Below, piece after piece: positions 1-64,000 of a DNA stretch of 64,000 nucleotides; within the stretch, counting starts at the first letter, position 1, and each line of letters opens with the position of its first letter. The DNA comes from Methanosarcina thermophila TM-1 (GTDB taxonomy: Archaea > Halobacteriota > Methanosarcinia > Methanosarcinales > Methanosarcinaceae). The notes under the pieces were generated by a model that saw only the letters and a program-made list of their open reading frames with translations, searched no databases and was not told the origin of the DNA. The DNA lies in NCBI RefSeq assembly GCF_000969885.1, contig NZ_CP009501.1, forward strand, positions 744,001-808,000, in the 5' to 3' direction. A program made the translations under genes and the position numbers.

Positions 1-54
1 TTGCCAAAAATTACAAGGGCTGATATCAGGTACGAACATATAACTAAAGCGTAA
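1..54 (+). CDS. Possible C-terminal tail of a gene cut by the left edge
   Basis: Frame 1 is open from the first base for 17 codons and ends in TAA at 52-54 (peptide begins LPKITRAD and ends YEHITKA). The composition is plausible for a protein end, and a T-run follows near 105. Too short to identify; it could be chance. Confidence 0.25.
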   Translation: MPKITRADIRYEHITKA

Positions 55-130
55 GTATTCTAAAATGGATACTCACATGAAACTTCTCAGGGCTTTTTTT
101 AATTTGATTCTGCAAGAAGCCAGGCAAAAA

Positions 131-210
131 TATTAATACAATATCAGATTTATTTCTAAATAAATATAAATACTAATATAATATCAGATTTATTTATAAA
201 TAAATATTAA
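131..210. repeat. 40-bp tandem duplication with internal palindrome
   Basis: Two near-identical 40-bp units (131-170 and 171-210) share ATATCAGATTTATTT followed by AAATAAATAT. In the second unit ATTTATTTATAAATAAAT is a perfect 18-bp palindrome. The pair lies about 180 bp before the sensor kinase and is very AT-rich. It could be a promoter or regulator region, or simply a slippage product. Confidence 0.6.
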
Positions 211-387
211 AATTACAAAGCAGACCGACCCTGTTTTTGTAGGTATTCTATAAAATATTCTGCTAATTTACCCATTCTGCTATTTACAAGTATATCTGAA
301 AAACTGTCTCATCTCAAAAACTAAATTACATGCTAGCAATTAAATAAATATCAAAAGGTTATCATTAATTGTGGGGAAAGATATGGA

Positions 388-3300
388 ATGAGTGAAAAAC
401 TGAGAAGATCTGGTATTGATATTATTGGAGATCTGCCCTGGGGAATACATTTTTGTCAATTCTATCGGACAAAGGATGATTTGACGGAAGTACTTATTCC
501 TTATTTCAAAGCAGGACTGGGGAGTAATGAATTTTGCCTGTGGATCACAGCAGAACCGCTAAGTGCTGAAGAAGCAGAAGAAGCCTTAAGGAAAGCTGTT
601 CCTGACTTTGATGTTTATCTCAAAAATGGTCAGATAGAAATTATTCCCCACAATTACTGGTATGCAAAAGAAGATATTCTTGACTCGGAGAGAGCTTTAA
701 ATGGCTGGGTTGAAAAACTCAGTCAAGCCCAGGAAAATGGCTATGAAGGAGTGAGATTTAGCTGGAACACTTCCTGGCTGAAAAAGGAGGATTGGGGGAA
801 TTTTGTTGATTATGAGAGAAAAACGAATGATGTTGTTAGCAACTACCGTATAATATCTTTATGTACCTATTCTCTTGATGCACACGATGTAACAGAAGCC
901 ATAGCTATTGCCGCAAATCACCAGTTCAGTCTGGTTAAAAAGGAAGGAAAATGGGAGCAGGTAGATAACTCCGGAAGGAAAAATCTCAACTGGCATAAGA
1001 GAATCGAGGATACTTCACCCCAGAATAAGCAGAGTATCAGGTTGAAGCCGGTAAATTTGCTCTCACATGATAAGGAGACGATAAACCTGGAGTTTGCCGA
1101 TATTATTGATACCCAGGCTATACAGTCTCTTATAGAAGATTTTTATAAACTTATTCACATTCCCATTGGTCTGAACGATCTCAAAGGCAATGTTCTGGTA
1201 GGTGTCGGATGGCAGGACATCTGCACGAAATTCCACAGAATTCATCCTGAAACCCGCAAGCACTGCATGGAAAGCGACACAAAACTGTCTTCAGGTGTTT
1301 CTCCTGGCGAGTCTAAGATGTATAAGTGCAAGAATAACATGTGGGATATAGTGACTCCCATTATGGTGGGCGGTCAGCATGTAGGTTATGTCTTCTCAGG
1401 GCAATTCTTTTTTGAGGATGAGCCTCCTAACTACGAGCTTTTCCGAGCCCAGGCAAGGAAATACGGCTTCAATGAGGAAGAATACCTTGCAGCGCTTGAG
1501 AAAGTTCCACGCTTGAGCAGGGAGGCTGTGAAAACAAGCATGTCCTTCCTCATGACGCTTGCCAATATGATCTCGCAGCTAAGCTATAACAATATAAAGC
1601 TAGCTAAATCGCTGGCTGTACGCAGTAAGCTTATTGACGCACAGCAGGAAAGTGAGAAACGTGAGCGAGCTCGCTCAGATGAGCTGGCAGTATTACTGGA
1701 TACTGTCCCTGTAGCTGTGTATATTACACAAGATCCCCAGGCACTTAAGATAACTGGCAACCGGCTCTCCTATGAATGGTTAGGGATTCCTGTGGGTACA
1801 AATTTATCCAAATCCGCTCCTGAAGGCGAGAAACCCGAGATGTTTAAGTTATTCAAGAATGGGGTGGAGATCCAGCCTGAAAAAATGCCGTCACAGATGG
1901 CAGCTAGAGGAATAGAGATAGACAACTGCGAGCTGGATATCTTATCTTCTGACGGCAAAATACGGCACGTATTGGGCAATGCCAGACCTCTGCGTGACGA
2001 GCAGGGAAACCTGCGCGGATCAATTTCTGCATTCATAGATATTACAGAACGCAAAAAAGCAGAAGAAGCACTGGTTAGAAGTGAGAACAAGTTCCGAACG
2101 CTGGCTGAGAATTCCCCTGACGTTATTGTTCGCTATGATAGACAAAAGCGCCACATATATGTTAATCCTGCTGCTGAAGAACCTACTGGTTACCCTCCGG
2201 AAGAAATCATTGGAAAAACCGGCAGTGAACTGGGAATGGACTCTGAGATAGTAAAATTCTGGGAAGAACATATTGAAAAAGTTTTCATTACAGGTAAACC
2301 TGAAGAAATCGAATTCCAATATGAATCACCTGATGGAAAAAAATATTATTTTAATACCAGAATAGTGCCCGAGTTTATTGATGGTGAAGTGATCTCAGCT
2401 CTTGCTATCTCGCGGGATATTACAGATATAAAAAAAGCAGAAATCGGGTTGAAAGAAACACTTGATAATCTGGAAAAATTAGTTGAAAAAAGGACTGAAG
2501 AACTCGAAAAAGCTTATGTCTCGTTAAAAGAAAGCGAAAAAGGTCTTGCTGAAGCTCAAATGATGGCTCATATAGGAAGCTGGGAATGGAATTTTAAGGC
2601 TGATAAAGCATACTGGTCTGAGGAGATGTATCGTATATTCGGGCGAGATCCTGAAAAACTGGCACCGTCTTATAATGAGTATCTAAGTTATATACATCCC
2701 GATGATCGAGAATATGTGGATAATACCCTTAGAGAAGCCACAAATTCGAAATTCTCCAGTATTGAGTACAGGATTTTCCGGGACAACGGAGAAGAAAGGA
2801 TAGTCCAGATGCAGTCTGATGTTATTTTTGATGAGAAAAATGCTCCAATTAAAGTAAAAGGAATAGTTCAGGATATTACTGAACGCAAAAAAGCCGAAAA
2901 AGCTCTTTTGAGCCTTGAAATTGCTCGCAAAAAGGAGATTCATCACAGGATTAAAAATAACCTGCAGGTAATCTCTTCTCTCCTGGATCTTCAGGCTGAA
3001 AATCTCAGTAACAAGAAATGCGTTGAAGAATCTGATGTTCTTAACGCTTTTCAGGAAAGCCAGGATAGAATAATGTCTATTGCCCTGATTCATGAAGAGC
3101 TGCATGAAGGTGGAGGAGACAATACACTGCATTTTTCACAGTACCTTGAAAAGCTCGTTGAGAATCTTTTCCAGACATACAGCCTTGGAAATGCCGATAT
3201 TAACTTAAAGATTGATCTTGAAGACAATATCTTCTTTGATATGGATATTGCTGTCCCACTGGGAATAATTGTCAATGAGCTTGTTTCCAATTCATTAAAA

Positions 3301-3582
3301 TATGCATTTCCAGACAGGAAGAAAGGAGAAATTCGGATTAAATTATTCAAAGAAGCAGAAGCCGAAAATTCAGCCGACAATAATAAAGAAATTACTGGAA
3401 AAGGTGCAGAGTATACCCTGATTATCTCAGATAACGGAGTGGGCATTCCTGAAGAGATTCGTTTGGAAAATTCGGATACTCTTGGTCTACAACTTGTAAA
3501 TATTCTTGTAGATCAGTTAAACGGCGAAATTGAGTTAAAAAGGGATAATGGTACGGAATTTGACATAAAAATAAAGGTATAG
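388..3582 (+). CDS. MEDS-PocR-PAS multisensor histidine kinase
   Basis: A 1064-residue, apparently cytoplasmic sensor kinase without membrane segments. Residues 1 to about 190 match a MEDS domain (methanogen/methylotroph DcmR sensory; early motif PWGIHFCQFY). About 235-415 is a PocR ligand-binding domain with a Cys-rich stretch (CTKFHRIHP, HCMESD, MYKCKNN). Three PAS domains follow (about 430-555, 567-690, 720-840), each closing with a DIT motif, the second and third separated by a coiled coil. The transmitter is of the HisKA_2 type: HHRIKNNLQV at about 852, with the phospho-accepting His inside it, then an HATPase with NELVSNSLKYAF (about 961) and DNGVGIP (about 1014). Such kinases in methanogens are thought to sense methylated or C1 substrates; the ligand here is unknown. 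No response regulator is adjacent. The ATG at 388 has a purine-rich GTGGGGAAAG 17 nt upstream. Confidence 0.9.
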   Translation: MSEKLRRSGIDIIGDLPWGIHFCQFYRTKDDLTEVLIPYFKAGLGSNEFCLWITAEPLSAEEAEEALRKAVPDFDVYLKNGQIEIIPHNYWYAKEDILDSERALNGWVEKLSQAQENGYEGVRFSWNTSWLKKEDWGNFVDYERKTNDVVSNYRIISLCTYSLDAHDVTEAIAIAANHQFSLVKKEGKWEQVDNSGRKNLNWHKRIEDTSPQNKQSIRLKPVNLLSHDKETINLEFADIIDTQAIQSLIEDFYKLIHIPIGLNDLKGNVLVGVGWQDICTKFHRIHPETRKHCMESDTKLSSGVSPGESKMYKCKNNMWDIVTPIMVGGQHVGYVFSGQFFFEDEPPNYELFRAQARKYGFNEEEYLAALEKVPRLSREAVKTSMSFLMTLANMISQLSYNNIKLAKSLAVRSKLIDAQQESEKRERARSDELAVLLDTVPVAVYITQDPQALKITGNRLSYEWLGIPVGTNLSKSAPEGEKPEMFKLFKNGVEIQPEKMPSQMAARGIEIDNCELDILSSDGKIRHVLGNARPLRDEQGNLRGSISAFIDITERKKAEEALVRSENKFRTLAENSPDVIVRYDRQKRHIYVNPAAEEPTGYPPEEIIGKTGSELGMDSEIVKFWEEHIEKVFITGKPEEIEFQYESPDGKKYYFNTRIVPEFIDGEVISALAISRDITDIKKAEIGLKETLDNLEKLVEKRTEELEKAYVSLKESEKGLAEAQMMAHIGSWEWNFKADKAYWSEEMYRIFGRDPEKLAPSYNEYLSYIHPDDREYVDNTLREATNSKFSSIEYRIFRDNGEERIVQMQSDVIFDEKNAPIKVKGIVQDITERKKAEKALLSLEIARKKEIHHRIKNNLQVISSLLDLQAENLSNKKCVEESDVLNAFQESQDRIMSIALIHEELHEGGGDNTLHFSQYLEKLVENLFQTYSLGNADINLKIDLEDNIFFDMDIAVPLGIIVNELVSNSLKYAFPDRKKGEIRIKLFKEAEAENSADNNKEITGKGAEYTLIISDNGVGIPEEIRLENSDTLGLQLVNILVDQLNGEIELKRDNGTEFDIKIKV

Positions 3583-3797
3583 GAAAGATAAGTGTTTTTC
3601 TATTACTTTGCAGTCCCGAATGAGCTTCTCAATCCCTGGCAGCTATAGAATTTAAAAGGCTAAGTCTAAGAAAGCTGTACTGCAGTTCCAAAATAGATTT
3701 ATGTTATTCGTACAGTAATTTACAGATAGAGGAAAAAATACAGATAAGATTGACAAAGAATGAGCCTGGCATGGGGTCAGTAGAAGAAGGTGGAACT

Positions 3798-4379
3798 TTG
3801 AAAGCTCTGGTTATTATAGATATGACTAACGATTTTGTGTATGACACATACGAATATGAAGGGACTTTATATGAGGGAAAACTTGTAGCTCCGATGGGAA
3901 AAACGATAGTTGACAATATAGCCAGGCTGGTAATAAAGGCAGTAAAAGGGGGAACAGTCAGCGTCTTCAGGCTTCCGAAAGATCATGCTAGCGCTTTTAT
4001 GAATCCCGAACTCGAACTGAAAATTGCAGAGCTTGGAATTGATGAAGTCTTCATAACAGGTCTGGTTGATGAAGTCTGCATATACATTAACAGCATGGGT
4101 TTCCTTGAGAGGGGCTTTAAAACAAATATTGTAAAAGGGTGTACAGCACCTTTCAATGAAGAAAAAGGGAGAGAAGCCTTCAGGGAACTTACGAAATGCG
4201 GTGCAAAAATGGTTGACGATATTCCGGACGACATAAAAGTTATCCTACTTCTTGAGGACGAGCACGATGAAAACTCTGAAGAAATAAAATCAGGAACCTG
4301 GCCGCCCCATAATATGAGAGGGACACCAGGTGCCCTGACCGTAAAACCAATTAGGGACGCGCTTGAGGAAAGGATATAA
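3798..4379 (+). CDS. Isochorismatase-like cysteine hydrolase with permuted metal-binding segment
   Basis: A nicotinamidase/isochorismatase-fold hydrolase. From the TTG at 3798 (AAGGTGG five bases upstream) the protein is 193 residues and begins MKALVIIDMTNDF with catalytic Asp8. Lys61 (RLPKDHASAF) and nucleophile Cys94 (ITGLVDEVCIY) complete the usual triad. In typical family members the metal-binding D-x-H and the WxPHCVxGTxGA motif lie between the Asp and the Lys. Here that interval is missing, and an equivalent segment sits at the extreme C-terminus: D154-E-H156, then WPPHNMRGTPGA with H171. This looks like a segment transposition within one intact frame. Family membership is firm; the substrate is not known. 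In-frame starts at 3750 (TTG) and 3771 (ATG) are possible but lack a better ribosome site. Confidence 0.85.
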   Translation: MKALVIIDMTNDFVYDTYEYEGTLYEGKLVAPMGKTIVDNIARLVIKAVKGGTVSVFRLPKDHASAFMNPELELKIAELGIDEVFITGLVDEVCIYINSMGFLERGFKTNIVKGCTAPFNEEKGREAFRELTKCGAKMVDDIPDDIKVILLLEDEHDENSEEIKSGTWPPHNMRGTPGALTVKPIRDALEERI

Positions 4380-4386
4380 GAGCAAT

Positions 4387-4406
4387 AAAGCCCTTACTGG
4401 CTTTTT
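4387..4406. terminator. Stem-loop terminator between convergent genes
   Basis: AAAGCC, a six-base loop, then GGCTTT running into TTT on the + strand. It lies seven bases after the cysteine hydrolase stop and faces the end of the convergent oligopeptidase gene. Confidence 0.55.
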
Positions 4407-4474
4407 CTCATTTCTCTTTATACTTTTTCTTCGTATTCGGGTTACCATTTCTTTAAGTATAATTTTTTTCAGGT

Positions 4475-6445
4475 TTACTCTTCTGCCAGTTTATGCAATT
4501 CTTTAATCCTTGACTCGACAACATCCATGGCATCTTCAAAAAGCTGCCTGTTGATTTCGATCCCGAAGTGTTTCCTGAGTTTTGCTTCAGGAGGCATTGT
4601 GGAGCCTGCCGAAAGGTACGCTATATAGTTTTTATTGAAAATTTCAGGATCTTTCCTGTACTGTTTGAAGAGAGCGAGGGTTATTGCCTTCGAAACCGCG
4701 TAATTGAAGGTATAGTAGTTGCTTGTCAGGTAAATATGGTTGATGTAGGTCCATTCCGCAGAATCTTCAGGGTAATACTCAACTGAAGGGCTCCTGTACT
4801 CTTTTGATAGACTTGTCCAGATTGCATTGAGTTCTGCTCCGGTTACGTTTTCTTTTTCTGCACACAGCTTATGCGCTTTATATTCGAATTCCGTGATTAG
4901 CGGCTGCCTGGTAAAGAAGTTCTGGTAATCATCGATTTGCTGGGAAAGCACGGCAATTGCGGTAGCCCTATCCGAAGTCTCAACAACGTGATCAACAAAA
5001 AGTTCTTCGTTAAAAGTGGAAGGGATCTCCATCTCATAGATCGTGCCTGAGCAGTAAAGGTAATCCACGGAATTGCTCATTAGATAGAAATTAAAAGCGT
5101 GCCCCAGCTCATGTGTCAGAGTTTTCTGGTCTTTTAAAAGACCGTCGTAGTTCATAAAGATAAGGGGCGGAGCTTTAAGGGCGCAGGAGTCGGTACAGTA
5201 GCCTCCTGGCTGTTTTCCGTGTTCAGGGTCAGGATATACGTCTATGAAGCTGCCTGTTACCATTTTTAAAAAGATTTCTTTAAAACTCGGGTCCATCCTA
5301 GAATAGGATTTCTGAACTTCTTTTAAGGCATCTATGTAAGCATACTTTTTCCCGGGCTGATCTGTCAACTGCAACATAAGATCGTATGGTTTTAGCACAT
5401 CAACCCCTAGTTTTTTCCTCCTGAATTCGTTATAGTCCTCAAATACCCCTTTTTTCTGCTTGAAAACTGTGTTCATGTCATCAATCTGAGCATGGGTGAG
5501 ATAGGAATTATACAGGGTATAATCATAGTAGTCCGCGTATTTTAGCTCCTTTGCAACAAGATCATCAAGCCGGGATTTCCTTGAATAAAGAGCTGCCATT
5601 GAATCGGACTCATTTATCAGGTGATAGAACCTCTTTTCATAACACCTTCTCCTGTTTTCCCGGCTTGGATCGGTTGAAAGCAGGGTATTATAAGACTGAG
5701 AATTGATGGAAAATTTCTCTCCGTTCTCAAGTGTTATTTCTCCTGCCTTTGTGACTTTGTTCGTGATTTGAGAAAGAGCCTCTGTCTCAAGTTTCATGCG
5801 CTGGTTTTCAAGTTCTGCGAGATACATAGCCTGAGACTCATCCACTGGCCTGTGATCTGCAAACCTCATATAATTGGCTTCAAGATAAGCCCTGTAGAAC
5901 TCAAGTCCAGGTTCTTCGGAAAAGAGCCTGTCCCATTCCTCCTTCCCGAGCGAGGTCAATTTTACGGCTGAAAAAGCTACAGCTTTCTTGTATTCGGTAA
6001 ACAGATCCTGTGTACTCCTTACCAAGGAAATAAAAAACGGCTCGTTTACGTTTTTACTGAGTTGAGTATGTGAGTAGGTGTACAGAATCTCTAGTGATTT
6101 TGAATACTCCTTTTCACTTTCCAGAAAATTAAGTAAATCGGACCCCGACAGCTTTTCAAATTTTGGACTGAAAGTCTCGTTTATCTCTTGCGGTATCTTT
6201 TTCAGTCTCTCAAGCTCTTCCGAAGCATCTTCCCTGCTGCTAAAAAGATACGCATCATCCCATTCCGTTGTAACCTCATCAGGATTAAACTCTTCTGATG
6301 CAAATTTTTCATTTGTGATTTCAGAAGATCTTTCTGTCGTTTCCGAAGTCCTGCCTTCCGGAAAAACTGCAAAGGACAGCAATGCTCCGAGAGCGAGGGA
6401 CCCCTTTAATTTTCCTGAGAATATAAGCCTTTTAATTGAATTCAT
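4475..6445 (-). CDS. pepF: Secreted M3 family oligoendopeptidase F-like zinc peptidase
   Basis: A 656-residue metallopeptidase of the M3B (PepF) family, which cleaves short peptides. The zinc site HELGH is at about residues 445-449 in TLTHELGHAFNFYL, followed about 25 residues later by the third-ligand region (YEMEIPSTFNEE). The N-terminus (SLALGALLSFAVF after a basic start) looks like a signal peptide or membrane anchor, so it probably acts outside the membrane, unlike most cytoplasmic PepF. The body length of about 600 residues fits the family. It faces the cysteine hydrolase gene and is transcribed away from the MscS gene. Function is firm from the zinc motif; export is inferred from the hydrophobic N-terminus. 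Confidence 0.9.
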   Translation of the reverse strand: MNSIKRLIFSGKLKGSLALGALLSFAVFPEGRTSETTERSSEITNEKFASEEFNPDEVTTEWDDAYLFSSREDASEELERLKKIPQEINETFSPKFEKLSGSDLLNFLESEKEYSKSLEILYTYSHTQLSKNVNEPFFISLVRSTQDLFTEYKKAVAFSAVKLTSLGKEEWDRLFSEEPGLEFYRAYLEANYMRFADHRPVDESQAMYLAELENQRMKLETEALSQITNKVTKAGEITLENGEKFSINSQSYNTLLSTDPSRENRRRCYEKRFYHLINESDSMAALYSRKSRLDDLVAKELKYADYYDYTLYNSYLTHAQIDDMNTVFKQKKGVFEDYNEFRRKKLGVDVLKPYDLMLQLTDQPGKKYAYIDALKEVQKSYSRMDPSFKEIFLKMVTGSFIDVYPDPEHGKQPGGYCTDSCALKAPPLIFMNYDGLLKDQKTLTHELGHAFNFYLMSNSVDYLYCSGTIYEMEIPSTFNEELFVDHVVETSDRATAIAVLSQQIDDYQNFFTRQPLITEFEYKAHKLCAEKENVTGAELNAIWTSLSKEYRSPSVEYYPEDSAEWTYINHIYLTSNYYTFNYAVSKAITLALFKQYRKDPEIFNKNYIAYLSAGSTMPPEAKLRKHFGIEINRQLFEDAMDVVESRIKELHKLAEE

Positions 6446-6552
6446 AAAAATGCAACCCCTGCTGTAATATAGAAAAACTGTTTATTATATCAATTATTAG
6501 CATTGATCTGATTTATCGCATGCAATCCTGTAGAGCGTATTAACGGGTTCAC

Positions 6553-7470
6553 TCAGGCGAAAACCCTTTCCTCATAATTTATTACACTCTCGATTTCCTT
6601 TTCCGGCGATACCGGCAACGTCAGTTCTTCAGGGACTTTCTTTGGATCGGATTGGATACGAACTATACGCTGCGGTAAAGGAATTTCTATACCATTCTCC
6701 TCCAGAGTCTTTTTTATATTCCACAGGACTCTGGTTTTTATCCCGAACCATTCACTCACAGGCGCCCAGATTCTGACAGTAAGATTTACCCAGCTGTCCC
6801 CAAGATCACTTACGAAAACCGAAGGAGAGGGATTCAGGAGAGCAAAGGGCTCTTTGTCTATAAGGTCTTTGATAAGAAAGATTGCGGCATCTGCATCGTC
6901 ACTGTAGCGGATCCTTATTGTATATTCAAACCGCCTGACAGGATGCCCGACAATATTTGTGATATTTGTGGTAAAGACCTGCTGGTTGGGCAAGCGGACA
7001 AGGAGCCCATCATAGGTTCTTATAATTGTTGAAATTATACGAATGTCAGTTACAAAGCCTGAGATTCCGCTTATCTCAACCTGATCTCCAATCTTTATTG
7101 GTCTTTCGACCATAAGGAAAAACCCCGAGATCAGGTTTCCCACAATGTTCTGGCTTGCAAAACCGAGGATGATACCTGTGACTCCTCCTGCAACCAGGAG
7201 AGCTGAGGGACTAATTCCTATTAGCGATAGATTAGAGAGGAAAACAATAGTAATCGTGCCGTAATAAAAAATTTTAACTATAGTCTCACACACATCTTTA
7301 CTGACCCTGTCTTTGAGAGACCTGCGCAGGTAAAGCGAGAGAACTTTGGCAATGAGTATTGAAAAAGAAAGAATTAGAATAAACTTTAGCACCGATCCCA
7401 GAGTTACGTTACCGTTTGAGATAGGGAGGCGGATATCAAGAAAATCGAAATCCGTAATCAATAGCCCCAC
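6553..7470 (-). CDS. Small-conductance mechanosensitive channel (MscS family)
   Basis: A 305-residue MscS-type channel with two N-terminal membrane segments, then the pore-lining helix (SALLVAGGVTGIILGFASQN) and the conserved downstream stretch NLISGFFLMVERPIKIGD. A cytoplasmic beta and alpha-beta domain follows and ends near IPLPQRIVRI. It opens under membrane tension to release solutes during osmotic downshock. The start overlaps the end of the DUF432 gene by 13 bases, suggesting translational coupling. Confidence 0.92.
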   Translation of the reverse strand: MGLLITDFDFLDIRLPISNGNVTLGSVLKFILILSFSILIAKVLSLYLRRSLKDRVSKDVCETIVKIFYYGTITIVFLSNLSLIGISPSALLVAGGVTGIILGFASQNIVGNLISGFFLMVERPIKIGDQVEISGISGFVTDIRIISTIIRTYDGLLVRLPNQQVFTTNITNIVGHPVRRFEYTIRIRYSDDADAAIFLIKDLIDKEPFALLNPSPSVFVSDLGDSWVNLTVRIWAPVSEWFGIKTRVLWNIKKTLEENGIEIPLPQRIVRIQSDPKKVPEELTLPVSPEKEIESVINYEERVFA

Positions 7471-8207
7471 CCCATGTAAAACTTGGGAGGTACGAAACCA
7501 AGTTTCTGAAGACTATAGACTCCAAAAGCTTCTTTTCTGGCTTTAAAATCTCTTAGAGGGCTGCTTTTTAGCTCCCCACTAATATGCTGCAATTCAAAAC
7601 TCGTTTCAGCTGTGTTCCTGTTGAGAATATCCATACGCGCTCGCATGAAAGCGTCGCCATCGCTTCCATAATAAAGTTTCATACCGTATGCACTGAAAAC
7701 CGCCATTGAGATGGAAGCCCAATCCGAGGAGGTATTTCGAAGAGTCAATTCCATAACTCCCTCCTGTAGAGAATCGGGAGAAGGAGAAATTGAATACACC
7801 TTGCTTTTCCAGTGTTTACATAGAATTCCGTTTGAAACCTCCCCGTAAAGGGTAAATTTCTGCCTTGCCAGTGTCATCACATCCAGAAGCTGAATATTCC
7901 TGTCTCCCCTATCCGAGATGAAAACACCTATCTCTATCGGAAAAGTAAGGAAAATTCTTCTTTTTGCTCCACCTGCAAGAAGCAGGGTTTTCTCAAATTC
8001 GATAAGCAGGTATGGAGTAATTTCTTTAGGTGTATTCAGGGGTTCTACCGGATTTATTATCAGGCGTTTTCCATCCGCAAGGATGATTTTCTCTACTTTA
8101 TCGGTTCCAAGCGCCCTCCTGTATATCCAGTGCTCTCCGTTGTTTTCCACAGAGATCGAAATCCCTTCCTGCTCTATTGAGAACGGGGGTTTATAATATC
8201 CGTACAT
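7458..8207 (-). CDS. DUF432 family protein coupled to MscS
   Basis: A 249-residue soluble protein that I place in the archaeal DUF432 family from its N-terminus (MYGYYKPPFSIEQEG) and its position directly upstream of an mscS gene, a pairing seen repeatedly in methanogens. It has no signal peptide or membrane segment and is rich in beta-strand patterns. The last 13 bases overlap mscS in another frame, so the two are probably co-translated. No biochemical role is known to me; a regulatory or accessory role for the channel is inference. Confidence 0.8.
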   Translation of the reverse strand: MYGYYKPPFSIEQEGISISVENNGEHWIYRRALGTDKVEKIILADGKRLIINPVEPLNTPKEITPYLLIEFEKTLLLAGGAKRRIFLTFPIEIGVFISDRGDRNIQLLDVMTLARQKFTLYGEVSNGILCKHWKSKVYSISPSPDSLQEGVMELTLRNTSSDWASISMAVFSAYGMKLYYGSDGDAFMRARMDILNRNTAETSFELQHISGELKSSPLRDFKARKEAFGVYSLQKLGFVPPKFYMGWGY

Positions 8208-8459
8208 AATAATCCGGAATTAAAATTTTGATAATTTCTAAATCTCTTAATATAGACTTACAACATTATAAAAATTTTTGCAGTTAAATCCTTTCCTGAA
8301 TAATGAGGGGACAAAAGCAAAGAAGAAAAAGCAAGCAGGAGGCAGAAAAGAAGAAAATACCTGATAAGAAACAAAGGAAGAAGGGCTGCTAAGAGAGAAA
8401 ACTATGAAGGCACGGAGAAGAACAAAAGGAAAAATCAGTATACCCTGGAAAAAAGAAAG

Positions 8460-9545
8460 TCAAACCCATCTCCTTTTCTTAAAATAAAGAAACATACTGA
8501 CTCCCAGAATAGTCATTCCAAACATTACTGCCGGATAACCCCACCGCCATTCAAGTTCAGGCATGTATTTGAAATTCATGCCGTAAACGCCTGCTATGAA
8601 AGTGAGGGGAATGAAAATCGTTGCTATAACAGTCAGAACCTTCATGACATCGTTCATCCTGTAGCTTAAACTGGAGAGGTAGATATCTACCATTGAAGAT
8701 AGAATATCCCGGAAATCTTCAACTGAATCAATTACCTGGATTGTATGGTCATAAACATCTCTCAGGTAAATGCGGGTAGTCTCTTTGATAAGATCTGACT
8801 CAATCCTCTGCAAGCCACTTATCATCTCTCGGAGGGGCCAGACTGCTTTACGGAGGGTAATCATATCCCTTTTATATTTCTGGATAGTCTTGAGAGTTTC
8901 AGGGCTTGGCTCTATTATCAGCTCCTCTTCAAGATCTTCTATCTCGTCCCCGAAGTACTCAAGTATCAAAAAGTAATTATCGACGACTGCATCAATTAAG
9001 TTGTAGGCAAGATAATCCACCCCGGTTTTTCGCAGGCGAGAAGCCGGATTTACAAACCTTTCCCGCACAGAGTCAAAAGCATCCCAATGCCTTTCCTGAA
9101 AAGAGAGGATATAATTGGGTCCAATGATGATGCTTACCTGATCTATAACGATCTCTTTCTTTTCCTTATCAAAGAGCATCATTTTTAAAATCGTATAAAT
9201 ATACGATCCGTAATCTTCAGTCTTAGGTCGCTGCCCTGTGTTGAGCACATCTTCGAGGGTAAGGGGATGGATATCGAAATAACTCCCAAGCTTTTCTATA
9301 ATGTCTACTCGGTCCAATCCATCCACATTTATCCATAAATTGAGATTGGGCAGGTTCTTAAACTCCATGCATTCTTCTATGGTCTCCAGCTTTCGTTCAA
9401 TAAGCGTATCACTGTTATAAGCCAAGACCCGGATCTCTACCTTCTCGACCTTCTTTTCTCCCACATGGACGAGTGTTCCAGGTGCAAGCCCGATTTTTGA
9501 CCCCCTTCTTTCAAAAGACCCCATGCGTGTTTCTCTGCCCCACAT
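8460..9545 (-). CDS. corA: CorA-type magnesium/cobalt transporter
   Basis: A 361-residue CorA family channel for Mg2+ (also Co2+ or Ni2+). The signature YGMNF is at about residues 321-325 at the end of the first C-terminal membrane helix, followed by a short acidic loop (PELEWRWGYP), a second helix and a basic tail (FKKRRWV). The N-terminal two thirds is the cytoplasmic funnel domain with long helices (DEIEDLEEELI). It has its own gap on both sides, among three channel-like genes. Confidence 0.93.
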   Translation of the reverse strand: MWGRETRMGSFERRGSKIGLAPGTLVHVGEKKVEKVEIRVLAYNSDTLIERKLETIEECMEFKNLPNLNLWINVDGLDRVDIIEKLGSYFDIHPLTLEDVLNTGQRPKTEDYGSYIYTILKMMLFDKEKKEIVIDQVSIIIGPNYILSFQERHWDAFDSVRERFVNPASRLRKTGVDYLAYNLIDAVVDNYFLILEYFGDEIEDLEEELIIEPSPETLKTIQKYKRDMITLRKAVWPLREMISGLQRIESDLIKETTRIYLRDVYDHTIQVIDSVEDFRDILSSMVDIYLSSLSYRMNDVMKVLTVIATIFIPLTFIAGVYGMNFKYMPELEWRWGYPAVMFGMTILGVSMFLYFKKRRWV

Positions 9546-9820
9546 TCTAATAAAATAGATTACTCATTAATTCAAACTTCATTGATTTAAGCTTGTGCAC
9601 AACTTTTTACTCGAATAATTTTTTTAAACTTTTGAGTTATTCTGTCTTATTTTTGATCCAACAGGATTTTCAACTGTACTAAATTTTATATATGCCTGTA
9701 GATAGATATATGTATTATTTATTTAATAGAATAATATGTTAAATATATTCAGATCTTTTCCAATAATTGGGAAATTTGGAAAGATCATCAGTTCTAGAAT
9801 TGCAACATGGGGTGGTTAAT

Positions 9821-10741
9821 ATGGTGGAAACAGAGATTATGGATAGTTTATACGGTATGATCAATCAATTCATAGCATTTATTCCGACATTGGTAGCCAT
9901 AATTCTTTTAATAATTATAGGAACAGTACTCGGGAAATTCCTTGGAAGGATCGGCGCAAAGATACTGGATAGAATAGGACTGGATGAACTCATTGACAGA
10001 ACTGTTATAGGTGGGATGCTAAGAAGGTCACAGATGAGTACAGTCGCCTTTTTTGATGCAGTTATCCGGTGGTTTATTTATATCATCTTTGCAATAATCA
10101 TTCTGGATCTTCTGGATATTGACGTTGTGAATGATTTCGTCAATCTTGTAATATACTACATCCCGCTAATTATCTCGGCTATTGTTGTCCTGCTCATAGG
10201 ATTGCTAATTGTGGATTTTGTCAGCGATTTGCTCGAGAAGCTGCTTATATCGGCTGGAGTAGACGAGAGATTTGAACAAACTCCTATTGGAGCTTCTCTC
10301 AGATCTGGAGGGCTGACAGTCTCAAAGGTAATAGCTGGAGTAGTCAGGATATTCGGATATCTGATTTTCCTTACTGCTGCGTTTGATATCCTGCAACAGA
10401 CCATGATTACCGATCTGTTGAGAGATATTACTCTGTACCTGCCACGTGTCCTTGTAGCTATCCTGATTCTGGTGATAGGTATTCTTGCTATTGATATAGT
10501 GATGGACTACCTGAGCAATACCGTCAGAGGCATGAATATAGAAGGGGCAGATATAATTATTCCACTTCTGAGAGGTTTCCTGCTTCTCATTGTGGTTCTG
10601 GTTGCCCTGGATACCATGCTAATTGATACTACCATCGTATACATATTCTTCAGGCCGCTGGCATGGGGAGTTGCAATTGTGGTCGCATTCAAGTATGGAG
10701 TTAAAGATGCACTTGTCGCCTATGCGAGAGAAAGGAAGTAA
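9821..10741 (+). CDS. TM-helix repeat membrane protein, mechanosensitive-channel-like
   Basis: About 306 residues made of hydrophobic helices with a repeated pattern: FIPTLVAIILLIIIGTVLG, YIPLIISAIVVLLIGLLI and YLPRVLVAILILVIGILAI, each followed by an amphipathic stretch. This matches the conserved TM-helix repeat found in MscS-related proteins, but the cytoplasmic MscS domain is absent. It may be a channel or channel partner; which is unresolved. I chose the ATG at 9821 because GGGGTGG lies six bases before it; an in-frame TTG at 9767 would add 18 weakly conserved-looking residues. Confidence 0.8.
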   Translation: MVETEIMDSLYGMINQFIAFIPTLVAIILLIIIGTVLGKFLGRIGAKILDRIGLDELIDRTVIGGMLRRSQMSTVAFFDAVIRWFIYIIFAIIILDLLDIDVVNDFVNLVIYYIPLIISAIVVLLIGLLIVDFVSDLLEKLLISAGVDERFEQTPIGASLRSGGLTVSKVIAGVVRIFGYLIFLTAAFDILQQTMITDLLRDITLYLPRVLVAILILVIGILAIDIVMDYLSNTVRGMNIEGADIIIPLLRGFLLLIVVLVALDTMLIDTTIVYIFFRPLAWGVAIVVAFKYGVKDALVAYARERK

Positions 10742-11161
10742 CCCTTCCTTTTATTAATTTTTGAACTTTTCTTTTTGCATCCTGATTGTATCAATACAGA
10801 TTAATTAATACATACAAAAAAATCCTGATTGACCGAAGAAGAACCTGTATGCCTGAAGAGGCTGAATAGCAGAACGAGACATCAGGGGGCTCAACTGAGT
10901 AAAATATAAAGAGATTTAATAAGAGACCATAGCAGGAAACAACAATAGAAAATTGAGAAAACAACCTGAGAAAGCCTAAGGAGGAGGTTTTTGATTATGG
11001 AACTTCCTTCTTTGGGCTAATGGATACTTTTGAGGGTTTTCAGCTTAATATTTTATAATTTTTTGTTTCATTTTATATATTTTTCAGGGGAGAACCTTCC
11101 TTTGCAAACCCACTTTTGTACTGTTTTGATCTTTTTTAAATCAATATTTATTTAAAGCTTC
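10742..11161. other. Intergenic gap before second mscS
   Basis: AT-rich, no convincing gene. A strong ribosome-site-like AAGGAGGAGGT at 10978-10988 precedes a seven-codon ORF (MELPSLG) starting at 10997, and a TATA-like TTTATATATTT lies near 11073. The promoter for the downstream mscS gene is probably here. Confidence 0.5.
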
Positions 11162-12253
11162 TTGTCAATCACTCAGGACATGGAAACCCCCGAAACCCCT
11201 TCCTCTTTCGCAGAAAATATGTCCTATTTTGATAGAGGACTGGAGCAGGCATTTACATGGTTTTCTGACAATCTGGGTACGTTCTTATTCATATTTTTTA
11301 TTGGCTTGGTCACTATAATTGTTGCAAGGAATGTAAACCGCCTTCTGGACAGCTATTTCAAAAGAGCAAACAGCAAGCTGCATATAGACGCCACCTCTTT
11401 CCGAATGTTCAGGCATATTATTGTTGCATTAATCTACTTTATGGGAATAGTTGTTGTAATTTTCAGCATTCCAAGTCTTAGAAGCCTCTCAGTTGCCCTC
11501 TTTACAGGGGCAGGAATTGCCGGTATTGTCATCGGTCTTGCAGCCCAGAACACACTGAGCAATATAATAGCAGGGCTTTCCCTTGCCATTTTTCAACCTT
11601 TCAGGGTTGGAGACCGGCTGAATATTATGAATGAGTATGGGAAGGTTGCAGACCTTAACCTCAGGCATACTGTAATCATAACCTGGGACAACAGGCGGCT
11701 TATAATCCCTAACTCTAGAATTAGCAATGAAGCGATAATTAACTGGACTATAGAAGATCCTGCAGTGATCTGGCCAATAGACGTAAAAATTAGCTATGAT
11801 GCCGACATTGACCTGGCAAGAAAAATCATGATCGAAGAAGCCAGAAAACATCCCAATGTTATGCCCCCGCATGAAGTTAAATATAACGTGGTCAAACCCG
11901 GCTTAATCAAGTCCGATAACCTTAAAATAGGACTCTTTGACTCCCCTGTACTTCGTCCCGTAGATCCGGATTTCAGGGAGAGAGGAGGAATTAAAGTAAG
12001 TGTTGTCGAACTGGGAGAATTTTCCGTAAATCTCCGCATGAATGTCTGGTTCAGAGATAGGAGTGTCGCGTACAGTTCAGGCTGCGAAATTCTGGAAGCT
12101 ATTAAAAAACGCTTTGATAAGGAAGGCATAGAAATTCCATATCCACACAGGACTATTGTGTATAAAACCGATTTTAAGAAAGAAAAAGAAGCTCTCGAAA
12201 AATTCCCCCATCCAGAGGGGAATAAAACTGATTGCCCGGTTAAAACCGATTAA
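11162..12253 (+). CDS. Mechanosensitive channel, MscS family (second copy)
   Basis: A 363-residue MscS-type channel, not closely similar to the copy at 6.5 kb. A predicted N-terminal extension precedes three membrane segments; the pore helix ALFTGAGIAGIVIGLAAQN and the following NIIAGLSLAIFQPFRVGD are clear. A long cytoplasmic domain carries an insertion relative to the other copy and ends with IPYPHRTIVYK. The start is uncertain: TTG at 11162 has no clear ribosome site, and ATG at 11180 or 11219 are alternatives. It probably acts as an osmotic safety valve. Confidence 0.88.
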   Translation: MSITQDMETPETPSSFAENMSYFDRGLEQAFTWFSDNLGTFLFIFFIGLVTIIVARNVNRLLDSYFKRANSKLHIDATSFRMFRHIIVALIYFMGIVVVIFSIPSLRSLSVALFTGAGIAGIVIGLAAQNTLSNIIAGLSLAIFQPFRVGDRLNIMNEYGKVADLNLRHTVIITWDNRRLIIPNSRISNEAIINWTIEDPAVIWPIDVKISYDADIDLARKIMIEEARKHPNVMPPHEVKYNVVKPGLIKSDNLKIGLFDSPVLRPVDPDFRERGGIKVSVVELGEFSVNLRMNVWFRDRSVAYSSGCEILEAIKKRFDKEGIEIPYPHRTIVYKTDFKKEKEALEKFPHPEGNKTDCPVKTD

Positions 12254-12372
12254 ATCAGACGACTAGGTAAGCAATAAACCGGCTGGCAAGAAAAGCAAAT
12301 GAGAGATCGGGGGCGAAAGGAGCAGTAAGAAGCTGGTTGATGAAGTTAAGGATGAAAGGTTAAAAGGGGATT

Positions 12373-13680
12373 TCACAATTCCCTTTCATCAATTACTCTT
12401 TTTGTCTTTTTCATGCTGCGGGGAAGTTCTCCTATCTTTACACCCACAACGTCTACGGTTACACCTATGAAGTCTTTGAAGGCTTTACCTATAGCTTTTT
12501 CGGTTTTTTGCTTTATTGAAGGGTCTTCTGCATTTTCGATCTCGACCCTGAAGGTCATGCTATCCCTGCCGTTTTTGCGTGTAAGCAAGATCTGGTATTC
12601 ACTGCTAACGCCCGGAACTCTATGGATAACATCTTCGATCTGACCAGGGTAGATATTTACAGCCTTAAACTTTATACGGTCATCCGACCTTCCCAGAATC
12701 CTGTCAATTCTCGGGAAAGGGCAGCCGCATTTACAGACACCTGGAATAATCCGGGTCAGGTCTCTTGTCCTGTAACGAATGAGAGGAGCCCCCTCTTTTG
12801 TGAGGGTTGTAATTACAAGTTCTCCAAGCGTGCCTTCAGGAAGCTGTTCTCCAGTAATAGGATCAATTATCTCAAAGAGCAGATGATCGGACCAGTAATG
12901 CATGCCTTCATGGAACGAGCAATCAAGAGCAATGCCAGGTCCATAGATCTCAGTCAGCCCGTAGATGTCGAAAGTCTCTATCCCGAGTTCATTTTCGATG
13001 CGGCTGCGCATTTTTTCGCTCCAGCGTTCCGAACCTATAATCCCTACCCTTAAATGGATTTTGTCCTTAAGCCCGCGTTTTTCAATTTCTTCGGCGAGCA
13101 AAAGAGCATAGGAAGAGGTGCTTGCAAGAGCTGTTGATTTCAGGTCAATAAGCATTTCAAGCTGTTTTTCGGTATTCCCGGGACCTGTTGGGATAGCCAT
13201 TGCTCCCAGGCGTTCAGCTCCAAGCTGGAATCCTATCCCTGCAGTCCAGAGTCCGTATCCTGGGGTGATCTGAATCCGGTCCAGGTTGGAAAGCCCTGCC
13301 AGCATGTAGCAGCGCATCATCATTTCAGCCCAGACATCCACATCTTTGCGGGTATAAGGGATGATTACAGGTTTACCTGTGGTCCCTGAAGAGGAGTGGA
13401 TCCTTACGACTTCGGCTTCAGGTACTGCTTTCAGCCCGAGAGGATAAGCATCCCTGAGTTCCTCTTTATACGTGAAGGGTAGAAGTTTCAGGTCTTCGAG
13501 TGCCTTTATTTTTTCGATATCGATATTTGCTTCCCTGAACTTTTTCTGATAAAATGGACTGCTTTCAACTGCGCGCTTAAGCAGTGCCTTTAATTTTGCA
13601 AAAGTATCTTCTTCCGAAATATTGGGATTATAAAGCTGAACATTGGGATCAAGTTCAGAGTCAATAGATGCTTCATACAT
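12373..13680 (-). CDS. Phenylacetate-CoA ligase family, aryl-CoA ligase
   Basis: A 435-residue AMP-forming ligase of the PaaK type. The phosphate-binding loop HSSSGTTGKPVIIPYT, DIYGLTEIYGPGI and the hinge region IDRILGRSDDRIKFKAVNIYP are all present. It converts an aryl acid to its CoA thioester, or the reverse. It follows iorB with a 24-base gap on the same strand and has AAGGTGA before its ATG. In archaea this trio interconverts aromatic 2-oxoacids and aryl-CoA or aryl acids, which may serve aromatic amino acid salvage from aryl acetates. Substrate preference (phenyl-, indole- or hydroxyphenylacetate) cannot be read from sequence. Confidence 0.88.
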   Translation of the reverse strand: MYEASIDSELDPNVQLYNPNISEEDTFAKLKALLKRAVESSPFYQKKFREANIDIEKIKALEDLKLLPFTYKEELRDAYPLGLKAVPEAEVVRIHSSSGTTGKPVIIPYTRKDVDVWAEMMMRCYMLAGLSNLDRIQITPGYGLWTAGIGFQLGAERLGAMAIPTGPGNTEKQLEMLIDLKSTALASTSSYALLLAEEIEKRGLKDKIHLRVGIIGSERWSEKMRSRIENELGIETFDIYGLTEIYGPGIALDCSFHEGMHYWSDHLLFEIIDPITGEQLPEGTLGELVITTLTKEGAPLIRYRTRDLTRIIPGVCKCGCPFPRIDRILGRSDDRIKFKAVNIYPGQIEDVIHRVPGVSSEYQILLTRKNGRDSMTFRVEIENAEDPSIKQKTEKAIGKAFKDFIGVTVDVVGVKIGELPRSMKKTKRVIDEREL

Positions 13681-13704
13681 AAAATTTCACCTTCTGTTCC
13701 CCGC

Positions 13705-14304
13705 TCAGGTACCGGAGATAAATCTGATACATTTCATTGCGCGTTCGAATGCGGCTCTGTTCACAGCTCTGTATTTTTCAGGGATTTCAGCCTCAAGTAC
13801 TGCCTTTAAAATTTCTTCAGAAAAGGGCAAAGCCCGCGCACCCACAGCCGCTCCAAGCATTGCAACGTTTGCAGCCCTGTATGTCCCTACATCTCCTGCA
13901 AGCTCCGTGAAATCGGAACAGATAATGTCAGGGTAGCATTCACATAAAAAGGAGAGCAAAGATGCAGGGTCATATTCAGGGCTTCCTGGCGGTCTTGATG
14001 CCGGCGGGATAGGATGAGTATTTACCAGAACCTTCCCGCCCTTCCTGAGAAAAGGCAGGTTCCGTACGGTTTCTGCGGGTTCCAGACCTAAAAGCAGGTC
14101 TGCCTGTCCTATGGGGATAAGTGACCCTAAAAGTTTGTCTCCTATTCTCACATGGCTGCTAACCGAACCTTCCCTCTGAGACATGCCTATAGTCTCGGCA
14201 GTGCTTACATGGAATCCGGCTCTCATGGCAGCAAGTGCAAGCAGTCGAGAAGCAAGCACAACACCCTGCCCGCCAACGCCTGCAATTAAAATATCATACT
14301 TCAC
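13705..14304 (-). CDS. iorB: Indolepyruvate ferredoxin oxidoreductase, beta subunit
   Basis: About 199 residues, the gamma-domain subunit of indolepyruvate:ferredoxin oxidoreductase (IorB), beginning with KYDILIAGVGGQGVVLASR. It works with IorA to decarboxylate aryl pyruvates to aryl-CoA, reducing ferredoxin, or in reverse. I chose the GTG at 14304: AGGAGGGG lies seven bases upstream and the start overlaps the IorA stop as GTGA, a standard coupling arrangement. A longer in-frame extension upstream lies inside iorA and is not needed. Confidence 0.9.
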   Translation of the reverse strand: MKYDILIAGVGGQGVVLASRLLALAAMRAGFHVSTAETIGMSQREGSVSSHVRIGDKLLGSLIPIGQADLLLGLEPAETVRNLPFLRKGGKVLVNTHPIPPASRPPGSPEYDPASLLSFLCECYPDIICSDFTELAGDVGTYRAANVAMLGAAVGARALPFSEEILKAVLEAEIPEKYRAVNRAAFERAMKCIRFISGT

Positions 14305-16172
14305 AGCTTTTCCCCTCCTATGCAGATAGCTTCCGACGGGCAGATCTGCGCACAAAGCCCGCAACCAATGCAGCTATCATTTATGACAGGCTTATCTGAA
14401 TCAAGGTTAATAGCAGGGCAGCCGAGTTCTTTTATACAGAAACCACAGCCTGTGCAGTCCTCAGATTTTATTCTGTAATATCTGTCAGATTTTGTAATCC
14501 CTGCACATCTGCCTTTGAATACTATAACGGACGGACCTTTAAAGTTCATGGCTTCCTTTGCGGCTTTTACACAATTTACCAGGCTGTCCGCCTCTAAAGT
14601 ATTTACAGTCTTTACAAATTCGACCCCGCAACTCCTAACCACATCTGCAATCTCAATGGCTTTTGAAGCACTTCCAAGTGCGGTCAGACCCATGCCAGGA
14701 TGGGGCTGATGTCCTGTCATTGCAGTTGTCCGGTTGTCAAGTACGGCAAGGGTGATATCGGCTCCGTTATAAACAGCGTTTACCACCGCAGGGATGCCTG
14801 AATGGAAGAAGGTTGAATCGCCGATAAAAGCTACATGCTTTGCTTTCGGGTTCGTGCGGAAAAGTCCTCCTGCAATGCTAATTCCGGCTCCCATGCAGAG
14901 GCAGGTATCCACCATGTTAAGTGGGTATGCATTTCCGAGAGTATAACAGCCTATATCCCCGGAAAAAATCGTATCAATTTGAGCCTCTTTTTTAAGCTGC
15001 TTTGCAGCCTGTTTGAAAGCATAAAAGACGGTTCTGTGCATGCAGCCTGCACAGAGGGTAGGTGCGCGGATCGGGAGGGGAGGAAGTTTCTCCCTCGAGA
15101 TGGCAGGAGAAGCGTGGGAAAGCCGTAAACTCTCCCCAAAAGCCGCAAGTGAATCGTTTATGCTGTCAATGACAAGATCCACATTATATTCCCCACTTAC
15201 AGGGAAAAAACCGTTCTTTTTTCCATAAACATCAACAGGCAGGTGTGCTTTTCCTATGAGCTGGAGAACCTGTTCCTCAAGGTAAGGATCAAGCTCTTCA
15301 GCCACTATCAGCCTGTCAATTCCTCTCAGGAAAGAAAGGACTGCTTTTTCCGGGAATGGATGTACTATCCCAATCTTGAAAAGTGTGAAAGTTTCTTCAA
15401 AATTGCTGACAGTTTCCACTGCTTCCTTTACGTAAAGAGCTGAGACGCCTGAAGCAAGAATCCCGATTCTTCCCGATCCCGAAATTGTATTGAATGGAAG
15501 CTCAGAAAAACGCTCGGAAAGCTGTGCCTGTATGCTTTCAAGCCAGGGATGCCGCTCGGCAGTAAGCCTCGGAAAGATCGTCCAGCGCCTGTCCTTTACG
15601 AATCCCTCGCCAACAGCTTCGACAGGCTCGGGTTCTGCAACTGCAACCTCAACATCCCCGCAGCTATGGGAAACCCGTGTGGTGGTTCTAAGAATAACAG
15701 GAATCTCGAATTCGTGCGAAAGCTCAAAAGCAAGCTTTGTCAGTTCATACGCTTCCTGAGGGGTTGCAGGGTCAAGGACAGGAATATTTGCAAAGTGCCC
15801 GAAAACTCGCGTATCCTGTTCGGTCTGGGAAGAATGGGGTCCGGGATCATCGGCAACGAGCAGGACAAGGGCTCCTTTTACCCCTATATAACTCAAGCTC
15901 ATGAGGGGGTCGGATGCGACATTCAATCCTACCTGCTTCATTGTCACAAGTGCCTTTGCTCCGGAATAAGCAGCCCCTACAGCTGTTTCAAGTGCAACCT
16001 TTTCATTGCTGGACCACTCAACATAGATTCCACACCTGTCCGCATACCGGATAACCGTCTCCAGAGCCTCGGTTGAAGGAGTCCCAGGATACCCGGTAAC
16101 CACCTGGACGCCAGCTTCTAAAGCGCCAAGTGCAATGGCTTCATTACCCATTAACAGTTTTTTTTCAGTCAA
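14301..16172 (-). CDS. iorA: Indolepyruvate ferredoxin oxidoreductase, alpha subunit
   Basis: A 623-residue IorA. The N-terminal pyrimidine-binding domain starts LLMGNEAIALGALEAGV and includes GYPGTPSTE. The thiamine diphosphate site is GDSTFFHSGIPAVVNAVYN with LDNRTTAMTGHQPHPG. Two ferredoxin-like [4Fe-4S] motifs close the protein (CTGCGFCIKELGCP and CIGCGLCAQICP). The enzyme oxidatively decarboxylates aryl pyruvates with CoA. It is the first gene of a three-gene unit (iorA-iorB-ligase). The likely start is TTG at 16172 behind GAGATGAT; the next in-frame ATG is seven codons later. Confidence 0.94.
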   Translation of the reverse strand: MTEKKLLMGNEAIALGALEAGVQVVTGYPGTPSTEALETVIRYADRCGIYVEWSSNEKVALETAVGAAYSGAKALVTMKQVGLNVASDPLMSLSYIGVKGALVLLVADDPGPHSSQTEQDTRVFGHFANIPVLDPATPQEAYELTKLAFELSHEFEIPVILRTTTRVSHSCGDVEVAVAEPEPVEAVGEGFVKDRRWTIFPRLTAERHPWLESIQAQLSERFSELPFNTISGSGRIGILASGVSALYVKEAVETVSNFEETFTLFKIGIVHPFPEKAVLSFLRGIDRLIVAEELDPYLEEQVLQLIGKAHLPVDVYGKKNGFFPVSGEYNVDLVIDSINDSLAAFGESLRLSHASPAISREKLPPLPIRAPTLCAGCMHRTVFYAFKQAAKQLKKEAQIDTIFSGDIGCYTLGNAYPLNMVDTCLCMGAGISIAGGLFRTNPKAKHVAFIGDSTFFHSGIPAVVNAVYNGADITLAVLDNRTTAMTGHQPHPGMGLTALGSASKAIEIADVVRSCGVEFVKTVNTLEADSLVNCVKAAKEAMNFKGPSVIVFKGRCAGITKSDRYYRIKSEDCTGCGFCIKELGCPAINLDSDKPVINDSCIGCGLCAQICPSEAICIGGEKL

Positions 16173-16934
16173 TAAATCATCTCGAATTGAGGGTAATATT
16201 TTAACAATTTGGTAATATTAATAAACTTAGATAAACCTCAAGTAAATAAACTTGAAAAGATTTTGGATTTTTCTGAATTCTTAAGCTATTTATCAAAATT
16301 ATTTTGAGGACCCTAAACCACTTTAAGGCAGTTAACTGTTTTTGTGCCACGGAAAATATGATGCCCATTTATGTACAATGTTGTGAAAAGAAGTACGTAA
16401 AATTCAAATATAAAGTTTTTGTTTTATCCTGAACCAGTTTTGTGAAAAACCAAATTTGAGCTAACAAATTCTTTTGCAGTGCGTATCATTCTCAGCAGCC
16501 CCACTCCTGATTGATCACCCTCCTTCTAGAACGTAAGCCATCAAAAGAAATTGATGCCGAAGAAGAGAACAGGAAAAAATATTTTGGAATTTTTAGTATT
16601 TTTAGGTGTGGGGACCATAAAAGAGGATTGTATCCAATTTAAAGGGATTCCATTACATACACAAATTCCCCACTACCCATAGAAAATTATGCTAATGTTG
16701 TATTTATAATTCACTTCGGAAATTGAATTGTAGATTTTATTTGATATCCCAGGTCAATATTGCTTATTCTTATTCTATTTCTTAAAAAGAAATGCCCGAG
16801 ATTGCTAATCCGATTTTAATCATAGCCCGAGAGTAATAGCTGATCTGGCTCAGGTAGAAAAATGTTCCTGATCCAGAAGAAGGCACCACAACTTACCGGA
16901 AATTATTTTAATATTTTGCAATATTGTAAGACTC
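16173..16934. other. Long intergenic region, no supported gene
   Basis: About 760 bases, AT-rich. It should hold the iorA promoter (minus strand) and that of the small gene at 16935. A 43-codon open stretch near 16551-16680 has no ribosome site or familiar motif. No repeats or RNA genes recognised. Confidence 0.5.
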
Positions 16935-17177
16935 ATGATTAACGAAGATAAAGTGCCAGGCGGCGCTGACAAGTGCCGAGAGTTCGGAGCAATGGGGGAT
17001 CTCTTACGTGCACTCCAGAAGGAAGAGATGGAGCAAACGGAGACTTCCCCTGAAAAAACCCCCGAAGCCAGAATAACACAAAGCACAATTGACCTTATGA
17101 CAGAAATCAATGCAACATTAAAAGAAATAGCTGAAACACAGAAGAGCATACTGGAAGAACTCAGAATGATTAAATAA
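16935..17177 (+). CDS. Small coiled-coil hypothetical protein
   Basis: An 80-residue acidic protein. The first half (INEDKVPGGADKCREFGAMG) has one Cys and is hydrophilic; the last 30 residues (LMTEINATLKEIAETQKS) form a clear heptad-like helix. No signal peptide or membrane segment. The ribosome site is weak (GTAAG). Composition and codon use look genuine. Family not recognised; possibly a small oligomerising protein. Confidence 0.5.
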   Translation: MINEDKVPGGADKCREFGAMGDLLRALQKEEMEQTETSPEKTPEARITQSTIDLMTEINATLKEIAETQKSILEELRMIK

Positions 17178-17425
17178 CCACAATAGCAAACTTTTTTCTA
17201 AAAAATTTTCAGTTCAAAGTTTGTAATAGAAAAATAACACAAAAACTGAATTAGAAACCGAGAGCTGAAAAAATCCTGAGAATCTTCCTGATTTTTATAC
17301 CATTAGATTCAGATTTGTAGTTTAAGATTTTATTCTTTAATTCTTTAGTATTCTTTAATTCTTTAGAATACGTGACTTTTTGTAAGTATAGCTCCCGATT
17401 TCCTTATTGCCAACTGCCTTATTTC

Positions 17426-17626
17426 TTATTTTCTCAACGCTGCCTGAACCTTTTTAGTGTTTTCTATAGCTTTTCTCTTTAATTCAATCATTTTTTCCAT
17501 TTCAGCTATTTTGGCTTCCAGCCAGAGTATCTTCATGTCCATCTTCATTAAAGCGATTTCCTTTTTCTGATCTGCAGGGAGAATTTCCCAGATTTCCTTC
17601 ATCATTCCTCCGTGACCTTCATGCAT
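17426..17626 (-). CDS. Small helical Met-rich hypothetical protein
   Basis: A 66-residue protein starting MHEGHGGMMKEIWEILPA, followed by a long amphipathic helix rich in Met, Lys and Glu (KMDMKILWLEAKIAEMEK). A good ribosome site (AAGGGGGTAA) lies just before the ATG. The His/Met-rich start could bind a metal but this is only a suggestion. Function unknown. Confidence 0.6.
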   Translation of the reverse strand: MHEGHGGMMKEIWEILPADQKKEIALMKMDMKILWLEAKIAEMEKMIELKRKAIENTKKVQAALRK

Positions 17627-17772
17627 GTTTAATTACCCCCTTTTCTCTAGCACTGATTTCACTGACAACTGCCACAACAATAACCTGGGACTGGAAAAAG
17701 TCTGCTGGCATCATAAAGAGATTATTATTACTGACATATAATAACTAGAGAAATATAAATTAGAATCCTATA

Positions 17773-17982
17773 ATGATTGAAGCTAGAATTTTAAAAGGAA
17801 AGAATGTCAAAGAATGTACTGGTGGTCTTATATTTTGTTCGCAGATTACAGTGGATGTTGATTCAGAGAGAAAAAGTTATGATTCTGTCTGGCAGCCCCA
17901 TTCTGTGGAAATTATGACTTATTCTGGCTTTGAGATTGGGAAGAATCACAACCTGGAAGAACATTCAGGCACAAGCTCGTAA
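17773..17982 (+). CDS. Doubtful small ORF
   Basis: A 69-codon open frame (MIEARILKGKNVKECTGG...) with two Cys and no clear ribosome site before the ATG. No family recognised. It may be a relic or chance; it is listed because the stretch 17627-18071 otherwise contains nothing. Confidence 0.25.
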   Translation: MIEARILKGKNVKECTGGLIFCSQITVDVDSERKSYDSVWQPHSVEIMTYSGFEIGKNHNLEEHSGTSS

Positions 17983-18071
17983 GGGTCCAGTGAACTTCAA
18001 ATTATGATCCTTCCAGCATCCAATTCTTAAAATGTTAGTTTGCCTTCTCATTCAATCCTGTGAATTTAAAC

Positions 18072-18491
18072 TCAGATCGATTTCTCCCATCCCTGCCCGA
18101 AATCTATCAATGGTCTGACCTCATAGACCTCGAAGGTCAATGCAGCGTGTAATAGCTTCGCAGCTTCCTCGCCTACGAAATTTGCAGCCTGGGTCCGGAT
18201 CATTTCGAGCAGTTCCCCGGATGTCGTATATTCCTTCAGTTTCATATAAACCCGGATGCCTTTCCAATCCGTAATCGAGTCTGCAGGCTCTATGATAGTA
18301 TAAGTCGCATAAGGATTCTCCAGGAGGTTTGCAAAGGTACGGTTGTTGGCAGTTGCCGCCAGAACAGTCTTTTCATCAATCATTTGAGGCGAGCCGAAAA
18401 CAGCAGAATCGACCCGTCCGTCACTGCTTGACGTACTGAGGACGCCAAGCCTTGGAGCTTTATTAAAATATTCAATCAAGTTTGCTGGCAT
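18072..18491 (-). CDS. Pyridoxamine 5'-phosphate oxidase-like flavin-binding protein
   Basis: A 139-residue split-barrel protein of the PNPOx-like superfamily: LIEYFNKAPRLGVLSTSSSDG at the N-terminus, then VLAATANNRTFANLLENP and RVYMKLKEYTTSG. Members bind FMN or F420; the archaeal ones are often of unknown substrate. AAGGAGAT precedes the ATG. It stands alone in a region of small genes. A true PNPOx role in vitamin B6 metabolism is not supported by the short length. Confidence 0.8.
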   Translation of the reverse strand: MPANLIEYFNKAPRLGVLSTSSSDGRVDSAVFGSPQMIDEKTVLAATANNRTFANLLENPYATYTIIEPADSITDWKGIRVYMKLKEYTTSGELLEMIRTQAANFVGEEAAKLLHAALTFEVYEVRPLIDFGQGWEKSI

Positions 18492-18835
18492 ATTTTATCT
18501 CCTTTGCATTAGTATTATCACTCATCCTTAAAAAGAAAAGCGAAATATTTCGGAACTTTAGCTTTTCAAAGGCAGTTTTTATTTATTTCGTTTAGCCCAG
18601 TTTTATTTTTTAGTCTAGCTTTGGAATTTCTGAGCTGGCGAAGGTTTTAGCCCATTCTGATCTGTTTTTTGATTCAATAAACTTTTGAGATTTATGATTT
18701 ACAGAAATAGGTACACTGCCTTAGCTACAGGAATACAGATGAACCTGCGTTAATATATTCAATCATAAATAATTATGTTTATTGTGTAATATAATTTAGC
18801 AAATATTATATAAAATAAAGAATACTAGTATATTT
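18492..18835. other. Intergenic region between divergent genes
   Basis: About 340 AT-rich bases between divergent genes, expected to hold both promoters. TATA-like stretches (AATATTATATAAAA near 18802) lie about 30 bases before the subtilase start. Nothing else seen. Confidence 0.4.
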
Positions 18836-19972
18836 GTGTGGGGAAAGGTAATATTTTTTATGGCGCTAATTTTTATTAGCGGTTTAATGATCACCACAGC
18901 TGGAGCGGTGCCGGTGATCGTAGATTTCAAAGATAAAGCTCACCCGGAGATTGTACAGTTTTATGGAAATGTAACGCACTGCTACAAATATATCCCTGCA
19001 GTAGCTGCTGATCTTCCGGAGCAGGCTATTGAAAATCTGAAAAAGAATAACAAAATCGCATACATAGAACTAGACTACGAAGTAAGTACATTAGAAGAGA
19101 CCGCAACGTGGGGAATAACCAGAATTGGGGCTCCATTGGTACATACAAATGGCAACAAGGGGGCTGGAATCAACGTTGCAATAATAGACACCGGAATTAA
19201 TTATAATCATCCTGACCTGCATGATAACTATAAAGGAGGATATGATTTCGTAAACGATGATATCGATCCTCTTGATGATAACGGGCATGGGACACATTGT
19301 GCTGGTATCATTGCTGCGGCAGATAATGATATAGGAGTTATCGGCGTTGCTCCTGAAGCCAATATCTATTCACTCAAAACGGTTAACAGTACAGGAAGCG
19401 GTAGTATCAGCGACTTGATAGCCGCAATTGAATGGGCAATTGAGACTCGTAAGGATGCAGACACCTCAAACGATATTCAGATAATATCTATGAGTCTGGC
19501 TTCAAAAAGTGGAGTGACAGCACTGGAAGCAGCGTGCTCACAAGCGTACAATTCCGGAATTCTGCTGATTGCAGCTGCTGGGAATTATGGAAACATCGAA
19601 GGAACAGGAGACTCTGTAGTTTATCCGGGAGCCTATAGTTCGGTAATAGCAGTTGCAGCAGTCGACTCCTTTAATAATAGGGCTTCATTCTCAAGCACAG
19701 GTCCAGCTGTTGAGCTTACTGCACTGGGCGTTAACATACTCTCAATCTCCTATCAGGATGGCTTGAAGTCGTTAAATGGGACATCTATGGCGTGCCCTCA
19801 TGTTGCAGGAACTGCAGCACTGGTTCTGGCAGCAAACCCATCTTTCACCAACGATAAAGTAAGAGACAGGCTTGCACAAACAGCTACAGACCTTGGGGCT
19901 CCAGGAAGGGACAACCTGTATGGATATGGACTTGTGAATGCAGAGGCTGCTGTGGCTGCCCACACCTTATGA
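18836..19972 (+). CDS. Secreted subtilisin-like serine protease (S8)
   Basis: A 378-residue subtilase with a signal peptide (hydrophobic core VIFFMALIFISGLMITTAGA). A short I9-like propeptide follows, ending near YIELDYEV. The catalytic triad is clear: Asp in VAIIDTGINYNHPDL, His in DDNGHGTHCAG, Ser in LNGTSMACPHVAGTAA, with the oxyanion Asn in AAAGNYG. It should be exported and degrade external protein. The start is GTG at 18836; an ATG at 18860 behind GGAAAGGT is possible but would lose the basic N-region of the signal. There is no C-terminal anchor, so the product is probably released. Confidence 0.93.
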   Translation: MWGKVIFFMALIFISGLMITTAGAVPVIVDFKDKAHPEIVQFYGNVTHCYKYIPAVAADLPEQAIENLKKNNKIAYIELDYEVSTLEETATWGITRIGAPLVHTNGNKGAGINVAIIDTGINYNHPDLHDNYKGGYDFVNDDIDPLDDNGHGTHCAGIIAAADNDIGVIGVAPEANIYSLKTVNSTGSGSISDLIAAIEWAIETRKDADTSNDIQIISMSLASKSGVTALEAACSQAYNSGILLIAAAGNYGNIEGTGDSVVYPGAYSSVIAVAAVDSFNNRASFSSTGPAVELTALGVNILSISYQDGLKSLNGTSMACPHVAGTAALVLAANPSFTNDKVRDRLAQTATDLGAPGRDNLYGYGLVNAEAAVAAHTL

Positions 19973-20199
19973 AACTTATACATAAGTTAATATGATAACC
20001 TGGCAGGTCGAGGATTCCTCCCCAGAAATGAAAACTACTTCCTTTAATCATAAAGTAAAGGAGCAGGGTATGCTCAAAAGCAAACCCATTCCTTATTTCC
20101 ATCTTAAGTCAATTTGGGTTTTAATCCGAGTTCTATTCATTTACTCCCTTAGTTATGCAGTTAGATTTTTCTGTTTTCTCCAGCTTCTCTTCCCTTATT

Positions 20200-22884
20200 T
20201 TACCTGTGCCTTCTCCATTCCAGATACTTCGTAAACTCCATGGCTATAAGGGTGGTTGAAGCCAGCGGGATTATCATTGCCCAGTCGGAAAGCGAGAGTG
20301 GAACAGTCCTGAAAGCCACTTGCATGAAAGGCACGTAGATTGCAGCAAGCTGCAGGAGTATTGTGCTCAATACTGCATAGATAAGGGACTTATTTGTAAA
20401 GATTCCCAGGGAAAATACCGAATATCGTTCCGAACGCCAGTTAAAGGCGTTAAACATAAGTGAAACAACTACTAGGGTAAAGATTAAGGTCTGAATTTTT
20501 GGAAGGGGCGTCCCGTTACCGAGAGCCCAGTAAAGAACCCCAAGCGACTGGATTGCAATTAAAAGTCCCAGTCCGAGGCTTGCTATAATCATTCGCTTTG
20601 AGACCAGCCCTTCTTTTGCTTTAGCCGGTTTCTGCTTCATAAGCCCCCTGTCAGGAGCTTCCAGGGAAAGCGCCATTGGAGGCAGGCCATCGGTAATAAG
20701 GTTGATCCAGAGGATCTGAACCGCAATGACAGGCAGAGTCTGCCAGGCAAGCACTCCGACAAGCACGATAAGTACAAGGCCTATATGACAGGTAAGACCG
20801 TATGCAATGAAGTTTTTAATATTCTTCAGGATATTCCGGCCCTCTTCGACTGCCGACACGATGGACGCGAAATTGTCATCGGTCAGGATCATGCTTGAGG
20901 CTTCCTTACTGACATCCGTACCTGTAATACCCATAGCTATTCCCATATCTGCTGCTTTCAGGGCAGGAGCGTCATTTACTCCGTCTCCGGTCATTGCAAC
21001 TATGTATCCCTTCTTCTTGAGTGCCTCAACAACTCTCAGCTTGTGTTCTGGATATACCCTTGCGTAGACCGAGACTTTTTCCACGATTTCTTCGAATTCT
21101 TTATTGTCAAGCGCATCCAGTTCGACACCTGTGAGGACAAGATCTCCTTCCCGGAAAATCCCGAGTTCCTTTGCAATCGCAAAAGCCGTGGTCTTGTGGT
21201 CGCCCGTAATCATCACGGTCCGGATTCCTGCACTGGTACAGGTAGCAATCGCGGTCTTTACCTCCTCTCTAGGAAGGTCACGCATACCCATAAGCCCTGC
21301 AAAAACCATTTCTTTTTCAGCGTCTTCAGCAAGAGTGTCTTCCGAAACCTTGCGGTAGGCAAATCCCATAACCCGAAGTGTCAGATTTGCCATGTCGTTT
21401 ACTACATTGAGGATTTCCTGCTTTCTTTCGGAGGTTAATTCTTCTTCACGCCCCCCAAGGAAAATTTTCGTGCATGAAGAAAGGATAACCTCAGGAGCTC
21501 CTTTGGAATATGCATACGTCCCATCTTCGGAAAAATTGAGAGTGGTCATCATCTTCCTCTCGGAAGAAAAAGGAACTTCTCCTTTGCGCCTGTGTTTTTC
21601 CTCAAGGGCGGTTTTCCAGATGCCTTCTTTAGCTGCCACAACTACAAGAGCGCCTTCTGTAGGGTCACCTGTAATATCCCATACTCCATTTTCCTCAAAC
21701 AGTCCTGCATCGTTACAGAGAGCTCCTGCAATCAGCAGCCTGTGAAGATGCACGTCTTCAGAAACAGGTTTGTCCCCGTTGAAGAAATCCCCTGCAGGTT
21801 TATATCCTTCGCCAGTAACACTCAAGAGGGTTCCATTCACGTACACCTTTTCAACAGTCATCTTGTTCTGGGTAAGCGTCCCGGTCTTATCGGTGCAAAT
21901 AATATTGGTAGAGCCAAGTGTTTCTACTGATGGCAATCTTCTTATAAGTGCGTGCCTCTTTACCATTCTCCGAACACCAAGCGCAAGCCCGACTGTCACA
22001 ACCGCAGGGAGAGCTTCGGGGATAGCCGCAACCGCAAGGGCAACTCCCCAGAGAAACATCTCAAAAGGATCAAAGCCCTGGAAAATTCCGAGTATAGCCA
22101 CAAAAGCCACGACTATAAGGGTTGCAGTCCCGAGCCAGCGCCCGAACTGGTCAAGTTTTTCCTGAAGGGGTGTTCTCTCCCTTTCGATTTCACCCAGAAG
22201 CCCGGCAAGTTTCCCGAAAGCCGTATTCATGCCGGTTGCCGTAACAACGGCTTTACCCCTGCCGTAGGTGACCGAGGTTCCTGTGTAAACCATGTTTTTC
22301 CTGTCAGGCTGTGGGGTTTCGGTAGGAAAGATGTCTGTACATTTTCCCACAGGAATTGATTCTCCGGTGAGTGAGGACTCATCTATCTCCAGGGAGAGGG
22401 CTTCAAGAAGCCTTGCATCCGCAGGAATCCGATCTCCTGCCTGCAAAACTAAAATATCGCCCGGAACAAGCAGGGAAGACGGAATTTTCACTTCTTTCCC
22501 GTCCCTTATAACAAGAGCTTCTGGGCTGGTAAGTGCCTTCAAAAGTTTTATTGACTCTTCTGCCCTGTATTCCTGAACAAAACCAAGCACGCCAGCAAGG
22601 AACACGGTAAACAGGATAACAAAAGCATCAATAAGCTCTCCAAGGAAAGCAGAAACAAGTGCTGCAGCGATCAAAATTATAATAAGGAAACTTTTGAATT
22701 GAGAAAGAAAAAGCTTTACAACCGAGGTCTTTTCTTCTTCTTTAAGTTCGTTTTTTCCGTATTTTTCAAGCCGGTTCTTCGCTTCTCCCGAACTCAGTCC
22801 GTTTTCGGATGTGTTCAGGGTCTTTAGAACCGCGTCTGCGGCTTCATCATAATACATCCAGTTTTTATCTCCAGTTAAACCCAT
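20200..22884 (-). CDS. P2-type cation-transporting ATPase (calcium-type)
   Basis: An 894-residue P-type ATPase. It has an N-terminal cation ATPase domain, TGES actuator motif (SSLTGESIPVG), the M4 motif PEALPAVVT, phosphorylation site DKTGTLTQN with Asp at about 332, the hinge MTGDGVNDAPALKAADMGIAMG and a C-terminal group of membrane helices. This pattern fits Ca2+-pumping (SERCA/PMR1-like) enzymes of prokaryotes that export Ca2+ or a related cation. It is a single gene; the stop lies about 230 bases from the convergent subtilase gene. The ion specificity is inferred from the family. Confidence 0.93.
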   Translation of the reverse strand: MGLTGDKNWMYYDEAADAVLKTLNTSENGLSSGEAKNRLEKYGKNELKEEEKTSVVKLFLSQFKSFLIIILIAAALVSAFLGELIDAFVILFTVFLAGVLGFVQEYRAEESIKLLKALTSPEALVIRDGKEVKIPSSLLVPGDILVLQAGDRIPADARLLEALSLEIDESSLTGESIPVGKCTDIFPTETPQPDRKNMVYTGTSVTYGRGKAVVTATGMNTAFGKLAGLLGEIERERTPLQEKLDQFGRWLGTATLIVVAFVAILGIFQGFDPFEMFLWGVALAVAAIPEALPAVVTVGLALGVRRMVKRHALIRRLPSVETLGSTNIICTDKTGTLTQNKMTVEKVYVNGTLLSVTGEGYKPAGDFFNGDKPVSEDVHLHRLLIAGALCNDAGLFEENGVWDITGDPTEGALVVVAAKEGIWKTALEEKHRRKGEVPFSSERKMMTTLNFSEDGTYAYSKGAPEVILSSCTKIFLGGREEELTSERKQEILNVVNDMANLTLRVMGFAYRKVSEDTLAEDAEKEMVFAGLMGMRDLPREEVKTAIATCTSAGIRTVMITGDHKTTAFAIAKELGIFREGDLVLTGVELDALDNKEFEEIVEKVSVYARVYPEHKLRVVEALKKKGYIVAMTGDGVNDAPALKAADMGIAMGITGTDVSKEASSMILTDDNFASIVSAVEEGRNILKNIKNFIAYGLTCHIGLVLIVLVGVLAWQTLPVIAVQILWINLITDGLPPMALSLEAPDRGLMKQKPAKAKEGLVSKRMIIASLGLGLLIAIQSLGVLYWALGNGTPLPKIQTLIFTLVVVSLMFNAFNWRSERYSVFSLGIFTNKSLIYAVLSTILLQLAAIYVPFMQVAFRTVPLSLSDWAMIIPLASTTLIAMEFTKYLEWRRHR

Positions 22885-23170
22885 GCAAACGCATTCAGGT
22901 TAACAGCGTTTACAATCTGTCAATTTTAACTTATTTTCGGGAGCGTTAGTAATTCCGTAATAGAATATAGAACTTTGTGTGGAAAGATCCTTAAAATGCT
23001 CCTGCAAGTCTTTAACAGGCGCATTGAAAATGAAAATTTATGTTTAATTCTGCTGTAAAACAGGGACTTAATACTTAAAATAAAACAGAGTAAAAGCAGA
23101 ATAACTTCTGGATCATTTCTTAAGTCTGAGCGATTGGATAAAAATAATTTTAGGAGTTATTATCAGGAAT

Positions 23171-23779
23171 TCACGTTAATTTTCCCCGGATAACCATCAA
23201 TTCCTCAAAAGAAACCTTTTTTCTTGCCACAACCTCAACCGCAAACCCTAATTTCTCCATTTTACCCTTAACCGCTTCCAGCCCGGTAATAGAGGAGATA
23301 AGCACAAGAATTTCCCCTCCTGGCTTGAGATAATTCTTTACTTCATCCAGAAAATGGTTCAGAGTATCTCTTCCACTGGTTCCGCCGTCAAAAGCATAAT
23401 TTAACCATCCAGGGACTTTTTCCTCTCTTGAGGTGGGCAGATAGGGCGGGTTAAAGAGAATAAGGTCAAAAAGAGTCTCCGGATGCCGGGGTTTTAGCCC
23501 TTTGAAAAGGTCGGTGCGGATAACCTCAACCCCATTCATTTTCGCACAGCGTGCAGCGTGCGGGTTAATCTCGGTGGCGATAAGGCGGATGTCTTTCAGG
23601 TTTGCAAGGAGTACGGCTGATACGAAACCAGAGCCTGTCCCGATTTCAAGGATGTGCATACCTGGTTTTGCCTCTATCAGGGCTGCATCGGTAAGTAAAA
23701 AAGAATCTTCGGCAGGCTCATAGACAAGGTTCGTGTCTCCAAGCCTGATCCTGGCTTTTTTGTATTCGATTTCAACCAT
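23171..23779 (-). CDS. HemK2/Mtq2-like release factor glutamine methyltransferase
   Basis: A 202-residue class I methyltransferase with SAM-binding motif LEIGTGSGFVSAVLL and the catalytic FNPPYLP motif of N5-glutamine methyltransferases. The short form without the bacterial N-terminal domain is the archaeal/eukaryal type that modifies the GGQ glutamine of aRF1. It starts 12 bases after the rsmA stop, the last gene of a translation-related cluster. Other substrates (N6-adenine) share the NPPY motif, so the target is inferred from context. Confidence 0.88.
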   Translation of the reverse strand: MVEIEYKKARIRLGDTNLVYEPAEDSFLLTDAALIEAKPGMHILEIGTGSGFVSAVLLANLKDIRLIATEINPHAARCAKMNGVEVIRTDLFKGLKPRHPETLFDLILFNPPYLPTSREEKVPGWLNYAFDGGTSGRDTLNHFLDEVKNYLKPGGEILVLISSITGLEAVKGKMEKLGFAVEVVARKKVSFEELMVIRGKLT

Positions 23780-23791
23780 AATTCCAGGTTT

Positions 23792-24628
23792 TTATTGTTC
23801 TTTTGTTTCTTCTGCGAGAATTGATTTCTTTAAATCAACTATCTTGTTTGCGACCTGTGCAAGCTCCTCTGGAGTCAGGTTCTCAGCGCGTTTGTTCATT
23901 AAATCCTCAGGAAGCCGGGCAACCACTTCTTTAACGCTGGGAATTTTGAGCACATGATTCGTATTCAGGATTGCGTTTCTCAATTTTTTCCGGCGCTGGC
24001 TGAAAACTGCAGCCACGAAATCCATGAAAAAAGCCTGGTCTTTGACCTCGAAAGGTGCAGGGCGAGGCACAAGTTTAACAACTGCAGAATCAACCTCTGG
24101 TGCCGGCTGGAAAGCGCTCTTCGGGACTTTCATCAAAATAGAAGCGTCAGCGAAATAGCACGTATCAACCGTAAGACGCGAATAGTCCTTACAGTTGGGC
24201 TGGGAAACCATCCTGGCTGCAAACTCGTACTGGTACATGAGAATGCCAAGCTTGAATTTATGGCGGAGGAGCTTGAAGGTAATCTCCGAAGAGATGGAGT
24301 AGGGAAGGTTTGAAACGACCTTATCGAATTCAGGGAAATCTACTTTAAGAGCATCACCAGCAATGATCTCGATATTTTCAACCCCATCAAAACGGTCATG
24401 CAGAATCCTGACTAGAGCAGGGTCAAGTTCAATTACAATTACTTTTTTTGCCTTCCGTGCAAGCCTCTCTGTAAGGTTTCCAATACCTGCACCGATTTCA
24501 AGCACAACATCTTCGGGTCTCAGATCAGCAGCAGCTACTATCCTATCCAGATAGTCTGTGTCGACCAGAAAATGCTGATCAAAAGTGCCTCCTTTTATAT
24601 TATATTTTTTAAGAAGAGAACGAACCAG
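23792..24628 (-). CDS. rsmA: 16S rRNA dimethyladenosine transferase RsmA/KsgA
   Basis: The universally conserved enzyme that dimethylates two adjacent adenines near the 3' end of 16S rRNA. Motifs: FDQHFLVDTDYLDRIV, LEIGAGIGNLTERLA, the NLPYSISS catalytic motif and SQRRKKLRNAIL in the C-terminal domain. A perfect AGGAGGT lies eight bases upstream of a CTG codon at 24628 that would give MVRSLLKKYNIKGG, a natural N-terminus for this family, so I start there. A GTG at 24679 adds 17 residues that include the ribosome site itself and looks less likely. It sits in the L21e-RpoF-DUF655-RsmA-Mtq2 cluster. Confidence 0.9.
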   Translation of the reverse strand: MVRSLLKKYNIKGGTFDQHFLVDTDYLDRIVAAADLRPEDVVLEIGAGIGNLTERLARKAKKVIVIELDPALVRILHDRFDGVENIEIIAGDALKVDFPEFDKVVSNLPYSISSEITFKLLRHKFKLGILMYQYEFAARMVSQPNCKDYSRLTVDTCYFADASILMKVPKSAFQPAPEVDSAVVKLVPRPAPFEVKDQAFFMDFVAAVFSQRRKKLRNAILNTNHVLKIPSVKEVVARLPEDLMNKRAENLTPEELAQVANKIVDLKKSILAEETKEQ

Positions 24629-24682
24629 AGCTGAGACCTCCTGAGTTATTGAATAAAAAATAGAATAGAGAGAGTTCACAGC

Positions 24683-25414
24683 TCACTCAGCTTTCTGGCG
24701 ACGTGGAGGAGTTGTGAACAGCCTGTACTTGATGAAATCATCCTTTAGTTCTTCTTCAATCCTGTTGGCGATGACTTTAGCCGGGTCATGCAGGCTTGGA
24801 ATTCTCTCACGGATATCCTGGAAACTCTTGAATTCTCCTTTTTTGCGCTCATCGATTATAGACCACATGAGTTTTTTGCCTATCCCGGGCAGAAGATCAA
24901 GCATATGCAGGCGTGTAGTTATGGAACGGGCTTCGTTAAAAAATTTTACAAAGCGCTCCTCCTGAGACCTGACACATGCCTCAAGGATAAAAGGCAGTTC
25001 AAGAATGGCTCCTGCCGTAAGCTCAGAATAACCTATTCTTTGCTTTACGTGATCGATTTCATCCCGATCTCCAGGGCCTATATAGACCCTTGATTGAATC
25101 TGAGGAACTACACCGTTTTTGGGAACAAGCTCCATAAGGGTAAATTTTTTGTCTCCTATAGCCTGGACAAGAGGCTTCTTCTGGTATGAAGCGGCGCTAT
25201 TAACGGACTTCCCATATGGGAGGTAGTCAAGAACCCATGCATATTCCTCTCTTTCCTGCAAAATTTCCTGGGATTTTCCGGATGAGCGTGAAGCTCTCTC
25301 TGATTGTCTATTTGATTGCGGTTTGCCTGTTGGACGCCTGCCGCCATAAGAAGGTTTTTCAGCAGCTGACCTGCCAGCGTACGGTCTTTCTGATTGCGAC
25401 TTCTCTACTCTCAT
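24683..25414 (-). CDS. DUF655 family nucleic-acid-binding protein
   Basis: About 243 residues. The first 60 are basic, Ser/Arg/Gln-rich and probably disordered (SERPYAGRSAAEKPSYGG). The rest is the archaeal DUF655 domain: YAWVLDYLPYGKS, an OB-like segment (RVYIGPGDRDEIDHVK) and a helix-hairpin-helix LLPGIGKKLMWSIIDERKKG. The domain is always found near rpl21e, rpoF and ksgA in archaea, as here, which suggests a role with ribosomal or transcriptional RNA; the exact function is unknown. I chose the ATG at 25414, with AGGAT nine bases upstream. Confidence 0.85.
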   Translation of the reverse strand: MRVEKSQSERPYAGRSAAEKPSYGGRRPTGKPQSNRQSERASRSSGKSQEILQEREEYAWVLDYLPYGKSVNSAASYQKKPLVQAIGDKKFTLMELVPKNGVVPQIQSRVYIGPGDRDEIDHVKQRIGYSELTAGAILELPFILEACVRSQEERFVKFFNEARSITTRLHMLDLLPGIGKKLMWSIIDERKKGEFKSFQDIRERIPSLHDPAKVIANRIEEELKDDFIKYRLFTTPPRRQKAE

Positions 25415-25774
25415 CAGCACACATCCTATCAATAAACGTAAAATCCCATGGGAATCTGTGTTCAGGATGTAACTGATCCTGAGTCACACGAGATTTACTT
25501 TCATTCGGTTCGGAACCTATCCCATTAATTGGACTTGTCGAATATTCACAAAATTACGAGTATTCTCAAATTTTTATACTGTCCTAATTCTATACTGTCC
25601 TGTAACCGTCATCCCCGGACTCCATCTTCCTAACTCAAAGAGTCCTCTGTGTTCGATTTCAAGATTTCAAATCAAGATATTCCCTAATTTAAAGCACTTT
25701 AATTTTCGTAATACTTCCCTTATAAGCAACAAGATGAGAACTGCTATATAGCTTATTCCTTTTTAATCTCAGTT
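25415..25774. other. Gap between rpoF and DUF655 genes
   Basis: About 360 AT-rich bases without an ORF of note. It presumably holds a separate promoter for the DUF655-rsmA-methyltransferase unit. Nothing else seen. Confidence 0.4.
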
Positions 25775-26128
25775 TTATTCAATGGCTTCCAGCACGTAAT
25801 CGAGAATCTGATCCAATTCCTCGTTGCTCAGGGTATATTTCTCTTTAGCGTAGATTGATCGGATTTCGTCCCTTGACTGAGGCAAAATATCTGCGATCCT
25901 GATAGCGATTGAAGGCTTCATTTTTTCAAGCTCTAATAACTTGTTAACCAGTTCTCTTGATTTTTCCCCGCTGATTTTTGAAAACAGTTCAGCATGATGC
26001 AGGGCTTTTCTGAAACTGTATCCTATCTCAAGCCCCTGCTCCCTGCGCTCGTCTGCGATCTTGGTAAGTAGTTCTTTAACTTCGGCCAAGGTCAATAATT
26101 CTTCACTGAGGACTTCCTTAACTATCAT
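25775..26128 (-). CDS. rpoF: RNA polymerase subunit Rpo4 (RpoF)
   Basis: A 117-residue homologue of eukaryal Rpb4, the stalk subunit of archaeal RNA polymerase that pairs with Rpo7. Typical elements: VLSEELLTLAEVKELL at the start and the HRDC-like helical end SIYAKEKYTLSNEELDQILD. The ATG at 26128 gives the usual length; an in-frame upstream start at 26167 would add 13 unusual residues. It follows rpl21e but is separated from it by a 365-base gap containing a terminator-like hairpin. Confidence 0.92.
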   Translation of the reverse strand: MIVKEVLSEELLTLAEVKELLTKIADERREQGLEIGYSFRKALHHAELFSKISGEKSRELVNKLLELEKMKPSIAIRIADILPQSRDEIRSIYAKEKYTLSNEELDQILDYVLEAIE

Positions 26129-26453
26129 TGAAATACACTCTTTTTGACTTAAAAACTGCTTATGCACGAAATTCGATCGTATTTAGCAATGATCTGAATT
26201 ACAAATAATGTATTCTAATCTGGCTCAGGTATATGTCTGACAACCGATATATAATTATAGATATCCCCGTATCAGAATAAGAGATAAAATCTTAAAAGCA
26301 GCTTCTTCAAACTCCCACTCGCCTTTTAGCAGGCCTTCAGGGGGAGATTGAGTTTCCTATACTTATTTACAGGCAATATTTCCTGGAAGTTTCCATAAAT
26401 TCCTGGCAGTAGCCCAAGCTACAGTAGAAGCCTGCATACTGTAAACTCAGGAA

Positions 26454-26478
26454 AAAGGGTTAGGTTTTACAACCTAAC
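26454..26478 (-). terminator. Hairpin terminator after rpl21e
   Basis: On the minus strand GTTAGGTT, loop GTAA, AACCTAAC (perfect 8-bp stem) is followed by CCCTTTTTC. It lies 16 bases after the L21e stop. It probably separates rpl21e from rpoF or reduces read-through. Confidence 0.6.
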
Positions 26479-26493
26479 TGCCCGGAATCGGAA

Positions 26494-26844
<351 letters not shown>

Positions 26845-26931
26845 CTAGATAAGATGAATATTATTTAAATAAATGTTCAGTAAGGCAATACTCTCCTGAC
26901 CTGCGCATTAAATAAACCTGACAGATTGAAT

Positions 26932-28227
26932 TTAAATATCAACGTTAATCACATCAAGATCTTCCACAAGCGCAGGAACTCCTAAAAGTTCGCTCAGGCT
27001 CGGTTTTGTCCTGCCCTCATCTCCGGAAATAAGCTCTTTTACATACAGTCCGCCTTCGCAATTTACTGTTATGTAAGCGTAGCCCTCATCTGTCAGTTCC
27101 TCAAGCCTGATACTATGTACGCGCCTCTTCCTGATAAGGTCGGCTCGTCTGTGAACCACACGCTTTGGAGTTTGCTGGGAGATTTCTGCGCCACTTAAAG
27201 CCTCAAGACTGGATTTAAGCTTTTCCTCTGAAACAGGCTCTTTAAATGTAACTTTAAGCTTATAAGTTTTATCCGCCTTTGAGCTTTTCAGGGTCTCAAT
27301 CATATCTTTTCCAGTGAAGGTAAGCTCGCTTACCTCAACCTTTCCTGCAGCTTTTTCGTTGATATCTCTCATGAGGGCTTCAAGATCTGCGCTGCGTTTT
27401 TTAGGGGATTTTGCTTCCACTATAAAAGGCCTTCCACTGCCAAGCATCAGGGCATCGATATCTTCTCTGCCTGAACCGTGAAAAGCCGTATCTACTGCCT
27501 GGAAAGCTTCGACTACAGGCCCTTTTATAAGCTCGTCTACGGATTCCGGGTACTGCTTCCCTGTAAAACCGCATCTTTCGCATCCCTTTCCCTTGCATTT
27601 CCTGCACGGCCAGCGAGTCTGGGGGATTCCCCTGACCAGTTTGCGATAGCGCCCCAGAATATATACCGAGCGGATCTGGAGTTCAACCTCGTTTCTTGCA
27701 AGTTCAAGGGTAATTGTGATGTCAGGGTTCTCAAAATCCACATCTTTCTGGACTTTTTCAGCTATTCTTTTACCCACTTCCCTGTTAAGCTCGCTCTTAA
27801 GCTGTTCAGCGTATGCAGTTCCTATCTCTGCCCAGAGTATCTCTTCGTTCTCACTCAGAAGCCCACTAACCTTTGTGCCCACGAGGAATGTTGAGTATTC
27901 AAGACCCTCAAGGGCTTTTGCAGCTTTATCAGCCCACTCGTCCAGTTTTTTGAACTGGTCAAGGCAAACCCAGCACTGTTCATCTTCACCCATGATTCCA
28001 AGTGTTTTTCTTGCAAGCTCACTGCAAGGGGCAAGCTCCCTAAGAAGAGAATCGTCATTTTCAGTTTTGTAGATTCGGTCCCCTTCCAGGGCAAGGGCTA
28101 GTTTCAGTGCCTGCCCACGTTCTCTGTTGCTCAGGCCGGTGGACAGTTTTGCAAACTGGCGACCCAGGCAGTTGTCACATACGGGACCTTCGTGAAGAAT
28201 CTTTTTTGAGATTTCAAGTACATCCAT
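26932..28227 (-). CDS. pus10: tRNA pseudouridine synthase Pus10
   Basis: A 431-residue archaeal Pus10, which makes pseudouridine at positions 54 and 55 of tRNA. The N-terminal domain carries a zinc site (CDNCLGRQFAKLS and CWVCLDQF), then a THUMP-like region. A second Cys cluster (CRKCKGKGCERCGFTG) precedes the catalytic domain with AVDTAFHGSGREDIDALMLG, whose Asp is the expected catalytic residue, and FIVEAKSPKKR. It lies 252 bases downstream of trmY on the same strand, fitting sequential modification of U54 to pseudouridine and then to m1-pseudouridine. Confidence 0.93.
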   Translation of the reverse strand: MDVLEISKKILHEGPVCDNCLGRQFAKLSTGLSNRERGQALKLALALEGDRIYKTENDDSLLRELAPCSELARKTLGIMGEDEQCWVCLDQFKKLDEWADKAAKALEGLEYSTFLVGTKVSGLLSENEEILWAEIGTAYAEQLKSELNREVGKRIAEKVQKDVDFENPDITITLELARNEVELQIRSVYILGRYRKLVRGIPQTRWPCRKCKGKGCERCGFTGKQYPESVDELIKGPVVEAFQAVDTAFHGSGREDIDALMLGSGRPFIVEAKSPKKRSADLEALMRDINEKAAGKVEVSELTFTGKDMIETLKSSKADKTYKLKVTFKEPVSEEKLKSSLEALSGAEISQQTPKRVVHRRADLIRKRRVHSIRLEELTDEGYAYITVNCEGGLYVKELISGDEGRTKPSLSELLGVPALVEDLDVINVDI

Positions 28228-28479
28228 TTTCTTTCACTTTCTTCAAGCTCTTTGTTCGGGAATAGACCTGAGTGAATAATCAGGAAATGAGGGACAAATA
28301 CTGGGTGAGGGCAACTGTCTTTAAGACGATATGTTACTGCCAGTCCCTGCAAAGGCAAAACTTAGGAAACATGGATTTCCGGAAAAAGTATTCGGAAAGA
28401 TTTCTCCAGATAAGTTTCTATTCTGATACAGGGAGGTGGAATATAATTTTTGTGTTGGAATAAATTTAGGGATTTCAAC

Positions 28480-29115
28480 TTAGTTCTCAATCCTGCGTTC
28501 GATTTCTCCGGGCAATTCCCCTCTTTGCGCTTCAGCTCTGTCCAGCTCATTATGCACAAGGGTTATGCAGTGATTGGAGTGAAGGGAAAGAGGACCCACC
28601 GAGATAATTTTCGCCCCTGCCTTAAGAAGCTGCTTTTCCTCTTCTTCGGTAACCCCTATATGGTCTCCCAAGAAGAAGACAGGGTCCCGAATCTCATTTG
28701 CAATTGCCCTGATGTCCTCGCCGTCCTCTCTCAGGTAGAAAAGGGTGCGCCCCTCAAACTTCGAGAGCAGGAAACCAAGGTCTCCCCTGCGAATCCAGAC
28801 GCCTGGAGTGGAACGAATATCTTGCTCAGTTGCATCCTTTTTAAGGGCTTTCTGGATAAGAGAACCGCTGCTTCGCTCGTCTGGATTGAGATATCTCAGG
28901 TGAAGCCCTTCAAACCTGATAATTTTTCCTGGGTCAGGTTCTCCAAGAAGCAGCAAGTGTACATTTACATCCCTGCGCATTCCGAAGGAGAGAAAAAGGG
29001 CAGAACTCACACAGCGGCAAAGGATATCCATTCTTCCAGCGGAACCAGGAAGATCGTTTAAAGAAAAATCGCCGTCTGTCTTTGCCTTATGCCCTATAAT
29101 AACGATATCGCGCAT
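28480..29115 (-). CDS. trmY: tRNA pseudouridine(54) N1-methyltransferase TrmY
   Basis: A 211-residue SPOUT-class enzyme (formerly DUF358) that N1-methylates pseudouridine 54 in archaeal tRNA. Motifs: RDIVIIGHKAKTDGDFSLND at the start, FFLGDHIGVTEEEE, and SVGPLSLHSNHCITLVHNEL at the knot. The ATG at 29115 gives the normal N-terminus; a GTG two codons earlier is in frame. A TATA-like TTTTATATCTC lies only about 26 bases before the ATG and no ribosome site is seen, so the mRNA may be leaderless. Its substrate base is made by the neighbouring Pus10. Confidence 0.92.
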   Translation of the reverse strand: MRDIVIIGHKAKTDGDFSLNDLPGSAGRMDILCRCVSSALFLSFGMRRDVNVHLLLLGEPDPGKIIRFEGLHLRYLNPDERSSGSLIQKALKKDATEQDIRSTPGVWIRRGDLGFLLSKFEGRTLFYLREDGEDIRAIANEIRDPVFFLGDHIGVTEEEEKQLLKAGAKIISVGPLSLHSNHCITLVHNELDRAEAQRGELPGEIERRIEN

Positions 29116-29160
29116 GGGCACTATAATTTACTAAGAGATATAAAAGATGTACGCAAACCT

Positions 29161-29290
29161 TTTTAGGAAAAAGTTTTATCAAAAACTTTTTAGAAAAAAG
29201 TTTTATCAAAAACTTTTTAGAAAAAAGTTTTATCAAAAAATTTTTAGAAAAAAGTTTTATCAAAACCTTTTTAGAAAAAAGATTTATCAA
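29161..29290. repeat. Five 27-bp tandem hairpin repeats
   Basis: The core AAGTTTTATCAAAA recurs at 29171, 29198, 29225, 29252 and 29279, an exact 27-bp period. Each unit is an inverted repeat (AAAAGTTTT and AAAACTTTT around ATC), so the array can fold as serial hairpins. A related copy in opposite orientation is at 54375-54430. It lies between divergent trmY and the phosphoesterase gene. The open frame running through it on the minus strand is a by-product of the 27-base period. Confidence 0.85.
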
Positions 29291-29342
29291 AAAGGCAGCC
29301 TTAGGATCTTTTGAATAATTTGAATAACAGGACCGGATAAGG

Positions 29343-29999
29343 ATGAAGATACTGGCTATTTCTGATCCCCATGGGGATTATTCGAAGATAAGGAAAATGA
29401 TGGAAAAGGCAGGAGATTTCGACCTGGCGGTTATTGTCGGAGATATTACTCATTTCGGACCCGATGAGAAGGTAGAAGAACTGATGGAACTCTTTGATAA
29501 GCCCGTGCTGGCAATTCCTGGAAATTGTGATCAGAGAAGTATTTTGAATGCCCTTGACGCCTCAAAGGCTACGAATCTGCACGGGAAGATTGAGCAAATA
29601 GGAAATATCAGTTTTATAGGGCTTGGCGGCTCAAATCCCACCCCTTTCAACACACCATTTGAGCTTTCAGAAGAGGAAATTGAGAAAGCCCTTGAAGGAA
29701 TGGTCTGCTCTGCCGAAAATGCAGGTGAGTGTGGAACCATAGTACTTCTGACTCATGCTCCCCCCCATGGCGCACGAGATGAACTTCCTTTCGGGCACGT
29801 GGGCAGTAAGGCTATCCAGAAATTCGTTGACAGGGTAGATCTGATAATCTGCGGGCATATCCATGAGGCAAAAGGTCTGGAGAAAGTTGGAAAAACCGTA
29901 GTGCTAAACCCTGGCGAAGCTTCCAAAGGTTCCTGCGCCCTTGTTCACCTTCAAGAACCGGAAGGCAAACCCATTGAGGTCGAATTTGTAGAGGTATAA
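29343..29999 (+). CDS. Calcineurin-like metallophosphoesterase (YfcE/MJ0936-type)
   Basis: A 218-residue two-metal phosphoesterase. Metal-site motifs in order: SDPHGD (Asp, His), VGDITHFGP, PGNCDQ, THAPPHG and CGHIHEAKG. The second motif GDI and the compact size fit the small archaeal MJ0936-like phosphodiesterases, which cleave aryl or cyclic phosphodiesters. It has a single-gene layout. The physiological substrate is unknown. The start ATG is clear because the first strand MKILAISDPHGD begins immediately. Confidence 0.9.
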   Translation: MKILAISDPHGDYSKIRKMMEKAGDFDLAVIVGDITHFGPDEKVEELMELFDKPVLAIPGNCDQRSILNALDASKATNLHGKIEQIGNISFIGLGGSNPTPFNTPFELSEEEIEKALEGMVCSAENAGECGTIVLLTHAPPHGARDELPFGHVGSKAIQKFVDRVDLIICGHIHEAKGLEKVGKTVVLNPGEASKGSCALVHLQEPEGKPIEVEFVEV

Positions 30000-30641
30000 G
30001 ATACCCGATTCAATAATGTGAAATGTCAATCTATAATCAGCTTCACCCAGACCTGGCAGGCTTTACCGGGAATTGTATATTGTAGGGAATAGACTATGAA
30101 GTTTCCGGGTTAATATTCACCTGAAAAGATTTTTCTCAGGTTTATGAACACCTCAGGAAATCTCACACAGGTTTTTCAATATACACTCAACCTTTTTCTT
30201 TTTTCAAGGGCTAAATTCATTACCAGGGACACCCATACTATATAATTATATTTTTGTTTTAGCTCGCTAATCAATCTCATTTGCAGAATCAATATTAACT
30301 TTATTCATCTGACTACCCATGATCATTCGTCCTATCAAACTATCATTTGCTTTAGTACTCTCATTTATTTACCTGCAGATTTAACTGGCATAATAACCAG
30401 GCACAGGCATATTGAAAATCACTAAGAGAAATGTGAATAATAGGATTGTATGACCGATGCCGGAGCAGATGGATAGAATTTAAATAAGTTAAATTGAGAG
30501 TTTAGATAAGGATTTTAAATACCTTAAATATGAATTTCAAATATGGTTTCCTTAAAACCTAATTCTGAACTTTATAGATCGAAAGATAATAGAGGTTGAG
30601 CTACGGGTATTATTGAAGATTTAGGTTTCGATCCGGTTTTT
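30000..30641. other. Long non-coding gap before the MgtC-like gene
   Basis: About 640 bases without a supported gene. A dyad (ACCTGAAAA ... TTTTCTCAGGT) lies at 30119-30141. The region contains probable promoter sequence for the membrane-protein gene downstream (AT-rich, TTAAATATG near 30523). No RNA gene recognised. Confidence 0.4.
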
Positions 30642-31883
30642 ATGGATTTCATGACGAAGCTTGCCATATCCTTTCTGATTGGAATAATGGTGGGTATAGA
30701 AAGGGAGCATAGAGCAATTGAGCATGAAATCTTTGCCGGTGTGAGAACTTACAGCATAACCTGCATAACAGGCATGTTAACTGCTTACGTAAGCGAGGCA
30801 ACAGGACAGGGTTTTGTTTACGTAGCTGCGCTTTTCATCGGGGCAGTCTGTTCCATAGTCACTTATTCCAAGATTTTTCTCTTCAAACGGATAGGAGTTA
30901 CCAGCCCTATCAGCCTCTTCTTCATTTTTGTGGTGGGTGTACTTGTAGGCTATGACTACGGCATGTTTGCTATAGTCTCTTCAATAGTTGTAGCTATTCT
31001 TCTGATCCAGAAGAAACCTCTTCACCAGTTTGTAGGAAGCCTGACAAAAGAGGAACTTTACAATGCCATACAGTTTCTGGCTGTGGCTTTTATACTTTAT
31101 CCTGTGATGCCGGATAGAGAGTTCTTCGGAGTTATAAACTTCAGGTCTGCAATCCTTATTGTAATTCTTGTTTCACTTATCAGTTTTTTAAGCTATGTAC
31201 TCTTGAGAAAGTTCGGTACAACAAGCGGAATCTGTTATTCTGGCTTTGTAGGTGGCTTTGTGAACAGTGAAGCCACAACAGCTGCACTTGCGGGTCTCTC
31301 TAAACGAGCAAAGGAAATGGCCGACCCTGTGCTTACCGGAATCCTGCTCTGCAATATTTCCATGCTCATAAGGAATCTTGTGTTAGCTCTGATAGTTGAC
31401 CCAACTGGTCAGATTACTTTATCTATGCTTCCTGTCCATACCGTGATAATTCTTGTTTCGATATTAATGGCTCTGAGGTATAATAAGAAATTCTGCTCGA
31501 TAGGAGGAGAAGAGCTTAAAATCGAATCTCCTTTCTCGCTTGGTCAGGCATTCAAGTTCGGTACTGCTTTTACATTGATCCTTATAATAGGAAGTTTTGC
31601 CTATAAAGTTGCAGGAACTGCTGGAATCTACATCACCGCCCTCGGGGCTCTCGTCAGTAGTTCTGGAGTAATTGTCTCTGTAACTTTACTCGCCGTAAGC
31701 GGAAATATCTCCTATATAACTGCAGCTAACACTGCGGTGCTTGCAAGCATTATGGGTACGGTTAACAAAATTCTGATTTCGAAAATCTCTGGTTCTTCCA
31801 GCCTTTTTACCCTTGCAAGAAATACTTTTGGGATAATTGCAGTTATAGGGACTCTTGCTTTACTTTTATGGAACAGCATATGA
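30642..31883 (+). CDS. MgtC/SapB family membrane protein with DUF4010
   Basis: A 413-residue integral membrane protein. The N-terminal part is the MgtC/SapB domain (ISFLIGIMVGIEREHRA, VRTYSITCITGMLTAYV); the larger C-terminal part is DUF4010, with about eight further helices and the polar stretch GGFVNSEATTAALAGLSKRA. MgtC-type proteins influence Mg2+ homeostasis and ATP synthase in bacteria; the role of the DUF4010 fusion in archaea is not established. It is a single-gene unit with long flanking gaps. A transport role is inference. Confidence 0.85.
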   Translation: MDFMTKLAISFLIGIMVGIEREHRAIEHEIFAGVRTYSITCITGMLTAYVSEATGQGFVYVAALFIGAVCSIVTYSKIFLFKRIGVTSPISLFFIFVVGVLVGYDYGMFAIVSSIVVAILLIQKKPLHQFVGSLTKEELYNAIQFLAVAFILYPVMPDREFFGVINFRSAILIVILVSLISFLSYVLLRKFGTTSGICYSGFVGGFVNSEATTAALAGLSKRAKEMADPVLTGILLCNISMLIRNLVLALIVDPTGQITLSMLPVHTVIILVSILMALRYNKKFCSIGGEELKIESPFSLGQAFKFGTAFTLILIIGSFAYKVAGTAGIYITALGALVSSSGVIVSVTLLAVSGNISYITAANTAVLASIMGTVNKILISKISGSSSLFTLARNTFGIIAVIGTLALLLWNSI

Positions 31884-32358
31884 ACAAAGCTTTGAAGTGG
31901 ATTTGTTTTCAGTAAAAGTATTTTATGATCTTAGAATTGATACTCCAGATCTCCTGTGATGTCTACACTTGATAAGCAGTGAATGCGATCCTCACAGTTA
32001 CTGCCCATTAGCGAATATCTTTACACGCGAGCAGTAAATTAAAATTATTTAATAAGTAAGCTAAAGCTGTGGGGTGAAAGCAAGCTTCAAGAGTTTTTGA
32101 AAGGAATACTTACTCAAAGTAGTAAGAGCAATTCAAAAAGAGTGAAAAGTATATTTATATGTACGGGTAATCTTGAAAAAGAAAAATCAGATTTGAAATG
32201 CCCTTAAAGAAGGGCTGCAATACTATAAAATACCGGGTCTTATAAAGACTAAGGAAGCTAAAAATCTGAATAGTCAAGCATCAAATCAAATATTAGCTTA
32301 TAATTGCATGGAATTTCGAGCTGAGGTATTAGCTTCGGAAATTTTATAACCGCAAGCG
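31884..32358. other. Intergenic gap before the first lipoprotein gene
   Basis: About 475 AT-rich bases with no supported gene. It ends with GTGGGGAA just before the lipoprotein start, the same box seen before other exported genes in the window. Confidence 0.4.
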
Positions 32359-32370
32359 GTGGGGAATAAA

Positions 32371-32916
32371 ATGAAAACAAAATTAATTGTGTTGCTTCTT
32401 ATATTTGGCGTCGTTTTATTTTCAGGATGCGCAGGGGACGAACAGCCTTCGCCAGATGAAAATGGTACTCCTGTAGAAACTGAAACACCGGAAGAAAATG
32501 TAACTGCTGTAGAAACTGAAACACCAGAGGAAAATATAACTGCTGTAGAAACTGAAACACCAGAGGAAAATGTAACTGCCGTAGAAGCTGAAACACCGGA
32601 AGAAAATGAAACCGAGGAAACAGGCGGGGTTACAACTTCTGATAGAAGACCGGCTACATATACCATAAGGCTGGATAATAATATGGCACGCCCATCAAGT
32701 CTTGAGATTAAGCAAGGAGATAGGGTTGTCTGGTTAAACTGGGAGGACAGCCCGAGAAGGGTTTTTACACTTGTAAGTGAAGAAAATCTCTTTAATAACA
32801 CAAATCTTGTGTACAAGCGTTCTTTTACCTATACCTTCAATGAGACCGGGGAATACCACTTCAGCGTTGTCGGTCAGCCCAGAATGAATGTTACTGTTAG
32901 TGTGGTTGAACCCTAA
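32371..32916 (+). CDS. Lipoprotein with Thr/Glu repeats and ligand-less cupredoxin-like domain
   Basis: A 181-residue lipoprotein: signal peptide LIVLLLIFGVVLFSGC with lipobox Cys, then four acidic 12-residue repeats (consensus VETETPEENVTA) and a C-terminal beta-sandwich (about 95-180). The C-terminal domain follows the cupredoxin plan (PSSLEIKQGDRVVWLNWE ... GEYHFSVVGQPRMNVTV) but the usual His, Cys and His copper ligands are replaced; only the Met position remains. It is a paralogue of the gene at 33439. It is probably displayed on the outer face of the membrane. The start is ATG 32371 behind GTGGGGA; GTG 32359 is in frame. Confidence 0.8.
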   Translation: MKTKLIVLLLIFGVVLFSGCAGDEQPSPDENGTPVETETPEENVTAVETETPEENITAVETETPEENVTAVEAETPEENETEETGGVTTSDRRPATYTIRLDNNMARPSSLEIKQGDRVVWLNWEDSPRRVFTLVSEENLFNNTNLVYKRSFTYTFNETGEYHFSVVGQPRMNVTVSVVEP

Positions 32917-32945
32917 ATAATAGCTATTTATAACTAAAAACAGCT

Positions 32946-32975
32946 GCCGGGAGACCTCCTGGCAAATCTATTTTT
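32946..32975 (+). terminator. Terminator after the first lipoprotein gene
   Basis: GCCGGGAG, two-base loop, CTCCTGGC (8-bp stem with one G-T pair) followed by AAATCTATTTTT. It lies 30 bases after the stop codon. The remaining gap to 33438 holds nothing recognised. Confidence 0.6.
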
Positions 32976-33438
32976 AATACTTTTTAAAGCCGGATTTCCT
33001 GAGCACACCTTTTATTTGCATTCTCCAAAATACTTATTGTTTTTTTGTTTCACGGCTCCGGTATATAGGGATTTTACCTGACAGCTAGACTACAGAATTC
33101 GTAATACACCTTGCCTTTTCCGCAGTATCGCAGGATAAATACACTGGTAAATCTGAAGCTTGGTGCATTGTCAAAAGAACTGGAAGATTTTCTGGATATC
33201 AGGGTTGGAGTTGAAAACTGAGACTTTTAATGCTGCAGTTTCTAAGCAGTATACAAAGTAACACTAAGCTCACTTCAGTATTATGTCATCCATATCAGTA
33301 CTTATCACTCAGAATCCGTGCCCATATCTCAAGAATAACTCCAGCTTAATGAACTGTTATAAGAAAGCGTTATTATTTATAAACGGCTTATATTAAGTTA
33401 GGAATACAAAAGAAGATTACTAAATAAGGGGGAGGCGA

Positions 33439-34110
33439 TTGGGAACAAACAAAATAATTCTACTCCTAATAGTTCTGTCAGTAGTAATTTCAGGCTGCCT
33501 GAGTTCGGGGGATGAGGAAAATGAAGAGGAAGATCAGGAGGCAGGCGGCAGTTCAGGAGGCTCACAAAGACCGAGACAAATGACAACACCCCCAGGAACG
33601 CAGAAAGAGATGTGGACAGCAGAAGAAACGGAAACTGAAGACGAAATGTGGACAGCGGAAGAAATGGGAACTCCAGCGGAGACGGTAGCACAGGAAGAGC
33701 TTGAGACACAGACAGAAACAGAAACTCAGGAAGAACTGGGAACACCGCAAGATACAGCAATTCCAGGAGCTGGGGAAGAAGCTGAGGCAGGGCAAACTGA
33801 AGAATGGACGGAAGAAGGAGGACAGGCTGGAGATGTACAGTCAGGTGGAGCCGTCCCAACCACACATCCTGTAAGGCTTAAGGATTATCTTATGATTCCC
33901 CCAAGACTGGAAATCAATACTGGAGAAACGGTTATATGGAGAAATTATCAGGAATCCAGTGTGCTTTTCCTTACCAGCAGGGAGTATCTTTTTGAGGATC
34001 AAAGGCTTGTTTACGGAGATACCTTTGAGTATACATTCACTGAACCGGGCAGCTATAATTTCAGTGTAAAAGGCTATCCCAAGATGCAGATGACCATTAC
34101 TGTAAAATAA
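33439..34110 (+). CDS. Second lipoprotein with cupredoxin-like domain, paralogue of the upstream gene
   Basis: A 223-residue lipoprotein starting at TTG 33439 with GGGGGAGG upstream. Signal peptide IILLLIVLSVVISGC with lipobox Cys, then about 110 residues of Glu/Thr/Gly-rich linker (imperfect EMWTAEE and ETETQEELGTP repeats), and a C-terminal cupredoxin-like domain (PPRLEINTGETVIWRNYQ ... GSYNFSVKGYPKMQMTITV). As in the paralogue, copper-binding His and Cys are absent and only the Met is kept. The linker is much longer and differs in sequence. Likely a surface stalk plus a small binding domain. Confidence 0.78.
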   Translation: MGTNKIILLLIVLSVVISGCLSSGDEENEEEDQEAGGSSGGSQRPRQMTTPPGTQKEMWTAEETETEDEMWTAEEMGTPAETVAQEELETQTETETQEELGTPQDTAIPGAGEEAEAGQTEEWTEEGGQAGDVQSGGAVPTTHPVRLKDYLMIPPRLEINTGETVIWRNYQESSVLFLTSREYLFEDQRLVYGDTFEYTFTEPGSYNFSVKGYPKMQMTITVK

Positions 34111-34134
34111 TATCCCAAAGTATAGCAGTCTCAA

Positions 34135-35301
34135 ATGATGTATAAAACTATAGTTGAAGGCACAACAAAGGTTTTAGTTCCAGTACCGCCTCAGGATGCA
34201 GCCTTCCCTCCGTCGGCAGCTCCGGTTTTTTATAATCCGGAGATGGAGCTTAACCGCGATATTAACGTTGCAGTTACAGCTGCATTTGTGAAAAGGCTCC
34301 TTTCGAGAAAAGAGCTTCTCAGGGAAGAAATCCGTTACGTGGACGCTTTTTCGGCGTCAGGGATAAGGGGACTAAGGATTGCAGGTGAAGTAGGTATCCA
34401 TGCTACCATGAATGACTGGAATTCAGATGCGTTTGAAACGATAAAAGAAAACATCAAAATTAACGGGCTTGAGGAAAGAACCTTGGCTACCCGCAAGAAT
34501 GCAAATGTATTGCTTCACGAGCAAAAGTTTCATATCGTGGATATTGATCCATTCGGCACTCCTTCACCTTTCCTGGACGCGGCGTCGGCCTCGGTCAAAA
34601 ATCTGCTGTCGGTTACGGCAACGGACACAGCCCCGTTATGCGGAGCTCATCTGAGAGCCGGGATAAGAAAATATGCAGCCGTGCCTCTTAACACGGAATA
34701 CCACAGTGAGATGGGGCTTCGAGTTCTCCTGGGAGCCTGTGCCAGAGAGCTTGCAAAGCACGAAAAAGGAATGTTACCCCTTATTTCCCATGTGACACGT
34801 CACTATGTTCGCACTTATCTCAAAGTTCTTCCCGGAACAAAACATACTGATAAAACTCTAGAGTCAATGGGTTTCAGCATTCACTGTCCGACATGTGGGT
34901 TTCGAGGGTCAGTGTATGGACTTGCAGTACATATCAAGAATGATTGCCCTGTTTGTGGGTCTTTCACACAGATTGCGGGTCCTTTGTGGCTTGGACCCTT
35001 CAGGGAACGGGCATTTTGTGATGAGGTTATCTCCGAACTTGAAGTGCATCCTCTAAACACAAAAGACAAAGCGAAAAAGTTAATTACCTTCTGCAGGGAC
35101 GAACTCGATATCCCGATGTTCTATGACCAGCATGTAATCTGTAAAGAACTCGGAGTTTCCGCAACTGGAATAGAAACCCTCATAGAAGCCCTTAAGGCTC
35201 ACGGATTTGAAGCGTCAAGGACTCATTTCAGCGGAACCTCGTTCCGAACCAATGCGCCTATAACGGAAATAAAAAAGATAATCAGGGCGCTTTCTGAATG
35301 A
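34135..35301 (+). CDS. trm1: tRNA (guanine26-N2)-dimethyltransferase Trm1
   Basis: A 388-residue archaeal Trm1 which methylates G26 of tRNA. It begins with TIVEGTTKVLVPVP, has the class I SAM-binding region (VDAFSASGIRGLRIAGEVG), the catalytic motif DIDPFGTPSPFLDAA and a C-terminal zinc finger (CPTCGFRGSVYG and CPVCGS). The ATGATG start leaves the true first codon open by one. It starts 24 bases after the lipoprotein stop and is followed by the winged-helix and DUF2110 genes, a grouping found in other archaea. Confidence 0.94.
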   Translation: MMYKTIVEGTTKVLVPVPPQDAAFPPSAAPVFYNPEMELNRDINVAVTAAFVKRLLSRKELLREEIRYVDAFSASGIRGLRIAGEVGIHATMNDWNSDAFETIKENIKINGLEERTLATRKNANVLLHEQKFHIVDIDPFGTPSPFLDAASASVKNLLSVTATDTAPLCGAHLRAGIRKYAAVPLNTEYHSEMGLRVLLGACARELAKHEKGMLPLISHVTRHYVRTYLKVLPGTKHTDKTLESMGFSIHCPTCGFRGSVYGLAVHIKNDCPVCGSFTQIAGPLWLGPFRERAFCDEVISELEVHPLNTKDKAKKLITFCRDELDIPMFYDQHVICKELGVSATGIETLIEALKAHGFEASRTHFSGTSFRTNAPITEIKKIIRALSE

Positions 35302-35435
35302 ATTTTCAAGCAAAAGTTGAGAGGCAAATGAAGGTAGGAAACTCTCCCAGTATTGTATATAAACCACTGAAGAATACTTAAAACCTTTGATTGAGGTCCA
35401 GAAGTAATCCGCTAGAAAATTCCAATGTGATATTT

Positions 35436-36056
35436 ATGTCCGATGAAAATGCAGAAAAATTATTCTTGCAGGAAAAGCCCACCCGTGCGCTGCTATTTAT
35501 TGGCTCGATGGGAAAGACTTATGCATCTGTTATTTCTAAAGAGATAGATTCCACCTTTGCCCATACCACAAGAATCCTCGCGAAAATGGAACAGTGCGGA
35601 CTTATAAGATTCACATTCGAGGGGCGGATAAAGTTTGTCGAACTTACGGAGTACGGGAGAGAAGTCGAAGCTGCCCTCAAAGAGTTCAGGGATATTATCG
35701 CAGAGGAACCTCCGGAAATTCAGGAAGAAAAGTCCCGGGAAACAGGGGTCGAAAAAGAGGAATTTACAGCCGGGGAAGAAGAGAAAGAGCCTGAACAGGT
35801 AGAAGAGCTTGATCCTCTGAGTGCAGAGATTCTTGAGAAGGTGAAAAAACTCCGGAGTAAAATAGAGAGCATTCACAGGGAGGCAGTGGAACAGGGAGAT
35901 AGCAAGGATACGATTTCCCGGAAACTTGGTCCTTACAGTAGGGATATAAAGAAACTCCAGAACCAGATTGAAAGGGCAGAGAGCCCAATTAATGAAATTG
36001 TCACCTCAGCCCTGAATGAAAGTGAAGAACTTCTGGAAATGTATCTCAGGAACTGA
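35436..36056 (+). CDS. Winged-helix (MarR-like) protein with coiled-coil tail
   Basis: About 206 residues. The first 80 form a winged helix-turn-helix (TRALLFIGSMGKTYASVISK ... RILAKMEQCGLIRFTFEGRI), followed by a very acidic linker and a long C-terminal helical segment (AEILEKVKKLRSKIESIH). It is conserved next to trm1 and DUF2110 in methanogens. The role may be transcriptional or RNA-linked; no ligand site is seen. I chose the ATG at 35436; an in-frame TTG at 35391 would add 15 residues unlike the family start. Confidence 0.75.
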   Translation: MSDENAEKLFLQEKPTRALLFIGSMGKTYASVISKEIDSTFAHTTRILAKMEQCGLIRFTFEGRIKFVELTEYGREVEAALKEFRDIIAEEPPEIQEEKSRETGVEKEEFTAGEEEKEPEQVEELDPLSAEILEKVKKLRSKIESIHREAVEQGDSKDTISRKLGPYSRDIKKLQNQIERAESPINEIVTSALNESEELLEMYLRN

Positions 36057-36103
36057 GGGGATGTCCAGCTCCCGGCAAAAAGTAGAGAATTGGTAGGAAG
36101 AAT

Positions 36104-36799
36104 ATGATAAAAGTTGTAACTCTCCAGCATATTTATGGGAAGAACCGGGAAAGGATGGCAGAACTTCTAAAAACCCTGGTTGAGAATGAATTGAAGGATC
36201 TTGAGGTAAAAGTTGAGATATCCATCACCCCTGAAAACTGGGCTGAGTTTACTCTTGAAGGTGAGGATGAGGAAGTGTCTGCAAATTTGCTGACCTCCAG
36301 ATACGGGACGCCTGTACAAAAAGCTGAACCTGGGAAGGTATACAGGGGCTTTCTCCAGGCTTTTTTAGAGGATGCTTTTCTGGTCAATATTGGTGTACCT
36401 GTCAGGGTTGAAGCCGGGGAACTCAAAGCTCTTGGCAGTGGAAAGCCAAAACAGCTTGCCTCAAGGTTCGGTCTTATACCCCATTTGCCGGTTGAAGTCG
36501 AGGTTATTGAGGCAAACAAGGATTTAAAAGCTCGTTTCACTAAAAAACAGCTTGATCTCTGGTGGAGCTGGAAAAAAGCAGCTACTGATAGGGTGACTGT
36601 TAACGGAGCAACGCGCTCGGAAATCAAAAGTGCAATTAAAAAAACAGGCCACGGAAGGGATATTTACGAAATCGAGCGCCTGGGGCTGCTGGAACATGCA
36701 ATCGTGTGCCGGGAAAAAACCGATGGTCCAGGTATAGTTGCAGCAATAGGGCCTCGCCTGAAATCCGAAATGGGAGTTGTAATTGGGGAGGCGCGCTGA
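36104..36799 (+). CDS. DUF2110 family archaeal protein
   Basis: A 231-residue soluble protein beginning with MIKVVTLQHIYGKNRERM. I assign it to archaeal DUF2110 from its start, its length and its place after trm1 and the winged-helix gene. It has an OB-like middle (GKVYRGFLQAFLEDAFLVNIG) and a C-terminal part with EIERLGLLEHAIVCREKTDG. It lies 47 bases after the winged-helix stop, so the two are probably co-transcribed. Function unknown; an RNA- or transcription-related role is guessed from context. Confidence 0.75.
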   Translation: MIKVVTLQHIYGKNRERMAELLKTLVENELKDLEVKVEISITPENWAEFTLEGEDEEVSANLLTSRYGTPVQKAEPGKVYRGFLQAFLEDAFLVNIGVPVRVEAGELKALGSGKPKQLASRFGLIPHLPVEVEVIEANKDLKARFTKKQLDLWWSWKKAATDRVTVNGATRSEIKSAIKKTGHGRDIYEIERLGLLEHAIVCREKTDGPGIVAAIGPRLKSEMGVVIGEAR

Positions 36800-36953
36800 C
36801 AGACTGCCCTTAAGAGAAAGCAGGACGAAGCCCGAAAAAAGAGCTGGCATGGGAAAATTTTGTAAGCCAGTAAATTCTAAGAACGAGATGTAGCTTAAAC
36901 CCCAAAATACTAATAATACTTGGTATGTAGAACAGCGAATGTAATAAAGGAAT

Positions 36954-37691
36954 TCATATTGTTATCTTGAAAAGACAGTGTTCATGCCCTGTCCCATAAC
37001 ACTCAGTCTCGGTAACTTTATAATCCTTTTCAAGCTTTCCTTTAAGGATCCCTTCAATAATGCCTTCTATTAAAGAGCAGAAAGGTTTCCCAATGACAGG
37101 CATTGAACTGGCTTTGAAACTATCTTCAATCTGAAGAGCAATGGGATCCGTGAGTACAGAAACCCGGCATTTTCCATGGAATTCTAGAAAATCCCCAATC
37201 TCTTTCAGGAGCTCATCCTGGGTTTCGGATTTGAAAATTGAGGAAACAGATATTCCAAGATCGCTTCCTATAGTTTTTACAACTGGAGCATTGTTAATTC
37301 CATATGCTTCAAAACCAAAGCAAAGCGCATGAAACAGGATTTCTGCAAAGCAGAACCTGTCATATCCATTTGCAGGAGCCTTTTCCAATAGTTTCCTGTA
37401 GTGCTCGATAAATGGTTCCTGAGAGCAACCCATGTAGCGGGATGTGAGGGAATAAATTTTGCGGCGGCGGTCTTTTGGGTTAAAGCTTTCTTCCACAAGC
37501 TCGCACGATCTGAGGTTGTTGAGATGTACGGAAATGGTTGACTTGGCTTTTGCTGTATATTTTACGATTTCATCGAATGACCTGGGCTCTTCCCTGAGCA
37601 GGTTGAGAATCTGGAGTTTAACAGGGCTGTCTATTGCTATCAGTCCTTTTTCGTTATAAAAAAATTCTGTTCTACTCTCAGATTTTGCCAT
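36954..37691 (-). CDS. msvR: MsvR-like V4R domain redox regulator
   Basis: A 245-residue regulator: an N-terminal winged helix of ArsR type (SPVKLQILNLLREEPRSFDE and STISVHLNNLRSCELVEES) and a C-terminal V4R domain that ends with CYGTGHEHCLFKI. This is the layout of MsvR, the methanogen-specific V4R regulator in which cysteines control DNA binding with redox state. Several Cys are present, including the CX7C pair at the end. A TTCG-N8-CGAA dyad lies just upstream of its TATA region, fitting the known autoregulation. The gene is divergent from pspA, which may share that control. Confidence 0.82.
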   Translation of the reverse strand: MAKSESRTEFFYNEKGLIAIDSPVKLQILNLLREEPRSFDEIVKYTAKAKSTISVHLNNLRSCELVEESFNPKDRRRKIYSLTSRYMGCSQEPFIEHYRKLLEKAPANGYDRFCFAEILFHALCFGFEAYGINNAPVVKTIGSDLGISVSSIFKSETQDELLKEIGDFLEFHGKCRVSVLTDPIALQIEDSFKASSMPVIGKPFCSLIEGIIEGILKGKLEKDYKVTETECYGTGHEHCLFKITI

Positions 37692-37730
37692 AATATCTTT
37701 AGATAAGTTGCTCTCAGATTATATAAACCG

Positions 37731-37746
37731 TTCGCATCGCCACGAA
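37731..37746. promoter_or_regulatory. Candidate MsvR operator TTCG-N8-CGAA
   Basis: TTCGCATCGCCACGAA lies about 40 bases upstream of the msvR start, immediately before a TATA-like element (GATTATATAAACC at 37717-37729 read on +). The symmetric TTCG/CGAA ends with 8-base spacing match the form I recall for MsvR boxes, although the inner TA/TA are not conserved. Placement suggests autorepression. Confidence 0.5.
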
Positions 37747-37848
37747 GAATATCATAGTATATATAATTACAAACTTATAAAACCACAGTTTAAAGAGTAC
37801 ACTTAGAAAGAGATAACCCTGATTTAATAAGAGAAAACCTGGTTCGGG

Positions 37849-37912
37849 AAGAGAAATTTATAGTAAGGATATAGATATGCAAGAGAAATTTATAGTAAGG
37901 ATATAGATATGC
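37849..37912. repeat. Perfect 32-bp direct duplication upstream of pspA
   Basis: AAGAGAAATTTATAGTAAGG and the following 12 bases are repeated at 37849-37880 and 37881-37912. It lies in the msvR-pspA intergenic region, about 150 bases before pspA, where duplicated sequence could double a regulator site. Confidence 0.7.
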
Positions 37913-37990
37913 TAATAATATAATTCCAGCGAGAACAGCTAGACTGCAAATATACTGAAGCCTTCTGATAAAGCGTGTGAAAGAACTATA

Positions 37991-38077
37991 ATGGAAGTAA
38001 TAAAAAAGGATGAAAACCCAGATCGTTCGGCCTGGGAACTTTTAAAAAGCAAAGGGGAAAATATATGGGATTATTAG
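37991..38077 (+). CDS. Possible 28-residue leader ORF overlapping pspA
   Basis: ATG 37991 opens a 28-codon frame (MEVIKKDENPDRSAWELL ... ENIWDY) that ends at 38077, 13 bases inside pspA in another frame. Its last codons contain the pspA ribosome site (AAAGGGGAAAA). A translated leader could couple to pspA. It may also be chance; upstream GAAAG is a weak ribosome site. Confidence 0.3.
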   Translation: MEVIKKDENPDRSAWELLKSKGENIWDY

Positions 38078-38772
38078 CGAGAATGGAGACAGTGCTCAAA
38101 TCAAAGATGAGTAAGCTGCTTAACAAAATGGAAGACCCGCGGGAAACGCTGGATTATTCTTATGAGAGGCAGCTGGAATTGCTCCAGAATGTGAAAAAGG
38201 GTGTTGCAGAAGTTGCAACTTCAAAGAAGCGCCTCCAGCTTCAGCGTGCAAAGCTGGTTCAGAACATAGACAAACTGGAAGGTCAGGCAAGGGATGCCAT
38301 TGCATCTGACAGGGAGGATCTTGCAAGGCTCGCTCTTGAAAGAAAGGCTGCCCTCCAGCAGCAGGTTGAAGAGATTAACCGGGAAATTGCAGAGCTTGAC
38401 AAGCAGCAGGAGAAGCTGGTGGAAGCAGAAAAGCGCCTTTCAACGAAAGTGGAGATTTTCAGGACTCGAAAAGAGTCGATTAAAGCCCAGTATTCGGCAG
38501 CTGAAGCCCAGGTGAAAATCAATGAGTCTGTCACAGGAATAAGCGAAGAGATGGCAGATGTAGGTCTTGCACTTGAAAGGGCTGAAAATAAGACTGAAGA
38601 GATGAAGGCACGAGCTGAAGCAATCGACGAGCTTATGGAAGCAGGCACACTTGAAGACCTTACGGGCGGCAGGGACGAAATAGACCGGGAACTTGCAAAA
38701 ATCAGTGCCAAAACCAGTGTAGAATCCGAACTTGCCAGACTCAAGGCTGAAGCCGGAAAAGAAGGCAAATAA
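38065..38772 (+). CDS. pspA: PspA/IM30 family membrane-stress protein
   Basis: A 235-residue PspA/IM30 protein, nearly all coiled coil. The amphipathic N-terminal helix (GLLARMETVLKSKMSKLLN) binds membranes, then ETLDYSYERQLELLQNVKKG. Members assemble into ESCRT-III-like helical rods that repair or stabilise membranes. The gene has AAAGGGG before its ATG and is followed by PspAA. It is divergent from the msvR-like regulator, hinting at a redox-linked membrane stress response. Confidence 0.92.
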   Translation: MGLLARMETVLKSKMSKLLNKMEDPRETLDYSYERQLELLQNVKKGVAEVATSKKRLQLQRAKLVQNIDKLEGQARDAIASDREDLARLALERKAALQQQVEEINREIAELDKQQEKLVEAEKRLSTKVEIFRTRKESIKAQYSAAEAQVKINESVTGISEEMADVGLALERAENKTEEMKARAEAIDELMEAGTLEDLTGGRDEIDRELAKISAKTSVESELARLKAEAGKEGK

Positions 38773-38824
38773 GGAAAAGCAGGGGAGAAGAAGATAAGGA
38801 AGGGAATGTAAGGAGGTCTGAGAA

Positions 38825-39103
38825 TTGATAATCAGGATTATGGGTGAAGGCCAGTACAGGGCACCGGAGGCTCTTTGTAACGAGTTGAATCAGATCGATA
38901 ACAGGATTGTGAAATTGGTAGAGGAAGGAAAAGCCGAGGAATTCCAGAAAGAACTTGCTAAGTTGATTTCCGAGATAAAGAAAAATGGGGAGCCAGTTGG
39001 AGCGGAGGAGATAACAGAATCCGATATCATCGTGCCGCCAGCGGACCTGAGCCTTGAGGAAGCAAAAGACATATTTAAAGGTTCTGGAATCTTTAAGGAT
39101 TAA
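38825..39103 (+). CDS. PspA-associated protein PspAA
   Basis: A 92-residue PspAA-type protein beginning at TTG 38825 after GGAGGTCT, with the diagnostic start IIRIMGEGQYRAPEALCNEL and an acidic end (PPADLSLEEAKDIFKG). It is the usual partner of archaeal and actinobacterial PspA and lies 52 bases after it, so it should be co-transcribed. The biochemical role is unproven; it is thought to modulate PspA. Confidence 0.85.
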   Translation: MIIRIMGEGQYRAPEALCNELNQIDNRIVKLVEEGKAEEFQKELAKLISEIKKNGEPVGAEEITESDIIVPPADLSLEEAKDIFKGSGIFKD

Positions 39104-39174
39104 AGTTGCAGCTTTAAAAAATTTTCCGGCACTGGGGATCAGAATTTCGGGTTAGCAGCCTTCAGTGCCTGTAT

Positions 39175-39615
39175 TTATCGAATAACCATCACCGGTACCT
39201 TTGAGTGCCTGACAACGTTCTCTGCCACGCTACCGATCAGGAATTTTTTGATGCCTGTCAGACCATGCGTGCCCATTACTATAAGGTCAATATTGTTTTC
39301 ATCGGCATATTCAAGGATTTTATCCGCTGGAATACCTTTCGAGTATGCGGGCTTAACTTTAACTCCGACTTGTTCTCCCAGTTTTCTCACGTTTTCAACC
39401 GCAACTTCTCCCTTATCTGCAAGATACTCCTCAAAGGCTTCACTCCAGCCCATAACCGTTCGCGTGGTTACTGCATGCTTAGTAGAGATTACATACAGGG
39501 CATGCACTTCAGCACCTATTGCCTTTGCGATATTTATTCCATATGAGGCAGCTCTTTCTGCATTCTCTGAACCGTCGGTTGCGATCAGAATTCTTTTGAA
39601 AAGACTTCCTTCCAT
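39175..39615 (-). CDS. Universal stress protein (UspA family)
   Basis: A 146-residue UspA-fold protein. It has the N-terminal RILIATDGSENAERAASYG and the ATP-binding end MGTHGLTGIKKFLIGSVAEN with VPVMVI. ATP-binding members act in stress survival. It is convergent with pspAA. Six 19-bp repeats lie in its upstream region. Confidence 0.92.
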   Translation of the reverse strand: MEGSLFKRILIATDGSENAERAASYGINIAKAIGAEVHALYVISTKHAVTTRTVMGWSEAFEEYLADKGEVAVENVRKLGEQVGVKVKPAYSKGIPADKILEYADENNIDLIVMGTHGLTGIKKFLIGSVAENVVRHSKVPVMVIR

Positions 39616-39660
39616 TCTATCAACCCCCCTCTATAATAGAAAAACAAGTCCTTTTTAGGC

Positions 39661-39774
39661 TCACTATTTTCTTATTTTCTCATCATTTTCTTATTTTCTC
39701 ACTATTTTCCTATTTTCTCACTATTTTCCTATTTTCTCACTATTTTCCTATTTTCTCACTATTTTCTTATTTTG
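39661..39774. repeat. Six tandem 19-bp repeats upstream of usp gene
   Basis: The unit TCACTATTTTCCTATTTTC recurs six times at exactly 19-base spacing (39661, 39680, 39699, 39718, 39737, 39756) with few changes. It starts about 45 bases before the usp start, so it lies in the promoter or leader. No spacers are present, so it is not a CRISPR. Confidence 0.85.
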
Positions 39775-40302
39775 TAATATCCATGAGAGTTTTTCTTTAT
39801 TAAAACTCATTCTATTCTTTATTCTATAATTAAAAATATAAGTATTAATATTAACCTCATCTTGGGAGTTAGGTAATGAATTATAGCAGAAGCTGCTCCT
39901 TTTAGGCAAACTTATAATTTTTTTCTATATTGTATCAACATCTACATCAAACTCATACGTTTGATATTAAAAGCTTATTATAACGGAATTAAAAATAAGC
40001 TCCGAAAATTCATAACTCGAAGAAAGGTTTTAAAAATCAATTTAAGTTAGCATGTTGGTATATAGTCTACAAGCATACCATACATTTAAATAACGGATAC
40101 CGAAACCAACGGATACCGAAACCAGCAGTTTCTACATCTACTGATACCAGTTAAGACTAAAAACCAGCGAAAAAAACCAGAAAAAAAACCAGAAAACTGG
40201 CTTCCTTCACTCCATGGAAGAGAGGGAAAAAATTTCCCCTCTCCTCTTCATCCTGTTTGTATGTCCTGCTTTCCCGGATAGCAACTCTTTCGTTACGGCT
40301 TT
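39775..40302. other. Intergenic region with short tandem repeat
   Basis: About 530 AT-rich bases without a gene. A perfect 16-bp tandem pair (ACGGATACCGAAACCA) is at 40093-40124. A GAGAGGGAAA / TTTCCCCTCTC dyad at about 40219-40243 may end the ThiN transcript on the minus strand. Confidence 0.5.
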
Positions 40303-40920
40303 TCATTTAGTCTTTTTTCTTGATGCATGATAATTTCTGGCAAGTTCACACATCTGTTCCGCAACCTCGATAGGGTCTTTCCCCACGAGAATACATACCG
40401 GCTCTTTTCCAACTGCACCGGTCTCGCAAAAGATTCTGGGCATTTTTCCCCCTGCAGCCCTAATAGCTTCCTCGATCATCCAGGAGATAGCTTCTCCCCC
40501 CGCATCCTTCATATTCTCAGGTTCTTGACTTCGGTCTACAATAGGGAAATCCCATTCCTTCTCTTCACAGTAAGTTTTCAGAAAGTCGGCAATCTCGGGA
40601 TTATTTGCAAAATCTATAATAGACCTTATCTCAGGATCTTTTTTCCGGATTTCCAGAAGGACACGTGCCATATAACCTGAAGCCCCAAATTTGATTTTTC
40701 CAATAGCTGCCGGAAATCCGTCAACTACGGAGATCCTTCCGTCTACTGCAAGCACATCTTCAGGATCTGTTGCTTCTCTTGATGCATATACAAAATTCGT
40801 ACGAACCTCAGGGATCAAAGCTGAGAATTCCCCACATCCTTCAATCTGTTCAAGCCCAAGATATAAACGCCCAATCATGTCTGCCTTTTCATTGAGATCC
40901 ATAGCATCACGGCTTCCCAT
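40303..40920 (-). CDS. ThiN-type thiamine-phosphate synthase domain protein
   Basis: A 205-residue stand-alone ThiN domain: LIPEVRTNFVYASREATDPE, DVLAVDGRISVVDG, KIKFGASGYMARVLLEIRK and ETGAVGKEPVCILVG. In archaea ThiN is the thiamine phosphate synthase replacing ThiE, usually fused to ThiD; it also occurs as the sensor of ThiR regulators fused to a DNA-binding domain. Here neither fusion is present, so it is either the synthase alone or a ligand-binding derivative. No thiamine riboswitch or thi gene is adjacent. Confidence 0.75.
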   Translation of the reverse strand: MGSRDAMDLNEKADMIGRLYLGLEQIEGCGEFSALIPEVRTNFVYASREATDPEDVLAVDGRISVVDGFPAAIGKIKFGASGYMARVLLEIRKKDPEIRSIIDFANNPEIADFLKTYCEEKEWDFPIVDRSQEPENMKDAGGEAISWMIEEAIRAAGGKMPRIFCETGAVGKEPVCILVGKDPIEVAEQMCELARNYHASRKKTK

Positions 40921-41053
40921 TCAGTTTATCTTATGAGATCTCTTCTGCATCTGTAACTTATGTTATCTGTCTGTTTGTCAAATGTTTTAAAAGAAGTAGC
41001 CTGCCTGCCCTTAATGAATAAATTCTATCCGACGTGCCTGTAAGCGTAAGAGC

Positions 41054-42280
41054 TTATTCGCTACCGGTATCATTTGTCTCTAACCGATAGAAATGATACT
41101 CATATGGTTCCCAGGTATCGTTGATGGTTCCGTCTGTGACAGTTACGGTTCTGTTTTCCCATAAGACTTCATACTTTCCATTTGGCACGCCGGCAATTGT
41201 TGCAGTATTTGGTGTACAGTCTGCCTCGGTAAAGTCAAGCATGCTGGACGAAGCTATCAGTTTTTTACCTTCGGAATCAGTAAACATATAGGCAGTAACT
41301 GCATCGATTGTGCCACCAGGATCTGAAGTTATACTCTCCCTACCGCTGGTTACGTTTGTTCTCAGAAGTGTTCTGTTGCCATTCATAATCCAGGGCCAGA
41401 TCTGCTCATATTTCGGCTTGAAATCAGCCCACCCTTCGTAGTTTGGAGTCCCGGCTGCATACTTATAAGCATATGAGAAAACCCCCTGCGCTCCGCCTAA
41501 GATTCCCATGACAATCTGGCTCTCGTGACGGTCAGCCACTTTTTGCTCAGTATCCAGATCCGGATCTGAAGGATTCACCTCAGTAGCCTGACCAAAAGCT
41601 TCGGTTGTTACGTATACAGTCTTTCCTGCATTCTTCCAATCAGGAGCATTGGCAATAAGATTCCCATATACCCAGGCGTGAGGGCGTTCAGGATGGAATT
41701 TTGTATAAGTTGTGAAATAACAGACATCCAGCCCCGGGATGAATTCTCTGTCATCAGGTCCAGTCTGCATATCACCTAAATAATCACCAGCAACAGCATT
41801 TGGGAAGTACTTTTTCATAGCTGTACGCATGTTGATAAGTGTAGAAGGATCATCTTCCTCGTCAGGAAGATAAACGCCATAGAAATCATTATCAGTAATT
41901 CCCATGTCCCTGACGTTTCTCCAGAAGCTTTCAGACTCCATCTGCGGACCGCTGGTAGCTACCAGATATTTCGAAATACCGAGCTGTTTGCCTCTATTAA
42001 TATTATTAACAAACTGCTGTGGAGTTATAGAAGTCCTCCATCCTAAATGAACAAGCGTAGCACCCTCGGTTAAAAATTGAGTCCCTGTCTCCCATCCCAT
42101 CATCCCATATGGTGCAACTGTGCCGCGTGGATATGGAAATTCACTGTTATTCGAAGAGTAATTTTCCGATGTATTTTGTCCGTTTGATGCCAGTGCAGCC
42201 GATGAGCCGAGAATTAAAACACAAACCAGGACGACTGCTGATGTCAAGAGTGATAAATATAAACTATCCTTAGTTTTCAT
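41054..42280 (-). CDS. Secreted protein with TIM-barrel-like glycoside hydrolase features
   Basis: A 408-residue exported protein: signal peptide (LLTSAVVLVCVLILGSSAALA), a short Asn/Ser-rich spacer, then a region like a sugar-hydrolase barrel (PYGMMGWETGTQFLTEGATL, DFYGVYLPDEEDDPS, GLDVCYFTTYTKFHPERPHA, GILGGAQGVFSYAYKY) and a C-terminal beta-domain (VPNGKYEVLWENRTVTV). The acidic YLPDEEDD would be the candidate catalytic site. GGGGGA precedes the ATG. Family is not certain and the activity is inferred. It opens a run of exported proteins to 52.7 kb and is divergent from the large protease gene. Confidence 0.6.
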   Translation of the reverse strand: MKTKDSLYLSLLTSAVVLVCVLILGSSAALASNGQNTSENYSSNNSEFPYPRGTVAPYGMMGWETGTQFLTEGATLVHLGWRTSITPQQFVNNINRGKQLGISKYLVATSGPQMESESFWRNVRDMGITDNDFYGVYLPDEEDDPSTLINMRTAMKKYFPNAVAGDYLGDMQTGPDDREFIPGLDVCYFTTYTKFHPERPHAWVYGNLIANAPDWKNAGKTVYVTTEAFGQATEVNPSDPDLDTEQKVADRHESQIVMGILGGAQGVFSYAYKYAAGTPNYEGWADFKPKYEQIWPWIMNGNRTLLRTNVTSGRESITSDPGGTIDAVTAYMFTDSEGKKLIASSSMLDFTEADCTPNTATIAGVPNGKYEVLWENRTVTVTDGTINDTWEPYEYHFYRLETNDTGSE

Positions 42281-42786
42281 CTGTTTCTATTCCCCCATTC
42301 CATCTCCCTTCCAGATGTGTGTGAATTACTCCGTGATTATAATAAATTTAGATAATATATATAACTGCAGGAGCATACTTCCTGGCACTCGGTTGATACT
42401 GTTTACAAATTAATCAGTTATTTTACGGTATTTTTGGGGGCTATAAAAAACAGCGCCGTTTCAATTCAACTGTGCGAGGTAAGCTGCGAATACTGCTGAA
42501 GATTTCTCTATAACTGCGATTTCTCAATTATTATAGTAGCAGCTCAGTCTAAATAAATTCTTATATTTTGGGGGAGATACATTCGTAAGAAATTTAAATA
42601 TCTGAATTTTGCATGTTTACAAGATAATTTCAAAATTCTTTTTATTTTTAACAATTCAATTATAATTTCCAGAGCTGCTTTCATAGTCTGGAACTTTATA
42701 AATTCTATGGGGAGTAAGATTCAAAAATCAAGCTTTGGTTTTAGGGCAAACTTGTTTACAAAATGTATGAAGGGAGGCAAATAAAG
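42281..42786. other. Divergent promoter region between surface-protein genes
   Basis: About 500 AT-rich bases between two divergently transcribed exported proteins. It contains several TATA-like stretches and the GGGAGG ribosome site of the large protease gene. No ORF or repeat stands out. Confidence 0.4.
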
Positions 42787-45700
42787 GTGGAGAAAGATAA
42801 TCAAAAAATGAAGACAGAGATCAACATGAAGAAGAATTTCAATATAATAAGCATTCTAAATGTGGGGAAAAAGCTAGTAATCTTCAGTGAACTTCTGATT
42901 CTATTTTTTGTTATAGGGTCATCTATAGCGATAGCAGATACAGAACCTTCAGAAATAAACACAGCATCTGAGATTCAGAGTAATGCCCTAAACCAGACTG
43001 ACAGTCTCCCAGAGCTTAAATATGCACCGGAAAACCCCAAATTTACCAGATACCTTAACAATAAAAATTATACTCAAAGTGCACCTTCCCAAAGTGAGTA
43101 TCAAACCGGTTTTGTACCCACACCTGTAGATCTCAGTCATCTAAGCGATGTTTCAGCAGGACATGTATCTGCTCCGGCTTACTATGATCTGCGAACTCTG
43201 AACAGGGTAACAGATGTGAGAGATCAGGGTCATGAAGGAACTTGCTGGGCATTTGCAACCTATGCGTCTCTGGAATCATACTTACTGCCGGAAGAAAACA
43301 GGGATTTCTCAGAAAACAATATGAAAAACCTGCTTTCTTCTGCATATCCAGAAGGTTTTGATTATACTCCGGATGAAGGCGGAAATCATCTCATGTCAAC
43401 AGCCTATCTGGCTCGCTGGAGCGGACCAGTGGATGAAGCCGATGATCCTTATGATCCTTCTAATTATTCCTCGGTCTATTCACCTACGGGATTACGTGTA
43501 CAGAAACACATACGAGACGTACTAATTATTCCAGACAGGAAAAGTCCAATGGACAATGATAACATAAAATCTGCAGTCCAGAACTACGGAGCGGTATATA
43601 CCACAATGTACGTCGATCCTGCCTATTATTCCCCTGATCAACGTTACTATTACTTTAACAATGATATTTCATATCCTAATCATGCTGTGGCTATTGTTGG
43701 CTGGAATGACTCGTTTGATAAGAATCAATTTTCCAACGTTCCTCCCGGAAATGGTGCATTTATTGTAAAAAATAGCTGGGGCAAGACCTGGGGGGAGGAC
43801 GGATATTTCTATGTATCCTACTACGACACAAAACTCGGGTACGATGGAAACGTTGTGTTCACAGCTGAAAACACTGATAATTATGATTCCATATACCAGT
43901 ATGACCCGCTCGGATGGGTCAACAGTGTTGGATATAGTAATCCCACTTGCTGGTGTGCAAACGTCTTTACTGCAAAATCTTATGAAGTTCTCAAAGCCGT
44001 AGGTTTCTATACAACAGACTCAAACTGCAACTATGAAATATATATACACACTGATCCAGAGTTCAGCCCCATAAGTAGAACAGGCTATGTTCTTGCCCAA
44101 AGCGGTACAATTCCATTTGCAGGCTACCACACGATTCCCCTGAATTCAGGAGTTAAGCTCAAAGCAGGTCAAAAGTTTTCGGTAGTTCTGAAGCTTACAA
44201 CTCCTGGATATAACTTCCCGATTGCCTTTGAATATCCAAGATCAGGCTACAGTAGTAAAGCAAGAGCAAACACAGGTGAGAGTTTTATAAGTCCTAATGG
44301 AATTAAATGGGAAGACTTAACAGCACACTATCCAAATGCAAATGTCTGTGTCAAGGCATTCACCTATCCAATTTCGTTCCCTGTTGCAAACTTCAGCAGC
44401 AATGTAAGCGAAGGTTATGTTCCATTGAATGTGCAGTTTAACGACAGCTCAAGAAATGCAACTGGATGGTACTGGGATTTTGGAGATGGAAACTATTCAA
44501 CCGAGCAGAATCCTGTGCATGTTTATTCCAGAATAGGAACTTATCCTGTCAACCTGACCGCAAGCAATGATAATGGTACAGATTCAAAACTTGCTACTAT
44601 CGCTGTTCTCAAGCAGCCTGCTTACGCATACATTGCAAACATGGGTAGCAACACTATCTCAGTAATTGACACAGCAAAAGACATTGTTATCACCACTGTG
44701 GAAGCAGGTGCTGGCCCTTATGGAGTTGGAGTAAGTCCGGATGGAAAAAAGGTATATGTAGCGAACAATGACAGCAACACTGTCTCTGCAATTGATACTG
44801 CAACAAACACTGTTACAGCCACAATTCCTGTAGGAAGGAAGCCCTGGGGAATTGCAGTCGCCCCCGATGGAACAAAGGTGCATGTGGCGAATAATCTGGA
44901 TAATACTACATCTGTAATTGATACTGCAACGAACACTGTCATAACTACAGTCCCTGCAGGAATTTATCCTTCTGGAGTTGCAGTTACACCGGATGGAACA
45001 AAGGTATATTTTGCGAGTTCACATCACTCTGAAAACTCAACAGGCAGTATTGTTTCTGTAATTGACACTGCCACAAATGGGGTTATAGCCTCTGTGCCTG
45101 TGGGAAATGTTTCTACAGGAATTTCAGTCACCCCTGATGGAACAAAGGTGTACGTGTCGAACAGTCTGGACGATACTGTCTCTGTAATTGATACGGCTAC
45201 AAACACTATAATAGCCACAGTGCCTGTAGGAGACAATCCTCAGGGAAATGCCGTGAGTCCAGAAGGAAAAATGGTATATGTGGCGAACTACGACAGCAAT
45301 ACCATTTCTATAATTGACGCGGTAACAGATACTCTTATAGCCTCTGTGCCTGTAGAAGTCAACCCTATTGGCGTTTCATTCAATCCTGATGAAAATGAGG
45401 CATATGTGACGAATAGTGGCAGCAACACTGTTTCTGTTATTGACACTGCCACACACAGGGTAAAAACCACAATGAGTGTAGGAGAATTTCCTGCTGCATT
45501 CGGGCAATTTATAAAGCAACCAGTACTTCCTTTTGCAAACTTCAACAGCAATGTGAGCGAGGGTTATGCTCCTCTTTCTGTCCAGTTTACCGACCTCTCG
45601 AAAAACGCAATGGAGTGGAGCTGGAATTTTGGAGATGGAAATTATTCAACTGAGCAAAATCCAGTGCATATCTTCTCTGCACCACAAATCCATATCGTTA

Positions 45701-46578
45701 ACCTGACAGTAAGCAATGAAAAAGGAACTGCCTCAAAACTTGCTACAATAACTGTCACACAACAAAGCAGCCCAAGCGGCGGTGGCGATGGAAGCACCGA
45801 TGGAAGCAGTGGAGGCAGTGGAAGCAGCAAAAGTGGGAGTTCAGGCGGTAAACGTGGTGGCAGCCGTGGCGGCGGTGGCGGTGGGGGTGGTTCCCCAGAG
45901 CCTGCAAGAAATGTGGATGTAAAGGAACTTTCACAAGTACGCGTTGTAAGCGGAAATTCTGTGAAATTTGATTTCCCGAAGAATGCCACCTGTGTTGTTT
46001 ATGTGAGTTTTGATGCAAAGAAGACCGCAGGCAAGACTACAACCATTGTTGAACAGCTCAAAGCAAAATCAACCCTGACTTCAAATCTGTCCTCAGGTGA
46101 GGTTTATAAATACTTCAACCTCTGGGTTGGAAATGCAGGTTTCGCAACAGAAAAGAACATTGAGAACCCTGTAGTGTGCTTCAAGGTCGAAAAATCCTGG
46201 CTTGAGGATAAGAACATAGACCAGAATTCAATCACGCTTAACAGGTACAGCGATAAAAAATGGTCTGAACTGCCCATAAAGCTGTTGAGAGAAGATAGCA
46301 AATATCTGTATTTTACGGCTGATACCCCAGGATTCACTTACTTTGCAATAACAGGGAATACCATAGAGAAAGAATCCGAAAACGAAACTGAACTTGCAAC
46401 GGATATCCAGGACCCCGGACAGGAGAGTATAGCCCTTGGAAGTAAGGATAAACTGGAAAGTAAGGATAGACTGACATCTGAGACGGGAAAAATTACAAGC
46501 ATACCCGGATTTAGAGCGGTTTGTGGAGTTGTCAGTTTGCTGGCGATATCGTTCTGTAAAAGAAGATTTAATAACTAA
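42787..46578 (+). CDS. Cell-surface papain-like protease with PKD, YVTN propeller and PGF-type anchor
   Basis: About 1263 residues from GTG 42787 (GGGAGG upstream). Order: signal peptide (LVIFSELLILFFVIGSSIAIA), C1A papain-like domain with Cys153 (DQGHEGTCWAFATYASLE), His299 (NHAVAIVGWN) and Asn329 (VKNSWGKTWGEDG), a lectin-like beta domain, PKD domain 1 (about 532-608), seven YVTN repeats forming one complete propeller (about 611-911), PKD 2 (914-992), a Gly/Ser linker, a PGF-pre-PGF-like domain (about 1043-1195), and a C-terminal IPGFRAVCGVVSLLAIS helix with a basic tail. The end resembles PGF-type surface-anchoring signals. The product is probably displayed outside and could process surface proteins. 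A GTG at 42862 would start directly at the signal peptide and is a real alternative. Confidence 0.88.
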   Translation: MEKDNQKMKTEINMKKNFNIISILNVGKKLVIFSELLILFFVIGSSIAIADTEPSEINTASEIQSNALNQTDSLPELKYAPENPKFTRYLNNKNYTQSAPSQSEYQTGFVPTPVDLSHLSDVSAGHVSAPAYYDLRTLNRVTDVRDQGHEGTCWAFATYASLESYLLPEENRDFSENNMKNLLSSAYPEGFDYTPDEGGNHLMSTAYLARWSGPVDEADDPYDPSNYSSVYSPTGLRVQKHIRDVLIIPDRKSPMDNDNIKSAVQNYGAVYTTMYVDPAYYSPDQRYYYFNNDISYPNHAVAIVGWNDSFDKNQFSNVPPGNGAFIVKNSWGKTWGEDGYFYVSYYDTKLGYDGNVVFTAENTDNYDSIYQYDPLGWVNSVGYSNPTCWCANVFTAKSYEVLKAVGFYTTDSNCNYEIYIHTDPEFSPISRTGYVLAQSGTIPFAGYHTIPLNSGVKLKAGQKFSVVLKLTTPGYNFPIAFEYPRSGYSSKARANTGESFISPNGIKWEDLTAHYPNANVCVKAFTYPISFPVANFSSNVSEGYVPLNVQFNDSSRNATGWYWDFGDGNYSTEQNPVHVYSRIGTYPVNLTASNDNGTDSKLATIAVLKQPAYAYIANMGSNTISVIDTAKDIVITTVEAGAGPYGVGVSPDGKKVYVANNDSNTVSAIDTATNTVTATIPVGRKPWGIAVAPDGTKVHVANNLDNTTSVIDTATNTVITTVPAGIYPSGVAVTPDGTKVYFASSHHSENSTGSIVSVIDTATNGVIASVPVGNVSTGISVTPDGTKVYVSNSLDDTVSVIDTATNTIIATVPVGDNPQGNAVSPEGKMVYVANYDSNTISIIDAVTDTLIASVPVEVNPIGVSFNPDENEAYVTNSGSNTVSVIDTATHRVKTTMSVGEFPAAFGQFIKQPVLPFANFNSNVSEGYAPLSVQFTDLSKNAMEWSWNFGDGNYSTEQNPVHIFSAPQIHIVNLTVSNEKGTASKLATITVTQQSSPSGGGDGSTDGSSGGSGSSKSGSSGGKRGGSRGGGGGGGGSPEPARNVDVKELSQVRVVSGNSVKFDFPKNATCVVYVSFDAKKTAGKTTTIVEQLKAKSTLTSNLSSGEVYKYFNLWVGNAGFATEKNIENPVVCFKVEKSWLEDKNIDQNSITLNRYSDKKWSELPIKLLREDSKYLYFTADTPGFTYFAITGNTIEKESENETELATDIQDPGQESIALGSKDKLESKDRLTSETGKITSIPGFRAVCGVVSLLAISFCKRRFNN

Positions 46579-46909
46579 AATAATTAAAGTACTAATGAGC
46601 GATAAAGTCTGGTAAAATGGGTGGTTAATCCACCTGATATTTTTTAGATATCTCTCTGTTTTGAGGCTTATCTATTTTTGGGCTTGTAATTTATCGTTGA
46701 ACAGGCAGGCTATTGGTACTGTTTTCTTCAAGTACATGCTATCACATAACCTGATAAGTGCAACATTAAAGAAAAATTTATTTAGTTATCACCGCATATC
46801 TTAGTCCGGTTATATCCCCTTCTTTTCATGTCATAAACTTAGATGTTTTTTACTGATAGTCGAGATCTGGATAACTGTGTATTGAAGATATAATCTGGAC
46901 TGATGCCTG

Positions 46910-48709
46910 GTGAACTCCTTGGATAGAAAAATAAAATTTAAAGTAATGAGAACCTCCTGTATTTTTGCAGGTATATTATGCCTTGTTCTCGTCTGCCAGA
47001 TAGCTGCAGCGGACTCTTCTACTTGTCTGGACAATACAAAAAAGATAGCGGTATATCTTCCTTCAACTGATGTTGTGGCTCATGATCCTATATGCACTGC
47101 GATGTTTTTTGAATACAACCTTGATTATCTTACAGACTCTACAATTACATCGAATCTCACTAAAAAGAATTACGAGCTGCTTCTTGTTCCTGATAAGCAT
47201 ATGTCAGACAAAGCTGCTACAGCTGTGAACAAGTACCTGAACAGTGGGGGAAAAGTCTGGTTTTTTGCCGATCCAAGAATGAAACCAGACGGTTCTATAT
47301 CGGACAATAGAATCAATATATTAGGAAAGCCCAGTGAAATCTGGATTAACCGTAGTAGTAATTTTATTGTAGACAATACCGATCCGATAACAAACGGTTT
47401 ATCCAGATCATACAGATCCCTGAGCACAGCCAATAAATCCACATACACGAGGTCGTTCAATCCTGACAGCGGCAATATATCGGGATTCAAATACAAAGTC
47501 CTGGCATCAGTATGCAAAGATGGGGATGTGCTCATCCGATTTGAAAATACAAAAACAGGAGCTAAAGCCATCTATTCAAATGAGAATATGTTCATCTCGG
47601 GCGGCTCGTGCAACTATTTCAATAGAGAGACAGCAACCCGCCTGTTCCAGAACAGTAAAAACTGGATTCTTGGGCTTGATAAAAACACATATGGCATAAG
47701 CATCACCTATCCTAGAGGTGATAAACAGATAACTGTAACTATAGATGATGTTATGGGGGCAGATAAAGAAATTCAAAAAACCCGTAACTTCTTCGAGATG
47801 GAAAAGAGCAAGAAGCTTGCAAACGTGCAGGACATGAACACTTTCTTCATCGTTCCGGAATCACAAACATCAAAATCCGGGCTTGCCTATTTTTCTAAGT
47901 ACGGGGATACGCACACGATCCATCCACATAGAATCACTGATTGGAGAGCAGATTTTACAGTAGCTCAGTTCCAGAAGAATATTACAAAGGCTCAATCAAT
48001 AATGAACAAGGCTGCCGGCGTGCCAAACTATGGTTTTTCATCAATCCGGTTCCCCAATACAGCCGCATCCGTTCCGGCTTATCAGGCTGCATCGAATGCA
48101 GGGTTCATAATCGACAGCACCTACGGATACTATACCAGCATGACCGCCCTTGGAGATACGCAGTCAAATAACGTATTTTTCCCGAAGCAGAAGATTCTGT
48201 ACGGAAAAGAGACAAATACCATAGAGATTGAAGTCCCGGGTTATTTCGATATCAGTCCACGTGATGCAAACGACTTTTACAGGAAAAATGCAGCCTGTCT
48301 GAAGCATTTCAAAGGAATCAATTTCCCGGCGAACTTTATTATAGCCGGTCATATTCAGGGTATGATGACAAAACCGGACCTGTTCTCAAATATGTCGAAA
48401 ACCCTGGATTATATAGGCAAAAACACCGGCTATACTGTATTTTCAACGCTTGACCAGATTGCAAAATATAACGACGCTTTGAAATCCACAAAAATTCAGG
48501 CATATAACACCCCAAAAGGAGTTACTGTTGACATTACCACCTCAAAACAAATTGATAACTTTACAATTAAGCTGACAAATGTCAAAAAAGGTGTTAAAGC
48601 TCAGTATGACGGGACAGATAACTGTGATGTGATCCACGCAGACGGTGTGTATTATGTGTACCATACAGTTAGTCCGGGAACCCATCAGATAAGTGTGACC
48701 ACTGCCTAA
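46910..48709 (+). CDS. Secreted NodB-like polysaccharide deacetylase-related protein
   Basis: A 599-residue exported protein with a signal peptide (CIFAGILCLVLVCQIAAA). Residues about 45-250 resemble a glutamine-amidotransferase-like fold (YELLLVPDKHMSDKAATAV, LNSGGKVWFFADPRM). A NodB-like domain follows: VTIDDVMG with D279-D280, the His region THTIHPHRITDW at about 338-340 and FSSIRFPNTAAS. CE4 deacetylases use such Asp-His-His metal sites, but the His motif is atypical, so activity needs proof. The C-terminal 80 residues are a beta domain (IDNFTIKLTNVKKGVK). The start GTG 46910 is unsure; ATG 46946 lies just before the signal peptide. Confidence 0.7.
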   Translation: MNSLDRKIKFKVMRTSCIFAGILCLVLVCQIAAADSSTCLDNTKKIAVYLPSTDVVAHDPICTAMFFEYNLDYLTDSTITSNLTKKNYELLLVPDKHMSDKAATAVNKYLNSGGKVWFFADPRMKPDGSISDNRINILGKPSEIWINRSSNFIVDNTDPITNGLSRSYRSLSTANKSTYTRSFNPDSGNISGFKYKVLASVCKDGDVLIRFENTKTGAKAIYSNENMFISGGSCNYFNRETATRLFQNSKNWILGLDKNTYGISITYPRGDKQITVTIDDVMGADKEIQKTRNFFEMEKSKKLANVQDMNTFFIVPESQTSKSGLAYFSKYGDTHTIHPHRITDWRADFTVAQFQKNITKAQSIMNKAAGVPNYGFSSIRFPNTAASVPAYQAASNAGFIIDSTYGYYTSMTALGDTQSNNVFFPKQKILYGKETNTIEIEVPGYFDISPRDANDFYRKNAACLKHFKGINFPANFIIAGHIQGMMTKPDLFSNMSKTLDYIGKNTGYTVFSTLDQIAKYNDALKSTKIQAYNTPKGVTVDITTSKQIDNFTIKLTNVKKGVKAQYDGTDNCDVIHADGVYYVYHTVSPGTHQISVTTA

Positions 48710-48735
48710 CTGAGTATTGAGACTCAGTTTTTTTT
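48709..48735 (+). terminator. Strong stem-loop terminator
   Basis: ACTGAGT, six-base loop, ACTCAGT followed by TTTTTTT. The stem begins in the stop codon of the deacetylase-like gene. Confidence 0.75.
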
Positions 48736-48944
48736 AGAAGACAATATACTGCGTGAAATGATCACAGGAAAGCTTTCAAAAGGCTTAAAAAATTAAGCAA
48801 GAAAAGTCCTGTACTGTTTGAGGCAGTCTTCAAGAAAGCTGATGAAATTTGCATCAATCCTCAGCATTACAAAAATCTCAATTATCCTCTGAATAAGTAA
48901 ATTAGAGTAATATCAACTAAGAAGAAGGATAAAAACTAGTCTCT

Positions 48945-49949
48945 TCACCAGAATTTCCACCAGGGTTTTTTCTGTATAACTTCCGGCAAGGATTCCATAT
49001 TTATCTTGCTTTTTACTACATCTTTGTCTATCTCCATACTTATTATCTGATCCCAACGTATGGCTTCATTGTGCATCCTTCATTTAAAATTATTAACGAT
49101 TCATTGTGTATATCATCAACTTTTCCAGAAATATCTTCCCCATTTGTTTTTATTCGTATGTGAGGAAAATCATCAATATAGAAATCAGTCACCATTTGCT
49201 TAAAACGGTTTGTGAAATATTTAATTTCCCTGTACAGAATAACTATAAACCTAAAGTTCACAATAAAAACTGATGCGTAGAAACCTAAAACAATTATTCA
49301 TAGACTCAAATGTTTTGTTATTAATTTTATAATTATATCATAAACAGAAATAGTAAAAAGTAAAACACCGATGTTAAGTCCAATTATTAATCCTATTGAA
49401 AACCAATATGAGTAATAAATATATTTTGAGCACTTTTTTAATGATAACTCCTCTGTAAGCTTGGGCTCAGTGTATCTTTTAAAATTGAAAATATAAAAAA
49501 AGAAAGCTATAGTTACTACCATAATTAAAGGAAACAAGTTAAAAGATAGAACTACACTCAGCAGATCAATGTCATTTTGTCCCTCATAAAAAAAAATTAT
49601 GATATACTGTGAAAAAACCAATTTTATTAATTCCATTTATTTTAGAAAGCGTAATCGACAATAAAAGTAAACAAACGAAAAGAAGAAGACCTAATGGTAC
49701 CCCTTCAAGAAAAAAAAGGTATTTCATCGTCGTGTCATATTTATATCTATCTAATTTATAAAAAAGATTATCTATAGGTTTTGAATTATCGATTAGAAAA
49801 TTTCTATATTCGTTTCTCCCTTGTACGTGTAGACCTTTGTTATTGAATTTATTTGAAAAGTATACATTGATTGGAATAACTAAAATAGGAATAATAATCC
49901 CAGTAATCCCAGTAACGATAACTTGTGTTACCCAATCAGAATTTATCAA
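48945..49949 (-). pseudogene. Frameshifted gene for a multi-helix membrane protein
   Basis: Four overlapping pieces in different frames join into one plausible protein. The N-terminus (49949 to 49584) has two helices (VTQVIVTGITGIIIPILVIP and GVPLGLLLFVCLLLLSITL). The second piece (49636 to 49298) has two more (LFPLIMVVTIAFFFYIFNF and LIIGLNIGVLLFTISVYDII). A third (about 49290 to 49043) starts with IIVLGFYASVFIVNFRFIVI and continues with DDFPHIRIKTNGEDISGKVD. A fourth frame near 49080-48945 ends the protein with AIRWDQIISMEIDKDVV and KKPWWKFW before TGA at 48945. The first shift lies near a run of nine or ten A. The C-terminal part looks like a small SH3-like domain. The family is not recognised. 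At least three frameshifts point to a dying gene unless the sequence itself is wrong. Confidence 0.65.
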
Positions 49950-50028
49950 CTTTTATCACATATCGTCATTTACGACTTGATATAAATAAACTTTATGAAA
50001 TTTTCATTATAATATTTATTAAAAACGG

Positions 50029-50145
50029 TTACCAAAGGAGCCACCACGATTTACGTCCATAATTTCGGGCAAAAGATTGTATTTTAACTTGCTGTTTTCC
50101 TGTTTTAGGCTCTATATATGATCTGTCTGTTCTGTGTAACTTCAT
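50029..50145 (-). CDS. Doubtful 38-residue basic ORF
   Basis: ATG at 50145 opens a 38-codon frame (MKLHRTDRSYIEPKTGKQ) ending ARNYGRKSWWLLW. The WW-rich end resembles the end of the neighbouring decayed membrane-protein gene (KKPWWKFW). No ribosome site. It may be a relic of the same kind of gene. The rest of 49950-50331 holds nothing recognised. Confidence 0.25.
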   Translation of the reverse strand: MKLHRTDRSYIEPKTGKQQVKIQSFARNYGRKSWWLLW

Positions 50146-50331
50146 TAAGCTGGCTTATCTGCTTGTTTTTGTAAGTATCTGCTTAAAAATGCCTATAAAT
50201 AAAAACTTCTTTAGGGATTAACCTAATCCCAGAAACCAATTTCTTCCAAGCTTTAATTCTCTAAAAAAATTGCTGTTGAGAATAAAAGTTTATCACTTTC
50301 TAGCACTTTAAAAGAACATATAGCACATTAA

Positions 50332-51066
50332 TCACTGATTTATCTCTTTGTAACAATCAATGCACAAAGGCTTAGCAAAAGATGTTTTGTTTGCCTTTCC
50401 GCAGTAGTGACAATATTTTTCTTGATATTTTTTATCCATATACCTTTGCCATGATTTAAAACAGGCAGGGCAGAGGGGCTTGTTTATATCAAAATTAATG
50501 CCTTTACCACACCTTATACAAAAACAGCTATTTGGTATTGCTATTTTGCTAACTTTTTTTAATTTCTTGCTGACCCGAATGGTTTGATTGGCAATGTCAC
50601 CAAAATTGATCAGTTTCTTCTCATACTTTTTACTGGCACCAAATAATAAAGAAAGGTGCTGTGCAATATCTGCATAAAGAACGAGGCGTTCGATTTATCG
50701 ATTTTAATTCCCATTTCCCAATTGTTTTCCTGGGGAGTGTTGATACAGGTTCATTGATGTAATAATGGCTGAATCTTCATTTAAGTAACATTTAGCGTGC
50801 AAATTGTCGAGTGAATAAATGCTAGCATTATTTAGTTGTTATAAAAGGAAATCCATGTCCCTATCATTGATTTCTCCATTCTTGCCAGAACGATACAGTA
50901 CTTTAATATCAATGTCAGGCGATTCCTTTTCTGCTTGTTGAATCAGTATTTTTATCTTATCAGACATTTGAAGATATGGGCTTACCAGGTATAGCTTTTC
51001 TTTAGATCTTGATATCATTTTACTTAGTTCTGAAGAAGTTGCGTTTGTATCAAGAAATTCAACCAT
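50332..51066 (-). pseudogene. Decayed phospholipase D-like protein with zinc-ribbon tail
   Basis: An N-terminal piece (MVEFLDTNATSSELSKMI ... KEKLYLVSPYLQMSDKIKIL) reads to an in-frame TAA at 50839. The same frame continues beyond it with the PLD-type HxK motif (SLDNLHAKCYLNEDSAIITS). It then shifts (QENNWEMGIKIDKSN) and shifts again into VLYADIAQHLSLLFGASKK, ending with two Cys clusters (CFCIRCGKGINFD, CPACFKS, CHYCGKANK, CIDCYKEINQ) before TGA at 50332. The original would be a roughly 245-residue PLD-family protein (nuclease or lipase-like) with a zinc-binding tail. One stop and two frameshifts make it a pseudogene. It lies beside another decayed gene. Confidence 0.72.
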
Positions 51067-51697
51067 TTTAATCACAATCAAAAATCTTTGTTAATTGCAT
51101 CAACAAGACTTCTCGACAGCATCTCTCTGAGCCTTCAAAGAGAAATACATATTTCGAACATAATTCTCCAGACCATATTTCCATTCCTTACATTCTGGTG
51201 TCTCTTGATTTGATTTATTTTTTAGTTTTCCTCATTATTTTGACCCCCTTATAAATTATAGAAAATGTTTCTATTTTTCTGGCTTTAAAAACATTCCAAC
51301 TTATGTTAATAATTAATATTGATTGGTAGTATAAACATTTAACTGCAGATGAAATTCTTGTTTATAGTATTCTAAAAATAATATTGATTCGTTTAATTTT
51401 GTATACTAGGATTAAAAAGCGAGTTAGTTTATACTTAATGATCGCTTAGTTTTCGCAACCAGATATTTAAGTACATTAGTGCACTGGATGAAAAGTACTA
51501 TCACCTACTGCAACTTTACAAACGGCATGCCCTGTTTTGCTCCCCTAATTAAAAAGACAAAAGGATGTCGAACCTGTAGACTAGTGTTTTCATTTTAAGA
51601 TAAAGATAACATCTATTCTTCTTTCTCTTTCCTCTTATATTGATAATGAGCAGTAATATTAATCTAGTTTCCAGTATACATCCTTTATGGGGATAAT
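51067..51697. other. Gap with a possible gene remnant
   Basis: AT-rich. On the minus strand 51100-51231 is an open stretch of 43 codons without a start (NQETPECKEWKYGLENYVRN ... AQRDAVEKSC) that looks like a protein fragment upstream of the decayed PLD gene. No transposase motif or terminal repeats were recognised. The promoter for the propeller gene at 51698 lies near its right end (ATGGGGATAAT upstream). Confidence 0.4.
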
Positions 51698-52696
51698 GTG
51701 GGGAACAAAGTAACATATTTAGCAATTATTTTGATTTTTCTCATAAGCTTTACATCAATAGCGAGCGCCGGCAAAGAGACTATGATCGTAGGTGAGAGGC
51801 TAACATTGAGTCCATCAATCTATGGCAACATTGTTACATGGGCTGAGACTGCTACTGACAGTGCTGTCATGTATAACTTGACTACTGGAAATATAACAGG
51901 GCTAGGAGTACATATAGAAAGTAGCCCATCTATTCAAGGAGATAAAATTACATGGTGTGAAGAGGATAACGTAATTGTGTATAACATTTCCACTGACAAA
52001 GAAACTAAAATCATTAACGCAAGCAATCCAACGATCTATGGCGATAATCTTGTATATGTAAGATCAAAATATGCTAACGGTCAGCCTTCCTCTTATCAAG
52101 ATGTTAAGTGCAACAGTTTATATTTATACAACCTTAGCACCAATAAAGAAGTTCAACTAACTCCATATAAGAATGCTCTTATTGGTGCTTCCATTTATGG
52201 GAATAAAATTGTATGGACACTATGGACACAGGCAGATCAAGTAAATTCAAGCGAATGGGAATGGAGTACAAACATTTCCATATACGACATATCCACAAAG
52301 AGAGTAAGTGACATCAGCAGAACTGGTACAGCACAAGGCAGTAAAATTTATGGAAACATTGTCGTGTGGATAGAATACCAGAACGGATCAATGAATATCC
52401 ATATGCGAGATATTGCTAAGCATAAAACACGTCAGATTACTTTTGATGGCAATTCGACCAACCCAGATGTATATGGCGATAGAGTAGTGTGGGAAAGGAG
52501 ATGCTGGGGAGGTGACAGATGGTTGAGTGACATTTATATGTACAATGTTTCAACTAATGAGACAATTCGTATTACAAATAGCACTTATGCAAGCGACCCT
52601 GCAATTTATGACGATAAAATTGTATACCTGGACACACGCAATGACATAGAATATCAGGTAGATAGAGATATATACTTGTATAATCTTTCAGCTTAA
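51698..52696 (+). CDS. Secreted TolB-like seven-bladed propeller surface protein
   Basis: A 332-residue exported protein: signal peptide (TYLAIILIFLISFTSIASA) and seven repeats whose key strands read SIYGNIVTWAE, SIQGDKITWCE, TIYGDNLVYVR, SIYGNKIVWTL, KIYGNIVVWIE, DVYGDRVVWER and AIYDDKIVYLD. Seven repeats are enough for one closed TolB-type beta-propeller. No anchor or enzymatic motif is seen. Many Asn-x-Ser/Thr sites fit glycosylation. Such proteins are abundant on Methanosarcina cell surfaces; the role is unknown. GTG start at 51698. Confidence 0.82.
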   Translation: MGNKVTYLAIILIFLISFTSIASAGKETMIVGERLTLSPSIYGNIVTWAETATDSAVMYNLTTGNITGLGVHIESSPSIQGDKITWCEEDNVIVYNISTDKETKIINASNPTIYGDNLVYVRSKYANGQPSSYQDVKCNSLYLYNLSTNKEVQLTPYKNALIGASIYGNKIVWTLWTQADQVNSSEWEWSTNISIYDISTKRVSDISRTGTAQGSKIYGNIVVWIEYQNGSMNIHMRDIAKHKTRQITFDGNSTNPDVYGDRVVWERRCWGGDRWLSDIYMYNVSTNETIRITNSTYASDPAIYDDKIVYLDTRNDIEYQVDRDIYLYNLSA

Positions 52697-52702
52697 CTCA
52701 TA

Positions 52703-52723
52703 AGGCAAAAGCCTCTTTTTTTT
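52703..52723 (+). terminator. Short hairpin plus T-run after the propeller gene
   Basis: AGGC, AAAA loop, GCCT, then CTTTTTTTT, seven bases after the stop codon. Confidence 0.6.
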
Positions 52724-52850
52724 ATAGGAAGGAGTATAAAAACCAGAAGGTTCTCAGCTAAAGTGATAATTACAAACACTCACTTTTAACGTGTAAACTC
52801 CCTAAAGATGAATTTTCACCTTGAGAACAAAGAAAAAAATATACTTTTTA

Positions 52851-53000
52851 TTACTTATTACCTGCAGGACAAAGCATATTGTCAGTAAACCAGAAACGAT
52901 TTTTACATCCAGTGCACATATTTTCAGGTCCGCTGTTTATTACATAATTGGCAAACTCAGGGTCGCTAACATTCCCCTGCCCACGGCAACAAATAACCAT
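52851..53000 (-). CDS. Possible small Cys-containing protein or gene fragment
   Basis: A 49-codon frame from ATG 53000: MVICCRGQGNVSDPEFAN, then a stretch with CTGCKNRFWF and CPAGNK before TAA at 52851. The CxxC and later Cys suggest a metal knuckle, and the composition looks protein-like. No ribosome site is seen, so it may be the end of a decayed gene. Confidence 0.35.
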   Translation of the reverse strand: MVICCRGQGNVSDPEFANYVINSGPENMCTGCKNRFWFTDNMLCPAGNK

Positions 53001-53161
53001 AAGGAGGCATTACAATTCGATATTTAATGTGTTTCTGCGAATCACACTTCGTCTGTTATCTCGATCATCATATTCTTGGGGGAAGCGCAGCGAGTGAAAG
53101 GGAATGCGGGCTCTCAAAATGGAAGCATCCCTTTGTCGACTAAATGCAATTAATCTAAAAA

Positions 53162-53169
53162 TTTATATA
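53162..53169 (+). promoter_or_regulatory. TATA box of the tRNA gene
   Basis: TTTATATA lies 31-38 bases before the first base of tRNA-Cys, a spacing that fits an archaeal TATA box close to the mature 5' end. Confidence 0.55.
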
Positions 53170-53199
53170 CTTAGAATACTGTATAAAATTATACAATCT

Positions 53200-53271
53200 G
53201 CCAAGGTGGCGGAGGGGTCACGCAATCGCCAGCAGAGCGATTCAGTCCTGGTTCAAATCCGGACCTTGGCT
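53200..53271 (+). tRNA. tRNA-Cys (anticodon GCA)
   Basis: A 72-base cloverleaf. Acceptor GCCAAGG pairs with CCTTGGC. Anticodon stem ATCGC/GCGAT encloses CAGCAGA, giving GCA. Discriminator T73 is the mark of tRNA-Cys. No CCA is encoded, and TTTTT follows directly as terminator. The T-arm is unusual: stem position 52 T faces 62 C, and the loop reads TTCAAAT where TTCGAAT is usual. It is probably expressed, as a TATA box lies upstream. Methanosarcina species usually have more than one tRNA-Cys gene, so this may be a variant copy. Confidence 0.88.
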
Positions 53272-53537
53272 TTTTCTATTCTTAAAGAATTATTTCTTTT
53301 TTAAAATAAATTTTTATATTTCTGTCTTTTTAATATCGTTAAATTATCTATCCTTTACTTCATTTAACGAATTAAAAGCAACTTCTTTTGCCATGAATTA
53401 GCCTCTTGAGATAACGAAGTGAATGAAAAGGGTGGCATCTTCCCAAAGGGAATTGGGGTGGAAAAACATTTATCATGCCTGAGATATATAAAAAACGTGA
53501 ATAACACTTAATCTAATAAAAAAGGGCAGCTGATCTA
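53272..53537. other. Spacer after tRNA-Cys
   Basis: AT-rich. Stretches like GAGTGAAAGGGAATGC (about 53092, before the tRNA) and GTGAATGAAAAGGGTGGC (about 53420, after it) resemble each other and flank the tRNA gene. No other feature is recognised. Confidence 0.35.
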
Positions 53538-54278
53538 TTGGCAAAAGACAAACGCATTAAGTTTCCATCAGGCTCATATCAGGCTTCATATTATGGCGTC
53601 AACTATAGAATAGATCCTGAAAACGATATCGTGGAAATGAGCCAGAGGCTAAAACCCAGGTACAGCCCTGAAAGTAAGGAAGAAGCTATCAATCTTGCAA
53701 ATAAGCTTGGACCAGAAAAGATTAAAAAAAGAGCCAGGCTATTCTCAATGCTTCTTCTCTTCTCAATATTATTATTCCTGTTTTTGCTGATCTTCCCTAT
53801 ATTTTTCCCTGTACAATCCGAAGGTCTTCTATCAGCCGGAAAATTTCTATCAATTGTCTCAGAAGTAGTTTTTCTTTATATGTTTGGGTATTACCGAGCC
53901 ATGGCAAATTATTTTACAGATTCTTACTGCGAAAAATGTGGAAAGCATTTCGTTTTTGAGGAGTTTCAAGCTCCGCTCGTAAAAGAAGAAAGCAGAATAG
54001 ATTCCTACACAAAAACCTTAACACAATACTGGCATTGTATAAACTGCGGGCATGAGGAAATAAAAATCGAACCTCAACCCGTAGATCATCATCAAGAAAA
54101 AAAACAGGACAATTTAAAAGAAGATACCTGCGAAGAATGCGGGAAAGAACATGCAATAGTGGAATACAGGAATATGGACGTATTAAATCGTGCTCTTAGA
54201 AAGAAAATCAGGTACTTTAAATGCAAAAACTGCGGCTACCATGAAATTAGACTAAATAAAAGGTTCAGAATATTTTAA
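53538..54278 (+). CDS. Membrane protein with two cytoplasmic zinc ribbons
   Basis: A 246-residue protein from TTG 53538. A 65-residue N-terminal soluble part (RIKFPSGSYQASYYGVNYRI) is followed by two membrane helices (MLLLFSILLFLFLLIFPIFF and FLSIVSEVVFLYMFGYYRA), then two zinc-ribbon pairs: CEKCGKHFVFEEF with CINCGHEEIK, and CEECGKEHAIVEY with CKNCGYHEIRL. A basic tail ends it. Each pair has four Cys, enough for one Zn. No family recognised. Such layouts occur in membrane sensors and in assembly factors; no partner gene points to either. Confidence 0.7.
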   Translation: MAKDKRIKFPSGSYQASYYGVNYRIDPENDIVEMSQRLKPRYSPESKEEAINLANKLGPEKIKKRARLFSMLLLFSILLFLFLLIFPIFFPVQSEGLLSAGKFLSIVSEVVFLYMFGYYRAMANYFTDSYCEKCGKHFVFEEFQAPLVKEESRIDSYTKTLTQYWHCINCGHEEIKIEPQPVDHHQEKKQDNLKEDTCEECGKEHAIVEYRNMDVLNRALRKKIRYFKCKNCGYHEIRLNKRFRIF

Positions 54279-54374
54279 CAAAACCGTTTTACTGCGACCA
54301 TTGAGCCGAAACCCGTTTACGAAAAGGCTTGACCGAAACCGTTGCGCCGGTTTATCATGCCTCCTTGACGGTTT

Positions 54375-54430
54375 TCGATAAAACCTTTTTTCAAAAGGTT
54401 TTTGATCAAACTTTTTTCTAAAAAGTTTGC
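54375..54430. repeat. Double hairpin repeat related to the 29.2-kb array
   Basis: Two adjacent perfect hairpins: AAAACCTTTT-TTC-AAAAGGTTTT (54380-54402) and AAACTTTTT-TCT-AAAAAGTTT (54408-54428), joined by TTGATC. The sequence matches the reverse complement of the 27-bp array at 29161-29290. The CC/GG change is matched on both arms, so pairing is kept. Confidence 0.8.
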
Positions 54431-54462
54431 GCTCCAGGCTTTTTTTCAAATAAATTGAAGAC

Positions 54463-54488
54463 GAGTCCTCTTAAAAGAGGCTCGCTTT
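54463..54488 (-). terminator. Hairpin after hcp, near-perfect dyad
   Basis: GAGTCCTCTT / AAAAGAGGCTC at 54463-54483, about 20 bases beyond the hcp stop. It can end transcripts from hcp and from the convergent zinc-ribbon gene. Confidence 0.5.
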
Positions 54489-54503
54489 TCTAGCTGCCTG
54501 GTT

Positions 54504-56132
54504 TCAGGCTTGTTTCAGAAGCACTTTCATATCTTCTTCAACGGTTGTGTTGGGTCTGAGATTGAAGTTTTCAACCAGCACTTTAACCACGTTAGGTGAG
54601 AGGAAAGCCGGAAGTGTCGGGCCGAGGGTAATATTTTTTATGCCAAGACTCAGGAGGGCAAGCAGAACAAGCACGGCTTTTTGTTCGTACCAGGCTATAT
54701 TATACGAGACCGGCAGGTCGTTTATGTTCTCAAGCCCGAAAACCTCTGCAAGTTTCTGGGCAATTACCACAAGCGAGTAAGAATCGTTGCACTGTCCGGC
54801 ATCGATAACCCTCGGAATTCCTTCGATGTCACCGAGGTCGAGTTTATTATACCGGTATTTGGCACAGCCTGCAGTAAGAATTACGGTATCTTTAGGCAGG
54901 GCTTTTGCAAAATCGGTATAATAGGCTCTTTCTTTATGCCTGCCGTCACAACCTGCCATAACAATGAACCTGCTTATCTTTCCGCTTTTTACAGCGTCTA
55001 TAATCTTATCCGCGACCGACAGAGCTGCCTCGTGTGCAAAACCTGCGGTTATAGTTCCGCTTTCGATAGGCTCAGGTGGCTTGCTCGTTTTTGCCTGCTC
55101 GATTAGAGGAGAAAAATCCTTAGTACCGTCTTCTTTTTCGTATATGTGGGTAAGCCCTTCAAATCCAACAACACCTGTAGTATAAATCCGATTTTTGTAC
55201 GACTCTCTTGGCGGGATTATACAGTTTGTAGTCATAAGAATTGGACCGTTAAACTTCTCAAACTCTTCATACTGTTTCCACCATGAATTCCCGTAATTGC
55301 CTACGAAGTTATCGTATTTTTTGAAGGCAGGGTAGGCATTTGCAGGCAGCATTTCCCCGTGCGTATAAACATCAATTCCTGTGCCTTTTGTCTGCTCAAG
55401 CAGCTGTTCCAGGTCCCGGAGGTCATGTCCGCTAATGAGAATTCCGGGTCTGTCCCTGACTCCAATATTAACCGCTGTCGGCTCCGGGTTTCCATAGGTT
55501 TCTGTGTTTGCTTTATCGAGCAGGGCAAGCACGGATACGCCTTTTTTTCCGCATTCCAGAACCATTCCGAGCAGAGTTTCCATATCCAGGCTGTCGTCCG
55601 TAGTCGAGACAAGCCCTTTTTCTATGAACTCATAGATTCCTTCATCCTTATATCCCAGAACATACGCATGGTGAGCATAAGCAGCCAGACCTTTCAGTCC
55701 AAAGGTCAGAATCTCCCGGAGAGACCTGATATCCTCGTCCTGCGTGGAGTGAACTGCGACATCAAGGCTTCCTATATTCTCCGGAGTAACCGTAGCCACC
55801 GCAGGCAGGGATTTCTCAGCAGCTAAAGCTTCAGCTGGCAGTTTTCCTTTGATTTCGTCTCTGAGCTTAAACCCTTTGTTTATAAGAGACTCAAATTCCT
55901 GTTTATCAAAATTGGTGTTCGTAAGGGTTGCAAAGTAACTGTCAAGTACAAATCTGTCGGTTGCCTCTTCATTAACGCCTGCAGCCCTTGCTTTCAGGTT
56001 ATAGAAAGAGATACTTTTGAGTACATAGATCAGCCTGTCCTGGAGATCTGCAACTTCTCCTTTTTTACCGCACACCCCATTTTTTGTACAGCCCTTTACA
56101 TTAAGCGCTTCCTGACACTGGTTACAGAACAT
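54504..56132 (-). CDS. hcp: Hybrid-cluster protein (hydroxylamine reductase family)
   Basis: A 542-residue Hcp. The N-terminal cluster uses C3, C6, C15 and C21 ([20 protein letters not shown]). The hybrid Fe-S-O cluster ligands are visible in [28 protein letters not shown] and [10 protein letters not shown]. The enzyme reduces hydroxylamine in vitro and is linked to nitric-oxide or nitrosative stress. It has GAGGTGA before its ATG. It is a single-gene unit next to convergent and divergent neighbours; no hcr reductase is adjacent, so electrons probably come from ferredoxin or another donor. Confidence 0.96.
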
Positions 56133-56677
56133 TTCTTCACCTCAACCTGTTTGTTATGAAATTCCTGTTTTCTTTATTTAAAAATCATTGGAAGTTCTTG
56201 AGTTTTTAAAATACTTAATATAGCATATCCTCGTGTTGGTATATTTCCTGGCGCTAGTATATTTATTATAATTTAATACACAGTAAATGATATAAACTAA
56301 TATATACGAAACAGTTTCCAAATAGGTACCTGTTGTTTTCTGTAATTTCTGCAAGGCTTGTTTTTTACTTCCTCCTTTTTATCTGGAATTTCGAATTTTA
56401 TACTACCTTACACCATCTCTATTTAATGCCAATGTTCACTGACTGTAATTCCGGAACAAGTACAATATGTCAACTTATTGTAAACGGAAATCTTTATCTT
56501 TGAGTAAACATATTCTCCGGCACCAGTTTGCATATATTTAATGGTTAACAATAAACTCGTTTACCTGCGCTCCGCTAAAAAAAAGCACAGGTAGTAGCTA
56601 TATCGAGTTCAATAATCCAATATTGAGTTCAGCAGCTAATCTTCAGGGCTAAGCTTTACACAGTGAGGGTTCTTTTC
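56133..56677. other. Divergent hcp-ppcA promoter region
   Basis: About 545 AT-rich bases. Candidate TATA elements include TATATTTATTATAA near 56260 (minus side) and CATATATTTAAT near 56528 for the PEP carboxylase. GAGGG lies eight bases before the ppcA ATG. No ORF of note. Confidence 0.45.
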
Positions 56678-58258
56678 ATGAGCAGTAAAACTGAATTTCC
56701 AAAGGTAATGTGTACCCAGCACCCTGATTCGGCATCGAGATATATCGCAACACAGGAAGAACCTGAAGAAGCTATAGAAGCTGCAACGGTCTTCGGTTGT
56801 GATGAATACATGCCGGATTACGAAGGAAAGGCGACGCCTTACCATCAGAATGTCCAGATTGTATCAAAACTTATAGAGGAAACTAACCTTGTGCCCGGGA
56901 AGGACTTTTTCATCACGCCGAGGGCTCCGAGTGCAGTTCAGGAAAACCGGTTCAGGCAACTCATGGTTATGATGTCGATTGCAGAAGCTAATTACAATGC
57001 ACATGAGTATCCGGACATCCAAGCAATCAATGAGTTCGTGCATCCCATGACAGACAGCGTCAGGGAAATTCTTGAAGCCCAGCAACATATGGTAGCTGTA
57101 AGTGAACTTGCAAAAAAGGAATTCGGGTTCTCAATGAAAGTCCCGCGCATAATTCCTCTTATCGAAGATGCTCCTTCACTGCTATATGCAGCAGAGCTTG
57201 TCGAAAACACGATGCATGCCTGGAAAGAACGTTTTGGGGCATCACCGGACAAGTTCAGGGTATTTCTGGGAAAATCGGATTCTGCCCTATCTTTCGGGCA
57301 TGTTGCAAGCACATTATCCTGCAAATACGCAATAAACGGACTATCCGAGCTAAATTCCGAAATCGACACCCAAATCGGGATTATCTTCGGAGCAGGGACT
57401 CTGCCTTTCAGGGGACACCTTGACCTGAAAAACGCAGACAATTTCTTCAGGGAGTACCGGGGGATAGGAACCATTACTCTCCAATCAGCCCTCAGGTATA
57501 GCCATAAAAAAGGCGACGCTGAAGCCCTGGTAAATCTTGCAAAGGCAAAACTGCCGGAGACACCTGAACTTTTTTCAGCCGAGGAAAAAAAAGAAATAGT
57601 AAATCTCATAGGGATATTTGGAGCAGAATACAGTCGGATTCTCAGGCAGATAGCTCCCATGATAAATCGGATAGCTGATCTTCTCCCCCAGCAGCGAGAC
57701 CGTCTTATGCATAAAGGAACAGGCGGCTATTCAAGAAATGCTCCTGACATTTCGGGTGTTGTCAAACTCTGCCGCACCGATGTAGGAAAAGAGCTTGAAG
57801 CCAGCATGCCTGCCGAAAACCTCCATCTTCCCAGGGCGATCAAGTTCACAGGTGCACTTTATTCCATAGGCCTGCCTCCAGAATTCATAGGCACAGGGCG
57901 CGCCCTTCAAAAAGCGCAGGAAAAACTCGGAGAAGCCGCCTGTGAAAATCTACTGACAAAGTACTTTCCTTCCCTAGCAAGCGACCTGAATTTTGCATCC
58001 CGGTACCTTGACCTCAATGTAGCTTCGCGCTTCCTGCCCGAAGCATGTCTGAAAGAAATCCGCAAAGACATTGAGATAGTACGTGAGATCTTTGACCTTG
58101 AAACCAAACCCGAACCCTCATACCGCATCCTGCTGGAAATGATGCAGCCCGACCTTCTCCAGGCAAAAAGTGCAGAAGAATGCATGGATGAGGAAGTTTC
58201 CCAGCTTGTGTGCTCGACCCTGACTAAAATGGGGAAAATCAGGAAGGCTCTCGGTTAA
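56678..58258 (+). CDS. ppcA: Archaeal-type phosphoenolpyruvate carboxylase
   Basis: A 526-residue PEPC of the short archaeal type (PpcA), which adds bicarbonate to PEP to give oxaloacetate, feeding the partial TCA pathway that supplies 2-oxoglutarate and aspartate in methanogens. Recognised from KVMCTQHPDSASRYIATQEE, FFITPRAPSAVQENRFRQL, VFLGKSDSALSFGH, AGTLPFRGH and HKGTGGYSRNAPD. I chose the ATG at 56678 over an in-frame GTG at 56663 because GAGGG then sits at a normal distance. It is a single-gene unit. Confidence 0.95.
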   Translation: MSSKTEFPKVMCTQHPDSASRYIATQEEPEEAIEAATVFGCDEYMPDYEGKATPYHQNVQIVSKLIEETNLVPGKDFFITPRAPSAVQENRFRQLMVMMSIAEANYNAHEYPDIQAINEFVHPMTDSVREILEAQQHMVAVSELAKKEFGFSMKVPRIIPLIEDAPSLLYAAELVENTMHAWKERFGASPDKFRVFLGKSDSALSFGHVASTLSCKYAINGLSELNSEIDTQIGIIFGAGTLPFRGHLDLKNADNFFREYRGIGTITLQSALRYSHKKGDAEALVNLAKAKLPETPELFSAEEKKEIVNLIGIFGAEYSRILRQIAPMINRIADLLPQQRDRLMHKGTGGYSRNAPDISGVVKLCRTDVGKELEASMPAENLHLPRAIKFTGALYSIGLPPEFIGTGRALQKAQEKLGEAACENLLTKYFPSLASDLNFASRYLDLNVASRFLPEACLKEIRKDIEIVREIFDLETKPEPSYRILLEMMQPDLLQAKSAEECMDEEVSQLVCSTLTKMGKIRKALG

Positions 58259-58878
58259 GGAAATTTTTCCTTAACCCCCTAAACCTTTTTGGAATTAAAA
58301 TGCAATTAACCCACTAAATCAAAAAAGTGAAGATTTATATATACAAATGAATAATTCTTAGTATATAAAAATTAACTGTGATCAGATAGCTATCTGGACA
58401 CGGATTTTACCTGCTTTGTTGTATCACAGGATTCTTGATTTCGTTTGAATCCTCCTTTACGTTCCAATAAGCGATGAGGCTTCGTAAAACGAATAAGTAC
58501 TGCAGGGATGCAGTATGAATGACCCATAGATTATATGCAGGTGCTAGTTTGGGGTAGACAGGCTAATATAATTCTGCAACAGGGCAGCTATACTTGAAAT
58601 ATGCATATTTTTCTGAAGCTTCATCCAGGATGAGATATGACTCCATTTAAACTGCTTGAGAGGATTGAGTCTCATTACCTTGATCCCTCAAGAATATACA
58701 AAATTATAAGAAGAAAATACCAAACATCACACAGGCATAATATCACTTACCTCTATGCTGCCAGTTCCTCTTTGAACAGGTTCTCTCACCGGACAATGGG
58801 AAAAGTTACGACAAAAGTTCCGAAATTTGAAACCCCGGTATTCGGAAAAACGACTTTGAAACTTAAGGAGGATAGGGA
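58259..58878. other. Intergenic region with inverted repeats before the MATE gene
   Basis: About 620 bases. Two dyads stand out: AGGATTC ... GAATCCT (58428-58453, 12-base loop) and TTCGT-AAA-ACGAA (58481-58493), either of which could be a regulator site for the exporter. An 82-codon frame from 58637 with AGGATGAG upstream runs into the MATE start but has no family features; it may be a leader or chance. Confidence 0.5.
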
Positions 58879-60348
58879 ATGGTAAGCGATGAAGAAATGA
58901 GATCTGGAAATATTGTGAATCTCTTCTTGAAATTCGCGTTCCCTACCGTTGTAGGAGTCATCATTGCTGGAATTCAGGGAATAATTGACGGTTTCTTTAT
59001 AGGAAATGCTATCGGAAGCCAGGGGCTTGCAGCAGTCACCCTTGCATATCCGGCTTATATGGCTATAATCGCAGTTGGAGTAATTATAGGAATAGGGGCA
59101 TCCAGTCTTACAGCATTGCAACTTGGGAAAGGAAATCTAAACAGAGCCTTGGATATAGTACATAATGCTTTTTCCCTGTGCCTTCTTACAGGAGCTATCT
59201 TTACAGTAGCGGGGCTGGTTTTCTGTAAAACTTCAATCAGCTTACTTGGGACAAGCGGTCCTACCCTGGATTTTGCCCGCGAGTACCTGAGGATTATTTT
59301 TATGGGTTCGGTTTTCATGATTCTGGCAATTGCCCTTGATCCGCTAGTAAGAAACGACGGGAAACCCAGGCTCTGTATGAATATCATGATTGCAGGAGTA
59401 ATTGTAAATCTCGTGCTTGACTACCTTTTTATTATGCGTATGGGCATGGGAATGTCAGGTGCCGCTATTGCCACAATAATCTCCTTTGCCCTCCCGGCGT
59501 TACTGCTAATACATTATCTGTTTAGCAGTCAGGCAAAACTCAAACTCAGGCTTAAAGCCATGAGCTTGAAACTGGGAACTCTGCTCCAGATCCTCAGAGC
59601 CGGAACCCCGTCTTTCGTAATGCAGATATCAATTGCTTTTGTGCTTTTTGCACATAATTATATGCTGCTCAGGTACGGTTCCGAGCTTGCGGTCTCAGCT
59701 TACGGCATTATAGGATATGTTTTCTCAATTTTCTATATGCTTTTCGAAGGAATAGCCCTGGGAGTGCAGCCGATTATAGGCTTCAATTTCGGTGCTGGAT
59801 ACTATGAGAGAGTCTCAAAGACCCTGAAACTTACAATTCTCTCATGTATTCTCGTGGGAGCTCTCGGTTTTGCACTGGTCTACCTCTTTCCGGAGAGAGT
59901 TATTCAGATTTTCAGCCAGGACGACACCGAACTTCTGGGAATTACGCTGCGAGGAATGGAGATCTTCATGTTCTCTTTGCTCGTTGAAGGTACTGTGCTC
60001 CTCACTGCCATCTACTACCAGTCAATAAACAGGGTCCGAGCAGCACTTTTCATCTATCTGGGAAAAATTTTTGTTTTCCTGCTTCCTCTGCTCTTCATTC
60101 TGCCGATCTTCTTCGGCCTCGATGGGGTCTGGTCGGCTTCTCCGGTCACAGAGTACCTCATGATGATAATAGCTCTGGTCATGCTTTCGAAGGAATTTAA
60201 GTTTCTCAAGCACAATGCAGTAGAGAATAAACATCCAGCTGGTAAAAATCAGGCGTTAACAGTAATCAGACAGATCGGAAAAACCGAAGTAGAGGAAAAT
60301 TCCAGGTTTGTTAAATTCAAGCCTGCAGAAAAAAAAGACATCTCGTGA
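58879..60348 (+). CDS. MATE family multidrug/metabolite exporter
   Basis: A 489-residue membrane protein with about 12 helices in two repeats. The N-terminal NLFLKFAFPTVVGVIIAGIQ and IIDGFFIGNAIGSQGLAAV, and later GTPSFVMQISIAF, are typical MATE stretches. MATE proteins use Na+ or H+ gradients to export drugs or metabolites. AAGGAGG lies before the ATG. A hydrophilic 40-residue tail (AGKNQALTVIRQIGKT) extends beyond the usual end. Substrate unknown. Confidence 0.92.
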   Translation: MVSDEEMRSGNIVNLFLKFAFPTVVGVIIAGIQGIIDGFFIGNAIGSQGLAAVTLAYPAYMAIIAVGVIIGIGASSLTALQLGKGNLNRALDIVHNAFSLCLLTGAIFTVAGLVFCKTSISLLGTSGPTLDFAREYLRIIFMGSVFMILAIALDPLVRNDGKPRLCMNIMIAGVIVNLVLDYLFIMRMGMGMSGAAIATIISFALPALLLIHYLFSSQAKLKLRLKAMSLKLGTLLQILRAGTPSFVMQISIAFVLFAHNYMLLRYGSELAVSAYGIIGYVFSIFYMLFEGIALGVQPIIGFNFGAGYYERVSKTLKLTILSCILVGALGFALVYLFPERVIQIFSQDDTELLGITLRGMEIFMFSLLVEGTVLLTAIYYQSINRVRAALFIYLGKIFVFLLPLLFILPIFFGLDGVWSASPVTEYLMMIIALVMLSKEFKFLKHNAVENKHPAGKNQALTVIRQIGKTEVEENSRFVKFKPAEKKDIS

Positions 60349-60387
60349 GATGCTTCTCAAGGAAATTCCTCTCCTAGAACTTTAAAA

Positions 60388-60407
60388 AAGAGGCAGAAAT
60401 GCCTCTT
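60388..60407 (+). terminator. Hairpin terminator after the MATE gene
   Basis: AAGAGGCA, GAAA tetraloop, TGCCTCTT: a perfect 8-bp stem 40 bases after the stop. The rest of the stretch to 60671 holds nothing recognised. Confidence 0.6.
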
Positions 60408-60671
60408 CATTCTTGCTGCAAAAGCAAAGTTTATAAGGAGAGCCAGTTCATGCTGCTGTTATCTCCACTTTCACTAGAATTCTAGTTTTGAATGTGCGTG
60501 GTTACAACTTGTTGAGTCCAGCAATGAGTCCAGCAATATAACTTACTCACTTACGGAGTTAATGACTGCTGTAAAGTGCCGCCAGCGGAAAACAATTCCC
60601 TGAAGCTTATATTGCGTGGAAAGTGCTAAAAACTCATACCTGTTCTGTAAATATTTTTTATTCCTAATAAT

Positions 60672-61139
60672 TTAGTGGCGATAGTATTTGAAGAGCATAA
60701 GCGCAAGCGCCAGAATAGCCGTTACTAAACTGAAAGATGGTGTGGATGCCGCTGGAGTTGAAGCTTCTGAAACTGGCTTTTCATTAGAAGTGGATTGAGT
60801 TTCAGATTCAGGTTGTTCAGGAGTAGAAGTTTCGCCTTCGTAATATTCATTAGAGATAGTGCAGTAGGCAACAGTAAAACCTCCATTAACAAGAGGCTCA
60901 GAATCTCCATGAGCAAAAATTGCGTAATATATATCTAGAGGTATCGACCCACCTCTCCATCTTTCAGTCGGTTCTACAGTCCATTCGTATTCTTTAGAAG
61001 CATTTGCTTCTAAAATTTCCGGTTTCGAGTATTTTTCTATTCTTTCTGTTTAATCTATGCTTATATAAGCCTTTAATAAAGTAGGAAGCTGACGTTGTGT
61101 ATAAACACCTTTAGAATAGTTACAGGAGCTAGTTTGAAG
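60672..61139 (-). pseudogene. Truncated surface-protein gene with in-frame stop
   Basis: Reading the minus strand from 61139 gives NYSKGVYTQRQLPTLLKAYI, an in-frame TAA at 61050-61052, then a continuing frame (KPEILEANASKEYEWTVEP ... NGGFTVAYCTISNEYYEG), a Ser/Thr/Pro-rich stalk, and a C-terminal helix with basic end (TPSFSLVTAILALALMLF then KYYRH). The end resembles a PGF-type surface anchor with PSF in place of PGF. No start or signal peptide is found, so the N-terminus is lost. It may be related to the Methanosarcina-specific surface families (for example sarcinarray proteins), but I cannot confirm that. Confidence 0.6.
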
Positions 61140-61244
61140 TCAAATGGGCTATTAACTTTGCCAGAGATTCCTTTTCATAGCAATGCAGCAGAGTTAGCAG
61201 CAAAAGTAAGAAAAAAGTGTCAACCTTTAAACCATGATAGATAA
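61134..61244 (+). CDS. Possible short peptide ORF upstream of ABC exporter
   Basis: TTG 61134 with CAGGAG just before it opens a 36-codon frame: MKSNGLLTLPEIPFHSNAAE followed by a basic end with one Cys. It points toward the ABC gene 190 bases downstream. It overlaps the relic gene antisense at its left end. A role as exported peptide precursor is only a guess; it may be noncoding. Confidence 0.25.
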   Translation: MKSNGLLTLPEIPFHSNAAELAAKVRKKCQPLNHDR

Positions 61245-61395
61245 AGGGACAAAAACAAACGACAAATTTATGACAATGTTCAGATAACAAAAACAGGTTA
61301 TAAGTGCATATAATTACATCTTTATAAAGTGAGCAGTATATTTGAGATGCTATTTCTGAATCAATAATCACAGAAAAAAAGTGCATTGAATTGAA

Positions 61396-61413
61396 AGTGG
61401 AGAACTCTCCACT
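61396..61413 (+). promoter_or_regulatory. Perfect hairpin in the leader of the ABC gene
   Basis: AGTGGAG-AACT-CTCCACT: a 7-bp perfect stem with a 4-base loop, ending 22 bases before the ATG and just before the GAGGAT ribosome site. It could control translation or be an operator dyad. Confidence 0.45.
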
Positions 61414-61435
61414 CGATGATGAGGATATATAGCCT

Positions 61436-63247
61436 ATGACGGAATCTGCAAGAAAAATGAGAATTGATATTCTCAACTTTAAACGTGCACTTTCGCTTGT
61501 CTGGCAAAGCGCACCTGGATGGACGCTAATAAGTGCCTTTTTAATAGTGCTGCAAGGTGCTCTGCCATTGGCTTCTCTTTATCTTATGAAATTGATAGTG
61601 GACTCTGTAACGACTGGTATCTCCTCATCAAATAAAGAGGCTGCCTTCGGACATATCGTGCTCCTTATCTTCCTAGCAGCTGCGGCAGCATTTTTCACTG
61701 TCCTGAACAGTGCAGTTTTAAGTATAGTTAGTGAAGCACAGGCAGCTTTGGTTTCAGACAATATCCTTGATTTACTTCATGATAAATCAATTGAGGCTGA
61801 CCTAGAATATTATGAGAATCCTAAGTATTACGATACACTCTATAGAGCTCAAAATGATGCTCCTTTCAGGCCAACAAGAATAGTTAACAGCATTTTCCAG
61901 GTATGCCAAAATGGTATATCCTTAGTGATTGTATTCGGGTTGATTGCTTCTTTTAGCTGGATTGTAGCTGCATCTCTAACAATTGCAGCCATACCAGTAG
62001 CCTTTGTTCGTTTGATATACTCAAACAGAATTTATGAATGGCAATGTTCTTGCACGGCAAAGGAACGAAAAGTATGGTATTTTCACTGGCTGCTTACCAG
62101 TAATAGTAGTGTAAAGGAAATCAAACTGTTTAATCTTGGGCCTTTGTTCACGAAAAGGTACCATAACTTACGTAAGAAGCTTCGAAAGGAACGATTAACC
62201 ATAACAGCTAAACAATCTGTAGCAGACCTAGCTACCCAAACCGTTAGTATTGCAACTATTTTTGTAAGTTTCATATTTATCGCTATGAGAGCTTTTCAGG
62301 GAAATATAACCCTTGGTGACCTGGTAATGTACTTTGGAGCTTTACAACAGGGCTATTCATTTCTTTCTAATTTCCTAAATGGTTTTGCAGATCTTTACGA
62401 GGACAACCTCTTTATGACAACGCTTTATAAATTTTTAGATCTAAAGCCTGCTTTGAAAGAATCATCAAATACAATACCAGTGCCTGAAAAGATTAAAGAT
62501 GGGATCTTCTTCGAACATGTTGGATTTAGCTATCCTAACCAAAAAACCAGAGTCCTGAAAGACATCAACCTGCACATAAGTGCTGGAAAGACCATAGCTC
62601 TTGTTGGAGACAATGGATCGGGCAAAACTACACTGATAAAACTTCTTTGCAGATTCTATGATCCGACTGAAGGAAGGATACTGATTGACGGAATCGACAT
62701 CCGCAATTTCAAAATACTAGATTTACGAAAAGAAATTAGTATCGTCTTTCAGGATTATATACATTACAATTTAACTGCTAGAGAAAATATTTGGTTCGGT
62801 GATGTAAATAAGCCTGTTGACGAAAAAAATATCCTGCAAGCAGCGGCGTGTTCAGGAGCAAATCGTATTATTGAACAGCTTGATAATGGCTACGAGACTA
62901 TCCTGGGAAAGTGGCTTGAGGATGGCACAGAATTGAGTATTGGGGAATGGCAGAAAATAGCTATTGCCAGGGCTTTTTTCCGGGATTCCCAGATAATAGT
63001 TCTGGACGAGCCTACAAGCTCATTAGATCCGAAGGCTGAAGACGAAGTTTTCAAAAAATTTAAGCAAATTGCTGCAGGTCGAACTGCTATAATAATAAGT
63101 CACAGACTCTCAACAGTGAAAATGGCGGATTCCATATATTTCATGAAAGAGGGAAGGATCCTGGAAAGTGGTACTCATGATGAATTGATGGCTCTTGATG
63201 GTGAGTATGCACAACTTTTTAGGATTCAATCAAAACATTATAACTAA
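61436..63247 (+). CDS. ABC transporter, fused permease-ATPase (peptide/drug exporter type)
   Basis: A 603-residue half-transporter: about six helices in the first 330 residues (TLISAFLIVLQGALPLASLY, IVLLIFLAAAAAFFTVLNSA), then a nucleotide-binding domain with Walker A GDNGSGKTTL (about 390), signature LSIGEWQKIAIARAF (about 500) and Walker B IIVLDEPTSSLD, then HRLSTVK. The signature LSIGE differs from LSGGQ in a way common in bacteriocin and peptide exporters of this branch. It probably acts as a homodimer. It is convergent with a radical SAM/SPASM gene 40 bases away. Confidence 0.92.
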   Translation: MTESARKMRIDILNFKRALSLVWQSAPGWTLISAFLIVLQGALPLASLYLMKLIVDSVTTGISSSNKEAAFGHIVLLIFLAAAAAFFTVLNSAVLSIVSEAQAALVSDNILDLLHDKSIEADLEYYENPKYYDTLYRAQNDAPFRPTRIVNSIFQVCQNGISLVIVFGLIASFSWIVAASLTIAAIPVAFVRLIYSNRIYEWQCSCTAKERKVWYFHWLLTSNSSVKEIKLFNLGPLFTKRYHNLRKKLRKERLTITAKQSVADLATQTVSIATIFVSFIFIAMRAFQGNITLGDLVMYFGALQQGYSFLSNFLNGFADLYEDNLFMTTLYKFLDLKPALKESSNTIPVPEKIKDGIFFEHVGFSYPNQKTRVLKDINLHISAGKTIALVGDNGSGKTTLIKLLCRFYDPTEGRILIDGIDIRNFKILDLRKEISIVFQDYIHYNLTARENIWFGDVNKPVDEKNILQAAACSGANRIIEQLDNGYETILGKWLEDGTELSIGEWQKIAIARAFFRDSQIIVLDEPTSSLDPKAEDEVFKKFKQIAAGRTAIIISHRLSTVKMADSIYFMKEGRILESGTHDELMALDGEYAQLFRIQSKHYN

Positions 63248-63286
63248 AGAAAAAAGATCTAAGATTAAGTTCTAATTTATGTTTAG

Positions 63287-64000
63287 TCATGTTACATTTT
63301 GCTTTTTTTCAGGATAGCAGCAGTAAAGGTTTTCAAATTTAGAATTAGTTGTAAAATAACAACTTCCCCTGCATCCACCTCGGCAAATGGCTCCTTTATC
63401 ACAATCTTTACAACTGCCTGTCAGCATACTAACATCAAAATTTCTGTTGTAAGCAAAATTGCCTTCTTTAAACCAGATTTCGGATAAGGATTCTTCACGC
63501 AAATTGCCTTCAATAAACTCATCTGAGTACAGGGATTCACAACCTTTTACATTGCCTATACTATCTATTCCCACTACTCGCAAGCCCGCCTGGCATCCTG
63601 ACCATTCACAAACTGTCCCTGGCGGACCCCTCAAATATGGTTCATTTTCATCAAAGTATCCGATGTCATCTCCTGCATAGATCGCGATCTTCTTTTCTTC
63701 ACGCTTTTCTCTAATAAACTTGGTAATCAGCGGCACCTTAGCTGGGTCCAGGATAAGATTCTTTTCATCGGCCATATTTCCCATTGGATTAACTATCTGT
63801 ATCTGCCAGGCCTTTATGCCCTTCTCCACAAGTAACTCATACATTTGCCATAAATCCTCAAAATTACTATCAACCAGACTGGTTACAACAGCCACAGGTA
63901 TTTTTTCTCTTTTGAAGATATCAAAAGCTTTCATCACTTTTTCGAATGATGTGTTTACATTTCTCATATTATTATGATTGCTTTCCATTCCATCGAGAGA
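63287..64000 (-). CDS. Radical SAM/SPASM domain protein, N-terminus cut by the window edge
   Basis: The frame is open from 64000 to 63287, so only the C-terminal 237 residues are seen. The first residues SLDGMESNHNNMR are the substrate-side SLDG motif of a radical SAM barrel; the CX3CX2C cluster must lie beyond the edge. The SPASM region has the expected cysteines: CEWSGCQAGLRVVGIDSIG, GCESLY, GSCKDCDKGAICRGGCRGSC and YCCYPE, which bind two auxiliary Fe-S clusters. Such enzymes modify peptides (sactipeptide or other RiPP crosslinks) or activate enzymes. The gene is convergent with an exporter. Other possibilities include an anaerobic sulfatase-maturase-like role. Confidence 0.85.
   Translation of the reverse strand, partial: SLDGMESNHNNMRNVNTSFEKVMKAFDIFKREKIPVAVVTSLVDSNFEDLWQMYELLVEKGIKAWQIQIVNPMGNMADEKNLILDPAKVPLITKFIREKREEKKIAIYAGDDIGYFDENEPYLRGPPGTVCEWSGCQAGLRVVGIDSIGNVKGCESLYSDEFIEGNLREESLSEIWFKEGNFAYNRNFDVSMLTGSCKDCDKGAICRGGCRGSCYFTTNSKFENLYCCYPEKKQNVT

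Follow-up and report, generated by a model that had tools for sequence, protein, structure and literature searches.

Locus and features of the gene

The DNA analyzed, referred to as the window, comprises 64,000 nucleotides (G000:C1:744001-808000) of a complete 3.13-Mb Methanosarcina chromosome. The gene for a predicted cysteine hydrolase is located at window positions 3798 to 4379, starts with the codon TTG at 3798 and ends with TAA at 4377-4379, and the motif GGTG directly 5' of the start codon is shared by nearly all orthologues. The gene stands alone on the plus strand and its syntenic neighbours, an MscS-type channel gene and others, lie on the minus strand, and no operon clue to the function of the hydrolase was found at the locus. 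Upstream, window positions 388-3582 encode a large multi-domain sensor-kinase-like protein in which PAS-like repeats and a histidine-kinase-like end can be recognized by eye, and close relatives of this protein adjoin the hydrolase in few of the compared loci. On the minus strand, positions 4475-6445 encode an M3-type oligopeptidase-like protein with the motif HELGH; such a gene occurs near the hydrolase in part of the genus only, and elsewhere an MscS-like gene adjoins the hydrolase. The features of the hydrolase gene are as follows.

3798..4379, plus strand: permuted isochorismatase-like / nicotinamidase-type cysteine hydrolase of 193 aa, TTG start, TAA stop (ORF, upstream GGTG, PF00857, orthologues with the same order)
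3798..3953, plus strand: segment A, residues 1-52; beta1 with Asp8 (predicted general base), F13, hairpin 17-26 and helix 34-50 (canonical HMM 1-43, DSSP of the model, D8 in 28/28)
3954..4220, plus strand: segment C, residues 53-141; beta3 with Lys61, beta4, GLVDEVC with Cys94, beta5 and beta6 (PF00857, residues 59-140 on 91-172; K61 and C94 in 28/28)
4221..4235, plus strand: new junction IPDDI, residues 142-146; joins beta6 to the moved beta2, P143 invariant
4236..4343, plus strand: moved segment B, residues 147-182; beta2 and metal loop, KVILLLEDEHDENSEEIKSGTWPPHNMRGTPGALTV, with D154, H156, W168 and H171 (HMM and PDB alignments, dN/dS 0.05-0.07, D154/H156/H171/W168 in 28/28)
4344..4376, plus strand: C-terminal helix KPIRDALEERI, residues 183-193; least constrained part (DSSP helix 183-190, dN/dS 0.23)

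Residues 17-26 (window 3846-3875) form an insertion of about nine residues after beta1 relative to canonical nicotinamidases and are predicted to adopt a beta-hairpin, around which Y18, Y25, G27, L29, A31 and P32 are invariant; possibly this hairpin is a flap specific to the permuted family. At residues 90-95 (window 4065-4082), all orthologues have D/E-E (GLVDEVC or GLVEEVC) in place of the usual T/N-D/N of TDxC/TNxC, and position 90 of the hydrolase is Val.

Order of the segments along the chain

Nicotinamidase-type proteins can be divided into piece A, beta1 and a helix with the catalytic Asp, piece B, beta2 and the metal loop, and piece C, beta3 to beta6 with the catalytic Lys and Cys. In PncA from Mycobacterium tuberculosis (MtPncA) roles have been described for D8, K96, C138, D49, H51, H71, W68 and F13, and the counterpart residues occur in the order D8, D49, H51, W68, H71, K96, C138 (PMC3025910), so that the metal and pocket segment should precede the Lys. 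An initial annotation of the locus had stated that the order Asp8-Lys61-Cys94 is kept in the hydrolase and that the metal segment is displaced to the C-terminus, and both statements proved correct, including the residue numbers: D154, H156, W168, H171 and G175-A179 are located after Cys94. The motif reads D154-E155-H156, followed by W168-P-P-H171-N-M-R-G-T-P-G-A179, and the segment of beta2 and metal loop (DEH...WPPHNMRGTPGA) occupies residues ~147-182, C-terminal to Cys94 and not between Asp8 and Lys61. The hydrolase therefore has the strand order beta1-beta3-beta4-beta5-beta6-beta2 and departs from the usual collinear order of beta1 to beta6. Collinear order is the usual arrangement of the family and no criterion of homology, and from its sequence the hydrolase is filed as a permuted variant.

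With the chain in its native order, Pfam family PF00857 was matched with 60.8 bits (cut-off 27), residues 59-140 aligning to positions 91-172 of the 175-position profile, which places the protein in this superfamily; its Asp-Lys-Cys triad is in order. When the order was restored, the hit rose to 76.7 bits and became a single stretch, residues 3-192 on 2-170, instead of two pieces. Collinear HMM annotation credits the hydrolase with its second half only. Comparison with PDB nicotinamidases by phmmer yielded three non-collinear pieces (residues 2-59, 55-133 and 131-179), of which the third maps between the first two along the target chain, and the best domain score with PDB entry 3s2s increased from 30.5 bits in native order to 58.8 bits with the order restored.

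An HMM was also built from 21 canonical archaeal nicotinamidase-type proteins and every cut-and-paste of the C-terminal block was scored with it. Residues 1-51 of the hydrolase map to model positions 1-43, residues 61-134 to 92-165 and residues 128-184 to 26-80, and the best domain in native order reached 39.2 bits. When the block that begins at residue ~152 was pasted behind residue ~58, the score was 97.6 bits over model positions 1-168; in a control in which the tail was shuffled before insertion, scores of 61.0±7.8 bits with a maximum of 76.8 (n=500) were obtained. The score peaked for insertion after residues 54-58, which is the canonical place. The gain on re-ordering supports the proposal of the initial annotation that a segmental permutation has occurred within a folded family.

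PncA from P. horikoshii (1ILW/1IM5), S. mutans (3S2S) and M. tuberculosis (3PL1) shares with the hydrolase the Asp-Lys-Cys triad, the D-x-H...WPxH...GTxGA segment, equivalents of F13 and W68, and the six-stranded fold, which is predicted in the case of the hydrolase; the cores superpose at Z 12-14. Unlike these proteins, the hydrolase carries beta2 and the metal segment C-terminally (A-C-B), has nine additional residues forming a conserved hairpin after beta1 and shows DEVC/EEVC in place of TDxC/TNxC. The closest canonical-order relatives among the sampled archaeal genomes are Thermococcales-type nicotinamidases (L085-L105), which are 25-30% identical end to end to the hydrolase with order restored, but whose order is canonical and among which no permuted member was seen. 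Other Methanosarcina PF00857 paralogues (for example L029, L032 and L112) belong to the same superfamily but have the canonical order; those that were read lack D-x-H...WPPH, and their closest pieces are 24-33% identical.

Distribution and conservation

When 186 genomes of the order were searched, the gene with A-C-B order was detected in 30 of them, namely 26 of the 31 Methanosarcina genomes and all four genomes with a hit in the sister genus, one Methanosarcina copy being split across two contig ends. In the other sampled genera of the order no full match was present among these 186 genomes and only two weak matches to the Lys-Cys half were obtained; a phylum-wide search gave only canonical Lys-Cys-half matches outside the two genera. 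A contig scan returned only Methanosarcina or Methanosarcinaceae records and two bins labelled Euryarchaeota archaeon, and tblastn searches of phages and plasmids gave only partial hits, which fell on short or collinear N-to-Cys stretches and in no case covered 80% of the query.

In an alignment of 28 proteins, D8, K61, C94, D154, H156, W168 and H171 are invariant, F13 is present in 27, and the spacing from V139 to residue 147 is 7-8 residues. Median pairwise dN/dS was lowest in the metal segment (0.05) and in the link plus B (0.07), followed by C (0.12), A (0.19) and the last helix (0.23); the moved tail segment (0.05-0.07) is therefore under tighter constraint than any other part of the hydrolase. 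Homologues with an absent or random tail, which would have spoken against a stable permuted family, were not what was found: the tail is the best-conserved part, the order is retained in relatives, and dN/dS lies well below 1. In the genomes searched, the permuted order is confined to Methanosarcina and one sister genus and does not extend to methanogens at large. A simple deletion combined with a random tail is ruled out by the HMM re-ordering test together with the conservation of the tail. In one sister-genus genome, a decayed second copy covering residues 104-192 with three stop codons lies beside the intact copy (G359:C40:15505-15771).

Kind of permutation and probable origin

As read from the sequence, the kind of REARRANGEMENT is A-C-B versus canonical A-B-C and is non-circular. 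A circular permutation is excluded, as A-C-B is no rotation (B-C-A or C-A-B) of the canonical order and the N-terminal element stays put, and for the same reason the usual duplicate-and-trim route alone is insufficient. A plausible path leads from A-B-C to A-B-C-B by partial duplication and then to A-C-B by loss of the first B; an intermediate of the A-B-C-B form was not seen among the genomes searched. The re-ordering would have happened a single time, in an ancestor that Methanosarcina shares with the sister genus. The MscS-like gene downstream and the genes that follow it remain syntenic, which suggests one event and vertical descent from it.

Non-circular permutations of a protein fold have been described as rare (PMC3863775). 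The major capsid protein of phage BPP-1, a non-circularly permuted HK97 fold, resembles the present case in that two inner elements are swapped and the N-terminal element is kept (PMC3863775). It is a structural protein whose sequence has no recognizable similarity to canonical relatives, whereas the permutation of the hydrolase can be recognized from its sequence and affects residues of the active site. No report of a permuted isochorismatase or nicotinamidase was found in the literature searched, and the hydrolase is best regarded as a new topological variant within a known family of enzymes. Here a non-circular permutation has become fixed in a catalytic domain, and the two pieces that changed places hold catalytic and metal residues; the event is legible in the sequence and can be placed in the ancestor shared by two archaeal genera. 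Methanosarcina includes laboratory strains that are genetically tractable, and the hydrolase allows a direct test of chain order versus folding versus oligomer swapping.

Structure model and probable packing of the tail

AlphaFold2 run with the orthologues alone (genus-level alignment) gave a model with pLDDT 60.6, pTM 0.62 and a TM of ~0.4 to nicotinamidases, which was discarded. In a second alignment, canonical N, B and C fragments were supplied as separate rows, so that the columns were deep and the pieces unjoined, and a model with pLDDT 90.4 and pTM 0.88 was obtained; the canonical rows may have steered this confident model, which would then partly reflect learned canonical structure. Residues 1-141 of the model superpose on P. 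horikoshii nicotinamidase 1ilw with Z 14.0 and 2.1 Å over 131 residues, skipping ~47 target residues, as would be the case if that stretch lacked B, and residues 1-146 superpose on many PF00857 members with Z 11.6-14.1 and 2.0-2.7 Å. The superposition of residues 1-141 implies that a slot for beta2 should still exist between beta1 and beta3. The model contains a nine-residue strand, residues 146-154, which ends at D154, and shows beta3 (residues 55-61) as a paired strand. As the only canonical neighbour of beta3 is beta2, the tail strand is likely the partner of beta3, and we infer from the model that it likely fills the beta2 slot. The proximity of D154, H156 and H171 to Cys94, which the initial annotation proposed as a check, thereby has indirect support only.

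The isochorismatase-like fold is a parallel sheet with strand order 3-2-1-4-5-6. In the model beta6 extends to residue 139 and the tail strand begins with 146, leaving a link of ~6-7 residues that, by a rough estimate, must span ~25 Å from the top of sheet-edge beta6 to the bottom of beta2, four strands off. The link may run closely along the sheet in cis, or the tail may be handed over to an adjacent subunit. In the latter case, beta2 and the metal loop would complete the sheet and active site of the partner and a dimer or oligomer would be obligatory; the link would be too short for cis, and the active sites would be composite, made of the triad of one subunit and the metal site of its neighbour. 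Such a swap is a possibility that we regard as real but less probable, for which the link, near the limit of an extended chain for the estimated distance, can be adduced, as can the C-terminal helices of YcaC, which touch the neighbouring monomer (PMC4519933). Against it, confidence in the single-chain model stays high across the link, with a block mean pLDDT of 95 for residues 141-150. Single-chain predictions often render swapped proteins as closed monomers.

Proposed enzyme and function

We consider it probable that the protein is a nicotinamidase-type cysteine hydrolase that depends on a metal, that a single re-ordering of its chain produced A-C-B, and that its fold and active site have been restored. 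Strand 146-154 at the C-terminus would take the empty beta2 slot between beta1 and beta3, D154, H156 and H171 would hold the metal, and W168 would line the pocket opposite the Asp8-Lys61-Cys94 triad. Cys94 would then attack the amide carbon, an acyl-enzyme would form in the oxyanion hole provided by GLVDEVC, and hydrolysis would be completed by a water bound to the metal. The metal ligands of PncA, D-x-H and the His of WPxH, have invariant counterparts in the hydrolase, located after the Cys, and so has the pocket residue W68, F13 being conserved in all proteins but one. Judged by its sequence, the hydrolase is most likely a working metal-dependent nicotinamidase-like amidase.

It appears improbable that the core lost the canonical beta2 and metal segment and that a metal-binding appendage, unrelated or re-recruited, forms the tail without rebuilding the canonical site, in a protein with another activity or a regulatory role. 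In favour of this reading, the tail alone scores only 12.4 bits on the canonical HMM and the oxyanion/TDxC motif is altered. Against it, beta2, DxH and WPxH..GTxGA follow one another in the tail as they do in canonical B and both have the same end point, the score rises by about 58 bits once the order is restored, the tail is under the strongest constraint, and catalytic and metal residues are co-conserved in all 28 proteins. An artefact, be it an assembly or sequencing error, a frameshift or a pseudogene, is refuted with near certainty by 28 full-length proteins from different genomes with identical order under purifying selection.

With regard to the substrate of the re-ordered hydrolase, we infer that nicotinamide is the most likely candidate, which would feed PncB of the same genomes, and its deamidation for NAD salvage is the leading guess from the sequence. 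Scores against the NCBIfam equivalog PRK11609 were 26.5 bits native and 27.1 restored, below the cut-off of 174 bits; as NCBIfam scores lie far under equivalog cut-offs, the motif is DEVC/EEVC and position 90 is Val, the substrate may be another small amide. No canonical nicotinamidase was seen in this genome, of which the permuted gene is the sole PF00857 member. Nicotinate phosphoribosyltransferase PncB (PF04095) is encoded in 30 of 31 Methanosarcina genomes. Co-occurrence is uninformative for a link to NAD salvage, as some species without the hydrolase gene also retain PncB. In the genome studied here, a PncB family gene lies at G000:C1:737195-737845, ~6-7 kb before the window and ~10 kb from the hydrolase, and in several other Methanosarcina genomes (G001, G007, G021, G022 and G029) PncB is located on the same contig, within roughly 10-33 kb of the hydrolase.
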